This document shows, one piece after another, positions 1 to 64,000 of a stretch of 64,000 bases of DNA. Both the position numbers and the translations under genes were made by a program. Origin of the DNA: Qipengyuania sp. JC766 (GTDB lineage: Bacteria > Pseudomonadota > Alphaproteobacteria > Sphingomonadales > Sphingomonadaceae). The stretch's first letter is position 1. Each line of letters starts with the position of its first letter. The notes below the pieces were generated by a model. That model was not told the DNA's origin and did no database searches. It saw nothing but the letters and a program-made list of their open reading frames with translations. Location of the stretch: assembly GCF_040717445.1 (NCBI RefSeq), contig NZ_JBFEFL010000001.1, positions 1,302,001 through 1,366,000 on the forward strand. Direction: 5' to 3'.

Positions 1-1725
1 GTCGCTGATATCGACATCGTGGCCGGTGTCGGGCTGGACGCCCAGCAGCGGACCGATGCGCGGCACCAGCTGGCCCACGATGGGCGCGGCGTTCCAGGCG
101 GCGGTCCGCTGGAACGAGCTGGCAGTGGTCCCGCGCGGTTCGTCCAGCATGGCGACGACCACGTAGCGCGGCTTGTCCATCGGGAAAGCGGCGGCAAAGG
201 TCGAGATCAACGAGGATTCGCGATAGCCGCGCACGCCCGGCTTTTCGGCGCTGCCGGTCTTGCCGCCCACGCGATAACCGGGCGCATCGGCTTTCTTGCC
301 GGTGCCGTAGATCGTGATCATGCGCAGCAGCTGGCGCATGCGCGAGCTGGTCGATTCCTTGAACACGCGCCGGCCCTTCGGCGCCTTGCCCGGATCGAGC
401 CGGTTGAGCGTCGCCGGGCGCCACAGGCCGCCATTCACCATGGCGGCATAGGCACTGGCCAGATGGAGCGGGGTCACCGCAACGCCGTGGCCGTAGCTGA
501 CGGTCATGTTCTTGATCCGCGACCACTTACCGCCTTCCCAGATCGGCTTTCCGCGACCGGGCAGTTCGATATAGGGCCGCTCGCTCATGCCGAGATCGAC
601 CAGCGTGCGCTGCAGCCGCGCCTGCCCCATCTCGTCGGCAATGCGGGCGGTCACCGTGTTGGAGGAATGGATCAGCGTCTGCGGCACGTTGAGCGAATTG
701 CCGAGGAAGTGGCTGTCGCGCAGCGTGCGGCCCTGCACCTGCACGGGCGCGGCGTTCCAGGGCCGGCCCAGATCGCGCACGACGCCCGCGTCGATCGCGG
801 CGGCCACGGTCAGCGGCTTGAAGGTGGAACCCAGCTCGTAAACCTGGTTGGTGACGCGATTGAAGGCCTTGGGAACGCCGCCTTCGGCGGCTTCCTCGTC
901 GGGCAGCATGAGATCGTGCGCGACGACCTTGTTGGGATCGTATTCGGGGAGCGAGGCGAGCGCCATCACTTCGCCGGTGTCCACGTCCAGCACGATGCCG
1001 GCCGCGCCCTTGGCGTCCACCGCCAGCATGCCGCGGCGCAGTTCGTCCTCCAGCGCACCCTGGACGCGCATGTCGATCGACAGGGCGACCGGATGATCGC
1101 GCAGGTCGGGATCGGTCAGGCGTTCTTCCAGCACCCGCTCCATGCCGGCCCGGCCGATCCCGTCGCGATCGACGTAGCCCAGGACATGCGCGCCGAGCGA
1201 ACCTTGGGGATAATGCCGCTCCGTCTCCTGCGGCAGGTTCAGCGCGGGCTCGCCCAGATCGTGAATCCGCTCGGCATCTTCGGGCAGGACCCGGCGGCGC
1301 AAATATCCCGCCCGTCCGGACGCCAGCTTCGCGGCGGTGACCTCGATATCCATTTCCGGGAAGATCGCATTCAGGCGGACGGCGACTTCGCGCGGGGACC
1401 GGACCAGCGGGGCTTCCCCTTCGCCCAGCGCCGTCGGATCGAACCACAGCGCGTAGGCGGGGAAAGCGCGGGCCAGCGGATAGCCGTTGCGATCGGTCAG
1501 TTCCCCGCGCGGCGGCAGCAGCGCCTCTTCCAGGGTTGTGGCCGCGATCGCGCGCTCGGAAAAGCCGAAGGACCCGATCTTAATCAGCGCCACCATCGCG
1601 ACCAGCGCAAAACCGGACGCGACCAGCAGGATGCGCTGGCGCGCGACCAGCAACAGGCTGCGCCGCTCGGTCACGCGGTCGGCGCGGCCGGCGGAAATCG
1701 TGGTGCTGACGGACACGGCGTTCAC
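1..1725 (-). CDS. ftsI: Peptidoglycan transpeptidase FtsI (PBP3), 3' end outside the window
   Basis: Class B penicillin-binding protein that cross-links septal peptidoglycan in the divisome. 575 codons are visible and the frame is open to base 1, so only a short C-terminal tail is missing. The GTG start overlaps the ftsL stop as GTGA. A hydrophobic membrane anchor lies at about residues 28-50, followed by the PBP dimerisation domain and the transpeptidase domain. The three active-site motifs are present: STFK with Ser300 and Lys303, an SSN motif further on, and KTGS at 489-492. It sits last of the four dcw genes visible here, with murE expected next beyond the window. Identification is secure; only the end is unseen. 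Confidence 0.95.
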   Translation of the reverse strand, partial: MNAVSVSTTISAGRADRVTERRSLLLVARQRILLVASGFALVAMVALIKIGSFGFSERAIAATTLEEALLPPRGELTDRNGYPLARAFPAYALWFDPTALGEGEAPLVRSPREVAVRLNAIFPEMDIEVTAAKLASGRAGYLRRRVLPEDAERIHDLGEPALNLPQETERHYPQGSLGAHVLGYVDRDGIGRAGMERVLEERLTDPDLRDHPVALSIDMRVQGALEDELRRGMLAVDAKGAAGIVLDVDTGEVMALASLPEYDPNKVVAHDLMLPDEEAAEGGVPKAFNRVTNQVYELGSTFKPLTVAAAIDAGVVRDLGRPWNAAPVQVQGRTLRDSHFLGNSLNVPQTLIHSSNTVTARIADEMGQARLQRTLVDLGMSERPYIELPGRGKPIWEGGKWSRIKNMTVSYGHGVAVTPLHLASAYAAMVNGGLWRPATLNRLDPGKAPKGRRVFKESTSSRMRQLLRMITIYGTGKKADAPGYRVGGKTGSAEKPGVRGYRESSLISTFAAAFPMDKPRYVVVAMLDEPRGTTASSFQRTAAWNAAPIVGQLVPRIGPLLGVQPDTGHDVDISD

Positions 1726-2225
1726 TGGCTCAGCTCCGCGCTGGGAATGGCAAGGGGCCGGTTGGCCGAAAGCCGCTCCGCCAAGGTGGTGGACCGGGGC
1801 ATGGCGCCCAACGGGGACCGCTCGGAGCCACGCTCGCTTTCGTCGCCGGACGCATTTTCGGCGCCGGAGGGCGCGGCCTGCTCGGTATTCTGAGCGACGC
1901 GGATCGGTTCGGGCGCGCCGGGACCGCGCGGCTCGCCCAGATTGGCCAGTTCGCGCTCGTGTTCGAGGTAATTGCCCGCGGCCGGTGCCTCGTAACCGAA
2001 TTCGAGCCGGTTCCAGTCGGCCAATTGCTGCTGGCTGGCGCGAGCCTCGAACTCGGTTTCGAGAACCAGCTTCTTGCGCTCCAGACGGATGATCTCGCGT
2101 TCCGCCAGTCGTACTTCGCTCTTCACGGAATTGACGTGGAAGGTCAGCGCCAGAAACACGACCAGGCAGATGCTGAGGACGACGGCCCAGCCTAGCTGGC
2201 GAAGGCGGGAGCCGGCGGGCGTCAT
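1722..2225 (-). CDS. ftsL: FtsL-like divisome protein
   Basis: Small bitopic membrane protein of 167 residues between rsmH and ftsI, the standard place for ftsL. A short cytoplasmic N-terminus is followed by one transmembrane helix at about residues 11-30. A heptad-like charged stretch at about 31-70 ([17 protein letters not shown]) is the expected FtsB/FtsQ-binding coiled coil. The C-terminal 90 residues are low complexity, rich in Ala, Pro, Glu and Ser. They are longer than in E. coli FtsL (about 120 residues), as is common in sphingomonads. It overlaps rsmH by 4 bases and ftsI by 4 bases, so the three are translationally coupled. FtsL is poorly conserved, so position carries much of the call. 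Confidence 0.8.
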
Positions 2226-3163
2226 GCGGCCTCCCGCGCCGGTGCGGCGGTCCGGACGGCGTGACGCAGGGTGGCGGAGCGGGCGCGCGGATTGCGTGCG
2301 ATCTCCGCCGCCGAAGGACGGATCGCCTTGGAAACGTCACGGTAGATGGCGGGCGCCGTCTCGACCTGCGGTAGATGGCGCGAGCCGCCGCCCGTCTGCC
2401 CGGAGGCATCGCGCAGATACTGCTTCACGATCCGGTCTTCCAGGCTGTGGAAGCTGACCACCGCCAGCCGTCCGCCTTCGCGCAGCAGCGTCTCCGCCGC
2501 GGCGAGGCCGCTGCGCAGTTCGTCGAGTTCGGCGTTCACGTGGATCCGCACGGCCTGGAAGGTCCGCGTCGCCGGGTCCTTGGGCGCGCCCGGACGATAG
2601 CCGAGCGCCTTGCGCACGACCCGGGCGAGTTCACCGGTCGTTTCCAGCGGGCGCGCCGCCACGATGGCGCGCGCGACCCGGCGCGACTGGCGCTCCTCGC
2701 CGAAGTGATAGAGCACGTCGGCGATCTCGGTCTCGTCCGCCTCGTTCAGGAAGTCGGCCGCGCTCCGGCCGGACTGGCTCATGCGCATGTCCAACGGACC
2801 GTCGGCGGAAAAGGCGAAGCCGCGCTCCGCCTGGTCGAGCTGCATGGAGGACACGCCGATATCCATCGTGACCCCGTCGACCGCATCCACGCCGGCCGCC
2901 GCGAGGGCGGAAACCATCTGCGAGAACTCGACCGGGTGCAGCACCAGCCGCGGCGGGTCCTCGCGCGTTTCGGGCCAGCGGGAGCCGGCGGCAATGGCAT
3001 CGGGGTCTCGATCGAAGGCGTGCACGGTCGCGCCCGCTGCCAGCAGGGCGCGCGAATAGCCACCCGCGCCGAACGTTGCATCGACAACTACGTGTCCGGG
3101 ACGCGGATCGAGCGCTTCAATCACACCTTCGAGGCACACCGGGACATGGGGGGCGTCCGTCAT
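2222..3163 (-). CDS. rsmH: 16S rRNA (cytosine(1402)-N(4))-methyltransferase RsmH
   Basis: SAM-dependent methyltransferase (formerly MraW) that modifies N4 of C1402 in 16S rRNA. It has 313 residues, the usual length. The SAM-binding loop [15 protein letters not shown] lies at residues 27-41. The family motifs [18 protein letters not shown] and [13 protein letters not shown] are both present. It overlaps mraZ upstream (ATG inside the mraZ stop) and ftsL downstream, forming the conserved mraZ-rsmH-ftsL-ftsI start of the dcw cluster. Confidence 0.97.
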
Positions 3164-3654
3164 TTGCGCTTCGCCTCGTAGTCCTCGACCAGCGTCTGGC
3201 AGGCGATCTTGGCCGCCTCCATTTCCGGTCCCATCTTGTAGAGTTCCTCGGGCGCCCAGATCGTGAAAGTACGCCCGGAGCCGCGGAAATACAGGCCCTC
3301 GGTGACGTTCGCGTAGCGCTGGAGCCAGGTCGAGAGGACGAAACGACCGCTATCGTCGAAGGGGATCTTCTCGAAGCCGAACAGCTTGTCGGACCGCTCC
3401 TCGTAATCGAAATCGCGCCCATTCTGCAGGGCGAGATCGTACTCACGATCCAGCCGCTCGCGCCGCTCCTTCTCGTGATCGAGGCCGAAGCCGGTCAGGC
3501 AGGGCCACTTGGGATGCTCGCCGATGCAGACCTTCTTGGTCCCCTCGCCGGCTTCCTTGACCACGTTCCTGAAGGACGGAGGCAGGACAAAGCGGCCCTT
3601 ATCGCCTGCCGGCGAATAGGCTTGACCGCTGTAATTGATCCAAACCTCCGACAT
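3160..3654 (-). CDS. mraZ: Transcriptional regulator MraZ
   Basis: DNA-binding protein that regulates its own dcw cluster. The ATG at 3654 gives 164 residues beginning [15 protein letters not shown]. The frame stays open for 55 codons further upstream, but that stretch has no family similarity and would make the protein too long. The two SpoVT/AbrB-like repeats are each marked by a DxxGRF-type motif (GDKGRFVLP near residue 16 and DDSGRFVLS near residue 98). It is first in the cluster and overlaps rsmH by 4 bases. The candidate promoter/operator lies at about 3787-3840. Confidence 0.95.
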
Positions 3655-3984
3655 CCCTGTCGCGCACCCCTCGACCGAACCTCCTTCGAGACAAGGCTTC
3701 GCCGTCCACGCCTGCGCACGCTCGCGGGTGGCCCACCCCGCCCCTGCGGGATGCGTCGAAAGATTCCTTGTCCGATGGAATGCGGTATTATCCCGCGACG
3801 GGACGGGATGGAAGGGCAAAACGCGGGATTTTTTGGGAAATCTCGCAACTGATTGTTTTGGTTAATAAAATAGCAACGCCGCTTGTGGAGTACGCTTGCA
3901 CCTCCTGAAGCGACCCTGTCCGTTCCCGTGTTCTCCCGTTCGAAATGAGGCCGCGCGCCCAACCCTGCACGCAAAATCCCCGGA
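3655..3984. promoter_or_regulatory. Intergenic region carrying the mraZ/dcw promoter, with GGG/CCC repeats
   Basis: This 330-base gap holds no gene that I can support. On the minus strand a GATAAT -10-like box lies at 3792-3787. Just upstream of it, from 3793 to about 3836, GGG/CCC triplets recur about every 9-11 bases (for example GGGATTTTTTGGGAAA on the plus strand). The arrangement recalls MraZ boxes (TGGG-type repeats spaced 10 bases apart), but here TGGG reads on the strand opposite mraZ. Beyond it, 3838-3890 is AT-rich (TTTTGGTTAATAAAAT). The reading as an MraZ operator is inference. Confidence 0.35.
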
Positions 3985-4749
3985 TCAGCGATTCCCGCGC
4001 CGCAAAAGCGCAAGCAGGCTGTCGAAAGCAGCGGTCCGCTGCTGCAGTTGGTCTTCCGAGCCGTCATGCTCCAGCATGGCCGCATCGGCGAGGATGACGG
4101 CCCGCCCCTGCCCGATGGTACATTCGGCGAGAAGTCCCGTGCCCGTGATCCGGCAATCCGCAGCGGGCGCCGCGCCTTCGGGCTCTAGAAATCCAGCCTC
4201 CCTGACGGGTACCGCAATCCGGTCCGCCTCGATCGTCCGGTAGCCTTCCGGCTGCGCTCCGTCGTAACCGAGGGCCAGGCCCCATCGCGCCAGGATCGTG
4301 TCCATCAGCGCGATATCCAGCGGTCGCCGACGGTCCCCGAGGCCGAATTCGCTGTGTTCGGTGAGTAGCGGATCGGCGAAGATCAGCACTTCGCCCCCGT
4401 CCCGCACCCACCTGTCGAGTGCAACGAAATCTTCCGGCGGCAGGGCAGGCGACTGGGCCAGAAGGAGCAGGTCGAGCCCGGCAAAAGCAGACGACGGATT
4501 GCCTGCAGCATCCGCGGCCAGCGTGTCGAGCGGCACCAGGCGGAAATCATCCTCGAGATGATCGCGCAGCCAGTGCGACGCCTCCCGCGGTGCCAGCATC
4601 TCTTCCATCGATCGCGCTTCCGACCAGTAGATCGGCAACGACGTCATGAGGCCCATCGAGGGCGCGCTCTCGACGGGATCGGTCGCCGCCGGCTCCGCAG
4701 CGCAGGCCGCGAGGCCCGCTGAGACGAGCCCCAGCAGCAAGGCTTTCAT
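3985..4749 (-). CDS. Lipoprotein with a GldG-like domain, function unknown
   Basis: The ATG at 4749 gives 254 residues and starts a lipoprotein signal, MKALLLGLVSAGLAAC, with lipobox LAAC. An upstream in-frame extension would bury this signal. The body reads like the periplasmic, non-transport GldG/ABC-auxiliary domain: a segment with LDLLLLAQSPALPPED and WVRDGGEVLIFADP, resembling the fold seen in GldG and IFT52. No catalytic motif is evident. It starts 7 bases after the stop of the one-TM protein upstream and is probably co-transcribed with it. A role in envelope or export is only inferred from the signal and the fold resemblance. Confidence 0.65.
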   Translation of the reverse strand: MKALLLGLVSAGLAACAAEPAATDPVESAPSMGLMTSLPIYWSEARSMEEMLAPREASHWLRDHLEDDFRLVPLDTLAADAAGNPSSAFAGLDLLLLAQSPALPPEDFVALDRWVRDGGEVLIFADPLLTEHSEFGLGDRRRPLDIALMDTILARWGLALGYDGAQPEGYRTIEADRIAVPVREAGFLEPEGAAPAADCRITGTGLLAECTIGQGRAVILADAAMLEHDGSEDQLQQRTAAFDSLLALLRRGNR

Positions 4750-4756
4750 GGAAATG

Positions 4757-5137
4757 CTATTCGCCCTGATCGAGATCGCGCGGCGGGCCGGCCTCTTCCG
4801 CGCCCGGGGCAATCGGGCCGCCTTGCCTCTGCGACGCCTTGGGTGTCGGTTCGGCGGGGAGGTCCGGCACCACGCCGGCCTGCGCCAGCGGATCGTTCTT
4901 GGCGGGAACCGTCGCCGATGGCTGGACCGTCGCGGCGGCTTCGGGGACGGCGGTTTCCTCCGTCTCGTCGGCCTGCTGCCGGATCACGTCCACCAGTCCT
5001 ACGAGAAGAACCATTGCCAGGATTCCGGAGAGCCCGATCTGCAGGCGCTGCACGGCTTCGCGTCGCGATCCGCCCAGCGGCGGTGCATCGGCGTTCTCAT
5101 CCGGGGCAAGCGCCCGCATGATGGGGTTATCGGCCAT
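4757..5137 (-). CDS. One-TM protein with Pro/Ala-rich tail, function unknown
   Basis: 126-residue protein. The N-terminal 30 residues are polar and presumably cytoplasmic, one transmembrane helix lies at about 33-52 (IGLSGILAMVLLVGLVDVI), and the C-terminal 75 residues are Pro/Ala/Glu-rich and disordered-looking. I do not recognise a family. It lies 40 bases downstream of cysK and 7 bases upstream of the lipoprotein gene, all on the minus strand. It could work with the lipoprotein at the inner membrane. Confidence 0.6.
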   Translation of the reverse strand: MADNPIMRALAPDENADAPPLGGSRREAVQRLQIGLSGILAMVLLVGLVDVIRQQADETEETAVPEAAATVQPSATVPAKNDPLAQAGVVPDLPAEPTPKASQRQGGPIAPGAEEAGPPRDLDQGE

Positions 5138-5177
5138 ATGTCCCGGGATTATGCGGACCTTTCGGGCCGGTCAATGC

Positions 5178-6197
5178 CTAGGCCTCCCGGCCCTTCAGCC
5201 AGTCGAACACCGGCAGGTTCTTCTCCTGCAGCCATTGCGGGTTGTAAAGCGTTGAAAGATAGCGAAAACCCGTATCACACAAGATCGTCGCCACGCGCGC
5301 ATCCTGCCGTCCGCTTTCGACGAGATGCCGGCCCAGAGCCACCGCCCCGGCGACATTGATGCCGCTCGAAAGGCCGAGGCACAGTCCCTCTTCCCGCAGG
5401 AGCCGGGCCACCCACGCGAGGCCTTCCTCGTCCGAAATGCGGAATTGCGTGTCAATCGGCGCACCTTCCAGATTGGCCGTGATGCGGCCCTGCCCGATGC
5501 CTTCCGCGACCGAACTGCCTTCCGACCTCAACTCGCCATGGGCGAAGTAATTGTACAACGCCGCGCCGTGCGGATCGGTCAGCGCAATCTGGACCGTCTC
5601 GTCCCGCGCCTTCAGGCCCATGCCGACGCCCGCAATCGTGCCGCCGGTGCCCGCCGCACAGGTAAAACCGTCGATGCGTCCGTCCATCTGTTCCCAAAGC
5701 TCGACCGCGGTGCCGGTGATATGGGCCTTGCGATTGGCCGTATTGTCGAACTGATTGGCCCAGATCGCGCCTTGTGTCTCCTGCGCCAGACGCCTGCTGG
5801 TGTGGACGAAATGGTTGCAGTCCGCGAACTTGGTCGGAGGCACTGTGACAAGCTCCGCGCCCAGCGCGCGCAGCGTGTCCATCTTCTCGACCGACTGGTT
5901 GTCCGGCATGACGATGATCGTGCGATAGCCCAGCGCGTTCGCGACCAGCGCTATGCCGATGCCGGTATTGCCGGCGGTTCCCTCAACCACCGTCCCGCCC
6001 GGCTGCAGTTCCCCGCTTGCTTCCGCGTCGCGGATGATGCCCAGCGCCGCGCGATCCTTGACCGAAGCGCCCGGGTTGGCGAACTCGCACTTGCCGAAGA
6101 TGTCGCATCCGGCCGCTTCGCTGGGACCGGCCAAGCGCACCAGCGGCGTGTTCCCGATCAGGTCGAGCGTATTCGCGGTCGTCGTCGTGATGTTCAT
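5178..6197 (-). CDS. cysK: Cysteine synthase (O-acetylserine sulfhydrylase)
   Basis: PLP enzyme that makes L-cysteine from O-acetylserine and sulfide. The ATG at 6197 gives 339 residues starting MNITTTTANTLDLIGNTPLV, which fits the family start better than the longer frame. The PLP lysine is Lys47 in NPGASVKDRA. The substrate loop EGTAGNTG and the phosphate-binding GTGGT are present. The segment FADCNHFVHTSRRLAQE marks the longer CBS-like cysteine synthase branch common in alphaproteobacteria. The gene follows the ferredoxin gene by 42 bases on the same strand. Confidence 0.93.
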   Translation of the reverse strand: MNITTTTANTLDLIGNTPLVRLAGPSEAAGCDIFGKCEFANPGASVKDRAALGIIRDAEASGELQPGGTVVEGTAGNTGIGIALVANALGYRTIIVMPDNQSVEKMDTLRALGAELVTVPPTKFADCNHFVHTSRRLAQETQGAIWANQFDNTANRKAHITGTAVELWEQMDGRIDGFTCAAGTGGTIAGVGMGLKARDETVQIALTDPHGAALYNYFAHGELRSEGSSVAEGIGQGRITANLEGAPIDTQFRISDEEGLAWVARLLREEGLCLGLSSGINVAGAVALGRHLVESGRQDARVATILCDTGFRYLSTLYNPQWLQEKNLPVFDWLKGREA

Positions 6198-6239
6198 CGA
6201 TCCGGAGGTAGGCACTCGCCCCCCTGCCCGCAACGAAGA

Positions 6240-6557
6240 TCAATCTTCAGGGGCGATAGTCACTTTCAACCCGTCGAGATCGCTCTCGAACGGAATCTGG
6301 CAGGAAAGACGCGACGTTTCCTGGCGGTGGTCGCTGGATTCCAGCAGATCGTCCTCGTCCTCGCTCATGGCGGGCAGGCGGTCGGCAAAGACAGGGTCCA
6401 CATGGACATGGCAGGTCGCGCAGGAACAGCACCCGCCGCACAATGCCAGCAATTCGTCGAAGCCGTTGTCGCGGATCGCCTCCATCACGGTCAGGCCGTC
6501 CTCGACCTCGATCGTGCTTTCCTCTCCGGCACGGTTGACGACGACGAGCTTGGGCAT
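6240..6557 (-). CDS. Adrenodoxin-type [2Fe-2S] ferredoxin
   Basis: Small electron carrier of about 105 residues. The start [13 protein letters not shown] at 6557 is chosen over an upstream ATG because it matches family length. The cluster ligands follow the adrenodoxin pattern C-x5-C-x2-C ([10 protein letters not shown]) with the fourth Cys in RLSCQI. The [19 protein letters not shown] segment is the usual acidic partner-binding face. Likely partners are a ferredoxin reductase and a P450 or Fe-S assembly machinery, none of which is in the window. It is divergent from the alkA-like gene, 82 bases away. Confidence 0.93.
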
Positions 6558-6639
6558 GATGGCAACCTTTGGCGACATGAAAGAATGTGCGCGCAGCTAG
6601 GTGCTGAACGTGCGCTTTGCAAGGCGAGAGGATGCGAAG

Positions 6640-7257
6640 ATGGGCCTGAGCGCCGAGCAGATCAGGACAGGCATCGACCGGGTCGCGGAGCGCGAACCCG
6701 CCATTGCCGAGGCGCGCAACAAGGCCGGCTATCCCGAAGCCCGCATTCGCCCGACCGGCTATCGCACCCTGCTGCGCACGATCGTGGGCCAGCAGGTCAG
6801 CGTGGCGGCGGCGGCCAGCGTCTGGAACCGCCTGGAAGCGGAACTGGGCGAGGACATGGCACCGGGAGAGCTGCTGGCGCGGGATCACGACACGCTGCGC
6901 GCCTGTGGCCTTTCCCGGCAGAAACAAGGCTATGCGAGATCCTTGTGCGAACTGGTCGAACGCGGGGAGCTCGATCTCGATAACCTGCCGGAGAGCGACG
7001 AAGAAGCCATCGCCGAACTCGTCCGGATCAAGGGCATCGGGCGCTGGTCGGCCGAAATCTACCTGCTCTTTGCGGAAGGCAGGCCCGACATCTGGCCCGC
7101 GGGCGACCTGGCAGTCCAGGCGGGTATCGGCCGCATTCTCGGCCTCGACGAGCGTCCGAGCGAAAAGGAGACTCGCGCTCTCGCCGAGGGCTGGAGCCCG
7201 TACCGCGGGGCTATCGCCATCCTGACCTGGCACTGCTACAACAACCCTGCACTTTGA
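6640..7257 (+). CDS. alkA: DNA-3-methyladenine glycosylase II (AlkA-type)
   Basis: Base-excision repair glycosylase of the HhH-GPD superfamily that removes alkylated purines. The start at 6640 is preceded by AGGCGAGAGG about 9 bases upstream and gives 205 residues. The helix-hairpin-helix LVRIKGIGRWSA lies at 128-139 and the catalytic aspartate is Asp156 in WPAGDLAVQ. It lacks the N-terminal TBP-like domain of E. coli AlkA (282 residues), so it belongs to the short form common in many bacteria. No fourth-Cys iron-sulfur loop is present, which separates it from EndoIII/MutY. Confidence 0.88.
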   Translation: MGLSAEQIRTGIDRVAEREPAIAEARNKAGYPEARIRPTGYRTLLRTIVGQQVSVAAAASVWNRLEAELGEDMAPGELLARDHDTLRACGLSRQKQGYARSLCELVERGELDLDNLPESDEEAIAELVRIKGIGRWSAEIYLLFAEGRPDIWPAGDLAVQAGIGRILGLDERPSEKETRALAEGWSPYRGAIAILTWHCYNNPAL

Positions 7258-7306
7258 CGCGCCACGAGGCGCGCATCCGGCACTTGGGGACAAAGGGAGA
7301 AAAACG

Positions 7307-9373
7307 ATGGATCGCTTCGTGAAAAAGGCAGTTCTGTGCGGGACTGCGGTGCTTGCCATGACCTGTGCAATTCCCGCCCTTGCCGACAATCACCAGACAA
7401 CCGGAGTATCGATGACCGACGCAACCCAGGCCGCCCCCCTTATCCCGCGCGATGCCCTGTTCGGAAATCCGACGCGCGCCGCGGGGCGGATCAGTCCGGA
7501 CGGGAACTGGCTCAGCTGGCTGGCGCCGCGCGACGGGGTGCTGAACGTCTGGCTCGCCCCGGCCGACGATCCGGACGCCGCCAGGCCGATGACCAGCGCG
7601 ACCGATCGCCCGATCCAGTCCTATTTCTGGGCTCCGGACAGCAAGAGCCTGCTCTACATCCAGGACAAGGGCGGCGACGAGAACTTCCTGCTGTACGGCG
7701 TCGACATCGCCAGCGGTGCGGAGACCGACCTGACGCCCTTCGAGAATACGCGGGTCCAGATGGTCGGTACGTCCGAGACGGTTCGCGACAAGGTTCTCGT
7801 CGGCCTGAACAACCGCGACCCGCGGTTCCATGACGTGCATCTGCTCGACCTCAACACGGGCGAGCTCTCGCTCGTCCAGCAGAATGACGGCTTCGCCGGC
7901 TTCATGGCGGACGACAACCTGGACCTGCGCATGGCGATCCGGCCCAACACCGCCGGCGGAATGGATTACTTCCCGATCGTCGACGGCCAGATCGCACAGG
8001 AGCCGAGCGACAGTACGGGCCTCGCCGATTCCCTGACCACCAGTCCGGCCGGCTTCACCACCGACGGGAAGACGATGTACTGGATCGACAGCCGCGATCG
8101 CAACACGGCCGCGCTGTACGCCGAAGACGTCGCGACCGGGCAGCGCACACTGATCGCCGAGAACGAGAAGGCGGACATTGGCGGCGCGATGACCGATCCG
8201 AAGACCGGCGAGATCGAGGCCTATTCCTTCACCTACCTCACCACCGAGTGGACGGCTCTCGATCCGGATGTGAAGGCATCGCTCGATTTCCTCGACAGTC
8301 GGCTCGATGGCGAATTCGGCGTGTCGTCGCGAACCGAACAGGATGACAAGTGGATCGTGTGGAACGACCCGCTGGTCACGCCGACCAAGACGTATCTCTA
8401 CGACCGGACTGCGGGCACGCTTACCGAGTTCTACACGTCCCGTCCCGAATTGGAGGGCGCGCCGCTCCAGCCGATGCAGACGCTGGAGATCACGAGCCGC
8501 GACGGCCTGATCCTGCCCAGCTACCTGACGCTTCCCCCCGGGACCGATACCGATGCGGACGGCATCCCCGAACAGGCCGTCCCCATGGTGCTCATGGTCC
8601 ATGGCGGCCCGTGGGCTCGCGACGGATACGGCTTCAATTCCAGCCACCAGTGGCTCGCCAATCGCGGTTACGCGGTTATGAGCGTCAATTTTCGTGGTTC
8701 GACTGGCTTCGGAAAGGACTTCATTTCCGCCGGCGACCTCGAATGGGGCAAGAAGATGCATGACGACCTCATCGATGCGGTCGACTGGGCAATCGAGAAA
8801 GGCATCGCGCCTGCCGACAAGGTCGCGATCATGGGTGGGTCCTACGGCGGATATGCGACGCTGGCCGGACTGACATTCACGCCGGACAAGTTCGCCTGCG
8901 GGGTGGACATCGTCGGTCCCTCGAACCTCGAAACCTTGCTGCAATCGATCCCGCCCTACTGGGAGCCGCTGATCGCGCAGTTCCACGAGCGGATGGGCAA
9001 CCCGAATACCGAAGAAGGCCTCGCCATGCTGAAGGAGCGCAGCCCGCTCTACAAGGCGGGCGAGATCACGAAGCCGCTCCTCATCGGACAGGGCGCCAAC
9101 GATCCGCGCGTGAACCAGGCGGAGAGCGACCAGATCGTTGCCGCGATGAAGGAGTCCGATATTCCGGTCACTTATGTCCTCTTCCCGGACGAAGGGCACG
9201 GTTTCGCAAACCCTGCCAACAACATCGCCTTCAATGCGGTGGCGGAGAACTTCCTGGCGACCTGTCTGGGCGGCAGGGCCGAGCCGATCGGCGACACCGT
9301 GAAAAGCTCTACCGCCCAGATCGTGGAAGGAGCGGAGTACGTGAAGGGCCTCGAGGACTCGGTCGGCGGCTGA
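7307..9373 (+). CDS. Secreted S9-family prolyl oligopeptidase-like peptidase
   Basis: 688 residues. An N-terminal signal peptide (VLCGTAVLAMTCAIPALA) is followed by a beta-propeller-like region and a C-terminal alpha/beta hydrolase domain. The triad is readable: Ser512 in GGSYGGY, Asp599 in GANDPRVN and His631 in DEGHGF. The MVHGGPWARDGYGF segment is the oxyanion/HGGP motif of the family. Likely a periplasmic or cell-envelope peptidase that trims peptides, as in the many S9 enzymes of sphingomonads. The substrate is not deducible. An RBS-like GGGAGAAAAACG precedes the ATG. Confidence 0.92.
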   Translation: MDRFVKKAVLCGTAVLAMTCAIPALADNHQTTGVSMTDATQAAPLIPRDALFGNPTRAAGRISPDGNWLSWLAPRDGVLNVWLAPADDPDAARPMTSATDRPIQSYFWAPDSKSLLYIQDKGGDENFLLYGVDIASGAETDLTPFENTRVQMVGTSETVRDKVLVGLNNRDPRFHDVHLLDLNTGELSLVQQNDGFAGFMADDNLDLRMAIRPNTAGGMDYFPIVDGQIAQEPSDSTGLADSLTTSPAGFTTDGKTMYWIDSRDRNTAALYAEDVATGQRTLIAENEKADIGGAMTDPKTGEIEAYSFTYLTTEWTALDPDVKASLDFLDSRLDGEFGVSSRTEQDDKWIVWNDPLVTPTKTYLYDRTAGTLTEFYTSRPELEGAPLQPMQTLEITSRDGLILPSYLTLPPGTDTDADGIPEQAVPMVLMVHGGPWARDGYGFNSSHQWLANRGYAVMSVNFRGSTGFGKDFISAGDLEWGKKMHDDLIDAVDWAIEKGIAPADKVAIMGGSYGGYATLAGLTFTPDKFACGVDIVGPSNLETLLQSIPPYWEPLIAQFHERMGNPNTEEGLAMLKERSPLYKAGEITKPLLIGQGANDPRVNQAESDQIVAAMKESDIPVTYVLFPDEGHGFANPANNIAFNAVAENFLATCLGGRAEPIGDTVKSSTAQIVEGAEYVKGLEDSVGG

Positions 9374-9384
9374 GGGGCATAACA

Positions 9385-10179
9385 ATGCGCAAGGCTATCT
9401 TCATCACCGGCGGCGCGTCCGGCATCGGCCGCGCCATTGCTCGCAAGTTCGCAAACGAAGGCTGGTTCGTCGGACTGGGGGACGTCGACGCGTCCGGCAT
9501 GGCCGAAACGGAGAGGCTTCTCGGGTCCTCGGACTGCTTTTCCCTCCGTTTCGACGTGCGGGATCGCGCCGAGTGGGACGGCGCGCTCGATGCCTTTTCA
9601 AAGGCGGCCGGCGACCGGATCGACGTGGTCGCGAACAATGCCGGTGTGCCGCTTGGCGGGTCGCTCGACGAAAATTCCGTCGCGGAAATCGAACGGTGCC
9701 TCGACATAAATCTCAAGGGCGCCTTGTTCGGGGCGCAGGCCTCGCTGCCCCATCTCAGGAAAAGCGCGCCCGGCAGTTGCCTGCTCACCACGAGCAGCGC
9801 CGCCGGGATTTACGGAACCGCAGGCGCTTCGGTCTACTCCGCGACCAAGTTCGGCGTGCGCGCGATGACCGAAGCTCTCGACGGTGAATGGGCGGAATTC
9901 GGGATCAAGGTACGCTCCCTGATGCCTTCTTTCATCGATACGCCCTTGCTCGAGCACGCGCCCAATGCCGGGTCCAACGAAGCGATCCGTACGCGCGTGA
10001 CGGATGCAGGCCTCGAAATCACGCCGGTTGAGGAGGTTGCCGAAGCCGCCTGGCGTGCCGTCCACGGGAACGAGCTTCACACGAAGGTCGGCAAGACGGC
10101 CAGGCGTCTCGCCTTTGCGAGCCGCTGGATGCCGGGACGGGTGCGCAAGATGGTTCGGGCGAACACCCACTCCCTTTGA
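9385..10179 (+). CDS. SDR-family oxidoreductase
   Basis: 264-residue short-chain dehydrogenase/reductase. The nucleotide-binding motif GGASGIGRA is at the N-terminus, NNAG follows, and the catalytic Tyr151-x3-Lys155 (YSATK) with an upstream Ser is intact. The basic tail SRWMPGRVRKMVRANTHSL is compatible with peripheral membrane contact. It starts 11 bases after the S9 peptidase stop and may be co-transcribed with it. The substrate is unknown; classical SDRs of this length act on hydroxy/keto groups of lipids, sugars or steroids. Confidence 0.88.
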   Translation: MRKAIFITGGASGIGRAIARKFANEGWFVGLGDVDASGMAETERLLGSSDCFSLRFDVRDRAEWDGALDAFSKAAGDRIDVVANNAGVPLGGSLDENSVAEIERCLDINLKGALFGAQASLPHLRKSAPGSCLLTTSSAAGIYGTAGASVYSATKFGVRAMTEALDGEWAEFGIKVRSLMPSFIDTPLLEHAPNAGSNEAIRTRVTDAGLEITPVEEVAEAAWRAVHGNELHTKVGKTARRLAFASRWMPGRVRKMVRANTHSL

Positions 10180-10189
10180 CGCCTCCGGT

Positions 10190-10480
10190 TCAAAGCAGCG
10201 CGTCGATCGACTTCGCCAGCTTGACGTCGCGCTGCGAGAGGCCCCCTGCATCATGCGTCGTCAGCGTGATCTCGACCGTATTGTAGACATTGAACCATTC
10301 CGGATGGTGGTCGTGTTTCTCCGCCAGCATCGCCACACGGCTCATGAATCCCCAAGCCTCGCTGAAATCCGCGAACTCGAACTTGCGCTGGATCGCCTTT
10401 TCGTCATCGCGCATCGACCACCTCTTGAGCGCGGTCAGGGCCACTTCGCGGTCCTCCTGGGTCAGTTCCATCACGGCCAT
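10190..10480 (-). CDS. phhB: Pterin-4a-carbinolamine dehydratase
   Basis: Recycles 4a-hydroxytetrahydrobiopterin made by aromatic amino acid hydroxylases. The 96-residue protein from the ATG at 10480 matches the family length; the frame is open upstream but that part is unrelated. The PCD signature [18 protein letters not shown] and [16 protein letters not shown] carries the catalytic histidines. No phenylalanine hydroxylase gene is nearby. Convergent with the SDR gene, 10 bases away, and divergent from ccmA. Confidence 0.93.
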
Positions 10481-10542
10481 CGGATCATCCTTCGCACGGC
10501 TTGTCTTGTTGCTGGCTGCGCTTTCCCCTAACCGGCGGCGCC

Positions 10543-11127
10543 ATGCAAGGGGCCAGTCTGACCGCGACCGATCTAGCGTGCCGACGCGGCGACCGGCTCC
10601 TGTTCCGCGGCCTGACCCTGAGCATCGGCGCAGGCCAGACGCTGCATGTTCGCGGGCCCAATGGTTGCGGCAAGACCAGCCTGCTGCGTATCCTCGGCGG
10701 GCTCGATGCGGCATTTGCAGGTGATATCGCAAGGATGGGCGCGGTCGGCCTCGTCGGTGACCGGGACGCACTCGACCCCGATCGCACGCTGGAACAGTCT
10801 CTCGCCTTCTGGGCCGCAATCGACGGTCATGCGGGCCCATCGGATGTCCACGAGATGCTCGGACTGACGCACATCATGGACGTGCCGGTCGGTTATCTCT
10901 CAGCCGGCCAGCGCAAACGGGCATCCTTCGCGCGGTTGCTGAACCAGCGTGCCGACATATGGTTGCTGGACGAGCCGCTGAACGCACTCGATCGGGCAGC
11001 GCAAGTGACCGTTCTGGACCTGATGGCGCGGCATTGCGAGGGTGGCGGGCTGTGCCTCATCGCCTCGCACCAGCCGCTCGACCTGCCGCAGCTCGCGACA
11101 CTCGATCTGCCGGATTACGCGCCGTGA
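10543..11127 (+). CDS. ccmA: Heme exporter ATP-binding protein CcmA
   Basis: ATPase of the CcmABCD complex, which is needed for release of holo-CcmE in cytochrome c maturation. The start at 10543 ([16 protein letters not shown]) gives 194 residues, the family length. Walker [10 protein letters not shown], signature [14 protein letters not shown] and Walker B IWLLDEP are intact. Its stop overlaps the ccmB start (TGATG). Only ccmA and ccmB are here; ccmC, D and E to I must be elsewhere. Confidence 0.93.
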
Positions 11128-11765
11128 TGGGGCGGATGCTGTATCGCGACATTCGCGATCTCCTGCGCGTCGGTGCCCTTCTGCCGACGCTGTTCTTCCT
11201 TGCGGTCGCCATGGTTTTCCCCTTCGCGGTGGGGCCGGACCCGGTCGTCCTCGCGCGCACTGGGGGCGGGGTAATCTGGGTTGCCGCCCTTCTTGCTTCC
11301 ATCCTGCCGCTTGACCGGCTGATCCGGCCGGACCTCGAGAAGGGTGTGTTCGACCAGTTCGCCCTTCGCGGCATCGCGCCGGAGACTGCGGTGGCGGTCC
11401 GGCTCGCGGCGCACTGGCTCACCTTCGCGCCGTTCCTGATCGTCGCCAGCCTGCCCGCCGCTGCTCTGCTCAATCTCGACGGACGAAGCCTGGCGTTCGT
11501 GCTGCTCGGTCTGCTGGCGGGAACGCCCGGTCTGGCGGCGACCGGGATCATGATCGCCGCGGTCACGTCCGGGATACGGGGAAGTCCCGCGCTGGGCGGC
11601 CTGCTCCTCGTCCCGCTCGCGCTACCGGTGCTGATATTCGGAGCTGGCGCGCTGGCACGGTTCGACCATGCCGCGCTGGCGATTTGCGGCGCGATCAGCC
11701 TGGCGCTGTGCTGCATCGCTCCCTTCGCAGGGGGCGCGGCGCTGCGAGCCGCGCGGGGGAGCTAG
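11127..11765 (+). CDS. ccmB: Heme exporter membrane protein CcmB
   Basis: Six-helix inner-membrane partner of CcmA, 212 residues from the ATG that overlaps the ccmA stop. A GTG three bases earlier is also possible. The N-terminal RDIRDLLRVGALLPTLFF and the GVIWVAALLASILPLDRL segment are typical. Coupled overlap and pairing with ccmA make the call firm although CcmB sequences drift quickly. Confidence 0.92.
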   Translation: MGRMLYRDIRDLLRVGALLPTLFFLAVAMVFPFAVGPDPVVLARTGGGVIWVAALLASILPLDRLIRPDLEKGVFDQFALRGIAPETAVAVRLAAHWLTFAPFLIVASLPAAALLNLDGRSLAFVLLGLLAGTPGLAATGIMIAAVTSGIRGSPALGGLLLVPLALPVLIFGAGALARFDHAALAICGAISLALCCIAPFAGGAALRAARGS

Positions 11766-12592
11766 ACCGCGTAAGGGGGCTGGTGCAGCCCCTTCCCGCT
11801 CAGCGTGAAGATCTCGTTGCCGTCTTCGGTGATGCCGATCGAGTGTTCGAACTGGGCCGAGAGCGACTTGTCGCGGGTAACGGCGGTCCATCCGTCCTTC
11901 AGCATCTTCGTCCATGGACGGCCCCCATTGATCATCGGTTCGATGGTGAAGAACATGCCGGGGCGCAGCTCGGGGCCGGTGCCGGCGCGGGCGGCGTGCA
12001 CCACTTCGGGGGCGTCGTGGAACAGGCGGCCGAGCCCGTGGCCGCAGAACTCGCGGACCACGCCGTATCGGTGCTTGTGCGCGTGCTCCGCGATGACCGC
12101 GCCGATATCGCCGAGGCGCGCGCCGGGCTTCGCGGCCTCGATGCCGAGCATGAGGCATTCGTAGGTCACGTCGACCAGCCGCCGGGCCTTCAGCGGCACG
12201 TCGCCGACGAAATACATCCGGCTGGTGTCGCCGTGCCATCCGTCGAGCAGCGGGGTCACGTCGATATTGACGATATCGCCGTCCTTGAGCGCCTTTTCCG
12301 AGGGAATTCCGTGACATACGACGTGATTGACCGAGATGCAGCAGCTGTGCGTGTAGCCCCTGTAGCCAAGCGTCGCCGGCACCGATCCCCCGGCGAGCAT
12401 CAGTTCGCGCACCCGGTCGTCGATCGCCGCGGTGGTCACGCCGGGCTCGATCATGGGAGCGATGTCGTCGAGAATGCTGGCCGCCAGCCGTCCGGCCCGC
12501 CGCATGCCTTCGAAACCGTCCTCCCCATGTAGCTTGATGGTTCCGTCGCGGTAGACGGTCTCGCGGCTGTCGATCATCTGATATTCGGTCAT
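11762..12592 (-). CDS. map: Type I methionine aminopeptidase
   Basis: Removes the initiator Met from nascent proteins. The ATG at 12592 gives 276 residues; a GTG 9 bases upstream is an alternative. The five metal ligands are readable: the two Asp in NIDVTPLLDGWHGDTSRM, His in FCGHGLGR, Glu in FTIEPM and Glu in FEHSIGI. YTHSCCISVNHVVCHGIP is the typical substrate-pocket segment. The N-terminal 25 residues before the pita-bread fold are a little longer than in E. coli Map (264 residues). It overlaps the ccmB stop by 4 bases, tail to tail. Confidence 0.95.
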   Translation of the reverse strand: MTEYQMIDSRETVYRDGTIKLHGEDGFEGMRRAGRLAASILDDIAPMIEPGVTTAAIDDRVRELMLAGGSVPATLGYRGYTHSCCISVNHVVCHGIPSEKALKDGDIVNIDVTPLLDGWHGDTSRMYFVGDVPLKARRLVDVTYECLMLGIEAAKPGARLGDIGAVIAEHAHKHRYGVVREFCGHGLGRLFHDAPEVVHAARAGTGPELRPGMFFTIEPMINGGRPWTKMLKDGWTAVTRDKSLSAQFEHSIGITEDGNEIFTLSGKGLHQPPYAV

Positions 12593-12725
12593 GCGCCCCA
12601 CCTAGTCGCTGCCGCGCCCTTTTGCCAGTCGCCTCGGCCGGGTCGCCATGCCCGAGAGCACCCGACACCGGCCAATTCGGGCCCCGGCGCTAGGTTTTTG
12701 GCGACATCGTTCTATGTTGGTCCCC

Positions 12726-14126
12726 ATGAACGACAGCCCAGACCTCATCCAGCCCGATCGCGGACAGGACGCGACCGCCATCCATCTCGTCAATACGGCC
12801 ACATTCGACGACTGGTCGCAGAAACTGACCGCGGGCCAGCGGGCCGCGCTAGCCGCGCAGAAGTTCGAAGGCGCGGGATACCAGGTCGCCATCGTGCCCG
12901 ACGGCGACGGATGGTTCGCGGTCGGCGGTGTCGCCGATCCCGACAGCCTTTCCAGCTGGTGCCTGGCCAAGCTCGCGGAAGAATTGCCCGAGGGCACCTA
13001 TCGCGTCTCCGGGCGCGAGCCGGGCCCCGCCCTGCACGGCTGGCAGACCGGCCAGTACCGGTTCGACCGGTACCGCAAGAACCCGGATGCGCCGGGTCCG
13101 CGGGTGCTGCTGACGAAGGACGTGAAAGATATCGAAGGCGCGCAGGCGGAAGCGCGCGCGGCCTGCCTCGTGGCCGACCTCGTCAACACGCCGGCCGAGG
13201 ACATGGGCCCGGCCGCGCTGGAGGAGCAGGCGGAACGGATCGCCAAGACGCACGGCGCGGCACTGCACGTTACCAAGGGCGACGCGCTGGAACAGGATTA
13301 TCCTATGGTGCACGCTGTCGGACGGGCGGCGGCACGCCACCATGCGCCGCGCATGATCCGGATCGAATGGGGGCGGGAAAGCGATCCCCGGCTGGCTATC
13401 GTCGGCAAGGGCGTATGCTTCGATTCCGGCGGCCTCGACGTCAAATCCTCCAAGGGCATGCTGCTGATGAAGAAGGACATGGGTGGCGCGGCCCATGCTC
13501 TGGCGCTGGCCGATCTCGTCATGGGCGCCGGCCTGCCGGTGCGGCTGCACGTGCTGGTCCCGGCGGTCGAGAATGCCATTTCCTCCAACTCCTTCCGCCC
13601 CGGGGACGTGCTGAAGAGCCGCAAGGGGCTGACGGTGGAGATCGGCAATACCGATGCCGAAGGCCGCCTGATCCTGGGCGATGCACTGGCGCGGGCGAGC
13701 GAGGACGACCCGGAACTGATAATCGATTTCGCGACGCTCACGGGTGCGGCACGCGTGGCCCTGGGACCGGACCTTCCCGCCCTGATGACGCGGCGGGACG
13801 AAACCGCCGCCGCCCTGATCGCGGCCGGCAAGGCGCATGACGACGAACCCTGGCGACTTCCCCTGCCCGAAGCCTATGCCGAGTGGCTCCATTCCGAAAT
13901 CGCCGACACCAACAATGCGCACACGAACGCCTTTGCCGGCGCGAGCGTGGCCGGGCTGTTCCTCGACAGGTTCGTCGGCAACCGGAAGGACGGGACGCCC
14001 ATCGACTGGGCGCATTTCGACACCTTCGCCTGGCGCCCGTCGCACAAACCCGGCCGGGCCGCCGGTGGCGCGGCGCTGGGCCTGCGCGCCGCATTCCACA
14101 TGCTGCGCGAACGGTTCGCGGCATAG
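12726..14126 (+). CDS. M17-family leucyl aminopeptidase
   Basis: Zinc/manganese aminopeptidase of 466 residues starting MNDSPDLIQPDRG at 12726. The catalytic C-terminal domain carries both family motifs: VCFDSGGLDVKSSKGMLLMK, with the metal and catalytic Lys ligands, and NTDAEGRLILGDAL, with Asp and Glu ligands and the catalytic Arg. The N-terminal domain is shorter than in E. coli PepA, closer to the PepB-like enzymes of alphaproteobacteria. It leads the plus-strand run with the SH3-like gene and argC. Confidence 0.92.
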   Translation: MNDSPDLIQPDRGQDATAIHLVNTATFDDWSQKLTAGQRAALAAQKFEGAGYQVAIVPDGDGWFAVGGVADPDSLSSWCLAKLAEELPEGTYRVSGREPGPALHGWQTGQYRFDRYRKNPDAPGPRVLLTKDVKDIEGAQAEARAACLVADLVNTPAEDMGPAALEEQAERIAKTHGAALHVTKGDALEQDYPMVHAVGRAAARHHAPRMIRIEWGRESDPRLAIVGKGVCFDSGGLDVKSSKGMLLMKKDMGGAAHALALADLVMGAGLPVRLHVLVPAVENAISSNSFRPGDVLKSRKGLTVEIGNTDAEGRLILGDALARASEDDPELIIDFATLTGAARVALGPDLPALMTRRDETAAALIAAGKAHDDEPWRLPLPEAYAEWLHSEIADTNNAHTNAFAGASVAGLFLDRFVGNRKDGTPIDWAHFDTFAWRPSHKPGRAAGGAALGLRAAFHMLRERFAA

Positions 14127-14207
14127 CCGAACTTGCGAGCGCCGCGCATCGGGGATAAGCGCCGCCGATTGCTTGCCTGGCAAGTGCAACGGGAACAGAC
14201 GGACACA

Positions 14208-14558
14208 GTGAACGACGCTCAGCCTTATACCGTGCCCGAAGGGCCGCTGAAGCTGGGCGGCCCGATTTCGACACCGGAAAAGGGCACCCTGCCCATTCGC
14301 GGCGACCTGGCGCATATCGCGCTGGCCGACCGCTTCCTGGTCGCGCACTACGTCGTCCCGCAAATGGTATCGATCGGCGACAACGGTGCGAGCCTTCACC
14401 TGTCCGCCCGCGACGATTCCGACACGATCGCCGAACTCGCGCCGGGCGCGACGTTCGAAGCGCTCGACTTCGCCGGCTCCTGGTGTTGGGGCTGTTGCGG
14501 TGCCGAAGGCCCGACCGGCTACATTCGCAAGGACCGGCTGGCACCCCGCGAGCCATGA
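14208..14558 (+). CDS. SH3-like domain protein
   Basis: Predicted 116-residue protein if the GTG at 14208 is used; the frame stays open upstream to a poor TTG. The C-terminal half reads as a bacterial SH3 fold: ASLHLSARDDSDTIAEL, GATFEALDFAGSWCWGCC and GPTGYIRKDRLAP, where the final segment is the usual last strand. In sphingomonads such domains often precede NlpC/P60 peptidases, but no peptidase domain is present here. There is no signal peptide. Its stop overlaps argC (ATGA), so the two are coupled. Confidence 0.75.
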   Translation: MNDAQPYTVPEGPLKLGGPISTPEKGTLPIRGDLAHIALADRFLVAHYVVPQMVSIGDNGASLHLSARDDSDTIAELAPGATFEALDFAGSWCWGCCGAEGPTGYIRKDRLAPREP

Positions 14559-15487
14559 CGTCGCGCGTCTTCATAGACGGCGCGGCAGGGACGACGGGGC
14601 TGGAAATCCGCGACCGCCTGACGGGCCGGCCGGAATTCGAGCTGGTCGTGCTGGGCGATGACGAGCGCAAGGACCCCTCCGCCAGGCGCGCCGCCCTGAA
14701 CGAGGCGGACTTCGCCATCCTGTGCCTGCCCGACAAAGCCGCGCGCGAAGCCGTGGCCCTGATCGAGAACGACCGGGTGCGCGTGATCGACGCGTCGAGC
14801 GCGCATCGCGTGACCGAAGGCTGGACCTACGGCTTCCCCGAAATCGTCGGGCGGGATGCCATCGCCAAGGCCCGGTTCGTATCCAATCCCGGCTGCTACC
14901 CCACCGGTTTCATCGGCCTCGTCGCCCCGCTGGTCAGGGCCGGCCTGCTGCCGCGCGACTGGCCCTTCACGGTGCACGCGGTCTCCGGCTATTCGGGAGG
15001 CGGAAAGGCGCTGATCGACCGGTTCGGGGCGGAAGGCGACATCGCCTGGCGCGCATACGGTTTCGACCTTGCGCACAAGCACCTGCCCGAAATGCAGGAG
15101 CATGCAGGGCTCGCCCACCCGGTGATTTTCTCGCCTTCGGTAATTCCCGCCTTTCGCGGGATGGCCGTGGAAGTGCCGTTGCACCTGGGCGCCATGAACG
15201 GCGGCCCCGACGCACTCCGGCTGGAGGACGCGCTGGCCGAATTCTACGCCGGATCGAAGATCGTCACGGTGTCGCGGGACCATGACCGGTCGGAACTGCT
15301 GATCCGCGAAGGCGCCGAGCCGACCGATGCCATGCAGTTGCACGTTTTCGGCAACGAAGCCGGATACCATGCGCGCCTCGTCGCCACGCTCGACAATCTC
15401 GGCAAGGGTGCCAGCGGCGCCGCCGTCCAGTCGCTGAACCTGATGGCCGGCCTCGACGAGACCGAAGGCCTGCGGCTTCCTGCCTGA
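14555..15487 (+). CDS. argC: N-acetyl-gamma-glutamyl-phosphate reductase, short type
   Basis: Third step of arginine biosynthesis, NADPH-dependent reduction of acetylglutamyl phosphate. The ATG at 14555 gives 310 residues, the size of the type 2 (short) ArgC enzymes. The nucleotide-binding GAAGTTG is at residues 9-15 and the catalytic Cys114 lies in SNPGCYPTG. HKHLPEMQEHAG carries the conserved His. It is coupled to the SH3-like gene by a 4-base overlap. No other arg biosynthetic gene is in the window. Confidence 0.94.
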   Translation: MTSRVFIDGAAGTTGLEIRDRLTGRPEFELVVLGDDERKDPSARRAALNEADFAILCLPDKAAREAVALIENDRVRVIDASSAHRVTEGWTYGFPEIVGRDAIAKARFVSNPGCYPTGFIGLVAPLVRAGLLPRDWPFTVHAVSGYSGGGKALIDRFGAEGDIAWRAYGFDLAHKHLPEMQEHAGLAHPVIFSPSVIPAFRGMAVEVPLHLGAMNGGPDALRLEDALAEFYAGSKIVTVSRDHDRSELLIREGAEPTDAMQLHVFGNEAGYHARLVATLDNLGKGASGAAVQSLNLMAGLDETEGLRLPA

Positions 15488-15553
15488 AAACAGGGCACGA
15501 CCTGCCCGAAATTTGGGCAATGAATCGGCCCCGCTGCCATGGATGCGCCCTGT

Positions 15554-15568
15554 TTCGTATGATACGAA
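15554..15568. promoter_or_regulatory. Palindrome upstream of the glnBA promoter
   Basis: TTCGTATGATACGAA, two perfect 7-base arms around a central G, ends 12 bases before the -24 element of the sigma-54-like promoter. That is close for an NtrC enhancer and does not match the NtrC consensus, so it may bind a different regulator or shape the promoter. The palindrome is directly visible; its role is inference. Confidence 0.45.
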
Positions 15569-15580
15569 GCATGCGGCAAC

Positions 15581-15997
<417 letters not shown>

Positions 15998-16039
15998 TCA
16001 CCCGAACGACAATTCGTACCGCACGAGAAAGGACACACC

Positions 16040-17449
16040 ATGGCATCGGCGAAAGACGTACTGAAGCAGATCAAGGACGAGGAGATCGAATGGGTCGATC
16101 TGCGTTTCACCGATCCCAAGGGCAAATGGCAGCACCTCACCATGGTGGCGAGCGTCATGGGGGAGGACGAGCTGGAAGACGGACTGATGTTCGACGGATC
16201 GTCCATCGCCGGCTGGAAGGTGATCAACGAGTCCGACATGATCCTGAAGCCGGACCTGGAGCGGACCTATGTCGATCCGTTCAGCGCCACCCCCATGCTG
16301 ATCCTCTTCTGCGACGTGGTGGAACCCAGCACCGGCGAACTCTACGCCCGTGACCCGCGGTCCACCGCGAAGCGCGCCGAAGCCTTCCTGAAGCAGAGCG
16401 GCGTGGGCGACACCATCTATGTCGGTCCGGAAGCCGAGTTCTTCATGTTCGACGACGTGCGGTTCGAGGACGGCTATGCCGGATCGGGCTACATGATCGA
16501 CGATGTCGAGCTGCCGACCAATTCGGGCAAGGAATACGAGGCGGGCAACATGGCCCACCGTCCGCGCGCCAAGGGCGGGTATTTCCCAGTCGCGCCGGTC
16601 GATACCGCCGGCGACATACGCGGCGAAATGGTCAGCACCATGATCGAGATGGGCCTGCCCTGCGACAAGCATCACCACGAGGTCGCCGCCGCGCAGCACG
16701 AACTCGGCCTGACCTTCTCGACGCTGGTCGAGACGGCCGACAACATGCAGATCTACAAATATGTCGTACACCAGGTCGCGCATGCCTACGGCAAGACGGC
16801 GACCTTCATGCCCAAGCCGATCAAGGACGACAACGGCAGCGGGATGCACACCCACATGTCGATCTGGAACGACGGCAAGCCGACCTTCGCCGGCAACGGC
16901 TATGCCGGGCTCAGCGACACCTGCATCCATTACATCGGCGGCGTCATCAAGCACGCCAAGGCGCTGAACGCCTTCACCAACCCGACGACCAACAGCTACA
17001 AGCGGTTGGTCCCGGGCTTCGAGGCACCCGTGCTGCTCGCCTATTCGGCGCGCAACCGGTCGGCATCCTGCCGCATTCCCTATGGGGCGGGCGACAAGGC
17101 GAAGCGCGTGGAATTCCGCTTCCCCGACGCCATGGCGAACCCGTATCTCGCCTATTCGGCGCTGCTGATGGCGGGCCTCGACGGTATCATGAACAAGATC
17201 GATCCGGGCGAGGCGATGGACAAGAACCTCTACGACCTGCCGCCGGCGGAACTGGAAAACGTGCCCACGGTCTGCGGTTCGCTGCGTGAGGCGCTGATCG
17301 CGCTGGAGGACGATCACGAATTCCTGCTGAAGGGCGACGTGTTCTCCAAGGACCAGATCGATGCCTATGCCGAACTGCTCTGGGAACAGGTCATCCGCAT
17401 GGAGACGACTCCCTGCGCGGTCGAATTCGACATGTATTACAGCGCCTGA
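16040..17449 (+). CDS. glnA: Glutamine synthetase type I
   Basis: Dodecameric ammonium-assimilating enzyme, 469 residues. The ATP-binding [21 protein letters not shown] and the metal-binding segments are intact. The adenylylation tyrosine is Tyr398 in NLYDLPPAE, so it belongs to the GlnE-regulated GSI-beta form. It follows glnB by 42 bases and is closed by a strong terminator 22 bases after the stop. Confidence 0.98.
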
Positions 17450-17471
17450 TCGAAGGCCTTTCGGAAACAGG

Positions 17472-17505
17472 AAAAGGCGCCCGGAGCGATCCGGGCGCCT
17501 TTTTT
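17472..17505 (+). terminator. Rho-independent terminator of glnBA
   Basis: Perfect 11-bp stem AGGCGCCCGGA / TCCGGGCGCCT (17475-17485 and 17490-17500) with a GCGA tetraloop, followed by TTTTT. It may also stop the converging minus-strand membrane gene, since AAAA precedes the stem. Confidence 0.93.
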
Positions 17506-17523
17506 ATGGGTCGTGGCACGTGC

Positions 17524-18174
17524 CTAACGCGGGACCATCATCCCGCGCTGTCCCGCGGCCGCAAAGGCGGCGAGGAGCGCGACGACGAAGAAGGTCGTGA
17601 TGAGATCGATCGGCTGGAACATCGGCACGACCGCCAGATGGGCGAGGACCGCCCAGCCGCCCGCGACCAGGAACATCAGGTAATAGGCATAGACCGTCGC
17701 CTGGCTGTTCACGGCCGCGAACAGCTCGTCCGAGCGGCGGTGCGACTGCCAGGCGAAATAGATGCCGGCGAGCATCAGGACGCATACCGCGATGCCGACC
17801 AGCGGCATGGCGAGCGGCCCGACGGGCGCCGCCAGCGACAGCAGGAACAGCCCGATCCCCCATGCGAGCATGGCGAAGCTGGATTGGACGAGCATGGCCT
17901 GCTGCTCGCGCAGTTCGTCCGCGTCTTCGGCCTGCAGGTATTTTTCCCCGAGCGCCGGCGACATCGCGCCGACCAGCACCCCGACGGCCAGCAGCACGTA
18001 GAGTGCGCCGATGACCCCTGCGAACATGCGGGACGGGCCGGCCGCGCCCACCCAGTCGGTATCGAACAGCTGCGTGGTGGCGAACGCGACGAGCCCGCCG
18101 CAGATCGCGCCCGCAATCATCGGGACGACGAGCTTGCGCGTCCACGGTATCGGCTTGCCTTGCTCCTGGTTCAT
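17524..18174 (-). CDS. Multi-pass membrane protein paired with an XRE regulator
   Basis: 216 residues with about six hydrophobic segments (for example VVPMIAGAICGGLVAF, IGALYVLLAVGVLVGAM, VGIAVCVLMLAGIYFAW and LITTFFVVALLAAFAA). I do not recognise a named family. Its start overlaps the regulator's stop (ATGA), so the two are translationally coupled. Small XRE regulators paired with a membrane protein of this size are a recurrent bacterial arrangement, whose function is mostly unknown. Its expression is probably set by the palindromic operator upstream. Confidence 0.8.
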   Translation of the reverse strand: MNQEQGKPIPWTRKLVVPMIAGAICGGLVAFATTQLFDTDWVGAAGPSRMFAGVIGALYVLLAVGVLVGAMSPALGEKYLQAEDADELREQQAMLVQSSFAMLAWGIGLFLLSLAAPVGPLAMPLVGIAVCVLMLAGIYFAWQSHRRSDELFAAVNSQATVYAYYLMFLVAGGWAVLAHLAVVPMFQPIDLITTFFVVALLAAFAAAGQRGMMVPR

Positions 18175-18377
18175 TCTTCGGGCTCCCAGTGATCGATGAA
18201 CAGATCCGGCACGCTCACGGCGAACAGCTTCGCCATGCGCAATGCCAGCGGCAGGGAGGGATCGTACTTGTCGGTCTCGACCGCATTGATGGTCTGCCGC
18301 GATACGCCGAGCCTGCGGGCGAGTTCACCCTGGCTCCAGCCCTTGTCCTCGCGAAAAATCTTCAAGCGGTTTTCCAA
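18171..18377 (-). CDS. Small XRE-family transcriptional regulator
   Basis: 68-residue helix-turn-helix protein of the Cro/C1 YozG-like type. I choose the TTG at 18377 because the protein then begins (M)ENRLKIFREDKGWSQGE, the usual family start, and AGGAG sits 8 bases upstream. Longer starts exist at GTG 18386 and TTG 18401. The HTH runs from WSQGELARRL to VSRQTINAVE, followed by the family signature KYDPSLPLALRMAKLF. It is the first gene of a two-gene operon with the membrane protein. The long palindrome before its RBS suggests autoregulation. Confidence 0.88.
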   Translation of the reverse strand: MENRLKIFREDKGWSQGELARRLGVSRQTINAVETDKYDPSLPLALRMAKLFAVSVPDLFIDHWEPEE

Positions 18378-18394
18378 CCGAATCACTCCTATGC

Positions 18395-18448
18395 CTGACA
18401 AGACCTCTTTACTGTAAAGAAGTCTTGTCAGTCAAGAGCTCTTGTCAG
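18395..18448. promoter_or_regulatory. Operator region of the XRE operon: long palindrome plus extra half-sites
   Basis: A 37-base palindrome centred on T18413 has 18-base arms (18395-18412 and 18414-18431) that differ at one position; each arm ends in CTGACAAGA or its complement. Directly beside it, CAAGAGCTCTTG (18433-18444) is a perfect 12-base palindrome, and TCTTGTCAG repeats at 18423-18431 and 18440-18448. On the minus strand a TTGACT -35-like box (18435-18430) and the expected -10 area fall inside the repeats, so a bound protein would block the promoter. Structure is seen; autorepression by the adjacent XRE protein is inference. Confidence 0.7.
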
Positions 18449-18472
18449 GAACGGTCGCCCGTCGTTCGTCCG

Positions 18473-21400
18473 TCAGTAGTCCCGGCGGTATTCGCCGACG
18501 ATGCTCTCGCGCCCGATAGAAGACACCGAAGCGAGCAGCGACAGCCAGCTCGTCACGCGGAACTCCGCCTCGGTCGCGCTGTATCCGCGACCGTCCGTAA
18601 TGATCTCCACGTAGAAGCGCCGCCCGATATTCTTGCCGAGCGCGATGCTGGTGCCCCGCCCGATCACCGGATCCGCGCTGACGATGCGGAGCCGGTCGAG
18701 CCCGACCGCCGTGCGCAGCTGGTTGATCGGGTCCATGCCGCCCCCGCCCTGCAGGCTGGCGACGGCCGCGCCCAGTTGCAGGGCGTCGGTGGCGGACAAA
18801 TTGGTGATCGACCCACCGAACAGAAGGCGTGCGAGAATCTCTTCCTGCGGGTAGCTCGGGACCGAATTGAACGCGATTTCGGGCTGCTGCGCGGTTCCGC
18901 CGATATCGACACTGAACTGCGTCCCGTCCTTCTCCGTCTCCGCCAGGATGTCGAGTCGCGGATCGATCGGGCCGCTTTCGTCGAACCGGATGACGCCCCG
19001 GGTCAGTTCGAACCGCGTGCCGGCGAAGGTATAGTCCCCGCGCACGACCTCGGCCTGGCCGCCAAGGCGCATCTCGTCAGTAGTGCCGCGCACGCGCACC
19101 GTGGCCGACCATTCGCTGTCGAGGCCCATCCCGTCCACGTCGATCCGGCTCGGCGCGTATGCGTCGATCAGGTAGCGCCATGGCGCACTGGCCGCCGCTC
19201 CGCCGCGATAATTGGCCGGGGTGTTGATCTCCGTCGTCTTGATCTGCGGCAGTTCGGCAGCTTCGGCCGCAACGCCGAGCTTCCAGCTCGCGCGGTCCAC
19301 GGTAAGGCGGCCCGCCAGCGTCCCGCCGACCCCGTTCGACACGACCCGCAGGGGTCCGGTTACGGTCGCATCCAGACCGGCCGCGTTCAGCAGCCGCGCG
19401 TTGCGCGCCGCGATCTTGATATCGAGTGACGGCCCGCGCGAGCCCAGATTGGACAGGTCCACGGTCCCGCTGCCGGTCACGCGGCCGCCATTGCTGGTCG
19501 CCCCGGAGAAGCGCGTGATGCTGAGCCGCGCGCCGGAGAACCGGCCCCGCAGCGTGCCATCTGTGATGTCCGTGCCGGACAGGCCGCTCTGCAGCCTGAG
19601 GCTGTCGCTCGAGACCGATCCGTTGATCCTCGGATTGTTGAGCGTGCCGGTGACATCCGCCGCGATGGACACGGGGCCCGTCACGTCGAAGGCTTCGATC
19701 GCTGCAAGCCGCCACAGCGCGCTGGCATTTCCGCCATACCGCAGCTGCGCGAACAGGTCGCCCTGCTGCAGTCGCGTGGGCAGATCGCCTGCCGCCGGAA
19801 GCCCCGTGATGCGGCCCTGGAGCCGCCCGCGCCGCTGGCCGTTCTCGCTGATGACCGCGCGCATATCCAACCTGCTTGCCGTGAGGTTCCCGACCAGCGC
19901 TACGTCGATCGGCTGCGAAGTCAGCACGAGGCCGGAACGGGACAAGCGATTGACCTTGACCCGCGCGGAGCCCGTGGGCGGTCCGTTGCCGCTCGACTGG
20001 TAATCCACGATACCGGACACAGTGCCGCCGAGGCCGAGGTCCGGCACGGCGAGGTCCGCCAGCGACAGCGGCATGCGCGAAATGCCGAGTTCGAGATCGG
20101 TCGCATCGCCGAAGGTGCCGGACGCAACGATCGCCCCGCCCGCGAAATTGATTTGCGTGGGCGCCAGCGCATAGCCGCCTTCGACCGGCGTCAGGACGGC
20201 CCGGCGCGGCATGGAGATATCGCGCCCGGCATAGCTGCCGCGCGCGACCAGTGCGATGCGTTCGGGCGCGAACTGGCCCTGCAGCTGGAGCGCGTACCGG
20301 CTGCCCTGTCGGCCGGCGAGATTGGCGTCAAAATTGCCCCGCCCGTCGGTCACTTCCGCTCGCGCGCTCATCTGCGCGATCGAGAAATTGCCGTATTCGA
20401 AACCGCTGGCGCGTGCGGTCCCGTTGATCGTGCTCGTTTCGCCGCGGAAGAAGCCGCGCGCGTCGATATCGGCGCTACCGATCCGGATCGGCGTCGCGCC
20501 GGGGAAGGTCGCGTTGCTGGCGGTGAGGTCGACCACGAAGCCCTGCCCGCCGTCGCGTGTCGCCAGTCCGACGGACCCGTTGAGCCCGCCGCCCCGCAGG
20601 GCGAGGCCGCCATCGACGCCGCTGTCGCCAAGGACGAGGTCGCCCATGATGGTCGTGCGCCAGACATTGAAGCGCTCGATCGCAATGCGCGTCGGTCCGT
20701 TTTCGGGTGCGACCAGTTCCAGGTTGCCGTCGAACGCGCCGAGGAGCGATTGCCCCTCGGTCTCGATCAGGAAGCCTTCGCGGCTCGGCGCGATGGCGAC
20801 GCGCACATCCCGCAGGTCCGCGGCCGGATAGGGATTGGCCAGGACCAGCACGGCGCGCGGACCGTCGTCCGCCAGAGCGGCTTCGACCGTAAAGGGACCG
20901 TATTCGGTATGGCGGCCGCGCCCGGCAATCGTGGTCCGGCTGCCGACGATCCGGCCGTTCAGGGCAAGCTGCAGCTTCGCCGCATTGACCCGGACATTAT
21001 CGAAGACGATCGGTTCCGCCCCGCCGAGCGACAGCGCACCACTGGTGCGGATATCCGGTCCGGCGACATTGGCGAGCGTCGCGTTGGTGACGCGCGGCAC
21101 GCGCGCGGCGAAATTCGCGCGCAGCGACCAAGGCACGTTCGTCCCGATGCGGAAACGGATCTTCGCATTACCGTTCACCACGCCGACATTCTGCAGGTCG
21201 AAACCCTGCAGGTTGATCGGGCCGGCTATCGCGTAGGCCCCCGCGGCGATGTCGCCGCGCAGTGCGAGCTGTGCGGACGCATCGGGGAACCGGATACGCA
21301 GGTCGTCGGACAGGACTTCCTGCCCGGTATAGACGATGGTGCCGGTCGCCGTGCCGTTGACCAGCCGCGGATCGGCATAGGCATTGCCGGTATCGATGCG

Positions 21401-22702
21401 GCCTACGCTCGCATCCAGCGGCAGGGTCCAGCGCGCACCGTCATACGTGACCGTGCCGCTCTGCACCACGTCGGTGGTCACGATCTCTCCCGCTACGAAG
21501 CGATCGAGTTCCAGCGTGTGGGCGACGGAGAGGTCGCGGAAGCTGCCGTCGATGACGGCTTCGGCGCGCGCGCCTTCCAGGCGCAGATCCGGCCCGAGCA
21601 GGCCTGCATCGAGCAATTGCGCATCGATCGTGAAATTGTCGGCGCTGTTGTCTGCAAGATCGAGAACGCCCGAGCCCACTGCGCGCAGGGCATCGGTGCC
21701 GATGGCCAAGCCGCCATCGAGAATGCTGTCCTCCAGCGTTCCGACCGCGCCGATGGAAACCTGTTCTCCCAGCGCGTCCGCCGCCAGACCTTCGACGAAA
21801 TCGTCCGGGGCGACCTGCCCCGAAATGCGGTAGAGACCTTCGCGGTGGGTCAGGCGACCGGCCGCGAGCCGCTCCTCGCCGCGACGGGCCAGGAAATACC
21901 CGTTCCAGGCCGACCAGCTGCCATCGCCGCGGATCGTGGCGCGATAATCGTCGTCGAGCCCCGCAAGGCCCGTCAGCACGCCGTCGGCCGGTGCGAAATA
22001 ATCGAGCGCGAGGTCGAACGTGTCATCGTCGGGCACGGATTCGAAGTCGAACACGTACCGGTCGCTCTGGCCGAATTCGCCGCTGCTCTGGAGCATCGCC
22101 CGGCCGTCGCGAATGTCGGCCTTTGCGATCAGGTCGGCGCGGTGCGCTTCGTCATCGATGACGCCTGCGGCAATCGTGAAATTGTCGAGTTCGAACCGGT
22201 CCACGCGAATGTCGAAGTCCGGCAGGATCGGCGCGTCGGGATCGCCCGGAAGGAGCTGGGGCGTGCGCGACAGAACGCCGTCATAGGCGACCAGCTTGCG
22301 CACGTCCAGACCGCTGGTCAGCCAGCTGAGCGGGCGCCAGTCGAGTTCCGCGCGCGGAATGGTCAGGAACCGTCCCTCCGGATCGGACAGGATCACGTCG
22401 TAGAGTTCGGCCTGGCCGTAGATGCTGCCTTCGATCCGGCCGATTTCCACACGCAGGCCGGAGGCGGGCGCGACCTTGGCAATCTCGTCCGCGATGAAAC
22501 GCTTCCCGATCGGGGAATTCAGCACCACCAGGGCAATCGCCACGATGGCGACGAGGCCCAGGAGCAGGAAAACCAGCCAGCGCAGCGCCCGGACCGGCAA
22601 AGGCCGCTTGCGGCGCGCGGAAGCGGGCGCGGTATCTTCCGCTACCGTGTCCATCGGCTCGTTCGAATTCTCGCCCGCGGTGTCGATTGTCGTGTCCGCC
22701 AT
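18473..22702 (-). CDS. tamB: Translocation and assembly module protein TamB
   Basis: Large 1409-residue inner-membrane-anchored periplasmic protein that works with TamA in outer-membrane assembly or phospholipid transport. The N-terminus is a cytoplasmic Arg-rich stretch followed by one TM helix at about 36-58 (WLVFLLLGLVAIVAIALVVLN). Long repetitive beta-rich AsmA-like repeats follow. The C-terminal TamB (DUF490) domain holds the segments RVRGTTDEMRLGGQAEVVRGDYTF (shortened: GGQAEVVRGDYTF) and ends with a terminal aromatic, EYRRDY. It overlaps tamA by one base, the typical tamA-tamB pair. The first 30 residues are rich in acidic and Thr residues. Confidence 0.95.
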   Translation of the reverse strand: MADTTIDTAGENSNEPMDTVAEDTAPASARRKRPLPVRALRWLVFLLLGLVAIVAIALVVLNSPIGKRFIADEIAKVAPASGLRVEIGRIEGSIYGQAELYDVILSDPEGRFLTIPRAELDWRPLSWLTSGLDVRKLVAYDGVLSRTPQLLPGDPDAPILPDFDIRVDRFELDNFTIAAGVIDDEAHRADLIAKADIRDGRAMLQSSGEFGQSDRYVFDFESVPDDDTFDLALDYFAPADGVLTGLAGLDDDYRATIRGDGSWSAWNGYFLARRGEERLAAGRLTHREGLYRISGQVAPDDFVEGLAADALGEQVSIGAVGTLEDSILDGGLAIGTDALRAVGSGVLDLADNSADNFTIDAQLLDAGLLGPDLRLEGARAEAVIDGSFRDLSVAHTLELDRFVAGEIVTTDVVQSGTVTYDGARWTLPLDASVGRIDTGNAYADPRLVNGTATGTIVYTGQEVLSDDLRIRFPDASAQLALRGDIAAGAYAIAGPINLQGFDLQNVGVVNGNAKIRFRIGTNVPWSLRANFAARVPRVTNATLANVAGPDIRTSGALSLGGAEPIVFDNVRVNAAKLQLALNGRIVGSRTTIAGRGRHTEYGPFTVEAALADDGPRAVLVLANPYPAADLRDVRVAIAPSREGFLIETEGQSLLGAFDGNLELVAPENGPTRIAIERFNVWRTTIMGDLVLGDSGVDGGLALRGGGLNGSVGLATRDGGQGFVVDLTASNATFPGATPIRIGSADIDARGFFRGETSTINGTARASGFEYGNFSIAQMSARAEVTDGRGNFDANLAGRQGSRYALQLQGQFAPERIALVARGSYAGRDISMPRRAVLTPVEGGYALAPTQINFAGGAIVASGTFGDATDLELGISRMPLSLADLAVPDLGLGGTVSGIVDYQSSGNGPPTGSARVKVNRLSRSGLVLTSQPIDVALVGNLTASRLDMRAVISENGQRRGRLQGRITGLPAAGDLPTRLQQGDLFAQLRYGGNASALWRLAAIEAFDVTGPVSIAADVTGTLNNPRINGSVSSDSLRLQSGLSGTDITDGTLRGRFSGARLSITRFSGATSNGGRVTGSGTVDLSNLGSRGPSLDIKIAARNARLLNAAGLDATVTGPLRVVSNGVGGTLAGRLTVDRASWKLGVAAEAAELPQIKTTEINTPANYRGGAAASAPWRYLIDAYAPSRIDVDGMGLDSEWSATVRVRGTTDEMRLGGQAEVVRGDYTFAGTRFELTRGVIRFDESGPIDPRLDILAETEKDGTQFSVDIGGTAQQPEIAFNSVPSYPQEEILARLLFGGSITNLSATDALQLGAAVASLQGGGGMDPINQLRTAVGLDRLRIVSADPVIGRGTSIALGKNIGRRFYVEIITDGRGYSATEAEFRVTSWLSLLASVSSIGRESIVGEYRRDY

Positions 22703-24927
22703 CAGAAAGCCTGCCCCAGCGAGACGTAAACACCGACAGGCGCGTCATCCGGTCCCGGATTGAGCGGGACGCCGACATCGAGGCGCAGTGGCCCGAAGCC
22801 GGTTGCGTAACGCACGCCCACCCCGGCCCCGATGCGGACTGTCTCGAGATCCGGGAAGATCGCGTCGCTGACCGATCCGGCATCGACGAAGGGCACGACC
22901 GAAACCGCGCCGTCCAGGAACCCGGTGCGGATGCGCGCTTCCGCCGCGACTTCCACGACCGACCGGCCCCCGCTCGGCTCGCCCAGCGTGTCGACCGGGC
23001 CGATCCGCTGGAACCCGTAACCGCGCACCGATCCGCCACCGCCGGCATAGAAGCGCCGCGACGGGGCGATGTTTTCCAGATCGGTGCCCGGAATGGTGCC
23101 GAAGCGGACCCGGCCCGCCGCAATCACGCCGTCGCTGACGGACTGGTAGTAGCTCGCGTCGATCTGCGTCTTTACGTAGAAGCTCTGTTCGCCGTTGTTG
23201 ATCGACAGTTCGGGCGAAACGCGCCCGCCCAGCCGGAAGCCCTCGGTCGGGTCGAGCAGGTTGTCGCTCGCATCGATGAGGGCGCTCGCCGGCAGCGCGG
23301 CGATGAAATAGGTTTCGCGCGGCGGCTCGACACCGGCCACGGCAGGCGGGCTTTCGCGCGTAGCGATACCCTGGATGCCGAGGCTCCAGCTCAGGGGCTT
23401 CTGGAACAGGAGCGTGGAGGTTTTCTCGTACTGCGCGGTGACGCCCGCCGTACTCGCATCGAAAGCGTTGCTGTCCAGCGTGCTGGCAAAGGCGTCCAAC
23501 GTCAGGACACGGTCGCGCCCGCCGAAATTGTTCTTCCGGAACGTGACGCCCGCCAGCTGTTCCTTGGTCCCGAGGATGCCGCGGACGCGCAGTGCACCTT
23601 CGGGCGGGAAGAGGTTGCGATGCTCCCAGCTTCCCTGGATGCGGATGCCTTCCTCGCTGCCGTAGCCCAGCGCAAAGGCCAGCGTGCGCAGCGGCGCTTC
23701 GGTCAGCTCCACGTCCATCTCGACGACGCCGGGCTCCCCGTTCTGCGGCGGGGTCACTTCGCGCGGCGTGATGACCACGGACGATACGAGGCCAGTGGCC
23801 GTGATCGCCCGGCGTAGGTCAAGCTGCAGGCTGCGCTGGTAGGTTTCGCCCGGCTCGAAGCGGGCAATGGAAGCAAGGTGGCTTCCAGACAGGAAGTCCT
23901 CGTTCCGGCTGGTGACGCCGCCGAAGACGTACTTGCCCTTCGGATCGACCAGCATCGTCAGGTCGCCGGTCAGGTCGGCATGGTCGATCAGCAGTTCGGG
24001 CGCGGTGATCTCCGCGAATGCGTAACCCGTCTCGCCCAGCGCGAGGTCGAGGTCGGCCTGTTCCTCGACGATCTCGTAGCTGTTGAGGAAGTCGCCCGAT
24101 TCAATCTCGAAGACGGAACGCAGGAAATCGGCGTCGGGCGCCGTGGCGAGCCGGCCAAGGTCGATCGTTCCGTAGCTGTAGCGTTCGCCCGGCAGGATAT
24201 CGAACCGCACGCCCGCATCGGGATCCGCCTCGCCCTCGCCCGGCGCGATGCCGCCCACGATGCGGCGGACCGTGCCGTCGTAGTACCCGTACACGCGCAG
24301 CAGTTCGCGCAGCAATTCCTCGTCCGCGCGCGCGCGCGCGGCCAGCAGGGCGAGACTGTCGCTGTCGCCCAGTTCCTCGACGGTCGAGAGGGAAATGTAA
24401 TCTTCCAGGAACTCGTCGCGGTTCGGGAAGAGCGCCGTATCGGTCGGGAAGGCGACGGCAATCTGCTCGTCCACCTGCTCGACATCGCCGATCTCCGGTT
24501 CGATCTCGACCGGCAAGTCGTTCTCGGCGAACTGGATGTCGGGGTCCGGATCGAGCGGTTGCAGCTCGGGAATGTCCAGATCGTCCGGCCAGTCGACCGT
24601 CAGTTCCGGAAGGTCCGCGAGAGGAGCGGTCGCTTCGATCGCGTCCAGCTCCGCCTGGCCGTCAACCGGTTCCAGCGGCTCGATCGCCTCGAACTCGTCG
24701 GGTACCTCGGTTTCCTCGGCCCAGGCCTCGGGGTTCTCGACCGCCGAATCGGGGATGAGGTCTTCGAGGCTGGGCGGCGGCGACTGGTCCTGTGCCCATG
24801 CAGGCTGGTGGACCAGCGCCATCGCCAGCGCTGCACCGGTCAGGCAGGTGCGCGCAAGGCGCCTATTTGCGGAAGGACGCGGGATCGCCTGCGACGACTT
24901 TCGAGCGGGTCCCGTCGGCCGATCCAC
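22702..24927 (-). CDS. tamA: BamA/TamA-family outer-membrane assembly protein with acidic N-terminal extension
   Basis: Omp85-family barrel, partner of TamB. The start is uncertain: GTG 24927 gives 741 residues and a plausible signal peptide ([23 protein letters not shown]), but overlaps bpt by 65 bases; the next ATG at 24822 would cut into that signal. After cleavage comes an unusual stretch of about 115 residues rich in Asp, Glu and Pro (about 47-165). POTRA-type domains ([15 protein letters not shown]) follow, then the C-terminal Omp85 barrel with the family motif [16 protein letters not shown] and a final Phe. TamA of E. coli has no such acidic stretch. Confidence 0.88.
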
Positions 24928-25681
24928 GAAGCAGCCGCCGGTGTTCCTCGTCGGACACCCGCTCCCATCCGCTGCGGGAAAGCCGCTCCATCGGGCGGAA
25001 CTTGACCTTGTACTGCATCCGGTCGGAGCCTTCGACCCAGTAGCCGAGATAGACGTAGGGCAGACCATCGGCGGCCGCCCGCCGGATGTGATCCAAGATG
25101 ATATAGTTACCAAGACCCGACCTACTCTCATGATCCGGGTCGAAGAAGCTGTAGATCATCGACAACCCGTCAACCTGTCTATCGGTCAGGCAGGCGCCCA
25201 CGAGGCGGCCCTGCTGCAACCCATCGGCAGGCTCCCTGTATTCAATCACATAGCTGGATACAGGCGTGTGTTCCACCATATCCGCATAATCCATTTCGTC
25301 CATGGTGCTCATGCCGCCTTCCGGGTGGCGGGCGGACAGGTACCTGCACAGCAGGTCGAACTGTTCCTCCGTAGCCCAGGGGCGGCATTCCGTCGCGACG
25401 AGATCGGAATTGGCGCGCAAGGAGCGCCGCTGCGATTTACTGGGGCTGAATTCGTCCGCGACCACGCGGACCGAAACGCAGGCATGGCATCCGGCGCAGC
25501 TGGGCCGGTAGGCGACTGTCTGGCTCCGCCGGAAGCCGATCCGCCCCAGCGCCTCGTTCAGTTGCTCCGCGTCCGGCCCCTTGAGCTCGGTGAACACCTT
25601 TCGCTCCGTCCGGCCCGGAAGATACGGGCACGGCGAGGGCGTGGTGACGAAAAAGCGCGGGAAACGAACTGGGGCCGACAC
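24863..25681 (-). CDS. bpt: Aminoacyl-tRNA-protein transferase (Bpt/Ate family)
   Basis: Attaches Leu or Arg to N-terminal acidic residues, making N-degrons. The GTG at 25681 gives 272 residues starting (M)[23 protein letters not shown], the usual family start; ATG 25720 is an alternative. The N-terminal Cys-rich motifs [15 protein letters not shown] and [15 protein letters not shown] and the C-terminal [12 protein letters not shown] and [20 protein letters not shown] are typical. In bacteria of this group the enzyme is usually assigned as Bpt (leucyl transfer to Asp/Glu), but Arg transfer cannot be excluded from sequence. Its end overlaps the tamA start region. Confidence 0.92.
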
Positions 25682-25833
25682 GGGGTTTGGCTGGTCCTCT
25701 CTTGCGGGCAAGACTCGCATACGAAACGAATTGCGTCGCACTATGCCTTCGCGAGGCGGCCGGTTAAAGCCCCTTAACCATAGGCTTTGCTTTCAGATGG
25801 TTACTTTGCACAGCTGAAGCGTCCGCCCGTCCG

Positions 25834-27063
25834 TCAGGCGAGTTCCACCGTGCTCACCGAATAGCCTGCATTGCGCAGCGCCGCGACCAGCGCGTCCAGC
25901 TGCTGGCGGTCGCGCGCCTCGCATTCGATGTCGGTGATCAGCCCCTTGGCCGGGAGCGTGGTGAAGATGCGCTGGTGGTAGATCTCGATGATGTTGACCG
26001 AATGCGCCTCGAATTCCTTCATCACGCGGTACAGCGCGCCGGGCTGGTCCTTCAGCTTGATGCGGAGCCGCGCCAGTCGGCCCGACCGGGCAAGGTCGCG
26101 CAACAGGACGTTCGCCAGCAGGCGGGTATCGATATTGCCGCCGCACAGCACGAGCCCGATAGTCTTGCCCGCGAAGCGTTCCGGATTGGCGAGCACGGCC
26201 GCAAGGCCCGCGGCTCCTGCCCCCTCGACCACGGTCTTCTCGATCTGGAGCAGCAGGGAAACCGCCTTTTCCAGCGCATCCTCGCCCACCAGCAGGATGT
26301 CGTCCACGCGCTCCCTGATGATGGCGGAGGTGAACTTGCCCGGCTCCTTGACCGCGATGCCTTCGGCCAGCGTATCCCCGCCGCAGGGCAGGTTCGTGCC
26401 TTCGATGCGCGATTTCATGGACGGAAACAGCTCCGCCTCCACGCCGATCACGTCCATCTCCGGGCGCAAGGCGCGCGCCACGGTCGACATGCCCGAGATG
26501 AGCCCGCCCCCGCCGATCGGGGTCACGAAGCAATCGATCCCGGGCGCCTCCTCGAGCATTTCGAGCGCGACCGTGCCGGCGCCGGCCGCAACGTCGGGAT
26601 CGTCGAAGGGATGGACGAAGGTGAGGCCGCGCTCCTTTTCCAGCTTGCAGGCATGGGCGTAGGCCTCGTCGAAGGTTTCCCCCTCCAGCACGACCTTGCC
26701 GCCCACGCTTTCGGTCTGCATCACCTTCACGACCGGGGTCGTTCGGGGCATCACGATCGTGACCGGAACACCCAGCCGCGTGCCGTGATAGCTGAGCCCT
26801 TGCGAATGGTTGCCCGCCGATGCCGCGATAACGCCGCGAGCGCGCTTCTCTTCCGACATCTGCAGCAGCGCGTTGAGAGCGCCCCGCTCCTTGTAGGCGG
26901 CAGTGAACTGCAGGTTCTCGAACTTGAGCCAGATTTCCGCGCCGGCAATCTCGCTCAGCGTGCGGCTGAGCATGGTCGGCGTCTTCTGCACTGCCCCCGC
27001 AATGCGATCGGCAGCCGCGCGCACGTGATCGAGAGTGAGCTGTTCCAGCGGATTGTCTGTCAT
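25834..27063 (-). CDS. ilvA: Threonine ammonia-lyase with C-terminal ACT domain
   Basis: PLP enzyme that makes 2-oxobutanoate from threonine, the entry to isoleucine synthesis. 409 residues. The PLP lysine is Lys58 in FTAAYKERGALN; this loop usually reads FTGSFKERGA, so the variant is mild. The glycine loop PIGGGGLISG and SAGNHSQG are present. A single ACT domain (RIKLKDQPGALYRVMKEFEAH) occupies about 325-409, the size and layout of the short ilvA/TdcB-like form with one regulatory domain. Divergent from the amidohydrolase across 191 bases. Confidence 0.93.
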   Translation of the reverse strand: MTDNPLEQLTLDHVRAAADRIAGAVQKTPTMLSRTLSEIAGAEIWLKFENLQFTAAYKERGALNALLQMSEEKRARGVIAASAGNHSQGLSYHGTRLGVPVTIVMPRTTPVVKVMQTESVGGKVVLEGETFDEAYAHACKLEKERGLTFVHPFDDPDVAAGAGTVALEMLEEAPGIDCFVTPIGGGGLISGMSTVARALRPEMDVIGVEAELFPSMKSRIEGTNLPCGGDTLAEGIAVKEPGKFTSAIIRERVDDILLVGEDALEKAVSLLLQIEKTVVEGAGAAGLAAVLANPERFAGKTIGLVLCGGNIDTRLLANVLLRDLARSGRLARLRIKLKDQPGALYRVMKEFEAHSVNIIEIYHQRIFTTLPAKGLITDIECEARDRQQLDALVAALRNAGYSVSTVELA

Positions 27064-27254
27064 GCGACGCGCGTAAGCGAATTATGTCTCAGTGCAAGGC
27101 CCGCAAGGCGCGCGCATCCGAAGCGGTCCGAAAAGGGATAGCGTCGGGGTCCGGCAAACCGATTGAAAAGCCGGAGTTGTGTGCGCCGGTCCGGCACCAT
27201 AAGAATGTCAGCCGACCATACCGACCGGTATTTCCCTTCTTCGAGGCAGACGCA

Positions 27255-28931
27255 ATGAAACGCACACTGGCCATCCTTTCCGCGGTTGCGGCCACCGCCC
27301 TGTCCGTTCCGGCGCTCGCCGACACGCTCGTGCGCAACATTCAGGGCATCACGATCGACGAGGACGGCGAAGTGCAACGCTTCGTAGCCCTGCTGATCGA
27401 CGGTGACGGCCGCGTGAGGGAAACGATCGCCAGCACGCGCGACGTACCAAAGGACGCGGAAGTCGTCATCGACGGCAAGGGCCGCACGCTCCTTCCGGGC
27501 ATGATCGACAGCCATGTCCATGTAATGGGGATCGGCCTCGGGGCGCTGACGCTCGACCTGTCCCAGACCAATTCGCTTGCCGAAGCGCAGCAGGCGATCG
27601 CCGCCTACGCCGCGCAATATCCGGACCGGGCATGGATCATCGGCCGTGGCTGGAACCAGGAACGGTGGGGTCTGGGACGTTTCCCGACGGCGGAGGAACT
27701 GGACGCGGCAGTCGCCGACAGACCGGTCTATCTCGAGCGCGTGGACGGCCACGCCAGCTGGGCGAACACGGAGGCGATGCGCCGCGCCGGGATCACGGCG
27801 GAAACGCAGTCGCCCTCCGGCGGACGGATAGAGACACTGCCCGGCACGCGCGCGCCGTCGGGCATCTTCGTGGATGCCGCAGCCGCGCTGGTGCAGGAAT
27901 ACGTCCCCGCCCCCCTCGCCTCGGATCGCGACGTGGCGCTCGCACGGGCGCAGGAAATCCTGCTGGCGCAGGGCGTGACCGCAGTCGCGGACATGGGATC
28001 GACGATCGAGGACTGGCAGAGCTTCCGCAGGGCGGGCGATGCCGGCTGGCTGCGGATGCGGATCATGTCCTACGCCGCCGGGACCGACAACATGGCCCTG
28101 ATCGGGGGTCCCGGCCCTTCGCAGTGGCTCTATGGGGACCGCCTGCGTCTTAACGGAGTGAAGCTCTATCTCGACGGCGCGCTGGGGTCGCGCGGAGCAT
28201 GGCTCAAGCAGCCCTACGCGGACGATCCCGGAAATCGCGGCCTTCCGCTGGAAACCCCGACGGATCTGCGGAACCTCATGAGCCGCGCGGCCTTCGACAA
28301 TTTCCAGCTCGCCATCCACGCTATCGGCGATGCCGCCAATGCGGAGGTCCTGACCGCGATCGAGGAAATGGCACCCACCTACGAAGGGGACAGGCGCTGG
28401 CGCATCGAACATGCGCAGATCGTCGATGTCGCGGACATTCGGCGATTCGGGGAGCATGGGATCATCGCCTCGATGCAGCCGGTGCATCAGACCTCCGACC
28501 GCGAAATGGCGGAAGCACGGCTCGATCCGCCGCGTCTCGAAGGCGCCTATGCCTGGCAGTCGATCCGCGATGCGGGGACCAGGCTCGCCTTCGGATCGGA
28601 CGCGCCTGTCGAATCGGCCGATCCCTTCGCGGGTTTTGCTGCCGCCATTTCCCGGACCGACAGCAATGGCCAGCCCTTCGGCGGATGGTACCCGGACGAA
28701 CGTGTCGCCCGCTCGACCGCCCTGGCGGCCTTTACCTCCAACGGCGCCTATGCCGGATTCGCGGAAGGGCGCTTCGGGCGCCTGTTGCCGGGTGAGTGGG
28801 CCGACTTCATCATCGTCGACCGAGATCCGATGCTTGCAGGCGTCTCGGAGCTTCGGGACACCCGCGTCCTGCAGACCTGGGTTGCCGGCATCCGCGTTTT
28901 CCGCGCGGAAAACGGCCAGACGGGCCGCTGA
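27255..28931 (+). CDS. Exported YtcJ-like metal-dependent amidohydrolase
   Basis: 558 residues from the ATG at 27255, which opens a signal peptide (KRTLAILSAVAATALSVPALA). The amidohydrolase HxH motif MIDSHVHVMG comes first, then the AHxD-type AIHAIGDAAN segment, IEHAQIV and the metal-site SDAPVES. The layout matches the YtcJ/NfdA-like (amidohydrolase 3) family, whose substrates are N-substituted formamides or unknown. Export to the periplasm is unusual for YtcJ itself but common for sphingomonad homologues. The substrate is not deducible. Confidence 0.9.
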   Translation: MKRTLAILSAVAATALSVPALADTLVRNIQGITIDEDGEVQRFVALLIDGDGRVRETIASTRDVPKDAEVVIDGKGRTLLPGMIDSHVHVMGIGLGALTLDLSQTNSLAEAQQAIAAYAAQYPDRAWIIGRGWNQERWGLGRFPTAEELDAAVADRPVYLERVDGHASWANTEAMRRAGITAETQSPSGGRIETLPGTRAPSGIFVDAAAALVQEYVPAPLASDRDVALARAQEILLAQGVTAVADMGSTIEDWQSFRRAGDAGWLRMRIMSYAAGTDNMALIGGPGPSQWLYGDRLRLNGVKLYLDGALGSRGAWLKQPYADDPGNRGLPLETPTDLRNLMSRAAFDNFQLAIHAIGDAANAEVLTAIEEMAPTYEGDRRWRIEHAQIVDVADIRRFGEHGIIASMQPVHQTSDREMAEARLDPPRLEGAYAWQSIRDAGTRLAFGSDAPVESADPFAGFAAAISRTDSNGQPFGGWYPDERVARSTALAAFTSNGAYAGFAEGRFGRLLPGEWADFIIVDRDPMLAGVSELRDTRVLQTWVAGIRVFRAENGQTGR

Positions 28932-28932
28932 A

Positions 28933-28956
28933 CGTGGCTTTTGTGCCACGCCTTTT
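28933..28956 (+). terminator. Weak hairpin after the amidohydrolase gene
   Basis: CGTGGC / GCCACG (28933-28938 and 28945-28950) with a 6-base loop starts two bases after the stop codon and is followed by CCTTTT. The stem is short and the T-run poor, so termination may be inefficient. Confidence 0.4.
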
Positions 28957-28973
28957 GCCGATGATTTTCCTTG

Positions 28974-28999
28974 GGAACATTCACGGATTTGAAACGCTT
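28974..28999 (+). promoter_or_regulatory. EcfG-like (general stress) promoter candidate for the small exported protein
   Basis: GGAAC at 28974-28978 and CGCTT at 28995-28999 are separated by 16 bases. The alphaproteobacterial EcfG consensus is GGAAC-N16/17-CGTT, so the -35 is exact and the -10 is off by one inserted base. It lies 156 bases before the ATG at 29155; a perfect palindrome CCCCCTAGGGGG lies between them at 29105-29116. Assignment is tentative. Confidence 0.3.
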
Positions 29000-29154
29000 G
29001 ACCCGTAGCGCCATCTTTGAAAAGACGGTCGTGAAAGCGTAGACGCGCAAAGCGATGACGTTCTTCAGCACTTTGTACGTTGGTGGTTGCAAAGAGTTTC
29101 GTGCCCCCCTAGGGGGAATTTGAGTTGAACTACGATCTCCAAGGAGACCGATAA

Positions 29155-29382
29155 ATGAAAGTTACTTCTGTTCTCGCCGCTACGGCTGCCGTGTCGCTCG
29201 CCGCGACTCCGGTCGTTGCCCAGAGCGTCCAGGCCGATCGTGCCTCCGCTCCGGTTTCCGACGAAAGCGAGCTCGGTGGCGGTTCCGGCATCATCATCGG
29301 CCTCGTTGCTGCTGCGGCGGTGATCGCCGGCATCATCATCGCTGCCGACAACGAAGATGACGATGCGCCCGCCAGCCCGTAA
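29155..29382 (+). CDS. Small exported one-TM protein, function unknown
   Basis: 75 residues after a clear RBS (AAGGAGACCGATAA). Residues 1-22 are a signal peptide ending VVAQ. A polar Ser/Glu stretch follows, then Gly-Gly-Gly and a hydrophobic helix GIIIGLVAAAAVIAGIIIA at about 45-63, and an acidic tail NEDDDAPASP. It is a single-gene unit with its own terminator 26 bases downstream, so it is a deliberate gene and not noise. Such tiny signal-plus-glycine-zipper-like proteins recur in sphingomonads without a known role. I do not assign a function. Confidence 0.8.
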   Translation: MKVTSVLAATAAVSLAATPVVAQSVQADRASAPVSDESELGGGSGIIIGLVAAAAVIAGIIIAADNEDDDAPASP

Positions 29383-29402
29383 GCTGCGAGCAAATTGATA
29401 GA

Positions 29403-29433
29403 GAAAGCGGGGCCTTCTGGCCCCGTTTTTTTT
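29403..29433 (+). terminator. Rho-independent terminator of the small exported protein gene
   Basis: CGGGGCC / GGCCCCG (29408-29414 and 29419-29425) with a TTCT tetraloop, followed by eight T. Confidence 0.92.
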
Positions 29434-29644
29434 GCGCCTGTTCCGGCGCGGTACAGATGTGGCGATTGCAAAGATCGCGCCTCGTCTCCTCCAGGCCAAG
29501 CTCGGTTCGAGCTTCTCTGAAGGGGGCGCATACTCCTGAGTGCGATGAGCCGACCTTCGATCCGAAAGAACGCGAGGTAGAGGATGATCGCCAACGCCGC
29601 GAACGCGAGCGCTCCGACATGCGAATTCGCGAATCACTTCCTGG

Positions 29645-30433
29645 CTAGGTGGCGGCAGGTTCCTCGCCCTCTTCCCGGACCTTACGCTTCTCGCTGAAGA
29701 ACATGATGAGCAGCGAGCCTTCGAAGAGCAGCAGCAGCGGCACGGCCAGCAATAGCTGGGATCCCGGATCGGGCGGGGTCAGGATTGCCGCCGCGGCGAA
29801 CACGCCGACGACCACGTAGCGGCGGGCCCCGGACAATTGCTTACGGGACACAATTCCTGCGCGGTTCAGCAGTAGCAACAGGATCGGCAGCAGGAAGCTG
29901 ATCCCGAATGCCAGGATGAACTGCATGACGAGGTCGAGATAATCCCCAGCTGCGGGAAGTGCTTCCATCTGCACCCCGCCCGCTTCACCCTGGAAGCCGA
30001 GGAACCAGACGAAGGCTAGCGGCATCACCACGTAATAGGCCAGCGCCGCGCCGGCCGTGAACAGGATCGGGGTCGCGAGGAGGAAGGGCAGGAACGCCTT
30101 CTTCTCCCTGGCATAGAGGCCGGGCGCGACGAATGCCCAAAGCTGGTTGGCGATGATCGGGAAGCTGATGCAGAACGCTGCGAACAGGGCCACCTTCAGT
30201 TCGACGAAGAAGGCCTCGTACAGCTTGGTGTAGATCAGCCTGCCCTCGCCCGGCGGAAACGCTGCGTGCAGCGGTCGCACGAGGAAACCGTAGATGTCGT
30301 TGGCGAAATAGAGGCACACGCCGAAGGCGAGTATCAGCGCGATGACGCAGCGGACCAGCCGCCCGCGCAGTTCCACCAGGTGATCGAGCAGCGGAGCCTG
30401 CGTTTCGTCGATATCGCGAAGTCCCAGCGCCAT
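29645..30433 (-). CDS. tatC: Sec-independent protein translocase TatC
   Basis: Core receptor of the twin-arginine translocase, with six transmembrane helices. The ATG at 30433 gives 262 residues and lies 5 bases past the tatB stop; a TTG 9 bases upstream is an alternative. The N-terminal LLDHLVELRGRLVRC and the ANQLWAFVAPGLYAREKKAF segment are the signature TatC motifs that bind the Tat signal peptide. It is last of tatA-tatB-tatC. Confidence 0.95.
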   Translation of the reverse strand: MALGLRDIDETQAPLLDHLVELRGRLVRCVIALILAFGVCLYFANDIYGFLVRPLHAAFPPGEGRLIYTKLYEAFFVELKVALFAAFCISFPIIANQLWAFVAPGLYAREKKAFLPFLLATPILFTAGAALAYYVVMPLAFVWFLGFQGEAGGVQMEALPAAGDYLDLVMQFILAFGISFLLPILLLLLNRAGIVSRKQLSGARRYVVVGVFAAAAILTPPDPGSQLLLAVPLLLLFEGSLLIMFFSEKRKVREEGEEPAAT

Positions 30434-30438
30434 TGCCC

Positions 30439-30813
30439 TCAATCCGCCTTGGGCTTGTCGAGCGGGAGCGCCGGCTGATCGGCCGCATTGTCGTCCGCGT
30501 CGGACTGGCTCGTCTCGGCCTTATCGGCCTTGGGCGCCGCGCGCGATTCGGCTGTCGGAAGCGCGCCCATCTCGCCTTCCGGCGTTTCGGCCATAATTTT
30601 GGCGTTCTTCTCTTTCCACTTGCGCTCCATTTCCTCCATCTCGGCCTCGCGCACCATGGCGTCGAAACCGGCCCGGAAATGGGCGGACGTGCGGCGGATC
30701 TTGCCGACCCAGCGGCCTGCCGTGCGCAGCGCGCCGGGCATGTCCTTGGGTCCGATCACGATAATCGCGACCACGATTATGAGCAGGAGCTCGGTAGCGC
30801 CGACGTCGAACAT
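30439..30813 (-). CDS. tatB: Sec-independent protein translocase TatB
   Basis: 124 residues. The N-terminal TM helix starts MFDVGATELLLIIVVAIIVIGP, where the Glu8 and GP hinge are typical of TatB. An amphipathic helix follows (PGALRTAGRWVGKIRR), then a charged helical stretch and an Ala/Asp-rich tail. Located 28 bases after tatA and 5 bases before tatC. Confidence 0.95.
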   Translation of the reverse strand: MFDVGATELLLIIVVAIIVIGPKDMPGALRTAGRWVGKIRRTSAHFRAGFDAMVREAEMEEMERKWKEKNAKIMAETPEGEMGALPTAESRAAPKADKAETSQSDADDNAADQPALPLDKPKAD

Positions 30814-30841
30814 GGGCTGTCAGAGCCCCTTTTCGAAAAGA

Positions 30842-31087
30842 TCAGGACTGACGATCGGCGGGGTTCGTCTCGTTCACCGTTTCGCCCGCGGGCTTGGCCG
30901 CATGGGACGGACCCTCGATCCGGGCAGCAGGCTGGCTATCCGGCTCGTCGTCTTCGGCGAGCCCCTTCTTGAAGCTTTTCACGCCCTTGCCGAGATCGCC
31001 GAGCATGCCGGAGATCTTGCCCCCGCCGAACAGGACGAGGACCAGAAGGGCCACGATAAGGATTTGCCAGACGCCGATACCACCCAT
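30842..31087 (-). CDS. tatA: Sec-independent protein translocase TatA
   Basis: 81 residues. Short TM helix IWQILIVALLVLVLFGGGKISG-type, with the hinge and the amphipathic helix GMLGDLGKGVKSFKKGLAEDDEP as in the TatA pore former. First of tatABC, 75 bases downstream of scpB in what is probably one long transcript from argS. Confidence 0.95.
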   Translation of the reverse strand: MGGIGVWQILIVALLVLVLFGGGKISGMLGDLGKGVKSFKKGLAEDDEPDSQPAARIEGPSHAAKPAGETVNETNPADRQS

Positions 31088-31162
31088 GGGGAACTCTCAA
31101 TTCTCGTGTTAAGCGACCGATATAGAGTGTTGCGCGGGCCAGTGCCACCCGCCTTTGCGATT

Positions 31163-31771
31163 CTAGTCCTCGCTGTCCGCTTCCGTACCGACACTATCGC
31201 TGTCTGCGGCCATCATGGCGTCGAACGCATTGTCCACCGGGTCCAGCAACCCGGTCGCCCGCAATTCCTCGATCCCAGGAAGATCCTTGCGACTCGAGAG
31301 GCCGAAATGCTGCAGGAACTCGGGCGTGATGGCATAGATCACGGGGCGGCCGGGCACTTCGCGCCGTCCGGCGATCCGGACCCAGCCCGCTTCCATCAGC
31401 ACGTCCAGCGTACCCTTCGCTGTCTGCACCCCGCGGATCGATTCGATCTCCGCGCGGCTTACCGGCTCGTGATAGGCGATGATCGCCAGCACTTCCGTCG
31501 CCGCGCGGCTGAGGCTGCGCACCTGTTCGCGTTCCCGGCGCAGCAGGTGGGCCAGATCGGGCGCGGTCTGGAAATGCCATTTGCCGCCCCGCTCCACCAG
31601 GTGGATACCGCGGTCTTCATAATGCGAAACGAGGTCCTGCAGGATGGCGCGGATCGCCGATGCCGGGCTGTCGCCCAGATGGCTGGCGATGACGTCCGCG
31701 CTCAGCGGCTCCTCGGATGCGAACAGGGTGGCTTCGACCGCGCGCGCAAGGTCGTCTCGTTCCTCGCTCAT
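31163..31771 (-). CDS. scpB: Segregation and condensation protein ScpB
   Basis: Winged-helix kite subunit of the SMC-ScpAB complex for chromosome condensation. The 202-residue form from the ATG at 31771 overlaps the scpA stop (ATGA). The family motif LSRAATEVLAIIAYHEPVSRAEIESIRG is complete and the GLSSRKDLPGIEEL segment closes the second winged helix. The C-terminal acidic tail (SDSVGTEADSED) is typical. Confidence 0.95.
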   Translation of the reverse strand: MSEERDDLARAVEATLFASEEPLSADVIASHLGDSPASAIRAILQDLVSHYEDRGIHLVERGGKWHFQTAPDLAHLLRREREQVRSLSRAATEVLAIIAYHEPVSRAEIESIRGVQTAKGTLDVLMEAGWVRIAGRREVPGRPVIYAITPEFLQHFGLSSRKDLPGIEELRATGLLDPVDNAFDAMMAADSDSVGTEADSED

Positions 31772-32574
31772 GCGGTCACCCGTCGAAGGCGCATCGGGCC
31801 GAATGTCTCGTCCTGCGCGATTTCGGCCCGGCCCCGCCGCGCCAGTTCCAGCGCGGCCACGAAGCTCGATGCGAGGGCCGACTTGCGCAAGCGCGGCTCC
31901 GCATGGGGCGGCAGGAACTGTTCGAGCCTGATCCAGTCGAGCGTCACGCCGAGCATCGCGGACACCCGGTCGAGCGCGCTTTCCAGCGTCATCACGGGCC
32001 GCTCGCGCACAAGGTGCACGGCAGGCGCTGTGCGCGCCTTGACCTGGCCATACCCCTGCATCAGCGCATAGAGGTCGCAGGTCCACTTCGTCGTCCGGTC
32101 GGTCCGCAGCCCTTCGGGACTTCCGCGCAGGAACACGTCGCGCCCTATCCGGTCCCGCGCCATCAGCCGTGCCGCGGATTCCCGCATCGCACCGAGCCTC
32201 TGCAGCCGCAGTTGCAGCCGCAGCGCCAGTTCCTCGGGACTGGGATCCTCCTGCTCCTCGCGGGGAAGGAGCAATGCGGATTTCAGGTAGGCGAGCCAGG
32301 CCGCCATCACGAGGTAGTCCGCGGCCAGCTCCAGCTTCAGCGCTTCGGCCTCCTCGATATAGACCAGGTACTGGTCGACCAGTTCGAGGATGGAAATCTG
32401 GCGCAGATCGACCTTCTGGCGCCGCGCGAGGTCAAGGAGGAGGTCGAGCGGCCCCGCCCAGCCTTCCAGTTCGAGGTAGAGCTTGGCGTCCGTGCGCGCG
32501 CCCTCGTCCCGCTCGATCCAGGCGTCGTCCTCGCCGCCCGTCGAACCGGCGAAGAAGAGCCCGTCCTGCGTCAC
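31768..32574 (-). CDS. scpA: Segregation and condensation protein ScpA
   Basis: Kleisin subunit that bridges SMC heads. The GTG at 32574 gives 268 residues and overlaps the nagZ stop (GTGA). The N-terminal kleisin motif LELEGWAGPLDLLLDLARRQKVDL and SILELVDQYLVYI are the typical ScpA start (N-terminal neck contact). ALRLQLRLQRLGAM and the C-terminal winged helix with FVAALELARRGRAEI complete the family. Coupled with scpB. Confidence 0.94.
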   Translation of the reverse strand: MTQDGLFFAGSTGGEDDAWIERDEGARTDAKLYLELEGWAGPLDLLLDLARRQKVDLRQISILELVDQYLVYIEEAEALKLELAADYLVMAAWLAYLKSALLLPREEQEDPSPEELALRLQLRLQRLGAMRESAARLMARDRIGRDVFLRGSPEGLRTDRTTKWTCDLYALMQGYGQVKARTAPAVHLVRERPVMTLESALDRVSAMLGVTLDWIRLEQFLPPHAEPRLRKSALASSFVAALELARRGRAEIAQDETFGPMRLRRVTA

Positions 32575-33590
32575 GCGGCCCGTTCCACCAGCGCGAGCAG
32601 GCTGTCGCGCTTCGCGAGCAAATCCTGCCGATCGCCGCCGGGATCGCCGGCGCCTGCGCCTTCCATGGCGCGGTCCCAGCGACGGCGCGTGGCGTCGGAC
32701 ATGGTCGGGTTGCGTTCGACGATCCCGGTCATGTCCTCCATCTTGCCCCAGCAATTGAGCGCGATGTCGCATCCGGCCGCCAGTGCCCGCTCGGACCGTT
32801 CCGGAATCGTCCCCTCGAGAGCCTGCATGTCGATATCGTCGGTCAGCAGCAGACCGTCGAAACCGATGCGCTTGCGGATGATCTCCTCGATGATCCAGGG
32901 CGACTGGGTGGCGGGGTTTTCGGCGTCCCACGCAGTGAAGCGGATGTGGGCGCTCATTCCTATCGGCGCGTCGGAAAGGGCACGGAACGGGGCGATGTCG
33001 GTCTCGAGTTCCTCGTCCGACGCATCGACCACCGGCATTTCCTTGTGGCTATCCGCGGTCGCGCGGCCATGGCCCGGCATGTGCTTGAGGCAACCCACGA
33101 CGCCGGCGCCGGCCATCCCGTCCAGAACCGCGCGTCCCAGCGCGGCGACCTGCACCGGATCGTCTCCCAGCGACCGGTCGCCGATGACGTCGTCGGTTTC
33201 CGGGCGGCGCACGTCCAGCGGCGCGTGGAAATCGACCGTGATGCCGTGCGCCGCCAGTTCCAGGCCCATCGCGCGGGCATTCACCCGCGCTGCCTCGATC
33301 GCGCTGATAGGTGCCAGCTGGTACAGGCGGGCAAAGGCCTCGCCCGCGGGGTAACGATCCCATTCGGGCGGCTTCATCCGGACGACCCGCCCGCCTTCCT
33401 GGTCGATGGAAATGAAGGTCCTGTCCCGGCCATGGATCGCGCGCAGATCGTCGGTCAGGCGGCGCAGCTGCTCGCTGCCCTGGCAATTGCGCGCGAACAG
33501 GATATAGCCTGCGGGATCCGCATCGCGGAAGAAGGCGCGCTCGTCGTCGGACAGTTCCGGTCCGAGAATGCCGAATATGGCGGGTGTCAT
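32571..33590 (-). CDS. nagZ: Beta-N-acetylhexosaminidase NagZ
   Basis: GH3 enzyme of cytoplasmic peptidoglycan recycling that removes GlcNAc from anhydro-muropeptides. The ATG at 33590 gives 339 residues, the family length. The catalytic loop KHMPGHGRATADSHKEMP with the conserved Asp-His dyad is intact, as is SIDQEGGRVVR. In many proteobacteria NagZ products induce AmpR-controlled beta-lactamase, but none is nearby. It ends in a GTGA overlap with scpA. Confidence 0.94.
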   Translation of the reverse strand: MTPAIFGILGPELSDDERAFFRDADPAGYILFARNCQGSEQLRRLTDDLRAIHGRDRTFISIDQEGGRVVRMKPPEWDRYPAGEAFARLYQLAPISAIEAARVNARAMGLELAAHGITVDFHAPLDVRRPETDDVIGDRSLGDDPVQVAALGRAVLDGMAGAGVVGCLKHMPGHGRATADSHKEMPVVDASDEELETDIAPFRALSDAPIGMSAHIRFTAWDAENPATQSPWIIEEIIRKRIGFDGLLLTDDIDMQALEGTIPERSERALAAGCDIALNCWGKMEDMTGIVERNPTMSDATRRRWDRAMEGAGAGDPGGDRQDLLAKRDSLLALVERAA

Positions 33591-33662
33591 GGAACCGAAA
33601 ATCGCAGCAGGGCGATGGTCAGGCAAGTCACCTGCGATCGCCCATGTGGACAATCGCGCGCG

Positions 33663-34397
33663 TCAGCCCTTCACCTGGCATTCGATCCCTTCGGACTTCA
33701 GCGCCGTACACAGGCGGTTCGCATCCGAATTGTCGCCCGCGACCGCCTGCAACCGGAACACGGTAGCACCGTCGACCGTCGCTTCCTCGACGCGATAGCG
33801 CCTGCCGCTCAACGTGTCGGATCGCCGGACGAGGGCTTCCCACGCCTCCACCGCTCGTTCCCGCCGGGAATAGGCGCCCAGCTGCACGCCGATGCCGCCC
33901 GAACCGGATGCCTCGCCCTCGGCGGCTTCGGGCCGCTGGCTCCCTTCGGCATCGATGGAGGGACGCGCGGAATTGCCTTCGGCCAGCCGGCCTTCGGTCG
34001 TCTTGCCTTCGCCGACGCCCGGAGCGACCTGTCCGCTGCCTTCGAATTCCTTGCCGCCCGCATCCTCGGGACGCGACTTCACCGGACCCTCGGGCGCCTC
34101 GATCGTGCTGCCGTCGGCCACCAGGTCAGGATCGGGTCCGCGGTTGGACAGCCACCAGACGGCGCCCAGGATCGCGGCCAGCGCGATGAGGCCGATCAGG
34201 ACGAAGGCGATGACGCGCGCCGTGTCCGGACCGCTTTCCTCGTCATATTCGGAGGATTCGAGCCAGGGGAGGCTTTCGTCTTCGGTGTCGAATTCGAGTT
34301 CGGTCTCGCCGTCGGCATCGCCGTTCGCGTCGTCCCCGTCCCGAAGCGTTTCGTAGGACGTGAGGTATTCCTCGTCCCGATCGTCGCGCTCGTCCAT
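33663..34397 (-). CDS. SPOR-domain membrane protein
   Basis: 244 residues from the ATG at 34397. The N-terminal 60 residues are strongly acidic (Asp/Glu-rich), followed by one TM helix at about 61-82 (VIAFVLIGLIALAAILGAVWWL) and a disordered Gly/Glu/Pro-rich linker. The C-terminal SPOR domain holds GGIGVQLGAYSRRERAVEAWEAL and ends CTALKSEGIECQVKG. SPOR domains bind denuded septal glycan, so a role at division is likely. It sits between argS (13 bases) and nagZ (72 bases), an order common in sphingomonads. Confidence 0.88.
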   Translation of the reverse strand: MDERDDRDEEYLTSYETLRDGDDANGDADGETELEFDTEDESLPWLESSEYDEESGPDTARVIAFVLIGLIALAAILGAVWWLSNRGPDPDLVADGSTIEAPEGPVKSRPEDAGGKEFEGSGQVAPGVGEGKTTEGRLAEGNSARPSIDAEGSQRPEAAEGEASGSGGIGVQLGAYSRRERAVEAWEALVRRSDTLSGRRYRVEEATVDGATVFRLQAVAGDNSDANRLCTALKSEGIECQVKG

Positions 34398-34410
34398 TGC
34401 CCCTGTCACC

Positions 34411-36156
34411 CTACATCTCCTCGACGGCCTCGACCCCGAGTATGGCGAGACCATTGCGGATTACTTGCCCGATCTGCGCAGCCAGGAAAAGTCTGGCTTC
34501 GGTCAGCTCTTTGTCCTGTGCCACGATGACGCGTTTTTGCTCGTCCTCGTTGCCCAGGTGCCAGTAGGCGTGGAAGGCCGCCGCGAGATCGTAGAGGTAG
34601 AACGCGATGCGATGCGGTTCGCGGGCCCTGGCCGCGGACTCCACCACGCGCGGGAACTGCGCGGCCTGCGAAACCAGCGCGAGTTCGTCCCTGCCGAGCC
34701 GGTCGAGATGGTCGCCCGACGGCGCCATCGCTTCCGCGCCGGCCTTGCGCATGGTCGAACGGATGCGCGCGTGCGCGTATTGCACGTAGAAGACGGGGTT
34801 GTCCTTCGACGCCTCGACCACCTTGGCGAAGTCGAAATCCATCTGCGCTTCGGGCTTGCGGGTGAGCATCGTGAAGCGGACCACGTCCTTGCCCACTTCC
34901 TCCACCACTTCGGCCATGGTCACGAAATTGCCGGACCGCTTCGACATCTTGACCGGCTCGCCATCGCGAAGGAGCTGCACCATCTGGACCAGTTTCACGT
35001 CGAACGGAATGTCCCGCCCCGCCCCGCTCGTCAGCGCGGAGACGGCGGCGCGGATGCGCTTGACCGTCCCGGCATGGTCGGCACCCCAGATGTCGATCAG
35101 CGCATCCGCCTCTTCCGCCTTCTGGAAATGATAGGCGAGGTCCGCACCGAAATAGGTCCACTTGCCGTCGGACTTTTTTATCGGGCGATCCTGGTCGTCC
35201 CCGAACTTCGTAGACCGGAACAGCGGCAGTTCGACCGGCTCCCAGTCCTCCGGGGTCTTGCCCTTCGGCGCCTCCAGCATCCCGTCATAAACGAGGTCGT
35301 GGGCGCGCAGCCATTGCTCCGCCTTTTCCGGCTTCCCCGCCGTTTGGAGTGCCGCTTCGGATGCGAAGACATCGTGCGAGATGCCCAGCAGCGCGAGATC
35401 GTCCCGGATCAGATCCATCATGCGTTCGACCGCGAACGCCCGGAATATCTCCAGCCACTCGCTCTCGTCCGCGTCCCTGAACCGGTCGCCGAATTCCGAC
35501 GCCGCGGCCTCGCCCACGGGTTTCAGGTATTCGCCGGGATAAAGTCCTTCGGGAATGGCGCCGATATCCTCGCCCAGCGCCTCACGATACCGCAGATGGG
35601 TCGAGCGGGCGAGCACGTCGACCTGGCCGCCCGCGTCGTTGACGTAATATTCGCGGATCACCTCGTGCCCGGCGAACTCCAGCAGGCTCGACAGCGCATC
35701 GCCGACGACCGCACCGCGGCAATGGCCCATGTGCATCGGGCCAGTCGGGTTGGCCGACACGTACTCGACATTGACGCGCGTCCCGCCGCCCATGGCGGAA
35801 CGGCCGTACGTCTCGCCAAGGGACGCGATGGTCGCGAGTTCCGCCCGCCAGGCGTCGTCCACGAGCCGCAGGTTGATGAAGCCGGGACCGGCGATTTCCG
35901 CGCCTGCGATATCGACGTCGCGCGAGAGATGCTCGACGACCTTTTCGGCCAGTGCGCGCGGATTGGTCCGGGCTTGCTTCGCCAGGACCATCGCGGCGTT
36001 GGTCGCGAGATCGCCATGCGATGCCTCGCGTGGCGGCTCGACCGTCACGCCCGAACGCGATGCGTCGGGCGGCAGGGCGCCCTCGGCTTCGAGGGCATCG
36101 AGAACGGCATCGATCTTGGCCGCGAAACGCGCGTGAATCGTCTGTGTGTCTGACAT
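34411..36156 (-). CDS. argS: Arginyl-tRNA synthetase
   Basis: Class I synthetase of 581 residues. The HIGH motif is HMGH in NPTGPMHMGHCRGAVV, and the KMSKS equivalent is KMSKRSGNFV. The N-terminal tRNA-binding domain (Add-1) and the C-terminal DALR anticodon domain (ending VIRNGLAILGVEAVEEM) are complete. First of the probable operon argS-SPOR-nagZ-scpA-scpB-tatABC. Confidence 0.97.
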   Translation of the reverse strand: MSDTQTIHARFAAKIDAVLDALEAEGALPPDASRSGVTVEPPREASHGDLATNAAMVLAKQARTNPRALAEKVVEHLSRDVDIAGAEIAGPGFINLRLVDDAWRAELATIASLGETYGRSAMGGGTRVNVEYVSANPTGPMHMGHCRGAVVGDALSSLLEFAGHEVIREYYVNDAGGQVDVLARSTHLRYREALGEDIGAIPEGLYPGEYLKPVGEAAASEFGDRFRDADESEWLEIFRAFAVERMMDLIRDDLALLGISHDVFASEAALQTAGKPEKAEQWLRAHDLVYDGMLEAPKGKTPEDWEPVELPLFRSTKFGDDQDRPIKKSDGKWTYFGADLAYHFQKAEEADALIDIWGADHAGTVKRIRAAVSALTSGAGRDIPFDVKLVQMVQLLRDGEPVKMSKRSGNFVTMAEVVEEVGKDVVRFTMLTRKPEAQMDFDFAKVVEASKDNPVFYVQYAHARIRSTMRKAGAEAMAPSGDHLDRLGRDELALVSQAAQFPRVVESAARAREPHRIAFYLYDLAAAFHAYWHLGNEDEQKRVIVAQDKELTEARLFLAAQIGQVIRNGLAILGVEAVEEM

Positions 36157-36202
36157 GGCGGAGCGCCTAGACCAACGCTCCCGATTGTGGAAGCGCGTCG
36201 CC

Positions 36203-36853
36203 CTAGCGGGTGACGTTGTAGGCGAGCTGGTCCTCGCTCAGCTGGAACCCGATCAGCATCTCGAACGTCGCCTGCCGCACCGCTGCCCGAACATCGGGAT
36301 CGGCGAGCGGATCGAGCGCTGCATCCGCATCCCCGGGACGCCGCCGACGGGTGATCCGCTCGCGGATTTCCTCCGGCAGGGTCGCGGCCGAACGGTCGAC
36401 CCAGCTCGATGCCCGGCCCTGTCCGACGGCCCGGTCCTGCCCGTCGGCGAAGGTCACCGTGACCTGACCGACGCGCTTGGACTGCACCGCGGTCCCGCCC
36501 TGCAGGACTGTCACGAAATACGGGATCTGGACCGTGCGCGCACCGGCGGTGGTGTTGCGGCGCGCCAGCACGTCGAAGGTCGCCTCGGTATAGACCCGCT
36601 CGCCCGTCTCGCTGCAGGAATTGCGCAGGTTCGTCATGGTCGCCGTCACGTCGAGACTGGCGAGCGACGTGTCGCCGGGCCGGGAGAAGGTCGTGACGTC
36701 GCCCGTATACTGGGGAATGCCGACGGCGGGGCAGGAGGTGCGCACCGCGGCGACACCCACGCCCTGATCGACGACGAGCTCGCCTTCGCGCGAGCAGCCG
36801 GCAAGCGCCAGCACGGCGACGGAAACAGGCAAAATCGTGCGCATCGATGGCAT
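36203..36853 (-). CDS. Lipoprotein, function unknown
   Basis: 216 residues with a lipoprotein signal RTILPVSVAVLALAGCSREG (lipobox LAGC). The body has alternating beta-rich segments, including SLDVTATMTNLRNSCSETGERVYTEATFDVLARR (seen as a run at about residues 66-98), suggesting an immunoglobulin-like fold, and a C-terminal helix. I do not recognise a named family, although similar proteins occur in sphingomonads. It starts 73 bases upstream of, and divergent from, ispH and ends 47 bases before argS on the same strand. Confidence 0.75.
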   Translation of the reverse strand: MPSMRTILPVSVAVLALAGCSREGELVVDQGVGVAAVRTSCPAVGIPQYTGDVTTFSRPGDTSLASLDVTATMTNLRNSCSETGERVYTEATFDVLARRNTTAGARTVQIPYFVTVLQGGTAVQSKRVGQVTVTFADGQDRAVGQGRASSWVDRSAATLPEEIRERITRRRRPGDADAALDPLADPDVRAAVRQATFEMLIGFQLSEDQLAYNVTR

Positions 36854-36926
36854 AGAAACGGTATCCTTCGTCAGTCTTGTGGCGCAGCCCTAGCGAGACG
36901 CGCGCGCAAGCGCTAGATGGTGGGGC

Positions 36927-37904
36927 ATGAACGCCCCCTTTCGCCAAGACGCCGCCAGCAATGACGGCAAGCCGCTGCTGACCCTCCTGATCGCCGCCCC
37001 GCGCGGCTTCTGCGCCGGCGTGGACCGCGCTATCGAGATCGTGGAAAAGGCGCTCGATCGGTACGGTGCGCCGGTCTATGTCCGGCACGAGATCGTCCAC
37101 AACAAGTACGTGGTCGACGAATTGCGCGAAAAAGGCGCCATCTTCGTCGAGGAGCTGGACGAGGTGCCCGACGATGCGCCGGTCGTCTTCAGCGCGCATG
37201 GCGTGCCCAAGTCGGTCCCGGCGGAAGCCGAACGGCGCAAGCTGCTCTATGTCGATGCCACCTGCCCGCTGGTCAGCAAGGTTCACAGGCAGGCCGAACG
37301 GCAGCTGGAAAAGGGCCGCCACATCATCTTCATCGGCCATTCGGGCCATCCCGAAGTGATCGGCACGATGGGCCAGGTGCCAGACGGGACGATGACGCTG
37401 GTGGAACGGGTCGAGGACGTCGCCACGCTGGAATTCGATGACGATGCGGAGCTGTCCTACCTGACGCAGACGACCCTTTCCGTCGACGACACGGCCGAGA
37501 TCGTCGCGGCGCTCGAGGAAAAATACCCGACCATCGCCGGACCCAAGGCGGAGGACATCTGCTACGCGACGTCGAACCGGCAGGCGGCGGTCAAGCAGGT
37601 GGCGCCCGGCAGTGATCTCGTGCTCGTGATCGGCGCGGAGAACTCTTCCAATTCGGTCCGCCTGGTCGAGGTCGCACGGCGCTGCGGCACCGACGCACGG
37701 CTTATCCAGCGCGCGAGCCAGATCGATCCCGCCTGGATCGAGGGCGTCGGCACGATCGGCCTGACCGCGGGGGCATCCGCGCCGGAAAAGCTGGTGCGCG
37801 AAGTCGTCGACAAGCTGGCGGAATGGCGCACAATCGAGGAACATACGATCCTCACCACCGAAGAAAAGATGGTCTTCAAGCTGCCCCGGCAACTGATGGA
37901 CTGA
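36927..37904 (+). CDS. ispH: 4-hydroxy-3-methylbut-2-enyl diphosphate reductase
   Basis: Last enzyme of the MEP isoprenoid pathway, making IPP and DMAPP with a [4Fe-4S] cluster. 325 residues. The cluster cysteines are in [24 protein letters not shown] and CYATSNRQ, and the active-site Glu/His segments [11 protein letters not shown] and [10 protein letters not shown] are intact. First of ispH-thrB-rnhA, with thrB 11 bases downstream. Divergent from the lipoprotein gene. Confidence 0.97.
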
Positions 37905-37914
37905 CGGCCCGCAC

Positions 37915-38874
37915 GTGGCTGTCTACACCCACCTGTCGTCCGAAGACCTCGCGGAGCTCGTTTCCGCCTACAATGTCGGCGAACTGGTATCGGCCAAGGG
38001 CATCGCAGAAGGGGTCTCGAATTCCAACTGGATCGTCGAGACCAGCGAAGGCCGCTTCATCCTCACGATGTACGAGCGGCGGATCGACATCGGGAACCTG
38101 CCCTATTTCCTGGGCCTGCTCGACCACCTGTCGGCGAAGGGCTGCCCGGTACCGCGCACTATTCATGACAAATCGGGTGCCCTCTCGCGAGAGATCGACG
38201 GCAAGGCCGTCGCCCTCATCGAATTCCTTCCCGGCGTATCGCCCGATACCCCCTCGCCAGAACAGGCGCGCGCCGTTGGAACCCAACTGGCACGGCTGCA
38301 CGAGGCAAGCCGCGACTTCGGTGGGCGACGGGCAAACCAGCTCGACATCGCGGCGACCGCCCGGACGCTGGTCCAGTGCGGAGAGGCTGGGCTCGCCCGG
38401 ATAGACCCGTCCCTTCCCCGCATCATCGAGATCGCACGCGAGGTCGAAAGCGACTGGCCCGACGGGCTTCCGCGATCGACTTGCCACACCGACCTGTTCC
38501 CGGACAACGTCCTGATGCGCGGCGATCGCGTCACCGGGCTGATCGACTTCTATTTCGCTTGCGAAGAGGCGATGGCCTACGACTTGGCGGTGACCCACGC
38601 CGCCTGGAGTTTCGACCGCACGGGCACGCAATTTGACCCCCGGATCGGCGCCGCCATCGTCGAGGGGTACGAATCGGTCCGCCCTCTCGAAGCCGAGGAA
38701 CGCCAACACCTGCCGCTCCTGGCGCAGGGGGCGGCGTTGCGGTTCGTGGCATCGCGGGCCGAGGACTGGCTGGAAACCGCGGACGACGCGCTGGTCCGGC
38801 GCAAGGATCCGATGGATTTCGCGCGGCGTCTTGAATTCTATCGCCGAAACGGCGCAGAAGCGTTCGCACGATGA
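37915..38874 (+). CDS. thrB: Homoserine kinase (APH-fold type)
   Basis: ATP-dependent O-phosphorylation of homoserine in threonine synthesis. The GTG at 37915 gives 319 residues starting (M)[14 protein letters not shown]. This is the aminoglycoside-phosphotransferase-fold homoserine kinase typical of alphaproteobacteria and Pseudomonas, not the GHMP-type. The catalytic loop [13 protein letters not shown] and the Mg site [10 protein letters not shown] are present. It overlaps rnhA by 4 bases. Confidence 0.93.
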
Positions 38875-39308
38875 AACGCGTGGAAATCTTCACCGACGGT
38901 GCCTGCAAGGGCAATCCGGGTCCGGGCGGCTGGGGCGCGCTCCTGCGGCTCGGCAAGCACGAGAAGGAACTGTCCGGCGGCGATCCGGACACGACCAACA
39001 ATCGCATGGAACTGACCGCCGCGATCATGGGGCTGAATGCCCTTACCGAACCGTGCCAGGTCGATCTCCATTCGGACAGTAAGTACGTCCTCGACGGGAT
39101 CACCAAGTGGGTCGAGGGCTGGAAGAAGCGCGGCTGGATCAATGCGAGCAAGAAGCCGGTCCGCAATGCCGACCTGTGGCATGAACTGATCGAAGCGGCC
39201 GAACGCCACCAGGTATCCTGGCACTGGGTCAAGGGTCACTCGGGCCACCCCGAGAACGAGCGCGTCGACCGGTTGGCAAGCGACGAGGCCGAACGCGCCG
39301 CTCTCTGA
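38871..39308 (+). CDS. rnhA: Ribonuclease HI
   Basis: Degrades RNA in RNA-DNA hybrids. 145 residues. The DEDD metal site is readable: Asp9 in [14 protein letters not shown], Glu in NNRMELTAA, Asp in HSDSKYV and Asp in ERVDRLAS. The basic-protrusion stretch [20 protein letters not shown] is present. It overlaps thrB (ATGA) and is the last of the ispH operon. Confidence 0.97.
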
Positions 39309-39313
39309 CCGGG

Positions 39314-39496
39314 CTATTCGGCGGACTTGTCCACCACATCCGCATTCGGCCCGTTCTTGAGGACCGATTCGATCGCGTTCTTCGCGCCGGCCCTGGAACT
39401 GTAACCCTCCGTCCAGAAGATCGCTTCGCTGTTGTGCATGAAGTACGAGACGAACTCGCCCTTCTTGTTCTTCCGGATTTCGAAACGGTGCGCCAT
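39314..39496 (-). CDS. YegP-family (DUF1508) small protein
   Basis: 60-residue protein in the ATG frame at 39496. The repeat-type motif FEIRKNKKGEFVSYFMHN and the closing YSSRAGAKNAIESVLKN match one YegP unit; the E. coli protein carries two units in tandem. Function is unknown. It lies 53 bases downstream of the FAD oxidoreductase on the same strand and only 5 bases tail to tail from rnhA. Confidence 0.85.
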   Translation of the reverse strand: MAHRFEIRKNKKGEFVSYFMHNSEAIFWTEGYSSRAGAKNAIESVLKNGPNADVVDKSAE

Positions 39497-39549
39497 GGCC
39501 TGCTCCTGAGAAAGCGCGACCCGGTTAATCGTTTTACGCCCCTCGCGGA

Positions 39550-40638
39550 TCAGCGCAAGCGATCGGGCGCGTTTGTCCGGCGGTCTATCCCGGCGGCGAG
39601 CGGCGACGGCGCGCGATCGAGCAGGTGGTCCGCCATCACGCTGGCGGCTGCCGGAGCGGTTTGTATGCCGTACCCGCCCTGGCCCGCGAACCATGCGAAT
39701 GCCGCATTGTCCGGATCGCGCCCATATACGGGCAGGCGATCGGGCGCGAAGCTGCGAAGGCCGGCCCATTTGTGTTCCACGGCGCGGACCTTCCAGTCGA
39801 CCACGCTTTCCAACCGGTCGATCGCGGTGGCGACGTCGATTTCCTCGGGCACGACATCGTGCGGCGTATCGGGCGTCTCGTCGTGCGGGCTGAGCCAGAG
39901 CTTGCCGCTCTCCGGCTTGAAGTAGAACCGCCCGGAAATATCGAGGCAGAGGGGAAGGTCGTCCGGCGGGCCGGGATCGGTGCGGAGTTGCGCGACCGTT
40001 CGGCGCAGCGGTCGGATACCGAGCGGCGCGACACCGGCAAGCTTGGCCAGATCGTCGGCCCATGCGCCGGCTGCGTTTACCAGCACCGCCGCCTCGTATG
40101 TCCCACCATCCGCCGTCGTCAGTTTCCATGATGCGCCGGGCGTGGCTTCTGTCAGTTCGGCACGGCAGACCAGTCGGGCCCCGCCGGAACGCATCTGAGA
40201 CAGGTAATGCGCGTGGAGCCCTCCCACGTCGATGTCGGAACAGCCGGGCTGGTAGATGCCCCGGTCCCAGTCCGCGCGCAGGCCAGGGACGAGCCGGTCT
40301 AGCGCTTCGCGGCCGATCATCTCGAACTCGGCTCCCAGACCTTCGAACTGCCGCACGAAATCGTCGATTAGCGCCTGGTCTTCCGCGCGGGCGAGATAGA
40401 CGGCGCCCCGGTGTTTCAGGAACCCGTTCGTGCGCAGCCAGGGACCGGATGCGCGGGTGAGCGGCAGTATGCCCGGCCCACCGTAACATTGCTCCCAGAA
40501 CGCCGCGGAGCGACCCGTGGCGTGATATCCGGGTCGCTCCTCCATTTCGAGGACCAGCACGCTCGCCTCCGGCGCCAGTTCGGCCGCGAGGCTTGCCCCG
40601 GCCATGCCGGCACCGACAATCGCGAAATCGTAGATCAT
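39550..40638 (-). CDS. FAD-dependent oxidoreductase (DAO family)
   Basis: 362 residues. The N-terminal FAD Rossmann motif is IVGAGMAGASLAAEL, with the adenine-binding Glu in LVLEMEERPG. The DAO-family body includes NAAGAWADDLAKLAGVAPLG and a C-terminal GQGGYGIQTAPAAA. That layout fits glycine/D-amino-acid or sarcosine-type oxidases and dehydrogenases, but the substrate cannot be read from sequence. It overlaps the alpha/beta hydrolase upstream by 4 bases (ATGA), so the two are coupled. Confidence 0.9.
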   Translation of the reverse strand: MIYDFAIVGAGMAGASLAAELAPEASVLVLEMEERPGYHATGRSAAFWEQCYGGPGILPLTRASGPWLRTNGFLKHRGAVYLARAEDQALIDDFVRQFEGLGAEFEMIGREALDRLVPGLRADWDRGIYQPGCSDIDVGGLHAHYLSQMRSGGARLVCRAELTEATPGASWKLTTADGGTYEAAVLVNAAGAWADDLAKLAGVAPLGIRPLRRTVAQLRTDPGPPDDLPLCLDISGRFYFKPESGKLWLSPHDETPDTPHDVVPEEIDVATAIDRLESVVDWKVRAVEHKWAGLRSFAPDRLPVYGRDPDNAAFAWFAGQGGYGIQTAPAAASVMADHLLDRAPSPLAAGIDRRTNAPDRLR

Positions 40639-41693
40639 TCCGGCGGTGCGGTGCGATCCAGGAAGGCATCGATTGCCTCGATAGCACTGTCTCGGACGGG
40701 ATCGGCTTCGCGCAGGATCTCGTGATGGGCTTCGTCACCGAACTCCAGCAGCTCGGCATCTGGTATGCGATGCGCCGCGACCCGTATGGCCGCCATGTCG
40801 ACGAGCTTGTCGTTGCTCGTGCCAAACAGGAATACGGGCGTCCGGATGCCTTCCAGAACGCCGGGGCGGAAGAGGCTGCGCATGGATGCGAAGGCCCGTT
40901 CCACCCAGCCCCAGCTTCCCGGCCCCATGACGAGTTCCGGCCGCTCCGTGCGCCACCAGATCTCGTCTTCGTAGCGGTCGCGATCGTGGGTCAGGAGGTT
41001 CGCCCTGGCGGCCGGCATCTCGCCCGGCTTCTCGCTCCATTTCCAGGCCGGCCGGCGCGGATCGCCGATCCGCGTCATGAGGCGCGCCGCGCCGTGCAGG
41101 GCGAATGCCGGAATGGCGGACCCGTAAAAGGCGAGCATCGGCGCCGACAGCACCAGCGCATCGGGATCGACCCTGCCTTCGGCGAGCGCGCGCAGAACAA
41201 GATGACCGCCCATGGAATGCCCCATCAGCACGTACGGGCCGGGATTTCCGGCCTTCCACTCGTTCCAGAACGCGGCGAGGTCGTCGATCCAGTTTGCGAA
41301 GTCCTGCACGTGCCCGGTGGTCGGATCGGTTCCGAGCCGGCCGGAAGCACCCTGCCCCCGCCAGTCCGCGGCCGTGACCCGCCAGCCCTGCCGGTGCCAG
41401 TGGTCCAGCGCTTCGAGATACTTTTCGTAATGGTCGCCGCGTCCCGGCAGGAAGAGGACCGACCCGCGCGGGTTTTCCGCCGCACCGGGCCAGTCGATCC
41501 GACGGATCGCCTGCCCGTCCGGCAGCGTCCATCGCGCCTCGGTCGCTGCGTTCGGAATGGCGCGCCGGTCGAAGGCTTTCGGTTCGCGATCGGCTTGCGA
41601 TGCTTGGCTAATACCGGCCTCCTGCGCGTGGTTACTATTTGGTAAGCCCTGTTCGCTAGCACGGCACCCAAGGGACTTTTCTGGGGGCTTCAA
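40635..41693 (-). CDS. Alpha/beta hydrolase (monoglyceride-lipase-like), start uncertain
   Basis: Serine hydrolase with nucleophile elbow GHSMGGHL, oxyanion-type LPGRGDHYEKYLEA and a late His in GDEAHHEIL, closest to the monoglyceride lipase/lysophospholipase group. Homologues I recall begin near DRRAIP, but no ATG, GTG or TTG sits there. The nearest usable codon upstream is TTG at 41693, whose last bases overlap the first base of the divergent cpaA start. That gives 352 residues with a 36-residue low-confidence leader. A non-standard start closer to 41560 is possible. Coupled to the FAD oxidoreductase. Confidence 0.85.
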   Translation of the reverse strand: MKPPEKSLGCRASEQGLPNSNHAQEAGISQASQADREPKAFDRRAIPNAATEARWTLPDGQAIRRIDWPGAAENPRGSVLFLPGRGDHYEKYLEALDHWHRQGWRVTAADWRGQGASGRLGTDPTTGHVQDFANWIDDLAAFWNEWKAGNPGPYVLMGHSMGGHLVLRALAEGRVDPDALVLSAPMLAFYGSAIPAFALHGAARLMTRIGDPRRPAWKWSEKPGEMPAARANLLTHDRDRYEDEIWWRTERPELVMGPGSWGWVERAFASMRSLFRPGVLEGIRTPVFLFGTSNDKLVDMAAIRVAAHRIPDAELLEFGDEAHHEILREADPVRDSAIEAIDAFLDRTAPPE

Positions 41694-42184
41694 TGCTGGG
41701 CGAATACATCCACTACGGATTGCTGATTGCGTTGGCAATTGCGCTGCTGGTCGCGGCGTTTACCGACATTCGCTCGCGCAAGATCGCCAACTGGCTGACC
41801 GGCGGCATCGCGCTCGCCGCACCGCTTTTCTGGATCACCAGCGGGCTGTCGCTCTGGCCGGACGTCGCAATGCAATTCGGCGTCGCGCTTGCCGCCTTCG
41901 CGGTACTGGCCGGGCTGTTCGCCATGGGCTGGATGGGCGGCGGCGACGTCAAGCTGCTGACCGCGCTGGCGCTGTGGGTCTCGCCGACCCTGTTCGTGCA
42001 GCTGCTGATCGTCATGGCGCTCCTGGGCGGCATCCTCACCATCGTCTTCGGATCCTGGCACATCGCCAGGCGGCAGAAGGACAAGATCGCCATTCCCTAC
42101 GGGGTCGCGATCTCCGCCGCCGGGCTCTGGATCCTCAACGCGCATTACCTGCCCGACGCGGCCCAGGCCATCGGAGCGGGGTGA
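41693..42184 (+). CDS. cpaA: Prepilin peptidase CpaA/TadV
   Basis: A24-type aspartic prepilin peptidase, 163 residues. The two catalytic aspartates are in FTDIRSRKI (about residue 25) and MGGGDVKLLTA (about residue 85), on a multi-helix membrane scaffold. It lacks the N-terminal methyltransferase domain, as in CpaA/TadV. RBS GGGGGC precedes the ATG. It starts the tad/cpa locus, but its pilin substrate (Flp) is not in the window. Confidence 0.94.
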   Translation: MLGEYIHYGLLIALAIALLVAAFTDIRSRKIANWLTGGIALAAPLFWITSGLSLWPDVAMQFGVALAAFAVLAGLFAMGWMGGGDVKLLTALALWVSPTLFVQLLIVMALLGGILTIVFGSWHIARRQKDKIAIPYGVAISAAGLWILNAHYLPDAAQAIGAG

Positions 42185-42228
42185 ACCCGATTTTAACCAT
42201 TCGCGCCGTAACAGGTGCAATCGCAAAT

Positions 42229-42251
42229 GACCCCGGGGTTTTGGTGGGGTC
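42229..42251 (+). other. Hairpin between cpaA and cpaB
   Basis: GACCCC (42229-42234) can pair with GGGGTC (42246-42251) over an 11-base loop in the 89-base gap before cpaB. No T-run follows. It could moderate read-through or stabilise the downstream message; only the pairing is seen. Confidence 0.3.
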
Positions 42252-42273
42252 GAAAAAGGGGGCTTGAAAAGCC

Positions 42274-43311
42274 ATGGACCGGAAGAAGCTGATTCTGCTG
42301 ATCGGCGCATTGATCATTGCCGTCGGTACCGCGCTGGCAGCGCGCAGCCTGTTCGCTGGAGCAGCAGCTCCCGAAGTCGAGGCGGCTCCGCCCGAACCGC
42401 AGGGACCGCGCGTCCTCGTGGCTCAGCGTGGCCTGCCGGTGGGCACCATCATCACAGCCGATGCGATCGGCTTCCAGATGTGGCCCGAGGAACTGGTGCA
42501 GGACGCCTACTTCCTCGACGGCGAGTCCGACATCTCCAAGCTCCTGGGCACGGTCGTTCGCAATCCGATCACGGCTGGCGAACCGGTGACGCAGGGCTCG
42601 CTCGTCGCGCCGGGCGACCGTGGCTTCCTCGCCGCGGCTCTCGGGCCGGGCATGCGGGCGATCACCGTTCCCGTGTCCGCCAAGACCGGCGTTGCCGGCT
42701 TCGTCTTCCCGGGTGACCGCGTCGACCTGATGCTGACCCAGTCGGTCCGCGAACGGAACGAGGAACTCAAGGCCACCGAGACGATCCTGCGCAATGTCCG
42801 CGTGCTGGCGACAGACCAGTCGACCACGCAGGAAATCGTCGATGGCAAGACCATCGTCCGCGCCTTCCGCACCGTGACCCTCGAAGTCACGCCGAAGATC
42901 GCGGAGAAGGTGTCCGTCGCCCAGACGATCGGCACGCTCAGCCTCTCGCTGCGCTCCATCGCCGACAATCAGGGCGAACTCGAAAAGGCCATCGCATCGG
43001 GCGACATCGAAGTGCCCGACAACGCGACGCCCGAAGAGGAAGAAGCCATCATCCGCGCGGCCATGTCGCGTCCGATCGACAAGGGCACGTCCTTCGTGAC
43101 CGGCGGCGATGTCTCGCGTTTCCAGCGCAGCGGCCTCCCGCCCAAGCAGGCGGAACAGCCCAGCGCGCCGCAATATCCGAGCTACCAGCGTACCGTCACC
43201 CAGCCCGCGCAGAGCACGGCCGCCAATGCGGCGCCCGCCAAGCCTGCCGGTCCCGTGGTCCGTGTGACGCGTGGCAAGCAGACCACCGAAGTTCCGGTCG
43301 AGGGGCGCTGA
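42274..43311 (+). CDS. cpaB: Flp pilus assembly protein CpaB/RcpC
   Basis: Inner-membrane-anchored periplasmic protein of the tad secretion machine. 345 residues. The N-terminal TM helix ILLIGALIIAVGTALAARSLF is followed by a SAF-type domain (RVLVAQRGLPVGTIITADA) and the RcpC/CpaB domain with ITVPVSAKTGVAGFVFPGDRVDLML-type segments. The tail is Pro/Gln-rich. Its stop lies just before cpaC. Confidence 0.93.
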   Translation: MDRKKLILLIGALIIAVGTALAARSLFAGAAAPEVEAAPPEPQGPRVLVAQRGLPVGTIITADAIGFQMWPEELVQDAYFLDGESDISKLLGTVVRNPITAGEPVTQGSLVAPGDRGFLAAALGPGMRAITVPVSAKTGVAGFVFPGDRVDLMLTQSVRERNEELKATETILRNVRVLATDQSTTQEIVDGKTIVRAFRTVTLEVTPKIAEKVSVAQTIGTLSLSLRSIADNQGELEKAIASGDIEVPDNATPEEEEAIIRAAMSRPIDKGTSFVTGGDVSRFQRSGLPPKQAEQPSAPQYPSYQRTVTQPAQSTAANAAPAKPAGPVVRVTRGKQTTEVPVEGR

Positions 43312-43372
43312 GATGAGCATTCGTACCAATTTCACAGCGCCTGACGCCGCACGAAACACGAGGGGCACAACG

Positions 43373-44938
43373 ATGAAACGTCGCCTGACTGCCAGCCTGC
43401 TTACGGCCGGCCTCGCACTGGCCCCGCTCTCCGGGGTCGCCACCGGCACCGCGAGTGCCCAGACCGTCCTCAGCCCGTCGCAGGAAATCGTCCTGTCGAT
43501 CGGCCGCGGCGAGCTGGTCAACGTTCCGGGCAACATGGCGGACGTCTTCATTGCCAACGACGCGATCGCGGATGTCCAGGTCAAGTCGCAGCGCCAGCTC
43601 TACCTGTTCGGCAAGGCCGGCGGCGAGACCACGGTGTATGCCAGCAACGCCGCCGGCGACATCGTCTGGTCCGCCAATGTCCGCGTCGGATCGAATATCG
43701 GCAGCGTCGACCAGATGCTCGCCCTGGCGATGCCCGAAGCGAAGATCTCGGTCGCCACGATGGGCACGAACACCGTGCTCCTCACCGGAACGGTCGCCGC
43801 ACCCGAAGATGCCGCCGAGGCCGAGCGCCTCGTCCAAGCCTTCGTCGGTGACGATGCCAACGTGATCAGCCGCCTCAAGATGGCGACGCCGCTGCAGGTC
43901 AACCTGCAGGTGCGCTTCGCAGAGGTCAGCCGCTCGCTGGTGCGCACAATCGGCGCGAACCTGCTCAGCGCCGACACGACCGGCGGCTTCCAGTTCGGCG
44001 TCACCACCGGTCGCGGCTTCGCGCCGCAATATTCGCCCGGCGGCGCAGTCGGCACCGGCGTGACCGAAGGATCGGATGGCACGACCGTCATCACCGGTAC
44101 CGGATCGGGCTCCACCTTTGCCGGTCTCGGCCGCTTCCTTGGTCTCGACCTGGCGGGCGCGCTCGACCTGGCGGAGCAGGACGGTCTCGTGACCACCCTG
44201 TCGCAGCCCAACCTGACCGCGCTTTCGGGCGAGACCGCCAACTTCCTGGCGGGCGGCGAATTTCCGATCCCGATCAGCCAGGGTCTCGGCACCACGGCGG
44301 TCGAATATCGCAAGTTCGGCGTCAGCCTCGCCTACACGCCCACGGTCCTCGCCAATGGCCGCATTTCGCTGCGGGTCCGCCCGGAAGTTTCCGAGCTGTC
44401 CTCGCAGGGTGCCGTCTCGATCGAGGGCTTCCAGATCCCCGCCCTGACGGTCCGCCGCGCGGAAACGACGATCGAGCTCGGCTCCGGCCAGAGCTTCATG
44501 ATCGCCGGCCTGATGAGCAACAGCGCGCAGAACACGATCGACAAGACGCCGGGCGCCGGCGACCTGCCGATCATCGGCAACCTGTTCCGCTCGACCAGCT
44601 TCCGCAAGGGCGAAACGGAACTGGTGATCGTGGTCACGCCGTACCTGGTGAAGCCGGTCAACGCGAACGACATCGCGCTGCCTACGGACGCCTATCGCAG
44701 CCCCAACGAACTGGCCCGCACTTTCGGGTTCCAGGACAATGCGGGCGTAACCGGCGGAAGCCGCCCGGTCCCGACTGTGCGTGATGCCGGCGACAACCAG
44801 CCGGATATCTCGCGCATCGAGAGCGACGACGTGCTGCCGGGCAATCGCCAGCCGCAACGCGCCAACAACGACAACGCCGCCGCCCCGAACGGGCGCCGGG
44901 CCGAGGCCGACGCGCGCCCCGGCTTCAGCATCAAGTGA
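43373..44938 (+). CDS. cpaC: Tad pilus secretin CpaC/RcpA
   Basis: Outer-membrane secretin ring. The ATG at 43373, preceded by GAGGGGC, opens a clean signal peptide (LTASLLTAGLALAPLSGVATGTASAQ) and gives 521 residues; the ATG at 43313, just after cpaB, also has an RBS-like GAGGGGCG but would hide the signal. The N-terminal pilus-assembly domain and a BON-like segment are followed by the C-terminal secretin domain with NFLAGGEFPIPISQG and VTPYLVKPVN. A low-complexity Asn/Ala tail ends the protein. Confidence 0.93.
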   Translation: MKRRLTASLLTAGLALAPLSGVATGTASAQTVLSPSQEIVLSIGRGELVNVPGNMADVFIANDAIADVQVKSQRQLYLFGKAGGETTVYASNAAGDIVWSANVRVGSNIGSVDQMLALAMPEAKISVATMGTNTVLLTGTVAAPEDAAEAERLVQAFVGDDANVISRLKMATPLQVNLQVRFAEVSRSLVRTIGANLLSADTTGGFQFGVTTGRGFAPQYSPGGAVGTGVTEGSDGTTVITGTGSGSTFAGLGRFLGLDLAGALDLAEQDGLVTTLSQPNLTALSGETANFLAGGEFPIPISQGLGTTAVEYRKFGVSLAYTPTVLANGRISLRVRPEVSELSSQGAVSIEGFQIPALTVRRAETTIELGSGQSFMIAGLMSNSAQNTIDKTPGAGDLPIIGNLFRSTSFRKGETELVIVVTPYLVKPVNANDIALPTDAYRSPNELARTFGFQDNAGVTGGSRPVPTVRDAGDNQPDISRIESDDVLPGNRQPQRANNDNAAAPNGRRAEADARPGFSIK

Positions 44939-44952
44939 GGAAGGTGACCACA

Positions 44953-45597
44953 ATGTCCTTTGCACCGAAACGCGCACTGTCCGGAGCGGTCGCCGTCTCT
45001 CTCGGCTTGGCCCTCGCCTCGTGCGGCGGCATGCCCGACAACGCGTCGCTCTACAGCGTCCACCAGCCGGTGGTCGAACGGACGAACTTCACGCTCGACG
45101 TGCAGTCCGGACCGGGCGGCCTGACCGTTCCCGAACAGCAACGGCTCGACGCCTGGTTCGAGGCGATGGGCCTCGGCTACGGAGACCGCGTCTCGATCGA
45201 TGATCCGGCAAACAGCGGCGCGACCCGCGATGCCGTCATGCGCCTCGCGGAACGCCGCGGCGTGATGGTGGCACAGGGCGCACCCGCCACGGTCGGCTAT
45301 GTCGAGCCGGGACAGACGCGGATCGTTATTACGCGGTCCAGCGCCTACGTGCCCGGCTGCCCCGACTGGTCGGCCAAGTCGGACATGAACTACAACAACG
45401 CGACCTCGTCCAACTACGGATGCGCGACCAACACCAATCTCGCGGCCATGGTCGCGAACCCGCAGGACCTGATCGAAGGGCAGAGCGGAACCGGCACCAC
45501 GGTCGTCAGCACTTCGAACAAGGCCATCGATACCTATCGCGAAACCGCGCCCACCGGCGCCGGCGGCCTGCAGGCCGAGAGCGCAACGGGAGACTGA
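44953..45597 (+). CDS. cpaD: Tad pilus lipoprotein CpaD
   Basis: Outer-membrane lipoprotein pilotin-like partner of CpaC. The ATG at 44953, after GAGGAAGG, gives 214 residues with a lipobox at LALASC; a GTG at 44935 overlapping the cpaC stop is the alternative. The CpaD domain shows CPDWS and the segment YGCATNTNLAAMVANPQDLIEG, the family hallmark. Confidence 0.93.
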   Translation: MSFAPKRALSGAVAVSLGLALASCGGMPDNASLYSVHQPVVERTNFTLDVQSGPGGLTVPEQQRLDAWFEAMGLGYGDRVSIDDPANSGATRDAVMRLAERRGVMVAQGAPATVGYVEPGQTRIVITRSSAYVPGCPDWSAKSDMNYNNATSSNYGCATNTNLAAMVANPQDLIEGQSGTGTTVVSTSNKAIDTYRETAPTGAGGLQAESATGD

Positions 45598-45602
45598 GGA
45601 CC

Positions 45603-46889
45603 ATGAACGCACCCTGGAAACCCTCGGGATCGGGCAATCGCGATCCCTTCGCCGCCTTCATCTGCGACGAGGCCGCGCTTGACGTGCTGCGTCCGGTGGT
45701 CATCGAGATGGGCTGGGCGCCGGAGAAGTGCAACAAGGGCGGCCTTCGCAACGCCGTCCAGTCGCTCTCCGTCTCGGCCAGCCCGAACATCCTGATGGTC
45801 GACCTGTCGGAAAGCGGCGATCCGCTGAACGACATCAACGCGCTCGCCGAGGTGTGCGAGCCGGGCACGGTCGTGATCGCCATCGGGCAGGTCAACGACG
45901 TGCGCCTCTATCGCGACCTGATCGCGAGCGGCATCCACGACTACCTGCTGAAGCCGCTTTCCGGCGGACAGTTGCGCGATGCGCTGACGAATGCCCAGGC
46001 GGTGTTCGCCGCGCCGCGGTCTAACGATCCGGAAGCGATCAAGCGCCACGTCACCACGGCAGTGGTGGGCACGCGCGGCGGCGTCGGTGCATCCATGCTG
46101 GCAACGTCGCTGGCGTGGCTGTTCAGCGACGATCACAAGCTGCCGACCGCCCTCCTCGACCTCGACGTCCATTTCGGGACCGGTGCGCTCGCGCTCGACC
46201 TCGAACCGGGTCGCGGCCTGACGGATGCGATCGACAATCCGAGCCGCATCGACGGCCTGTTCATCGAACGCGCCATGATCCGGGCGAACGACAATTTGTC
46301 GATCCTGTCCGCAGAAGCGCCGATCAATTCGCCGCTGATGACGGACGGTGCCGCCTTCGTGCAGTTGGAGGAGGAATTCCGCCAGGCGTTCGAAATGACG
46401 GTCATCGACTTGCCGCGCAACATGCTGATCAACTTCCCGCACCTCCTGACCGAAGTGAACGTGGTCATCGTGGCGGTGGAAATGACGCTGGCATCGGCCC
46501 GCGACACGATCCGCATCCTGTCCTGGCTGAAGACCAACGCGCCGCATGCGGTTCCGATCGTCGTGGCCAACAAGGTCCAGGGCAATGTCGCGGAAATCAG
46601 CAAGGCCGATTTCGAAGCCTCGATCGAGCGCAAGATCGACTTCAGCGTGCCTTACGACATGAAGGCGGCCGCCAATGCCGCGAAGCTCGGCCAGACCTTC
46701 GTCGACGCCAACGGCGCCAGCAAGGCGACCGGCGTGATCAAGCAGCTGGCCAAGCGGATCTTCGGTGCTTCCGAAGAGGAAGCGAGCGAGGAAACGCCGG
46801 ATAAGAAATCGCTCCTCGGCGGCTTCGACCTGAAATCGCTGCTCGCCAAGAAGGGCGAAGGCGCCCGGGCGACCGCACCGGTGGAATGA
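45603..46889 (+). CDS. cpaE: Tad pilus localisation ATPase CpaE/TadZ
   Basis: Places the tad machinery at the pole in Caulobacter. 428 residues from the ATG at 45603. An N-terminal receiver-like domain (LMVDLSESGDPL; GIHDYLLKPLSGGQL) is followed by a MinD/ParA-like domain. The P-loop reads GTRGGVGAS, the deviant form usual in CpaE. A C-terminal Lys/Glu-rich tail follows. It ends just before the strong hairpin that stands where cpaF would normally begin. Confidence 0.93.
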   Translation: MNAPWKPSGSGNRDPFAAFICDEAALDVLRPVVIEMGWAPEKCNKGGLRNAVQSLSVSASPNILMVDLSESGDPLNDINALAEVCEPGTVVIAIGQVNDVRLYRDLIASGIHDYLLKPLSGGQLRDALTNAQAVFAAPRSNDPEAIKRHVTTAVVGTRGGVGASMLATSLAWLFSDDHKLPTALLDLDVHFGTGALALDLEPGRGLTDAIDNPSRIDGLFIERAMIRANDNLSILSAEAPINSPLMTDGAAFVQLEEEFRQAFEMTVIDLPRNMLINFPHLLTEVNVVIVAVEMTLASARDTIRILSWLKTNAPHAVPIVVANKVQGNVAEISKADFEASIERKIDFSVPYDMKAAANAAKLGQTFVDANGASKATGVIKQLAKRIFGASEEEASEETPDKKSLLGGFDLKSLLAKKGEGARATAPVE

Positions 46890-46895
46890 CGCACG

Positions 46896-46917
46896 GGCAC
46901 GGCCGCGAGGCCGTGCC
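46896..46917 (+). other. Strong GC hairpin between cpaE and tadB
   Basis: Nine perfect pairs GGCACGGCC / GGCCGTGCC (46896-46904 and 46909-46917) around a GCGA tetraloop begin 7 bases after the cpaE stop. No T-run follows, so it is not a classical terminator. It may protect or process the message between cpaE and tadB. Confidence 0.6.
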
Positions 46918-46960
46918 GCGTCCGGACTGAATTCGAGTTGGGAAAGATCGGGACAGACAC

Positions 46961-47932
46961 ATGAACATTCTGCAGCTCTTGCTGATAGCAGGCGGGATCA
47001 TGGCCCTGATCGTGGTCGGCTACCTGCTGGTGGCCGGTCCTTCCGCGGCCAAGGAAAGCCAGCGCCGCCTGCAGGCCGTGCGGTTCCGCCATTCGGAAAG
47101 CACGGACACCAAGGTCGAATCCCAGCTCAAGAAGGCGATCGCCGCGCGCAAGCCCAAGGCTTACAAGGTCGCAGGGTCGGGTTCGCGGGTGCAGGCCCTC
47201 GAAGGGCGGCTGGAACGGACCGGCAAGGGCTGGTCCGTCACCCAGTACCTCTATACCACGCTCGGCCTCGTCATCGGGATCGCGCTCCTGATCTACCTGC
47301 GCACGGGGGCTGCCCTCCTCGCGCTCGGCGTCGGCGTGATCGTCGGCGCGGGCCTGCCGCACATGGTCGTGGGCTATTTCATGAAGCGGCGGACCGCGCA
47401 GTTCAACGCCAAGTTCCCGGATGCCATCGAGCTGCTGGTGCGCGGCCTGCGCTCCGGCCTGCCGGTGACCGAAACGCTCGGCGTCGTGGCGCAGGAAGTG
47501 CCCGGGCCGGTCGGCTTCGAGTTCAAGGGCATCGTGGAGCGCATCAAGATCGGCAAGACCATGGAGGAATCCCTCCAGGACGCCGCCGATAAGATCGGCA
47601 TCCCGGAATTCAACTTCTTCTGCATCACGCTGGCCATCCAGCGCGAAACCGGGGGCAACCTGGCTGAAACGCTGTCCAACCTTGCCGACGTGCTGCGCAA
47701 GCGCAGCCAGATGAAGCTCAAGATCAAGGCGATGAGCTCGGAATCCAAGGCATCGGCCTACATCGTGGGTGCCCTGCCCTTCATCGTGTTCATCATGATC
47801 TACATGATCAATCCGACCTATATCGACGATTTCTGGCAGGACGAGCGCCTCATCGTGACCGGCATGGGCGGGATGGTCTGGATGAGCCTGGGCGCCTTCA
47901 TCATGGCCAAGATGGTCAGCTTCGAGATCTGA
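46961..47932 (+). CDS. tadB: Tad pilus inner-membrane platform protein TadB
   Basis: Type II secretion F-domain protein that forms the platform. 323 residues with N-terminal helix LLLIAGGIMALIVVGYLLVAG, a basic cytoplasmic stretch, paired helices, the T2SSF core (NAKFPDAIELLVRGLRSGLPVTETL-like; IQRETGGNLAETLSNLADVLRKR) and two C-terminal helices. Usually needs the TadA/CpaF ATPase, not found in this window. Confidence 0.92.
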   Translation: MNILQLLLIAGGIMALIVVGYLLVAGPSAAKESQRRLQAVRFRHSESTDTKVESQLKKAIAARKPKAYKVAGSGSRVQALEGRLERTGKGWSVTQYLYTTLGLVIGIALLIYLRTGAALLALGVGVIVGAGLPHMVVGYFMKRRTAQFNAKFPDAIELLVRGLRSGLPVTETLGVVAQEVPGPVGFEFKGIVERIKIGKTMEESLQDAADKIGIPEFNFFCITLAIQRETGGNLAETLSNLADVLRKRSQMKLKIKAMSSESKASAYIVGALPFIVFIMIYMINPTYIDDFWQDERLIVTGMGGMVWMSLGAFIMAKMVSFEI

Positions 47933-47947
47933 CGGGGAACCAGAGAC

Positions 47948-48961
47948 ATGCTCAATCAGACTTCTGGCCCCACTCTTCTGGGATACGACGTCGTCCTCGT
48001 CGGGACGATCCTTGCCGGCGTTGCCGCGCTGGCGGTGGTCATGGCGATCTACGCCGCCATCACGATCAAGGACCCCATGGCCAAGCGCGTCAAGGCGCTG
48101 GCGGAGCGGCGCGACGAACTGAAAGCCGGCATCGTCAAGTCGACCGCCAAGAAACGGCAGAGCCTGGTCCGCAAGACCGAAGGCACGGAGAAGATCAAGG
48201 ACCGCCTGCAGGGCATGAAGGTCCTCCAGCAGAGCCAGCTGGAAGTCATCCAGCAGAAGCTCGCATGGGCCGGTTACCGCAACAAGGAACTGGCGGTCTA
48301 CATCATCGGCCTGCGCATGATCCTGCCGGTCGTTCTGGGTATCGTGGCCTTCCTGCTGTTCTACGTCATGGGCGTCATGGAACTCAGCCCGTTCATGCGC
48401 GTGCTGGCGCTGGGAGCGTTCGTCTTCGCCGGTTACAAGGGACCCGAAATCTTCCTATCTAACAAGGCGGGCAAACGGACCAATGCGATCCGCAAGGGCC
48501 TTCCCGACGCGCTCGACCTGCTGGTCATCTGCGCGGAGGCCGGCCTTACCGTCGACGCGGCCTTCAACCGCGTTGCGAAGGAACTGGGGCGGGCCTATCC
48601 CGAGCTGGGCGAGGAATTCACCCTCACCGCGATCGAGCTGTCCTTCCTGTCGGAGCGCCGCAAGGCCTTCAACAACCTCGCCTATCGCGTGAACCTGGAA
48701 TCGGTGAAGGGCGTGGTCACGACCATGGTCCAGACCGAACGCTACGGTACGCCGCTCGCCTCCGCGCTGCGCGTGCTGTCGGCCGAATTCCGCAACGAGC
48801 GCATGATGCGGGCCGAGGAAAAGGCCGCTCGTCTGCCCGCGATCATGACCATTCCGCTGATCATGTTCATCCTGCCGGTGCTGTTCATCGTCATTCTCGG
48901 CCCCGCGGCCTGTTCGATCAACGACGCGTTCTCGACCGGTCCCGCCGCGCAGCCCAGCTGA
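47948..48961 (+). CDS. tadC: Tad pilus inner-membrane platform protein TadC
   Basis: Partner of TadB, 337 residues, 15 bases downstream. The T2SSF core reads RKGLPDALDLLVICAEAGLTVDAAFNRVAKELG (at about 179-211) and is flanked by helices; the C-terminus has IMTIPLIMFILPVLFIVILGPA. It ends the tad locus. No tadE, tadF or tadG follows; the next gene is an unrelated regulator on the other strand. Confidence 0.92.
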   Translation: MLNQTSGPTLLGYDVVLVGTILAGVAALAVVMAIYAAITIKDPMAKRVKALAERRDELKAGIVKSTAKKRQSLVRKTEGTEKIKDRLQGMKVLQQSQLEVIQQKLAWAGYRNKELAVYIIGLRMILPVVLGIVAFLLFYVMGVMELSPFMRVLALGAFVFAGYKGPEIFLSNKAGKRTNAIRKGLPDALDLLVICAEAGLTVDAAFNRVAKELGRAYPELGEEFTLTAIELSFLSERRKAFNNLAYRVNLESVKGVVTTMVQTERYGTPLASALRVLSAEFRNERMMRAEEKAARLPAIMTIPLIMFILPVLFIVILGPAACSINDAFSTGPAAQPS

Positions 48962-48983
48962 CGCTACAGACGGGTTCGCTTAC

Positions 48984-49017
48984 GGCCCCGAAGTCCTGCT
49001 CCTCAGGCTTCGGGGCC
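48984..49017. terminator. Hairpin between tadC and the MarR gene
   Basis: GGCCCCGAAG (48984-48993) pairs perfectly with CTTCGGGGCC (49008-49017) over a 14-base loop. It spans the MarR stop and begins 22 bases after tadC. No T-run follows on either strand, so it is at best a weak or Rho-aided stop for both converging units. Confidence 0.35.
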
Positions 49018-49455
49018 GACCTGCGTCGCGCGCTGGCGGATGTGGTCCAGCAGGTGTCGCAAGGTCTTCTCCTCGCCCGGCGCCATTTCCGCCAGCAGCG
49101 CTTCCTCGATTCCGCGCGCCATCGGCACGATCCGCGCGTGCATGTCCTGACCCGCCTCGCTCAGCTCCAGATGGTGCGAACGTCCGTCCCGCTCGTGCGG
49201 AAGGCGACGCGCCAGGCCCCGCTCTTCCAGCACCTTGCAGGCGCGGTTGACCGCCACCTTGTCCATCAGCGTGCGCTGCGCGATCTCGCGCTGGGTCAGG
49301 GGCCCCGCATCGCCGAGCATCGCCATGGATCGCCATTCGGTGACCTTCAGGCCGAACTCGCGGAAATAGAGCTCCGCGATCCGGTTGCTGACCGCGTTGG
49401 ACGCGATCGACAGCTGGTAGGGCAGGAAGTTGGCGAGGTCGAAATCGGTAGACAT
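49003..49455 (-). CDS. MarR-family transcriptional regulator
   Basis: 150 residues from the ATG at 49455 (MSTDFDLANFLPYQ). The winged helix reads GPLTQREIAQRTLMDKVAVNRACKVLEERGLARR, with the wing HERDGRSHHLELSEAG. It lies 39 bases downstream of the enoyl-CoA hydratase on the same strand. It could sense an acyl or aromatic CoA-related ligand and control the nearby oxidation genes, which is inference from position. Confidence 0.9.
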   Translation of the reverse strand: MSTDFDLANFLPYQLSIASNAVSNRIAELYFREFGLKVTEWRSMAMLGDAGPLTQREIAQRTLMDKVAVNRACKVLEERGLARRLPHERDGRSHHLELSEAGQDMHARIVPMARGIEEALLAEMAPGEEKTLRHLLDHIRQRATQVGPEA

Positions 49456-49494
49456 GCGACGATTCAGTAGGGGACCGGGTGCGCTTGGCAAGTT

Positions 49495-50370
49495 TCAGCG
49501 ATAGTCCGGTTCCTCCCACCAGGGGTAGAAGTCCGGCATGTCGGCGCTGACCGTGTCGGGATAATCGGGCGGCCGCTTCTCCAGGAAGCTGCGCACGCCT
49601 TCCTTCGAATCCGCGCTTTTCCCGAGCCGGTAGATCGACCGGCTGTCGATCCGGTGCGCCATCATCGGATGCTCCGTGGGCGAGAGCCGCCACAGCATCG
49701 CGCGGGTCATAGCGACCGACACGGCCGACGTGTTGTCCGCAATCTCGCGCGCCAGCGCGACCGCTGCGTCCATCAGTTCGTCCTGCGGATGGACCGACCG
49801 CACGAGGCCCGCATCGAGCGCTTCTTTCGCACCGAATATGCGCCCCGTCATGCACCATTCCAGCGCGGTCTGCATGCCCACCAGCCGCGGCAGGAACCAG
49901 CTGGAGCACGCCTCCGGCGTTATCCCGCGCCGCGCGAACACGAAGCCGAAGCGCGCATTCTCGCTCGCCAGCCGCATGTCGAACGGCAGCTGCATGGTCG
50001 CGCCCACGCCCACCGCGACCCCGTTGCACGCCCCGATGAGCGGCTTCTTCGAGTTGAACAGCCGCAACACCAGACGGCCGCCCCCGTCGCGCACGATCTC
50101 GTCCGAGAGGTCGTCCACCTCCTTGTGCCGGGCGAACACGTTGCCGTCCTCCCCCTCCGGCGTCAGGTCGGCCCCGGCGCAGAAGGCCCGGTCCCCGTGG
50201 CCCGTCACGATCACCGCGCGTACCGTGTCGTCCGCATCGGTGATGTCGAGCGCATCGATGAATTCCTGCATCATCACCCGGGTGAAGGCGTTCATCTTTT
50301 CCGGCCGGTGCAGGGTCACGGTGGCGATATTGTCCGCGATGTCGACCCTGATCTGGGTGAAGTCGGTCAT
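49495..50370 (-). CDS. Enoyl-CoA hydratase/isomerase-family protein
   Basis: Crotonase-fold enzyme, 291 residues from the ATG at 50370. The oxyanion-hole segment AFCAGADLTPEG and the second segment ACNGVAVGVGATMQLPFDMRLASENARFGFVF (at about 97-128) with the acidic TPEACSSWFLPRLVG are intact, so a hydratase acting on an enoyl-CoA is likely. The C-terminal 50 residues (SIYRLGKSADSKEGVRSFLEKRPPDYP) are the usual trimerisation tail of longer members. Part of the oxidation set with the HSD10-like gene and thiolase. Confidence 0.92.
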   Translation of the reverse strand: MTDFTQIRVDIADNIATVTLHRPEKMNAFTRVMMQEFIDALDITDADDTVRAVIVTGHGDRAFCAGADLTPEGEDGNVFARHKEVDDLSDEIVRDGGGRLVLRLFNSKKPLIGACNGVAVGVGATMQLPFDMRLASENARFGFVFARRGITPEACSSWFLPRLVGMQTALEWCMTGRIFGAKEALDAGLVRSVHPQDELMDAAVALAREIADNTSAVSVAMTRAMLWRLSPTEHPMMAHRIDSRSIYRLGKSADSKEGVRSFLEKRPPDYPDTVSADMPDFYPWWEEPDYR

Positions 50371-50439
50371 GCTGGCATTTCCTTGCGGATTTCGGTCCCG
50401 ATCCGGAGCCATGGACCGCCTGGACCACTGTCCAGGGGC

Positions 50440-50491
50440 AAAAAAGTCGCCCCGCCCGCGAGCTCTGCAGAAGGGCTCGGGACGGGGCGAT
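50440..50491 (-). terminator. Rho-independent terminator after the HSD10-like gene
   Basis: On the minus strand ATCGCCCCG pairs with the GGGGCGA arm; the 8-bp outer stem (plus-strand TCGCCCCG at 50447-50454 with CGGGGCGA at 50483-50490) extends with GAGC/GCTC and a small internal loop, and is followed by six T (A at 50440-50445). It separates the SDR from the enoyl-CoA hydratase gene. Confidence 0.8.
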
Positions 50492-50553
50492 CCGGTGTTC
50501 TCATCGGGGGCATGCTAGCCACCCGGTCGCGTGTAGGACAGAGCCGTTTTCGC

Positions 50554-51339
50554 TCAGCGCGGCGCCATCCTGATCGCGCCGTCGAGGCGCACGTCCTCGC
50601 CGTTGAAATAGCCGCATTCGATCATCGTCATGGCGAGGCGGGCATATTCCTCCGGGTTGCCGAGCCGCTTGGGGAACGGGACGCTGGCGGCCAGCGCATC
50701 CTTCACCTGCGGGGGCGCAGCATTCATCAGCGGCGTGTTGAAGATGCCGGGCAGGATGGTGTTCACGCGGATGCCCTCGTTCATCAGGTCGCGCGCGATC
50801 GGCAGCGTCATGCCGATGACCCCGCCCTTGGACGCCGAATAGGCCGCCTGGCCGATCTGGCCGTCCTCGCCCGCCACGCTGGCGGTGTTGACGATCGCGC
50901 CGCGATCCCCGTCGTCCGACAACGGGTCCAGCGTCATCATGCCCGCCGCCGACTTGGCGATGCAGCGGAACGTGCCGACGAGGTTGACCTGGATCACGAA
51001 ATCGAAGGCCGACAGCGGGAAATGGCTGATCTCGCCCGACTGCTTGTCGCGCTTGGCGGTCTTGATCGCGTTGCCGATGCCGGCGCAGTTGACCAGGATG
51101 CGCTCTTGCCCGTGAGCTTCGCGCGCCCTGGCGAAACCGGCATCCACATCCTCGTCGCTGGTGACATTCACCTTGCAGAAGATGCCGCCGATATCCTTCG
51201 CGACCGCCTCGCCCTTCTCCGCGTTCATGTCGAAAATGGCGACTTTCGCGCCGTTTGCCGCGATGGCGCGCGCGGTCGCTTCGCCGAGGCCCGATGCGCC
51301 GCCGGTGACGACGGCGGGAGTGTTGCTGCTGACTTCCAT
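50554..51339 (-). CDS. HSD10-like SDR (3-hydroxyacyl-CoA dehydrogenase type)
   Basis: 261 residues. Rossmann motif TGGASGLGEATA, NCAG, and the active-site Tyr-x3-Lys in GQAAYSASKGG. The long MTLPIARDLMNEGIRVNTILPGIFNTPLMNAAPPQVKD segment is characteristic of the type 2 3-hydroxyacyl-CoA dehydrogenases (HSD17B10-like), which act on 3-hydroxyacyl-CoA or 3-hydroxy-2-methylbutyryl-CoA. It lies 58 bases downstream of the thiolase on the same strand, with which it forms a likely beta-oxidation pair. Confidence 0.9.
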   Translation of the reverse strand: MEVSSNTPAVVTGGASGLGEATARAIAANGAKVAIFDMNAEKGEAVAKDIGGIFCKVNVTSDEDVDAGFARAREAHGQERILVNCAGIGNAIKTAKRDKQSGEISHFPLSAFDFVIQVNLVGTFRCIAKSAAGMMTLDPLSDDGDRGAIVNTASVAGEDGQIGQAAYSASKGGVIGMTLPIARDLMNEGIRVNTILPGIFNTPLMNAAPPQVKDALAASVPFPKRLGNPEEYARLAMTMIECGYFNGEDVRLDGAIRMAPR

Positions 51340-51397
51340 GGAAATTGTCCTCTCGTTTTCGTGAGTGTCACTACCCGGCCGATGCCGGGCGTCGGTC

Positions 51398-52570
51398 CTA
51401 AAGCGCCTCGACGATGGTGACGTTGGCGACCCCGCCGCCTTCGCACATCGTCTGCAGGCCGTATTTCTTGCCGCGGGCGCGCAGCGCGTTGACCAGCGTC
51501 GCCATCAGCTTGGTACCGCTGGCCCCCAGCGGGTGGCCCAGCGCGATCGCCCCGCCATTGACGTTCAGGCGATCCGGATCGGCGCCGGTGTGCTTCAGCC
51601 ACGCGAGCGGCACCGGCGCGAAGGCCTCGTTCACCTCGTAAAGGTCGATGTCCGCGATGGTAAGCCCGGCCCGCTCCAGCGCGCGGTCGGTGGCGAACAG
51701 CGGCTCTTCCAGCATGATGACCGGATCACCCGCAGTCACGGTCAGGTTGTGGATCCGCGCCATGGGCGTCAGGCCCTGCGCCTTCAGCGTATCCTCGTTC
51801 ACGATCAGCACCGCGCTGGCCCCGTCGCAGATCTGGCTGGCGGTGGCGGCCGTGATCCGGCCGTCCTCCGACAGTTTCTTGACCGAGGCGATACTTTCGA
51901 GGCTCGCATCGAAGCGTATGCCCTCGTCCACCGTGTGCATCGCCTCGCCTTCCGGCGTCTCGATGCGAATGGGCACGATCTCGTTCTCGAACGCGCCGGC
52001 CTCGGTGGCGCGCGCGGCCTTCCGGTGGCTTTCCAGCGCGAACCGGTCGAGCGCGTCCTTGTCGAAGCCGTGCTTCTGCGCGATCATCTCGGCGCCCATG
52101 AACTGGCTCCACTGGATGCCGGGATATTTCTCTTCGAGACCCGGCGACTTGTAGTTGCCCATCCCCTCTTTCATGTGGAGCATCGCGGTCGAACCCATCG
52201 GCACGCGGGTCATGCTTTCGACACCGCTGGCGATCACCGCGTCCTGCGTCCCGCTCATCACCGCCTGCGCGGCGAACTGGATGGCCTGCTGGCTGGAGCC
52301 GCACTGCCGGTCGATAGTCACGGCAGGGGTCTTCTCGCCCAGCGTCTTCGTGGCGAGCACGGCGTTGCGCCCCACCTGCATCGCCTGTTCACCGCCCTGG
52401 CTGACGCAGCCCATGATCACGTCGTCGATCGTCGCCGGATCGACGCCGCTGCGCTCCACCAGCGCATCCAGCGTGCGCGCCGCCAGGTCCACCGGATGCA
52501 CCCCCGCAAGCCGCCCCCCGCGCTTGCCCCCGGCAGTCCGTACGGCATCGACGATATAGGCTGTGGTCAC
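51398..52570 (-). CDS. Acetyl-CoA C-acyltransferase (thiolase)
   Basis: Cleaves 3-ketoacyl-CoA in beta-oxidation. 390 residues from the GTG at 52570, with GGGAGAGA about 4 bases before it; the frame is open upstream but has no family similarity. The nucleophilic Cys is in DRQCGSSQQAI. VNGGAIALGHPLGASGTK carries the His. The terminal motif is CEGGGVANVTIVEAL, the FadI-type end with the second catalytic Cys. Together with the SDR and enoyl-CoA hydratase it makes a short oxidation operon. Confidence 0.93.
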   Translation of the reverse strand: MTTAYIVDAVRTAGGKRGGRLAGVHPVDLAARTLDALVERSGVDPATIDDVIMGCVSQGGEQAMQVGRNAVLATKTLGEKTPAVTIDRQCGSSQQAIQFAAQAVMSGTQDAVIASGVESMTRVPMGSTAMLHMKEGMGNYKSPGLEEKYPGIQWSQFMGAEMIAQKHGFDKDALDRFALESHRKAARATEAGAFENEIVPIRIETPEGEAMHTVDEGIRFDASLESIASVKKLSEDGRITAATASQICDGASAVLIVNEDTLKAQGLTPMARIHNLTVTAGDPVIMLEEPLFATDRALERAGLTIADIDLYEVNEAFAPVPLAWLKHTGADPDRLNVNGGAIALGHPLGASGTKLMATLVNALRARGKKYGLQTMCEGGGVANVTIVEAL

Positions 52571-52905
52571 GCGATCTCTCCCGATGGTTTCACTTTGCAA
52601 CCCGGTTAGCACGCGAAGGAAGCGGGTCAAGAATGGGTGGGGGACAAGATCCGTCGATTTAAAATCTGGAATTCCGCGTTCCGTCGCATGGAACCGATCA
52701 CATCTCGCCCGCTGCTGAAACACTGTTGCAACAAAAGCACTACGTTGCGCGAAATGTGACAAAACCGACGCTTTCAATTGCGGACGGGACCTATCCTGAA
52801 GCATTCGGCATCCAGCAAATGGAGAAACGGGCCGGGGGTCCGCCGATTTGCGTGCCAACCGAATTTGCGTCGGCGTCCGTCGGCGCTTCGAAAGGGACTA
52901 TGAAC
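52571..52905. promoter_or_regulatory. 335-base divergent intergenic region, thiolase / TonB-dependent receptor 1
   Basis: No gene is supported here. The region must hold promoters for the thiolase operon and for receptor 1. AACACTGTTGCAA lies at 52719-52731 and recurs, one base changed, before receptor 2. TTTAAAATC (52659-52667) is the most AT-rich spot. The RBS AAAGGG sits close to the receptor start. I see no repeat or RNA fold beyond this. Confidence 0.4.
52719..52731 (+). promoter_or_regulatory. Motif shared by both receptor genes (copy 1)
   Basis: AACACTGTTGCAA, 175 bases before the start of receptor 1. The copy before receptor 2 (56881-56893) differs only in the central T to A. The TGTTGCAACA inside it is itself self-complementary. 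Function is not known. Confidence 0.35.
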
Positions 52906-55900
52906 ATGAGAAATATTAAGCTCCTGAAGGCCGGCACCGCCCCGATTGCCGTCAGCCTCGCGCTTTTCGCAGCGCCTGTGCTGGCTCAATCGGTGGACGA
53001 CGACCAGCCTGAGGAAACCGTGCAGCCGGGTGAGCCGGCCACCGGAACGATCATCGTTACCGGTACGCGCATCGCCTCGCCGACCGTCGAGTCGCCCGCG
53101 CCGCTGCAGATTGTCGACGATCAGGCGATTGACGACGCCGGTGTAACGAACATCCAGGAACTGCTCCTGGAAAATCCGGTTTTCGGTACGCCGGCCCTGA
53201 GCCGTACGAACTCCGCCTTCCTGACATCCGGCACCGGTGTCGCGACCGTTGACCTTCGCGACCTTGGCTCCGACCGCACTCTCGTTCTGATTGACGGTCG
53301 CCGTGTCGTTGCCAGCCTCGCCGGTTCCTCGACCGTCGACCTGAACGTAATCCCCACGCAGTTCGTCGAGCGCATCGACATTCTGACCGGTGGTGCTTCC
53401 GCGCTTTACGGCTCGGACGCTATCGCGGGCGTTGTGAACTTCGTTTACAAGACTGACTTCGAGGGCATCGAAGCGAACGCGCAGTATGGCATCACCGAGC
53501 AGGGCGACGAAGCGCGCTACCAGGCGAACGTCACCGCGGGTGCGAATACCTCCGACGGTCGCGGCAACATCATGCTGCACCTTGGTTATTCCAACGAGGA
53601 AGGCTTGCTCTCGCGTCAGCGTGCGAACACGCGCGTCGACGATGGTGACCGTGCAGCTTTCGTGACCGGCGATCTCGCAGATTTCGGCATCAGCGACGCA
53701 CCGTTCTTCTCGAGCTTCCCGCCGCAGGGCCGCTTCATCGTCGGCGACCGGGATCCGGCCACCGCAGGCAACCAGCCCTACACCTTCACCTATTCCCCGT
53801 CGGGCAACCTTCAGGGATGCTACGCAGGTAACACGACGACCTGCACCATTCCCGCCGGCGCTGGCGGTGGCACGGGCGTGGGCCCGAACGGTTTCAACCG
53901 TCAGAACTTCCGTACGCTGGCGGTTCCTGTCGAGCGCTACCTGTTCGCTGCACGCGGCAACTACGAAGTTTCGGACGATGTCGAAGCCTACTTCGAAGGT
54001 ACGTTCAATCGCACTACTTCGTCGCGTATCATCGAGCCGTTCCCGCTCGAATCCGGCGGCGCCAACGGCGTGTTCCCGTCGGGCGGCGGCTTCAATGTCG
54101 AGAACTACCTGCCCGGTACGAACACCGTGGTCGCCAACCCGCTGATCCCGGCGGAAATCCTGGCGCTTGCGACCGACACGAATGGTGATGGGCTTCGCGA
54201 CATTGGCTTCGCTCGTCGTCTGTCCGAATTCGGTCCGCGTAGCGGCAGCACTGCTCGCGATTTCTATCGCTTCGTAGTTGGTCTCAAGGGAGACTTCCTT
54301 GATAACCGCTTCCAGTGGGACGTGAATTACAACTACGGCGAAGTGTCCGAAAACCAGGTCTCCAGCGGCCAGGTGAACGTCGTCAATTTCCGGAATGCCC
54401 TCGCGGTGCGTTCCGAAGTTGGTGATGAAAACGGTAACGGCATCGCCGGCGAAGCGATCTGTATCGACGCAGAAGCGCGCGCCAACGGCTGTGTTCCCGC
54501 GAACATCTTCGGCTTTAATAGCCTGTCGCAGGATGCAGTTAACTACATTCAGGCACAGGGCACGTTCCAGACCGGCATTCGCCAGAATGTCGTTCAGGGT
54601 ATCGTTTCCGGCTCGCTGTTCGATCTTCCGGCCGGACCGGTCGGTATTGCCATCGGCGGCGAATACCGGAAGGAAAGCTCCTTCGAAGACAACGACGCTC
54701 TTACTAACCAAGGTCTGAACGCCGGTAACGTCCTGCCCGACACGAGCGGTAGTTTCGACGTCAAGGAAGCGTTCGCCGAAATCAAGATCCCGATCCTGGC
54801 CGATACGCCGGGCTTCGAGCTTCTTGAAATCGGTGGCGCGATCCGTCTCGCCGACTACTCGACCGTCGGCAGCGTCACGAGCTACAACGGAACCGTCACC
54901 TGGCAGCCGTTCTTGCCGCTTCGTCTGCGTGGAACCTACTCGAAGTCGGTCCGCGCTCCGAACGTCGGTGAACTGTTCTCCGGCCTTTCGCAGACCTTCC
55001 CCTCGGGGCTGGTTGACCCCTGCGTGGGCATCGGTGCAACCGGCGGTGGAGCAGTTGGCGACAACTGCCGTGCCGATCCGGGCGTAGCCGCCAACATTGC
55101 TGCCAATGGTGTGTTCACCCTTAACCAGGCAGACCTCCAGGGCATCAGCGGTTTCAATGGCGGTAACCCGAACCTCGAGGAAGAAGAGGCCGAGTCCTAC
55201 ACCGCCGGCGCGGTGTTCGATGCCCGGTCGCTGGGCCTCGGCAACCTGACGCTGACCGCGGACTACTACAACATCCGCATCGACAACGTCATTGCCGCGT
55301 TCCCGCGTCAGTTCAGTCTCGATCAGTGCTATGGTCAGGGCAACCAGACCTTCTGCGACCTCATCACTCGTCGTGGCGACGCGACGGCGGTGAACAGCGC
55401 CGGTTCGATCGATCTGATCAACGCTCTGGCAGTCAACGCAGCGATCCTCGAGACCGAAGGTCTCGACGTCGTGCTCGCCTACAACACGCCGCTGGGCCTC
55501 ACCACCAATGACCGTATCACCGGTCGCGTGGCCTACACCCACGTGTTCAAGAACGATTACACGCCTCTGGAAGGCGAAGATATCGATCCTGCAGCGGGTG
55601 AAATCGGTACTGCCAAGGACCGCTTCACTGCCAATATCGGTTACGGCACGGACGATTTCCGTCTGAGCTTCACCGGTACGTACATCGGTGAATCCTTCGA
55701 AGATCAGGGCTTCTGCGCTGCCTTCGGTGCAGAGCCGGAATGCGTTGGCGTCGACGCCGAATTCTACCTCGATACGCAGCTGAGCTTCTATGCTTCTGAA
55801 GAGCTTGAGGTGTATTTCGGTGCTGACAACGTTCTGGACAACGACGCTCCGAACCTCCTGAGCGGCACGACGTTCAACGTGACCGGATCCGACACGGCCG

Positions 55901-55959
55901 CCGACGTGTACGACATCTTCGGACGTCGCTACTACGCCGGCGTTCGCATGCGCTTCTGA
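52906..55959 (+). CDS. TonB-dependent outer-membrane receptor 1
   Basis: 1017 residues. I choose ATG 52906 because AAAGGG then lies 9 bases upstream; ATG 52900 is only six bases away. The signal peptide ends APVLAQ. The TonB-box-like region is TGTIIVTGTRIASP, and the plug holds LVLIDGRRVVASLAG and LTGGASALYGSDAIAGVVNFVY. The long barrel ends in Phe (YYAGVRMRF). No N-terminal STN signalling domain is present, so it is a transporter and not a sigma-regulating receptor. Codon use is shifted to CGT, GGT, GCT and TTC-type highly expressed codons, unlike its neighbours. The ligand is unknown. Confidence 0.92.
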   Translation: MRNIKLLKAGTAPIAVSLALFAAPVLAQSVDDDQPEETVQPGEPATGTIIVTGTRIASPTVESPAPLQIVDDQAIDDAGVTNIQELLLENPVFGTPALSRTNSAFLTSGTGVATVDLRDLGSDRTLVLIDGRRVVASLAGSSTVDLNVIPTQFVERIDILTGGASALYGSDAIAGVVNFVYKTDFEGIEANAQYGITEQGDEARYQANVTAGANTSDGRGNIMLHLGYSNEEGLLSRQRANTRVDDGDRAAFVTGDLADFGISDAPFFSSFPPQGRFIVGDRDPATAGNQPYTFTYSPSGNLQGCYAGNTTTCTIPAGAGGGTGVGPNGFNRQNFRTLAVPVERYLFAARGNYEVSDDVEAYFEGTFNRTTSSRIIEPFPLESGGANGVFPSGGGFNVENYLPGTNTVVANPLIPAEILALATDTNGDGLRDIGFARRLSEFGPRSGSTARDFYRFVVGLKGDFLDNRFQWDVNYNYGEVSENQVSSGQVNVVNFRNALAVRSEVGDENGNGIAGEAICIDAEARANGCVPANIFGFNSLSQDAVNYIQAQGTFQTGIRQNVVQGIVSGSLFDLPAGPVGIAIGGEYRKESSFEDNDALTNQGLNAGNVLPDTSGSFDVKEAFAEIKIPILADTPGFELLEIGGAIRLADYSTVGSVTSYNGTVTWQPFLPLRLRGTYSKSVRAPNVGELFSGLSQTFPSGLVDPCVGIGATGGGAVGDNCRADPGVAANIAANGVFTLNQADLQGISGFNGGNPNLEEEEAESYTAGAVFDARSLGLGNLTLTADYYNIRIDNVIAAFPRQFSLDQCYGQGNQTFCDLITRRGDATAVNSAGSIDLINALAVNAAILETEGLDVVLAYNTPLGLTTNDRITGRVAYTHVFKNDYTPLEGEDIDPAAGEIGTAKDRFTANIGYGTDDFRLSFTGTYIGESFEDQGFCAAFGAEPECVGVDAEFYLDTQLSFYASEELEVYFGADNVLDNDAPNLLSGTTFNVTGSDTAADVYDIFGRRYYAGVRMRF

Positions 55960-55978
55960 TTGCGTGTACCAACAAAGA

Positions 55979-56007
55979 AGGGGCGGCCCAACGGCCGCCC
56001 CTTTTTT
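55979..56007 (+). terminator. Rho-independent terminator of receptor 1
   Basis: GGGGCGGCC / GGCCGCCCC (55980-55988 and 55993-56001), nine perfect pairs with a CAAC loop, followed by TTTTTT. Confidence 0.94.
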
Positions 56008-56050
56008 ATGTCCTGCGGGAAAATGCTCGGACGTCAAGAATCTTGCCTGA

Positions 56051-56587
56051 TTATCTGAGGCGCTTCACTCGCGCTGCCCGACCGGAACCGACCGTCGCGA
56101 AGTAACTACCGAGCGCGCCGCGCTTTATTATAACGGTCGCTCCTTCGCGCATGCCTCCGAGATAGGTGTTATCGGTCTGTTCCCAAACCGCCCCATCCGG
56201 CAATGTGAAGACGAAGCCTCGGCGAGCTTCGCGAAAAGATGCGATCGTCGACGTGATCTCTTTCAGTTCCTGAGTCTCTTCGGATTTCTCATCGGCTTCG
56301 TCGAAAAGCTTGATCCGAGGAACCGCCAAACCGAACAGTCCTTGTTGAGCTTCGCGAACGTCCTTCCTCGTCACGACGACGAGCTCCTTCGCCTGCTGCG
56401 CAGATTGAAGCGCCGAGACTGCGGCGTCGTAGCAAACCAGACGCTGCTCATCGTCTGTGATTGTGCGACAATCGACAATCGACGTCAGGGCATCTGACGA
56501 TTTGGCTTCTGCCGTTTCCTGTGCATTTGCCAGGCCGGAAGAGGCGGCAACCAAAATGGCGCCCAGTCCAAATAATCCACGCTTCAA
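56051..56587 (-). CDS. Secreted protein with paired-Cys N-terminal motif, function unknown
   Basis: 178 residues from the TTG at 56587, which has GGAGAGA 4 bases upstream and starts (M)KRGLFGLGAILVAASSGLANAQ, a good signal peptide. The long frame to 56644 has no such features. The motif VDCRTITDDEQRLVCYDAAVSALQ with two Cys recurs in several exported proteobacterial proteins of unknown role, including some type VI-associated ones, but no such genes are here. It lies between the two receptors and is divergent from receptor 2. It ends with a basic RAARVKRLR. Confidence 0.8.
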   Translation of the reverse strand: MKRGLFGLGAILVAASSGLANAQETAEAKSSDALTSIVDCRTITDDEQRLVCYDAAVSALQSAQQAKELVVVTRKDVREAQQGLFGLAVPRIKLFDEADEKSEETQELKEITSTIASFREARRGFVFTLPDGAVWEQTDNTYLGGMREGATVIIKRGALGSYFATVGSGRAARVKRLR

Positions 56588-56984
56588 TGCATCTCTCCAA
56601 TATAGCTGACAGGCATGGCATACCGTAACGTGACCGACGGGCAAAGAAGTACGTCTGGCAAGACGATCACCCGGACGCGCTTTCGAAGGTTCGAGTGATC
56701 TCTACATCCTTCAAACAGCTGACGCTCACCGGTCGGACGCCGAACTTACCCCGAGGTTTGACCACCCGGAAGAAACGCCTCGCACTGTGTCTGATGCCTC
56801 GGTGTTGCCCTTGAGACACAGCAGCGCACCAATTCGTTTCCGATGTGACGATCGCATTGCGATTTGTACCGGCATTGCGGAACACTGTAGCAAATCACTC
56901 CAGCTGGCTCGCAAACGGCTGATTCGTGTGATTTTGCAATCTGTTGTGCCAGCATGGCTGGCTTTCCTGGGGGACTGACAACTC
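56588..56984. promoter_or_regulatory. 397-base divergent intergenic region before receptor 2
   Basis: No gene is supported here. It must hold the receptor 2 promoter and that of the divergent secreted protein. The shared motif AACACTGTAGCAA lies at 56881-56893, 92 bases before the receptor start. Short similarity to the receptor 1 leader is also seen in GATGTGACG (56842) versus AATGTGACA (52753). I see no RNA gene or repeat. Confidence 0.4.
56881..56893 (+). promoter_or_regulatory. Motif shared by both receptor genes (copy 2)
   Basis: AACACTGTAGCAA; twelve of thirteen bases match copy 1 at 52719-52731. It could be part of a promoter, a regulator site or coincidence. Confidence 0.35.
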
Positions 56985-59900
56985 ATGAGATACACTTTTC
57001 CAACCAAGCAGCGTCTGTTTGCCGGCGCGGGCGTTCTTGCCCTCTCGCTCGGTGCTTTTGCTGCTCCGGCCCACGCGCAGGTCGAGGATGAAGATACTCT
57101 TCCCGACTGTGTGGATGCGAACAATGACGGTGAGTGCGACACGGCCGAAACTCCCGGCGATGCGCCCCTGATCATCGTTTCCGGTACGCGTATCGCGCGT
57201 CCGAATCTCGACTCGCCTGTTCCGGTCACCTCGGTCGAGGCAGGCGAACTGCTCGACGACGGCGCGATTTCGCTCGGCGATGCCCTGAACGACCTGCCTT
57301 CGCTTCGTTCGACATTCAACACGTCGAACTCCCAGCGCTTCATCGGTACGACCGGTCTCAACTTCCTCGACCTTCGTGGTCTCGGCACCACCCGCACGCT
57401 GACGCTGGTGAACGGCCGTCGTCACATCACGTCGAGTGCCGGCGATTTCCAGGTCGACATCAACACGATCCCGTTCGAGCTGCTCGAGCGCGTTGATGTC
57501 GTTACGGGCGGTTCTTCTGCCGTTTACGGGTCCGACGCTATTGCCGGTGTGGTCAACTTCATCCTCAAGCGCGACTACGAAGGTTTCGAGCTTAACGGCC
57601 AGGGTGGTATTTCCGAACGTGGCGACAACGGCCGGTATTCGGTCAGCGCCGCATTCGGCAAGAACTTCGCCGATGGCCGTGGCAACATCGCCGTCGTCGG
57701 CGAATACAGCAAAATCGAGAGCGTTCTGAATTCCCAGCGTCCCGACATTTCGGGTTTCGGCATCGGGTTCACGAGCTTCGTCACCGTCGATTCCGACACC
57801 GAACTGAGCAATTCCGACGGCAATCCCGACCAGATACTGATCGGGGGTCAGCGTCTCGACTTCCTTTCCGAGGGCGGTACGGTCGGTACCTTCTGCCAGG
57901 GCGACCCGCTCATCCAGCCGATCGCCTGTACTGCAGACGGCGCGGCCGCCCGCATTCGCTTCGACCAGAACGGGCGTCTCTTCCGTGAGGAAAACGACGT
58001 GCTTTCCAACGGCAATGCCGTGGGCGGTACCGGTTCCGTCCTCTCCGACGGAACACTCATCCCGGACATCGAGCGCTACAACCTCAACGTTCTGGCACGC
58101 TTCGATATCAGCGACGCTTTCCGTCCCTACGCCGAAGCCAAGTATGCCCGGATCGAAGCGCTCGGTCAGGGTACTCCGACCTTCTTCAACAGCTTCTGTA
58201 ACGGTCTGACCGGTGCATCGGGCTTGAATCCGGCGTGCTTTACCAACCTGAATTCGTCGCCGATCTTTATCCGGTTCGACAACGCATTCCTTAATCCGGC
58301 AGACGTTCCGACGCTCATCGACATTCAGGACAACCTGCTGGCGGCCTTCGGAATTGGACCGGGCAATTCGCAGGGCTTCACCCTTAACCGCAACAATACT
58401 GACTTCGGGACTCGTAACGATCAGATCACGCGCGAAACCTACCGCTTCGTGGCGGGTGTCGAAGGTGATATCGCAGCGAACACGCGCTACGATGTTTCTT
58501 TCAACTATGGCCGGTTCACGAGCAATCTTCGTGCGCAGAACCAGATCATCTATCAAAACGTCCGCAACGCGGTCGATGCTGTAGCGGGCCCCAACGGCCC
58601 CGTCTGCCGCATCAATGTAGATGCGAATCCGAACAACGATGACGCAGCATGTGTGCCGCTCAACATCTTCGGCTTCGGGGCGCCGAGCCAAGAGGCGCTT
58701 GACTATGTGCTGGTGGACTCGACGCTCGACGACAAGGCGGAGCAGTACAACGCGCTCGCGTATATCAGCAGCGACAGTTCGTCCTTCTTCGAACTGCCCG
58801 GTGGTCCGGTTTCGGTGGTCATCGGCACGGAATGGCGTCGTGAGACGGCATTCTCCGAGCCCGATGCGCTTTCGGCGAGTGGTGCGACCTTCTTCAACGC
58901 CTTTGACGTGTTCGATCCGCCGGCGCTGGAAGTCTTCGAATTCTTCGGCGAACTCGAGGTGCCGATTCTCGCCAATGTTCCTGGCTTCGAAGAACTGACC
59001 CTGTCGGGTGCAGCTCGCTATTCGGACTACAATTCGGGTGCGGGTGAAACCGGCGGCGTCTGGGCCTATAACGGCAACCTGATCTGGTCGCCGATCCAGG
59101 ACCTGCGCCTTCGTGCGAACTACTCGCGCGCAGTTCGTTCGCCGACGTTGAGCGATCTCTTCTCGCCGTCGACGGAGAACTTCCTGTTCCTCACCGATCC
59201 GTGTGAAGAGGTGAACATCAACAACGGTACCTCGACGCGTGAGCAGAACTGTCGTGCGGATGGGGTTCCGGCAGGTTACGATGATCCCGTGACCGGCAAC
59301 CGTTCGGTGAATCAGGGCGGCAACCCGTTCCTCGAAGCCGAAGTTTCGGACAGCTGGACCATCGGCGCGATTTTCGAACCGCGCTTCCTGCCCGGGTTCA
59401 CGGCATCGGTGGATTACTACAACATCGAAGTCGAAAGCGTCATCGCGAACATCAGCGCGAACCAGATCCTTGCGAACTGTTACGATGCGCCGTCACTGGA
59501 CAACAATTTCTGTCCGCTGATCGCCGATCGTGAAGCTGATGGCTCGCTGCCTCTGACCGGAGCGCTCAACATCGCGCCGATCAACTATGCGAACCTGACC
59601 GCGGAAGGTATCGATTTCGACCTTCGTTACGTGAAGACTTTCGACAATGACGATCGCCTGAGCTTCCGTGTCATCGCCACGCACGTGCTCGACCGGACCA
59701 ACTTCCTCGATGTCGATAACCCCGACCTGCCGAACCGCGTGAAGGGTGAACTGGGTGACCCCGAATGGGCATTCAATTTCAACGCTTCTTACACCCGCGG
59801 ACCGGTCACCCTGTCTTACGGCATGCGCTGGATTGACAAGCAGTTCATCGGCGCAGCGGAAAACTACGTTCCGTACGTGACCGAATGTGTCGACGATGGA

Positions 59901-60188
59901 ACCGGGGCGGGCGTCATTCCGCAGACGGACACGTCTTGCACGATCGGTGAGCTGGTGACGGCGCCTCCGGCGAACCCCGATCTCACGGCGGAAGTGAACT
60001 ATCCCATTCGTGCGTATCACGACATTCGCCTGGACTTCCGTGTGAATGACCGGTTCAACTTCTATACCGGTGTTGACAACCTGACCGACAAGCTTCCGCC
60101 ATTCGCGCTCACCGGCGCGGGTGCTGGCTCGGGTATCTTCAGCAACACCGGGCGCTTCTTCTTTGCCGGCTTCAATGCCGAATTCTAA
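56985..60188 (+). CDS. TonB-dependent outer-membrane receptor 2
   Basis: 1067 residues. Signal peptide ends APAHAQ. Right after it comes a short acidic Cys-rich stretch, TLPDCVDANNDGECDTAET (about residues 38-56), then the TonB-box-like IIVSGTRIARP. The plug contains LTLVNGRRHITSSAG and VVTGGSSAVYGSDAIAGVVNFI, nearly the same words as in receptor 1, so the two are paralogues. The barrel ends in Phe (FAGFNAEF). No STN domain is present. Codon use is again of the highly expressed type. The ligand is unknown. Confidence 0.92.
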   Translation: MRYTFPTKQRLFAGAGVLALSLGAFAAPAHAQVEDEDTLPDCVDANNDGECDTAETPGDAPLIIVSGTRIARPNLDSPVPVTSVEAGELLDDGAISLGDALNDLPSLRSTFNTSNSQRFIGTTGLNFLDLRGLGTTRTLTLVNGRRHITSSAGDFQVDINTIPFELLERVDVVTGGSSAVYGSDAIAGVVNFILKRDYEGFELNGQGGISERGDNGRYSVSAAFGKNFADGRGNIAVVGEYSKIESVLNSQRPDISGFGIGFTSFVTVDSDTELSNSDGNPDQILIGGQRLDFLSEGGTVGTFCQGDPLIQPIACTADGAAARIRFDQNGRLFREENDVLSNGNAVGGTGSVLSDGTLIPDIERYNLNVLARFDISDAFRPYAEAKYARIEALGQGTPTFFNSFCNGLTGASGLNPACFTNLNSSPIFIRFDNAFLNPADVPTLIDIQDNLLAAFGIGPGNSQGFTLNRNNTDFGTRNDQITRETYRFVAGVEGDIAANTRYDVSFNYGRFTSNLRAQNQIIYQNVRNAVDAVAGPNGPVCRINVDANPNNDDAACVPLNIFGFGAPSQEALDYVLVDSTLDDKAEQYNALAYISSDSSSFFELPGGPVSVVIGTEWRRETAFSEPDALSASGATFFNAFDVFDPPALEVFEFFGELEVPILANVPGFEELTLSGAARYSDYNSGAGETGGVWAYNGNLIWSPIQDLRLRANYSRAVRSPTLSDLFSPSTENFLFLTDPCEEVNINNGTSTREQNCRADGVPAGYDDPVTGNRSVNQGGNPFLEAEVSDSWTIGAIFEPRFLPGFTASVDYYNIEVESVIANISANQILANCYDAPSLDNNFCPLIADREADGSLPLTGALNIAPINYANLTAEGIDFDLRYVKTFDNDDRLSFRVIATHVLDRTNFLDVDNPDLPNRVKGELGDPEWAFNFNASYTRGPVTLSYGMRWIDKQFIGAAENYVPYVTECVDDGTGAGVIPQTDTSCTIGELVTAPPANPDLTAEVNYPIRAYHDIRLDFRVNDRFNFYTGVDNLTDKLPPFALTGAGAGSGIFSNTGRFFFAGFNAEF

Positions 60189-60210
60189 GACGAGCTAAGA
60201 CCTGAATGAA

Positions 60211-60240
60211 AAGGGCCCCGGGAAACCGGGGCCCTTTTTT
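60211..60240 (+). terminator. Rho-independent terminator of receptor 2
   Basis: GGGCCCCGG / CCGGGGCCC (60213-60221 and 60226-60234) with a GAAA loop, followed by TTTTTT. The flanking AAA before the stem could serve the converging clpB transcript. Confidence 0.94.
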
Positions 60241-60260
60241 GTTCGGCTTGCTGAGCGAAG

Positions 60261-62837
<2,577 letters not shown>

Positions 62838-62879
62838 GAAAGGTCCCTCAGTTTGGAAAGCCTGACTGTATTGCCGTGC

Positions 62880-62913
62880 TAACATGGTGTTGCACTTGCG
62901 CCACACAAGTGCA
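62880..62913 (-). promoter_or_regulatory. RpoH (sigma-32)-like promoter overlapping an inverted repeat, upstream of clpB
   Basis: On the minus strand CTTGTGT (62909-62903), 13 bases, then CACCATGTTA (62889-62880) approximates the sigma-32 pattern CTTGAAA-N13/14-CCCCATnT. The -35 box sits inside a perfect inverted repeat, TGCACTTG-N7-CAAGTGCA (62891-62913). That differs from the CIRCE element TTAGCACTC-N9-GAGTGCTAA, so a different repressor or no repressor is possible. ClpB control by RpoH is established in proteobacteria. Confidence 0.55.
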
Positions 62914-63022
62914 CCGGTCGATCAACATGCAACCGCCGTCCGGGTTTCTGGCGATGGCTGCATACCGCCCTTCACCATTGCCGAACAACGCGCTAGGTGC
63001 GCCAGCAAGAGAGGATTGCAAT

Positions 63023-64000
63023 ATGAAATGGATCGGACGCGCAGGCCTCGCCCTGCTCGCGGTGCTGCTGGTGGCATTCGTGGCGCTGGCGACATGGGAG
63101 CCGTTCTTCGCCGAACGTGGAACGGGGCCCGCGAGCGACGGAACCTACAGCGCGGAGATCATCCGCAGCGATTTCGGCGTGCCGCATATCTACGGCGAGA
63201 CCGATGCGGACGTCGCCTACGGGACCGCGATCGCCCATTCCGAGGACGATTTCTTCACCCTGCAGGACGTAATCGCCATGAGCCGGGGCCGCTACGGCGC
63301 GATCGCCGGGGAAGACGGCGCGCAGGTCGATTACGTCTACCACCTGCTGGACGCGCGCGGCACGGCGGAGCGGGAATATCCGAAGATTCCGGCGGATACG
63401 CGCGCGCTGTTCGAGGCCTACGCCGCGGGTCTCAACCAGTATGCCGCCGAACATCCGGGCGAGGTCAAGCTTGCGAACCTCTTCCCCGTGAACGGGACCG
63501 ATGTGGCTGCCGGCTTCGCCTTGCGCCAGCCGTTCTTCTTCGGCCTCAACAACGTCATCGGCCCGCTCGTCGCGGGTGAGCCGCTCAATCCCGAGCATGG
63601 CCCTGCCATCCCGCGCGAAGACCTCGTCGCGCCTTCCGATGCCGAACCCATCATGCAGGACGGGGATGCCGGGACCAAGACGGCATCTGCTCGCCCGCTC
63701 CCGCTCCACATGGGCGAGGACGGCGCCTATGCCGGTTCCAACGCCTGGGCCATCGCGCCGAGCAAGTCGGCCGAAGACGGCAACGGGCCGACCATCCTGG
63801 TGTCGAACAGCCACCAGCCCTGGCGCGGCGGCGTCGCCTGGTACGAACTCGTCGTCGAAAGCGGCGAAGGCTGGCACTATGCGGGAGCGAATTTCCCGGG
63901 GAGCCCGTTCCCGTTCCTGGGCCACAACGAGGATCTGGGCTGGACCAACACGGTCAACACGCCCGACATGGTCGATGTCTATCGCCTCGAAATGAACGAG
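63023..64000 (+). CDS. Penicillin-acylase-family precursor, 3' end outside the window
   Basis: N-terminal nucleophile hydrolase, 326 codons visible with the frame still open. An N-terminal helix (IGRAGLALLAVLLVAFVALATW) is a signal or anchor. The alpha-subunit region holds IIRSDFGVPHIYGETDADVAYGTAIAHSEDDFF. The cleavage site and nucleophile are in AYAGSNAWAIAP, where Ser would become the first residue of the beta chain. SNSHQP and GHNEDLGWTNT are typical of the PvdQ/acyl-homoserine-lactone acylase branch, but penicillin G or other amide substrates cannot be excluded. Most of the beta chain lies outside. Confidence 0.92.
   Translation, partial: MKWIGRAGLALLAVLLVAFVALATWEPFFAERGTGPASDGTYSAEIIRSDFGVPHIYGETDADVAYGTAIAHSEDDFFTLQDVIAMSRGRYGAIAGEDGAQVDYVYHLLDARGTAEREYPKIPADTRALFEAYAAGLNQYAAEHPGEVKLANLFPVNGTDVAAGFALRQPFFFGLNNVIGPLVAGEPLNPEHGPAIPREDLVAPSDAEPIMQDGDAGTKTASARPLPLHMGEDGAYAGSNAWAIAPSKSAEDGNGPTILVSNSHQPWRGGVAWYELVVESGEGWHYAGANFPGSPFPFLGHNEDLGWTNTVNTPDMVDVYRLEMNE

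Follow-up and report, generated by a model that had tools for sequence, protein, structure and literature searches.

Three abutting dyad sites form a conserved candidate autoregulatory operator for a small XRE regulator and its six-helix membrane partner

Promoter regions with three dyads in tandem are familiar from lambda OR and its Cro–CI regulators, where the sites lie a few bases apart and serve two divergent promoters. In Enterococcus, the cytolysin promoter, when repressed, is bound by the small XRE regulator CylR2, and induction needs CylR1, a predicted membrane protein whose mechanism is not known (PMC3709268). Xre-RES systems provide a further precedent, as the Xre complex represses its own promoter via palindromic repeats and a second binding site has been suggested (PMC12204516). 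Here we describe an operon in which a small XRE regulator precedes a membrane protein gene and three dyad sites cover the putative promoter (Table 1). Searches of the available literature collection returned nothing on this operon.

Table 1. Features of the XRE/membrane-protein operon and its upstream region, in positions of the window (the whole 64 kb stretch of DNA analysed).
Feature	Position	Strand	Remarks
Six-helix membrane protein, 216 aa	17524..18174	-	Start overlaps the XRE stop (ATGA)
Small XRE (HTH_3) regulator, 68 aa, CylR2-like	18171..18377	-	TTG start
Shine-Dalgarno-like AGGAG	18386..18390	-	8 bases upstream of TTG 18377
Putative operator O3	18396..18413	-	AGTAAAGAGGTCTTGTCA; 1 mismatch; holds the putative -10 and the putative transcription start
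Putative -10, TAAAGA	18406..18411	-	In O3; 18-bp spacer from the -35
Putative operator O2	18413..18430	-	TGACAAGACTTCTTTACA; 0 mismatches; within the promoter spacer
Putative operator O1	18430..18447	-	TGACAAGAGCTCTTGACT; 1 mismatch to TGWMAAGANNTCTTKWCA; holds the putative -35
Putative -35, TTGACT	18430..18435	-	In O1; TTGACT or TTGACA here in 46 of 47 orthologous promoters

The regulator scores 57.8 bits against PF01381, well past the HTH_3 gathering cut-off of 23. Its best sequence match among solved structures is the PbsX-family regulator 9k3w, on which the available literature collection had no paper, and its closest well-studied solved relative is CylR2 (1utx; E 8.9e-14, residues 3–67 aligned to 4–66). 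The alignment runs over the full length and the recognition segment is conserved, placing the protein with the CylR2-type single-domain regulators. Read from TTG 18377, it matches its orthologues from their first residue, and this codon is most likely the start. The first in-frame TTG, at 18401, is the less likely start, as 18377 has AGGAG 8 bases upstream and fits the orthologues. Membership of a type II toxin-antitoxin family was rejected: HipB, HigA and Y4mF all fell under the NCBIfam cut-off, and the neighbour is a membrane protein without a toxin family. A more general defence or toxin-antitoxin role was set aside too, since the matches were to generic HTH only. Four weaker XRE matches occur in the same genome, and the two inspected (L150 and L151) have different recognition segments. 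At L151 (G000:C1:743300-746800), small membrane-protein ORFs lie before the XRE gene and another lies after it; there and at L152, in a relative, the genes that come after a small XRE of this type look TraB/GumN-like by eye.

The XRE stop and the start of the membrane protein gene share four bases (ATGA, 18171–18174), which confirms the stop/start overlap of the gene pair that a first-pass annotation of this DNA called translationally coupled; the layout is common in relatives. The operon is flanked by glnA and tamB, with tamB as the upstream neighbour. The membrane protein was modelled with high confidence (pLDDT 91) as six long helices. None of the Pfam, NCBIfam or PADLOC families matched it, and a comparison of the model with PDB folds gave nothing significant. 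DUF3169 was considered and rejected, as it stayed below the Pfam cut-off: 5 of 31 members matched weakly (best E 0.0024), and this genome gave no match. Three motifs are conserved among the membrane proteins, namely LNVEDAEELREQ between helices 2 and 3, DELMRA between helices 4 and 5, and GRRGM at the C-terminus. All three would be cytoplasmic if the basic N-terminus lies inside. In some relatives the membrane gene is doubled in tandem (L027/L031, L137, L142 and L143). The proteins mark out a family without a name, and the cell appears to set their dose through a dedicated regulator of their own.

The first-pass annotation had been drawn to this region by two inverted repeats, and both are present. 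A palindrome of 37 bases, with 18-base arms and one mismatch, spans 18395–18431 and is centred on 18413, and a second, perfect palindrome of 12 bases (CAAGAGCTCTTG) spans 18433–18444. The 37-mer tops all palindromes of the window with a score of 15, as compared with best scores of 9–14 in 25 dinucleotide shuffles, so that palindromy by itself is only moderately beyond chance and not compelling. Read on the minus strand, the 54 bases resolve into three 18-bp dyad sites (consensus TGTAAAGAGCTCTTTACA, also written TGWMAAGANNTCTTKWCA) whose centres follow one another at exactly 17 bp. Each pair of neighbours, O1/O2 and O2/O3, has one base pair in common. The dyad has T as its first base and A as its last, so that a base shared by two neighbours can match only one of them, which explains why O2 is perfect while O1 and O3 each carry one mismatch. 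The 37-base palindrome is thus O2 plus O3, centred on their shared base, and the 12-base palindrome makes up the core of O1. The earlier proposal of an oversized operator held in that the region could accommodate more than one dimer; its anatomy did not, since in place of one large site with additional half-sites there are three tandem dimer sites at 17-bp spacing.

Conservation in relatives is strong evidence for the sites, more so than their palindromy. A search with the membrane protein matched 22 of 150 genomes of the family, nearly all with a 73–90% identical XRE just upstream, and a profile search of 298 genomes of the order matched 59, almost all of the same family. The membrane proteins are 21–45% identical to that of the window, and the recognition region of the XRE, VSRQTINAVETDKYDPSLPLAL, is invariant in the orthologues. 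A search with the DNA pattern added 56 further named loci, mainly in Erythrobacter, Porphyrobacter, Altererythrobacter, Citromicrobium and their relatives; a protein scan of genome contigs with the membrane protein confirmed no relatives, which all came from the genome search and the DNA pattern. The O1/O2 core had served to pick the DNA-pattern loci, and conservation was therefore recalculated for 56 non-redundant protein-found loci, a distinct set whose equal number is coincidental. Three sites at 17+17 bp were found upstream in 36 of these 56; 11 have lost O2 and keep only O1 and O3, 33 or 34 bp apart; 7 have two sites at 17 bp; and 2 have neither arrangement. With the loose threshold applied, shuffled upstream regions gave about 0.2 chance sites each. 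Across the 56 loci, columns of the operator carried about 1.67 bits of information on average and those of the upstream flank 0.13 bits, and the flanks of the operator are unconserved. Relatives offer a natural series of three-, two- and one-site promoters beneath an essentially unchanged recognition helix.

Individual loci depart from this pattern in several ways. One has a fourth perfect dyad 17 bp upstream of O1, giving four tandem sites, and in some others (L011, L012, L019 and L025) the palindrome runs on past the sites. Three operons (L021, L077 and L132) have just one site, which resembles O3; upstream of it, two of them (L021 and L077) carry TTGTCAAGTATA(T/C)AATGTCC, with its own -10-like sequence, in place of the usual region. 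Among the upstream regions from L009 to L144, the two outer half-sites of the triple operator tend to carry the same variant, TGTAAAG or TGACAAG (55 concordant, 12 discordant). We considered this covariation as a signal of palindrome homogenisation and rejected it, as the counts are suggestive but not significant on the tree (median p 0.125).

The overlap of the palindromic region with a putative -35 and -10, also noted in the first pass, was confirmed. The -10 is weak (TAAAGA, 3/6), and a scan for a consensus promoter gave no match. In the protein-found loci of the three-site (17+17) and O1+O3 (33/34) classes, 46 of 47 promoters have TTGAC(T/A) in O1 and TAAAG(A/C/G) in O3 with 17 or 18 bp between them; the spacer is 18 bp in the former class and 17 or 18 bp in the latter. 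This fixed placement supports the promoter assignment and ties O1 and O3 to the promoter elements, with O2 optional. Where O2 is absent from the O1+O3 class, the -35 is a perfect TTGACA, and the resulting TTGACA-17/18-TAAAGA promoter explains why both site spacings persist. On this assignment, transcription would start within O3. The first-pass view that an operator overlies the promoter of the XRE/membrane operon has strong support.

The sites appear to have no other address in the genome. The first-pass annotation had suggested a genome-wide search with the half-site as a way to a regulon, and no second target emerged. The half-site CTGACAAGA occurs 8 times, 3 of them here, against 9 for a reversed-pattern control, so that outside the operon it stands at chance frequency. 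With up to two mismatches, the full dyad was found in this genome only at the three sites (reversed control, 0), and a search of the same genome with the inner CTTTACNGTAAAG dyad gave no second target. Across 120 genomes of the family, sites with one mismatch lie almost all at the XRE/membrane operon, and most genomes that lack the operon have none. The absence of the dyad elsewhere in its own genome points to a dedicated autoregulator without a visible regulon.

A different regulator might in principle bind the sites while the XRE acts elsewhere, and the genome does encode further XREs of the same type. We consider this improbable, because the sites track this XRE operon across genomes and occur almost nowhere else. 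One relative (G056, locus L152) is informative here: its XRE, 73% identical and with the same recognition region, has no adjoining membrane gene, yet one perfect dyad lies over the -10, which ties the site to the XRE. The simplest reading of the sequences has the XRE bind the dyads and control no operon but its own. Two other accounts seem very unlikely. The long and near-perfect palindrome could suggest an RNA or DNA hairpin, such as a terminator, an attenuator or a recombination site, but modular 18-bp dyads at fixed spacing, an O2 that some lineages dispense with and promoter elements that stay in place do not fit such a structure, and under the promoter placement favoured here only part of O3 would be transcribed. 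Three tandem operators also recall lambda OR and hence a relic of a cI/Cro-type prophage switch; against this, no divergent partner promoter was identified, the membrane protein had no match in the phage and plasmid collections searched, and the operon is present in many genomes of the family.

The location of the three sites over the operon's own promoter, together with their conservation in dozens of related bacteria, makes a dedicated self-regulating switch very probable, and we are confident that the three dyads constitute the operator through which XRE dimers control their own operon. One dimer of the 68-residue protein would bind each 18-bp dyad. Together, the dimers would cover the whole promoter, beginning upstream of the -35 and reaching the transcription start, and would block RNA polymerase; by such autorepression the amounts of the XRE and of the membrane protein translationally coupled to it would be set low. 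The XRE might instead activate transcription, although coverage of both promoter elements argues against it. Binding of the dimers may be cooperative, as proposed in the first pass. A variant of autoregulation, in which neighbouring dimers exclude each other and occupancy alternates between O2 and O1+O3 to give a two-state promoter, is rather unlikely. In its favour, sites of 18 bp whose centres lie 17 bp apart overlap by one base pair, that base can fit only one of the two, and one lineage class keeps O1+O3 with O2 lost. On the other hand, the 7 loci that retain just two adjacent sites at 17 bp would be odd if these were mutually exclusive, and their persistence favours simultaneous binding; moreover, the outermost base may not be needed for half-site contacts. 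Loss of O2 in one class also indicates that abutment of the sites is not required.

By analogy with CylR1/CylR2, the membrane partner could act as effector or sensor and modulate the XRE upon a membrane or envelope signal, a sensing role that we put forward tentatively. More speculative still is a phosphorylation-free, one-target membrane sensing module, in which the six-helix protein controls the CylR2-like XRE, feedback acts only on their own operon and the three base-sharing sites serve as an occupancy counter. The operator is a real and well conserved one, a variant of ordinary autoregulation, and it provides a small XRE subfamily with a DNA code that is precise and open to test.

Lambda OR has separated sites and two divergent promoters, whereas the sites here abut with one shared base and serve a single putative promoter. 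Xre-RES couples an antitoxin to a RES toxin in 4:2 complexes (PMC12204516); in the present operon no toxin family turned up. A close parallel is CylR2/CylR1 of Enterococcus faecalis (CylR2 structures 1utx and 2xiu), since both systems pair a single-domain XRE of 66–68 aa with a membrane protein and the recognition segments are nearly the same (VSRQTIN). They differ in the partner, with three predicted transmembrane helices in CylR1 and six here (a comparison by helix count, with no named family), and in the target, which is a divergent toxin operon for CylR2, while the only site in the genome here is the operon's own promoter. The three tandem sites and the glnA and tamB flanks likewise set this operon apart from CylR2/CylR1.
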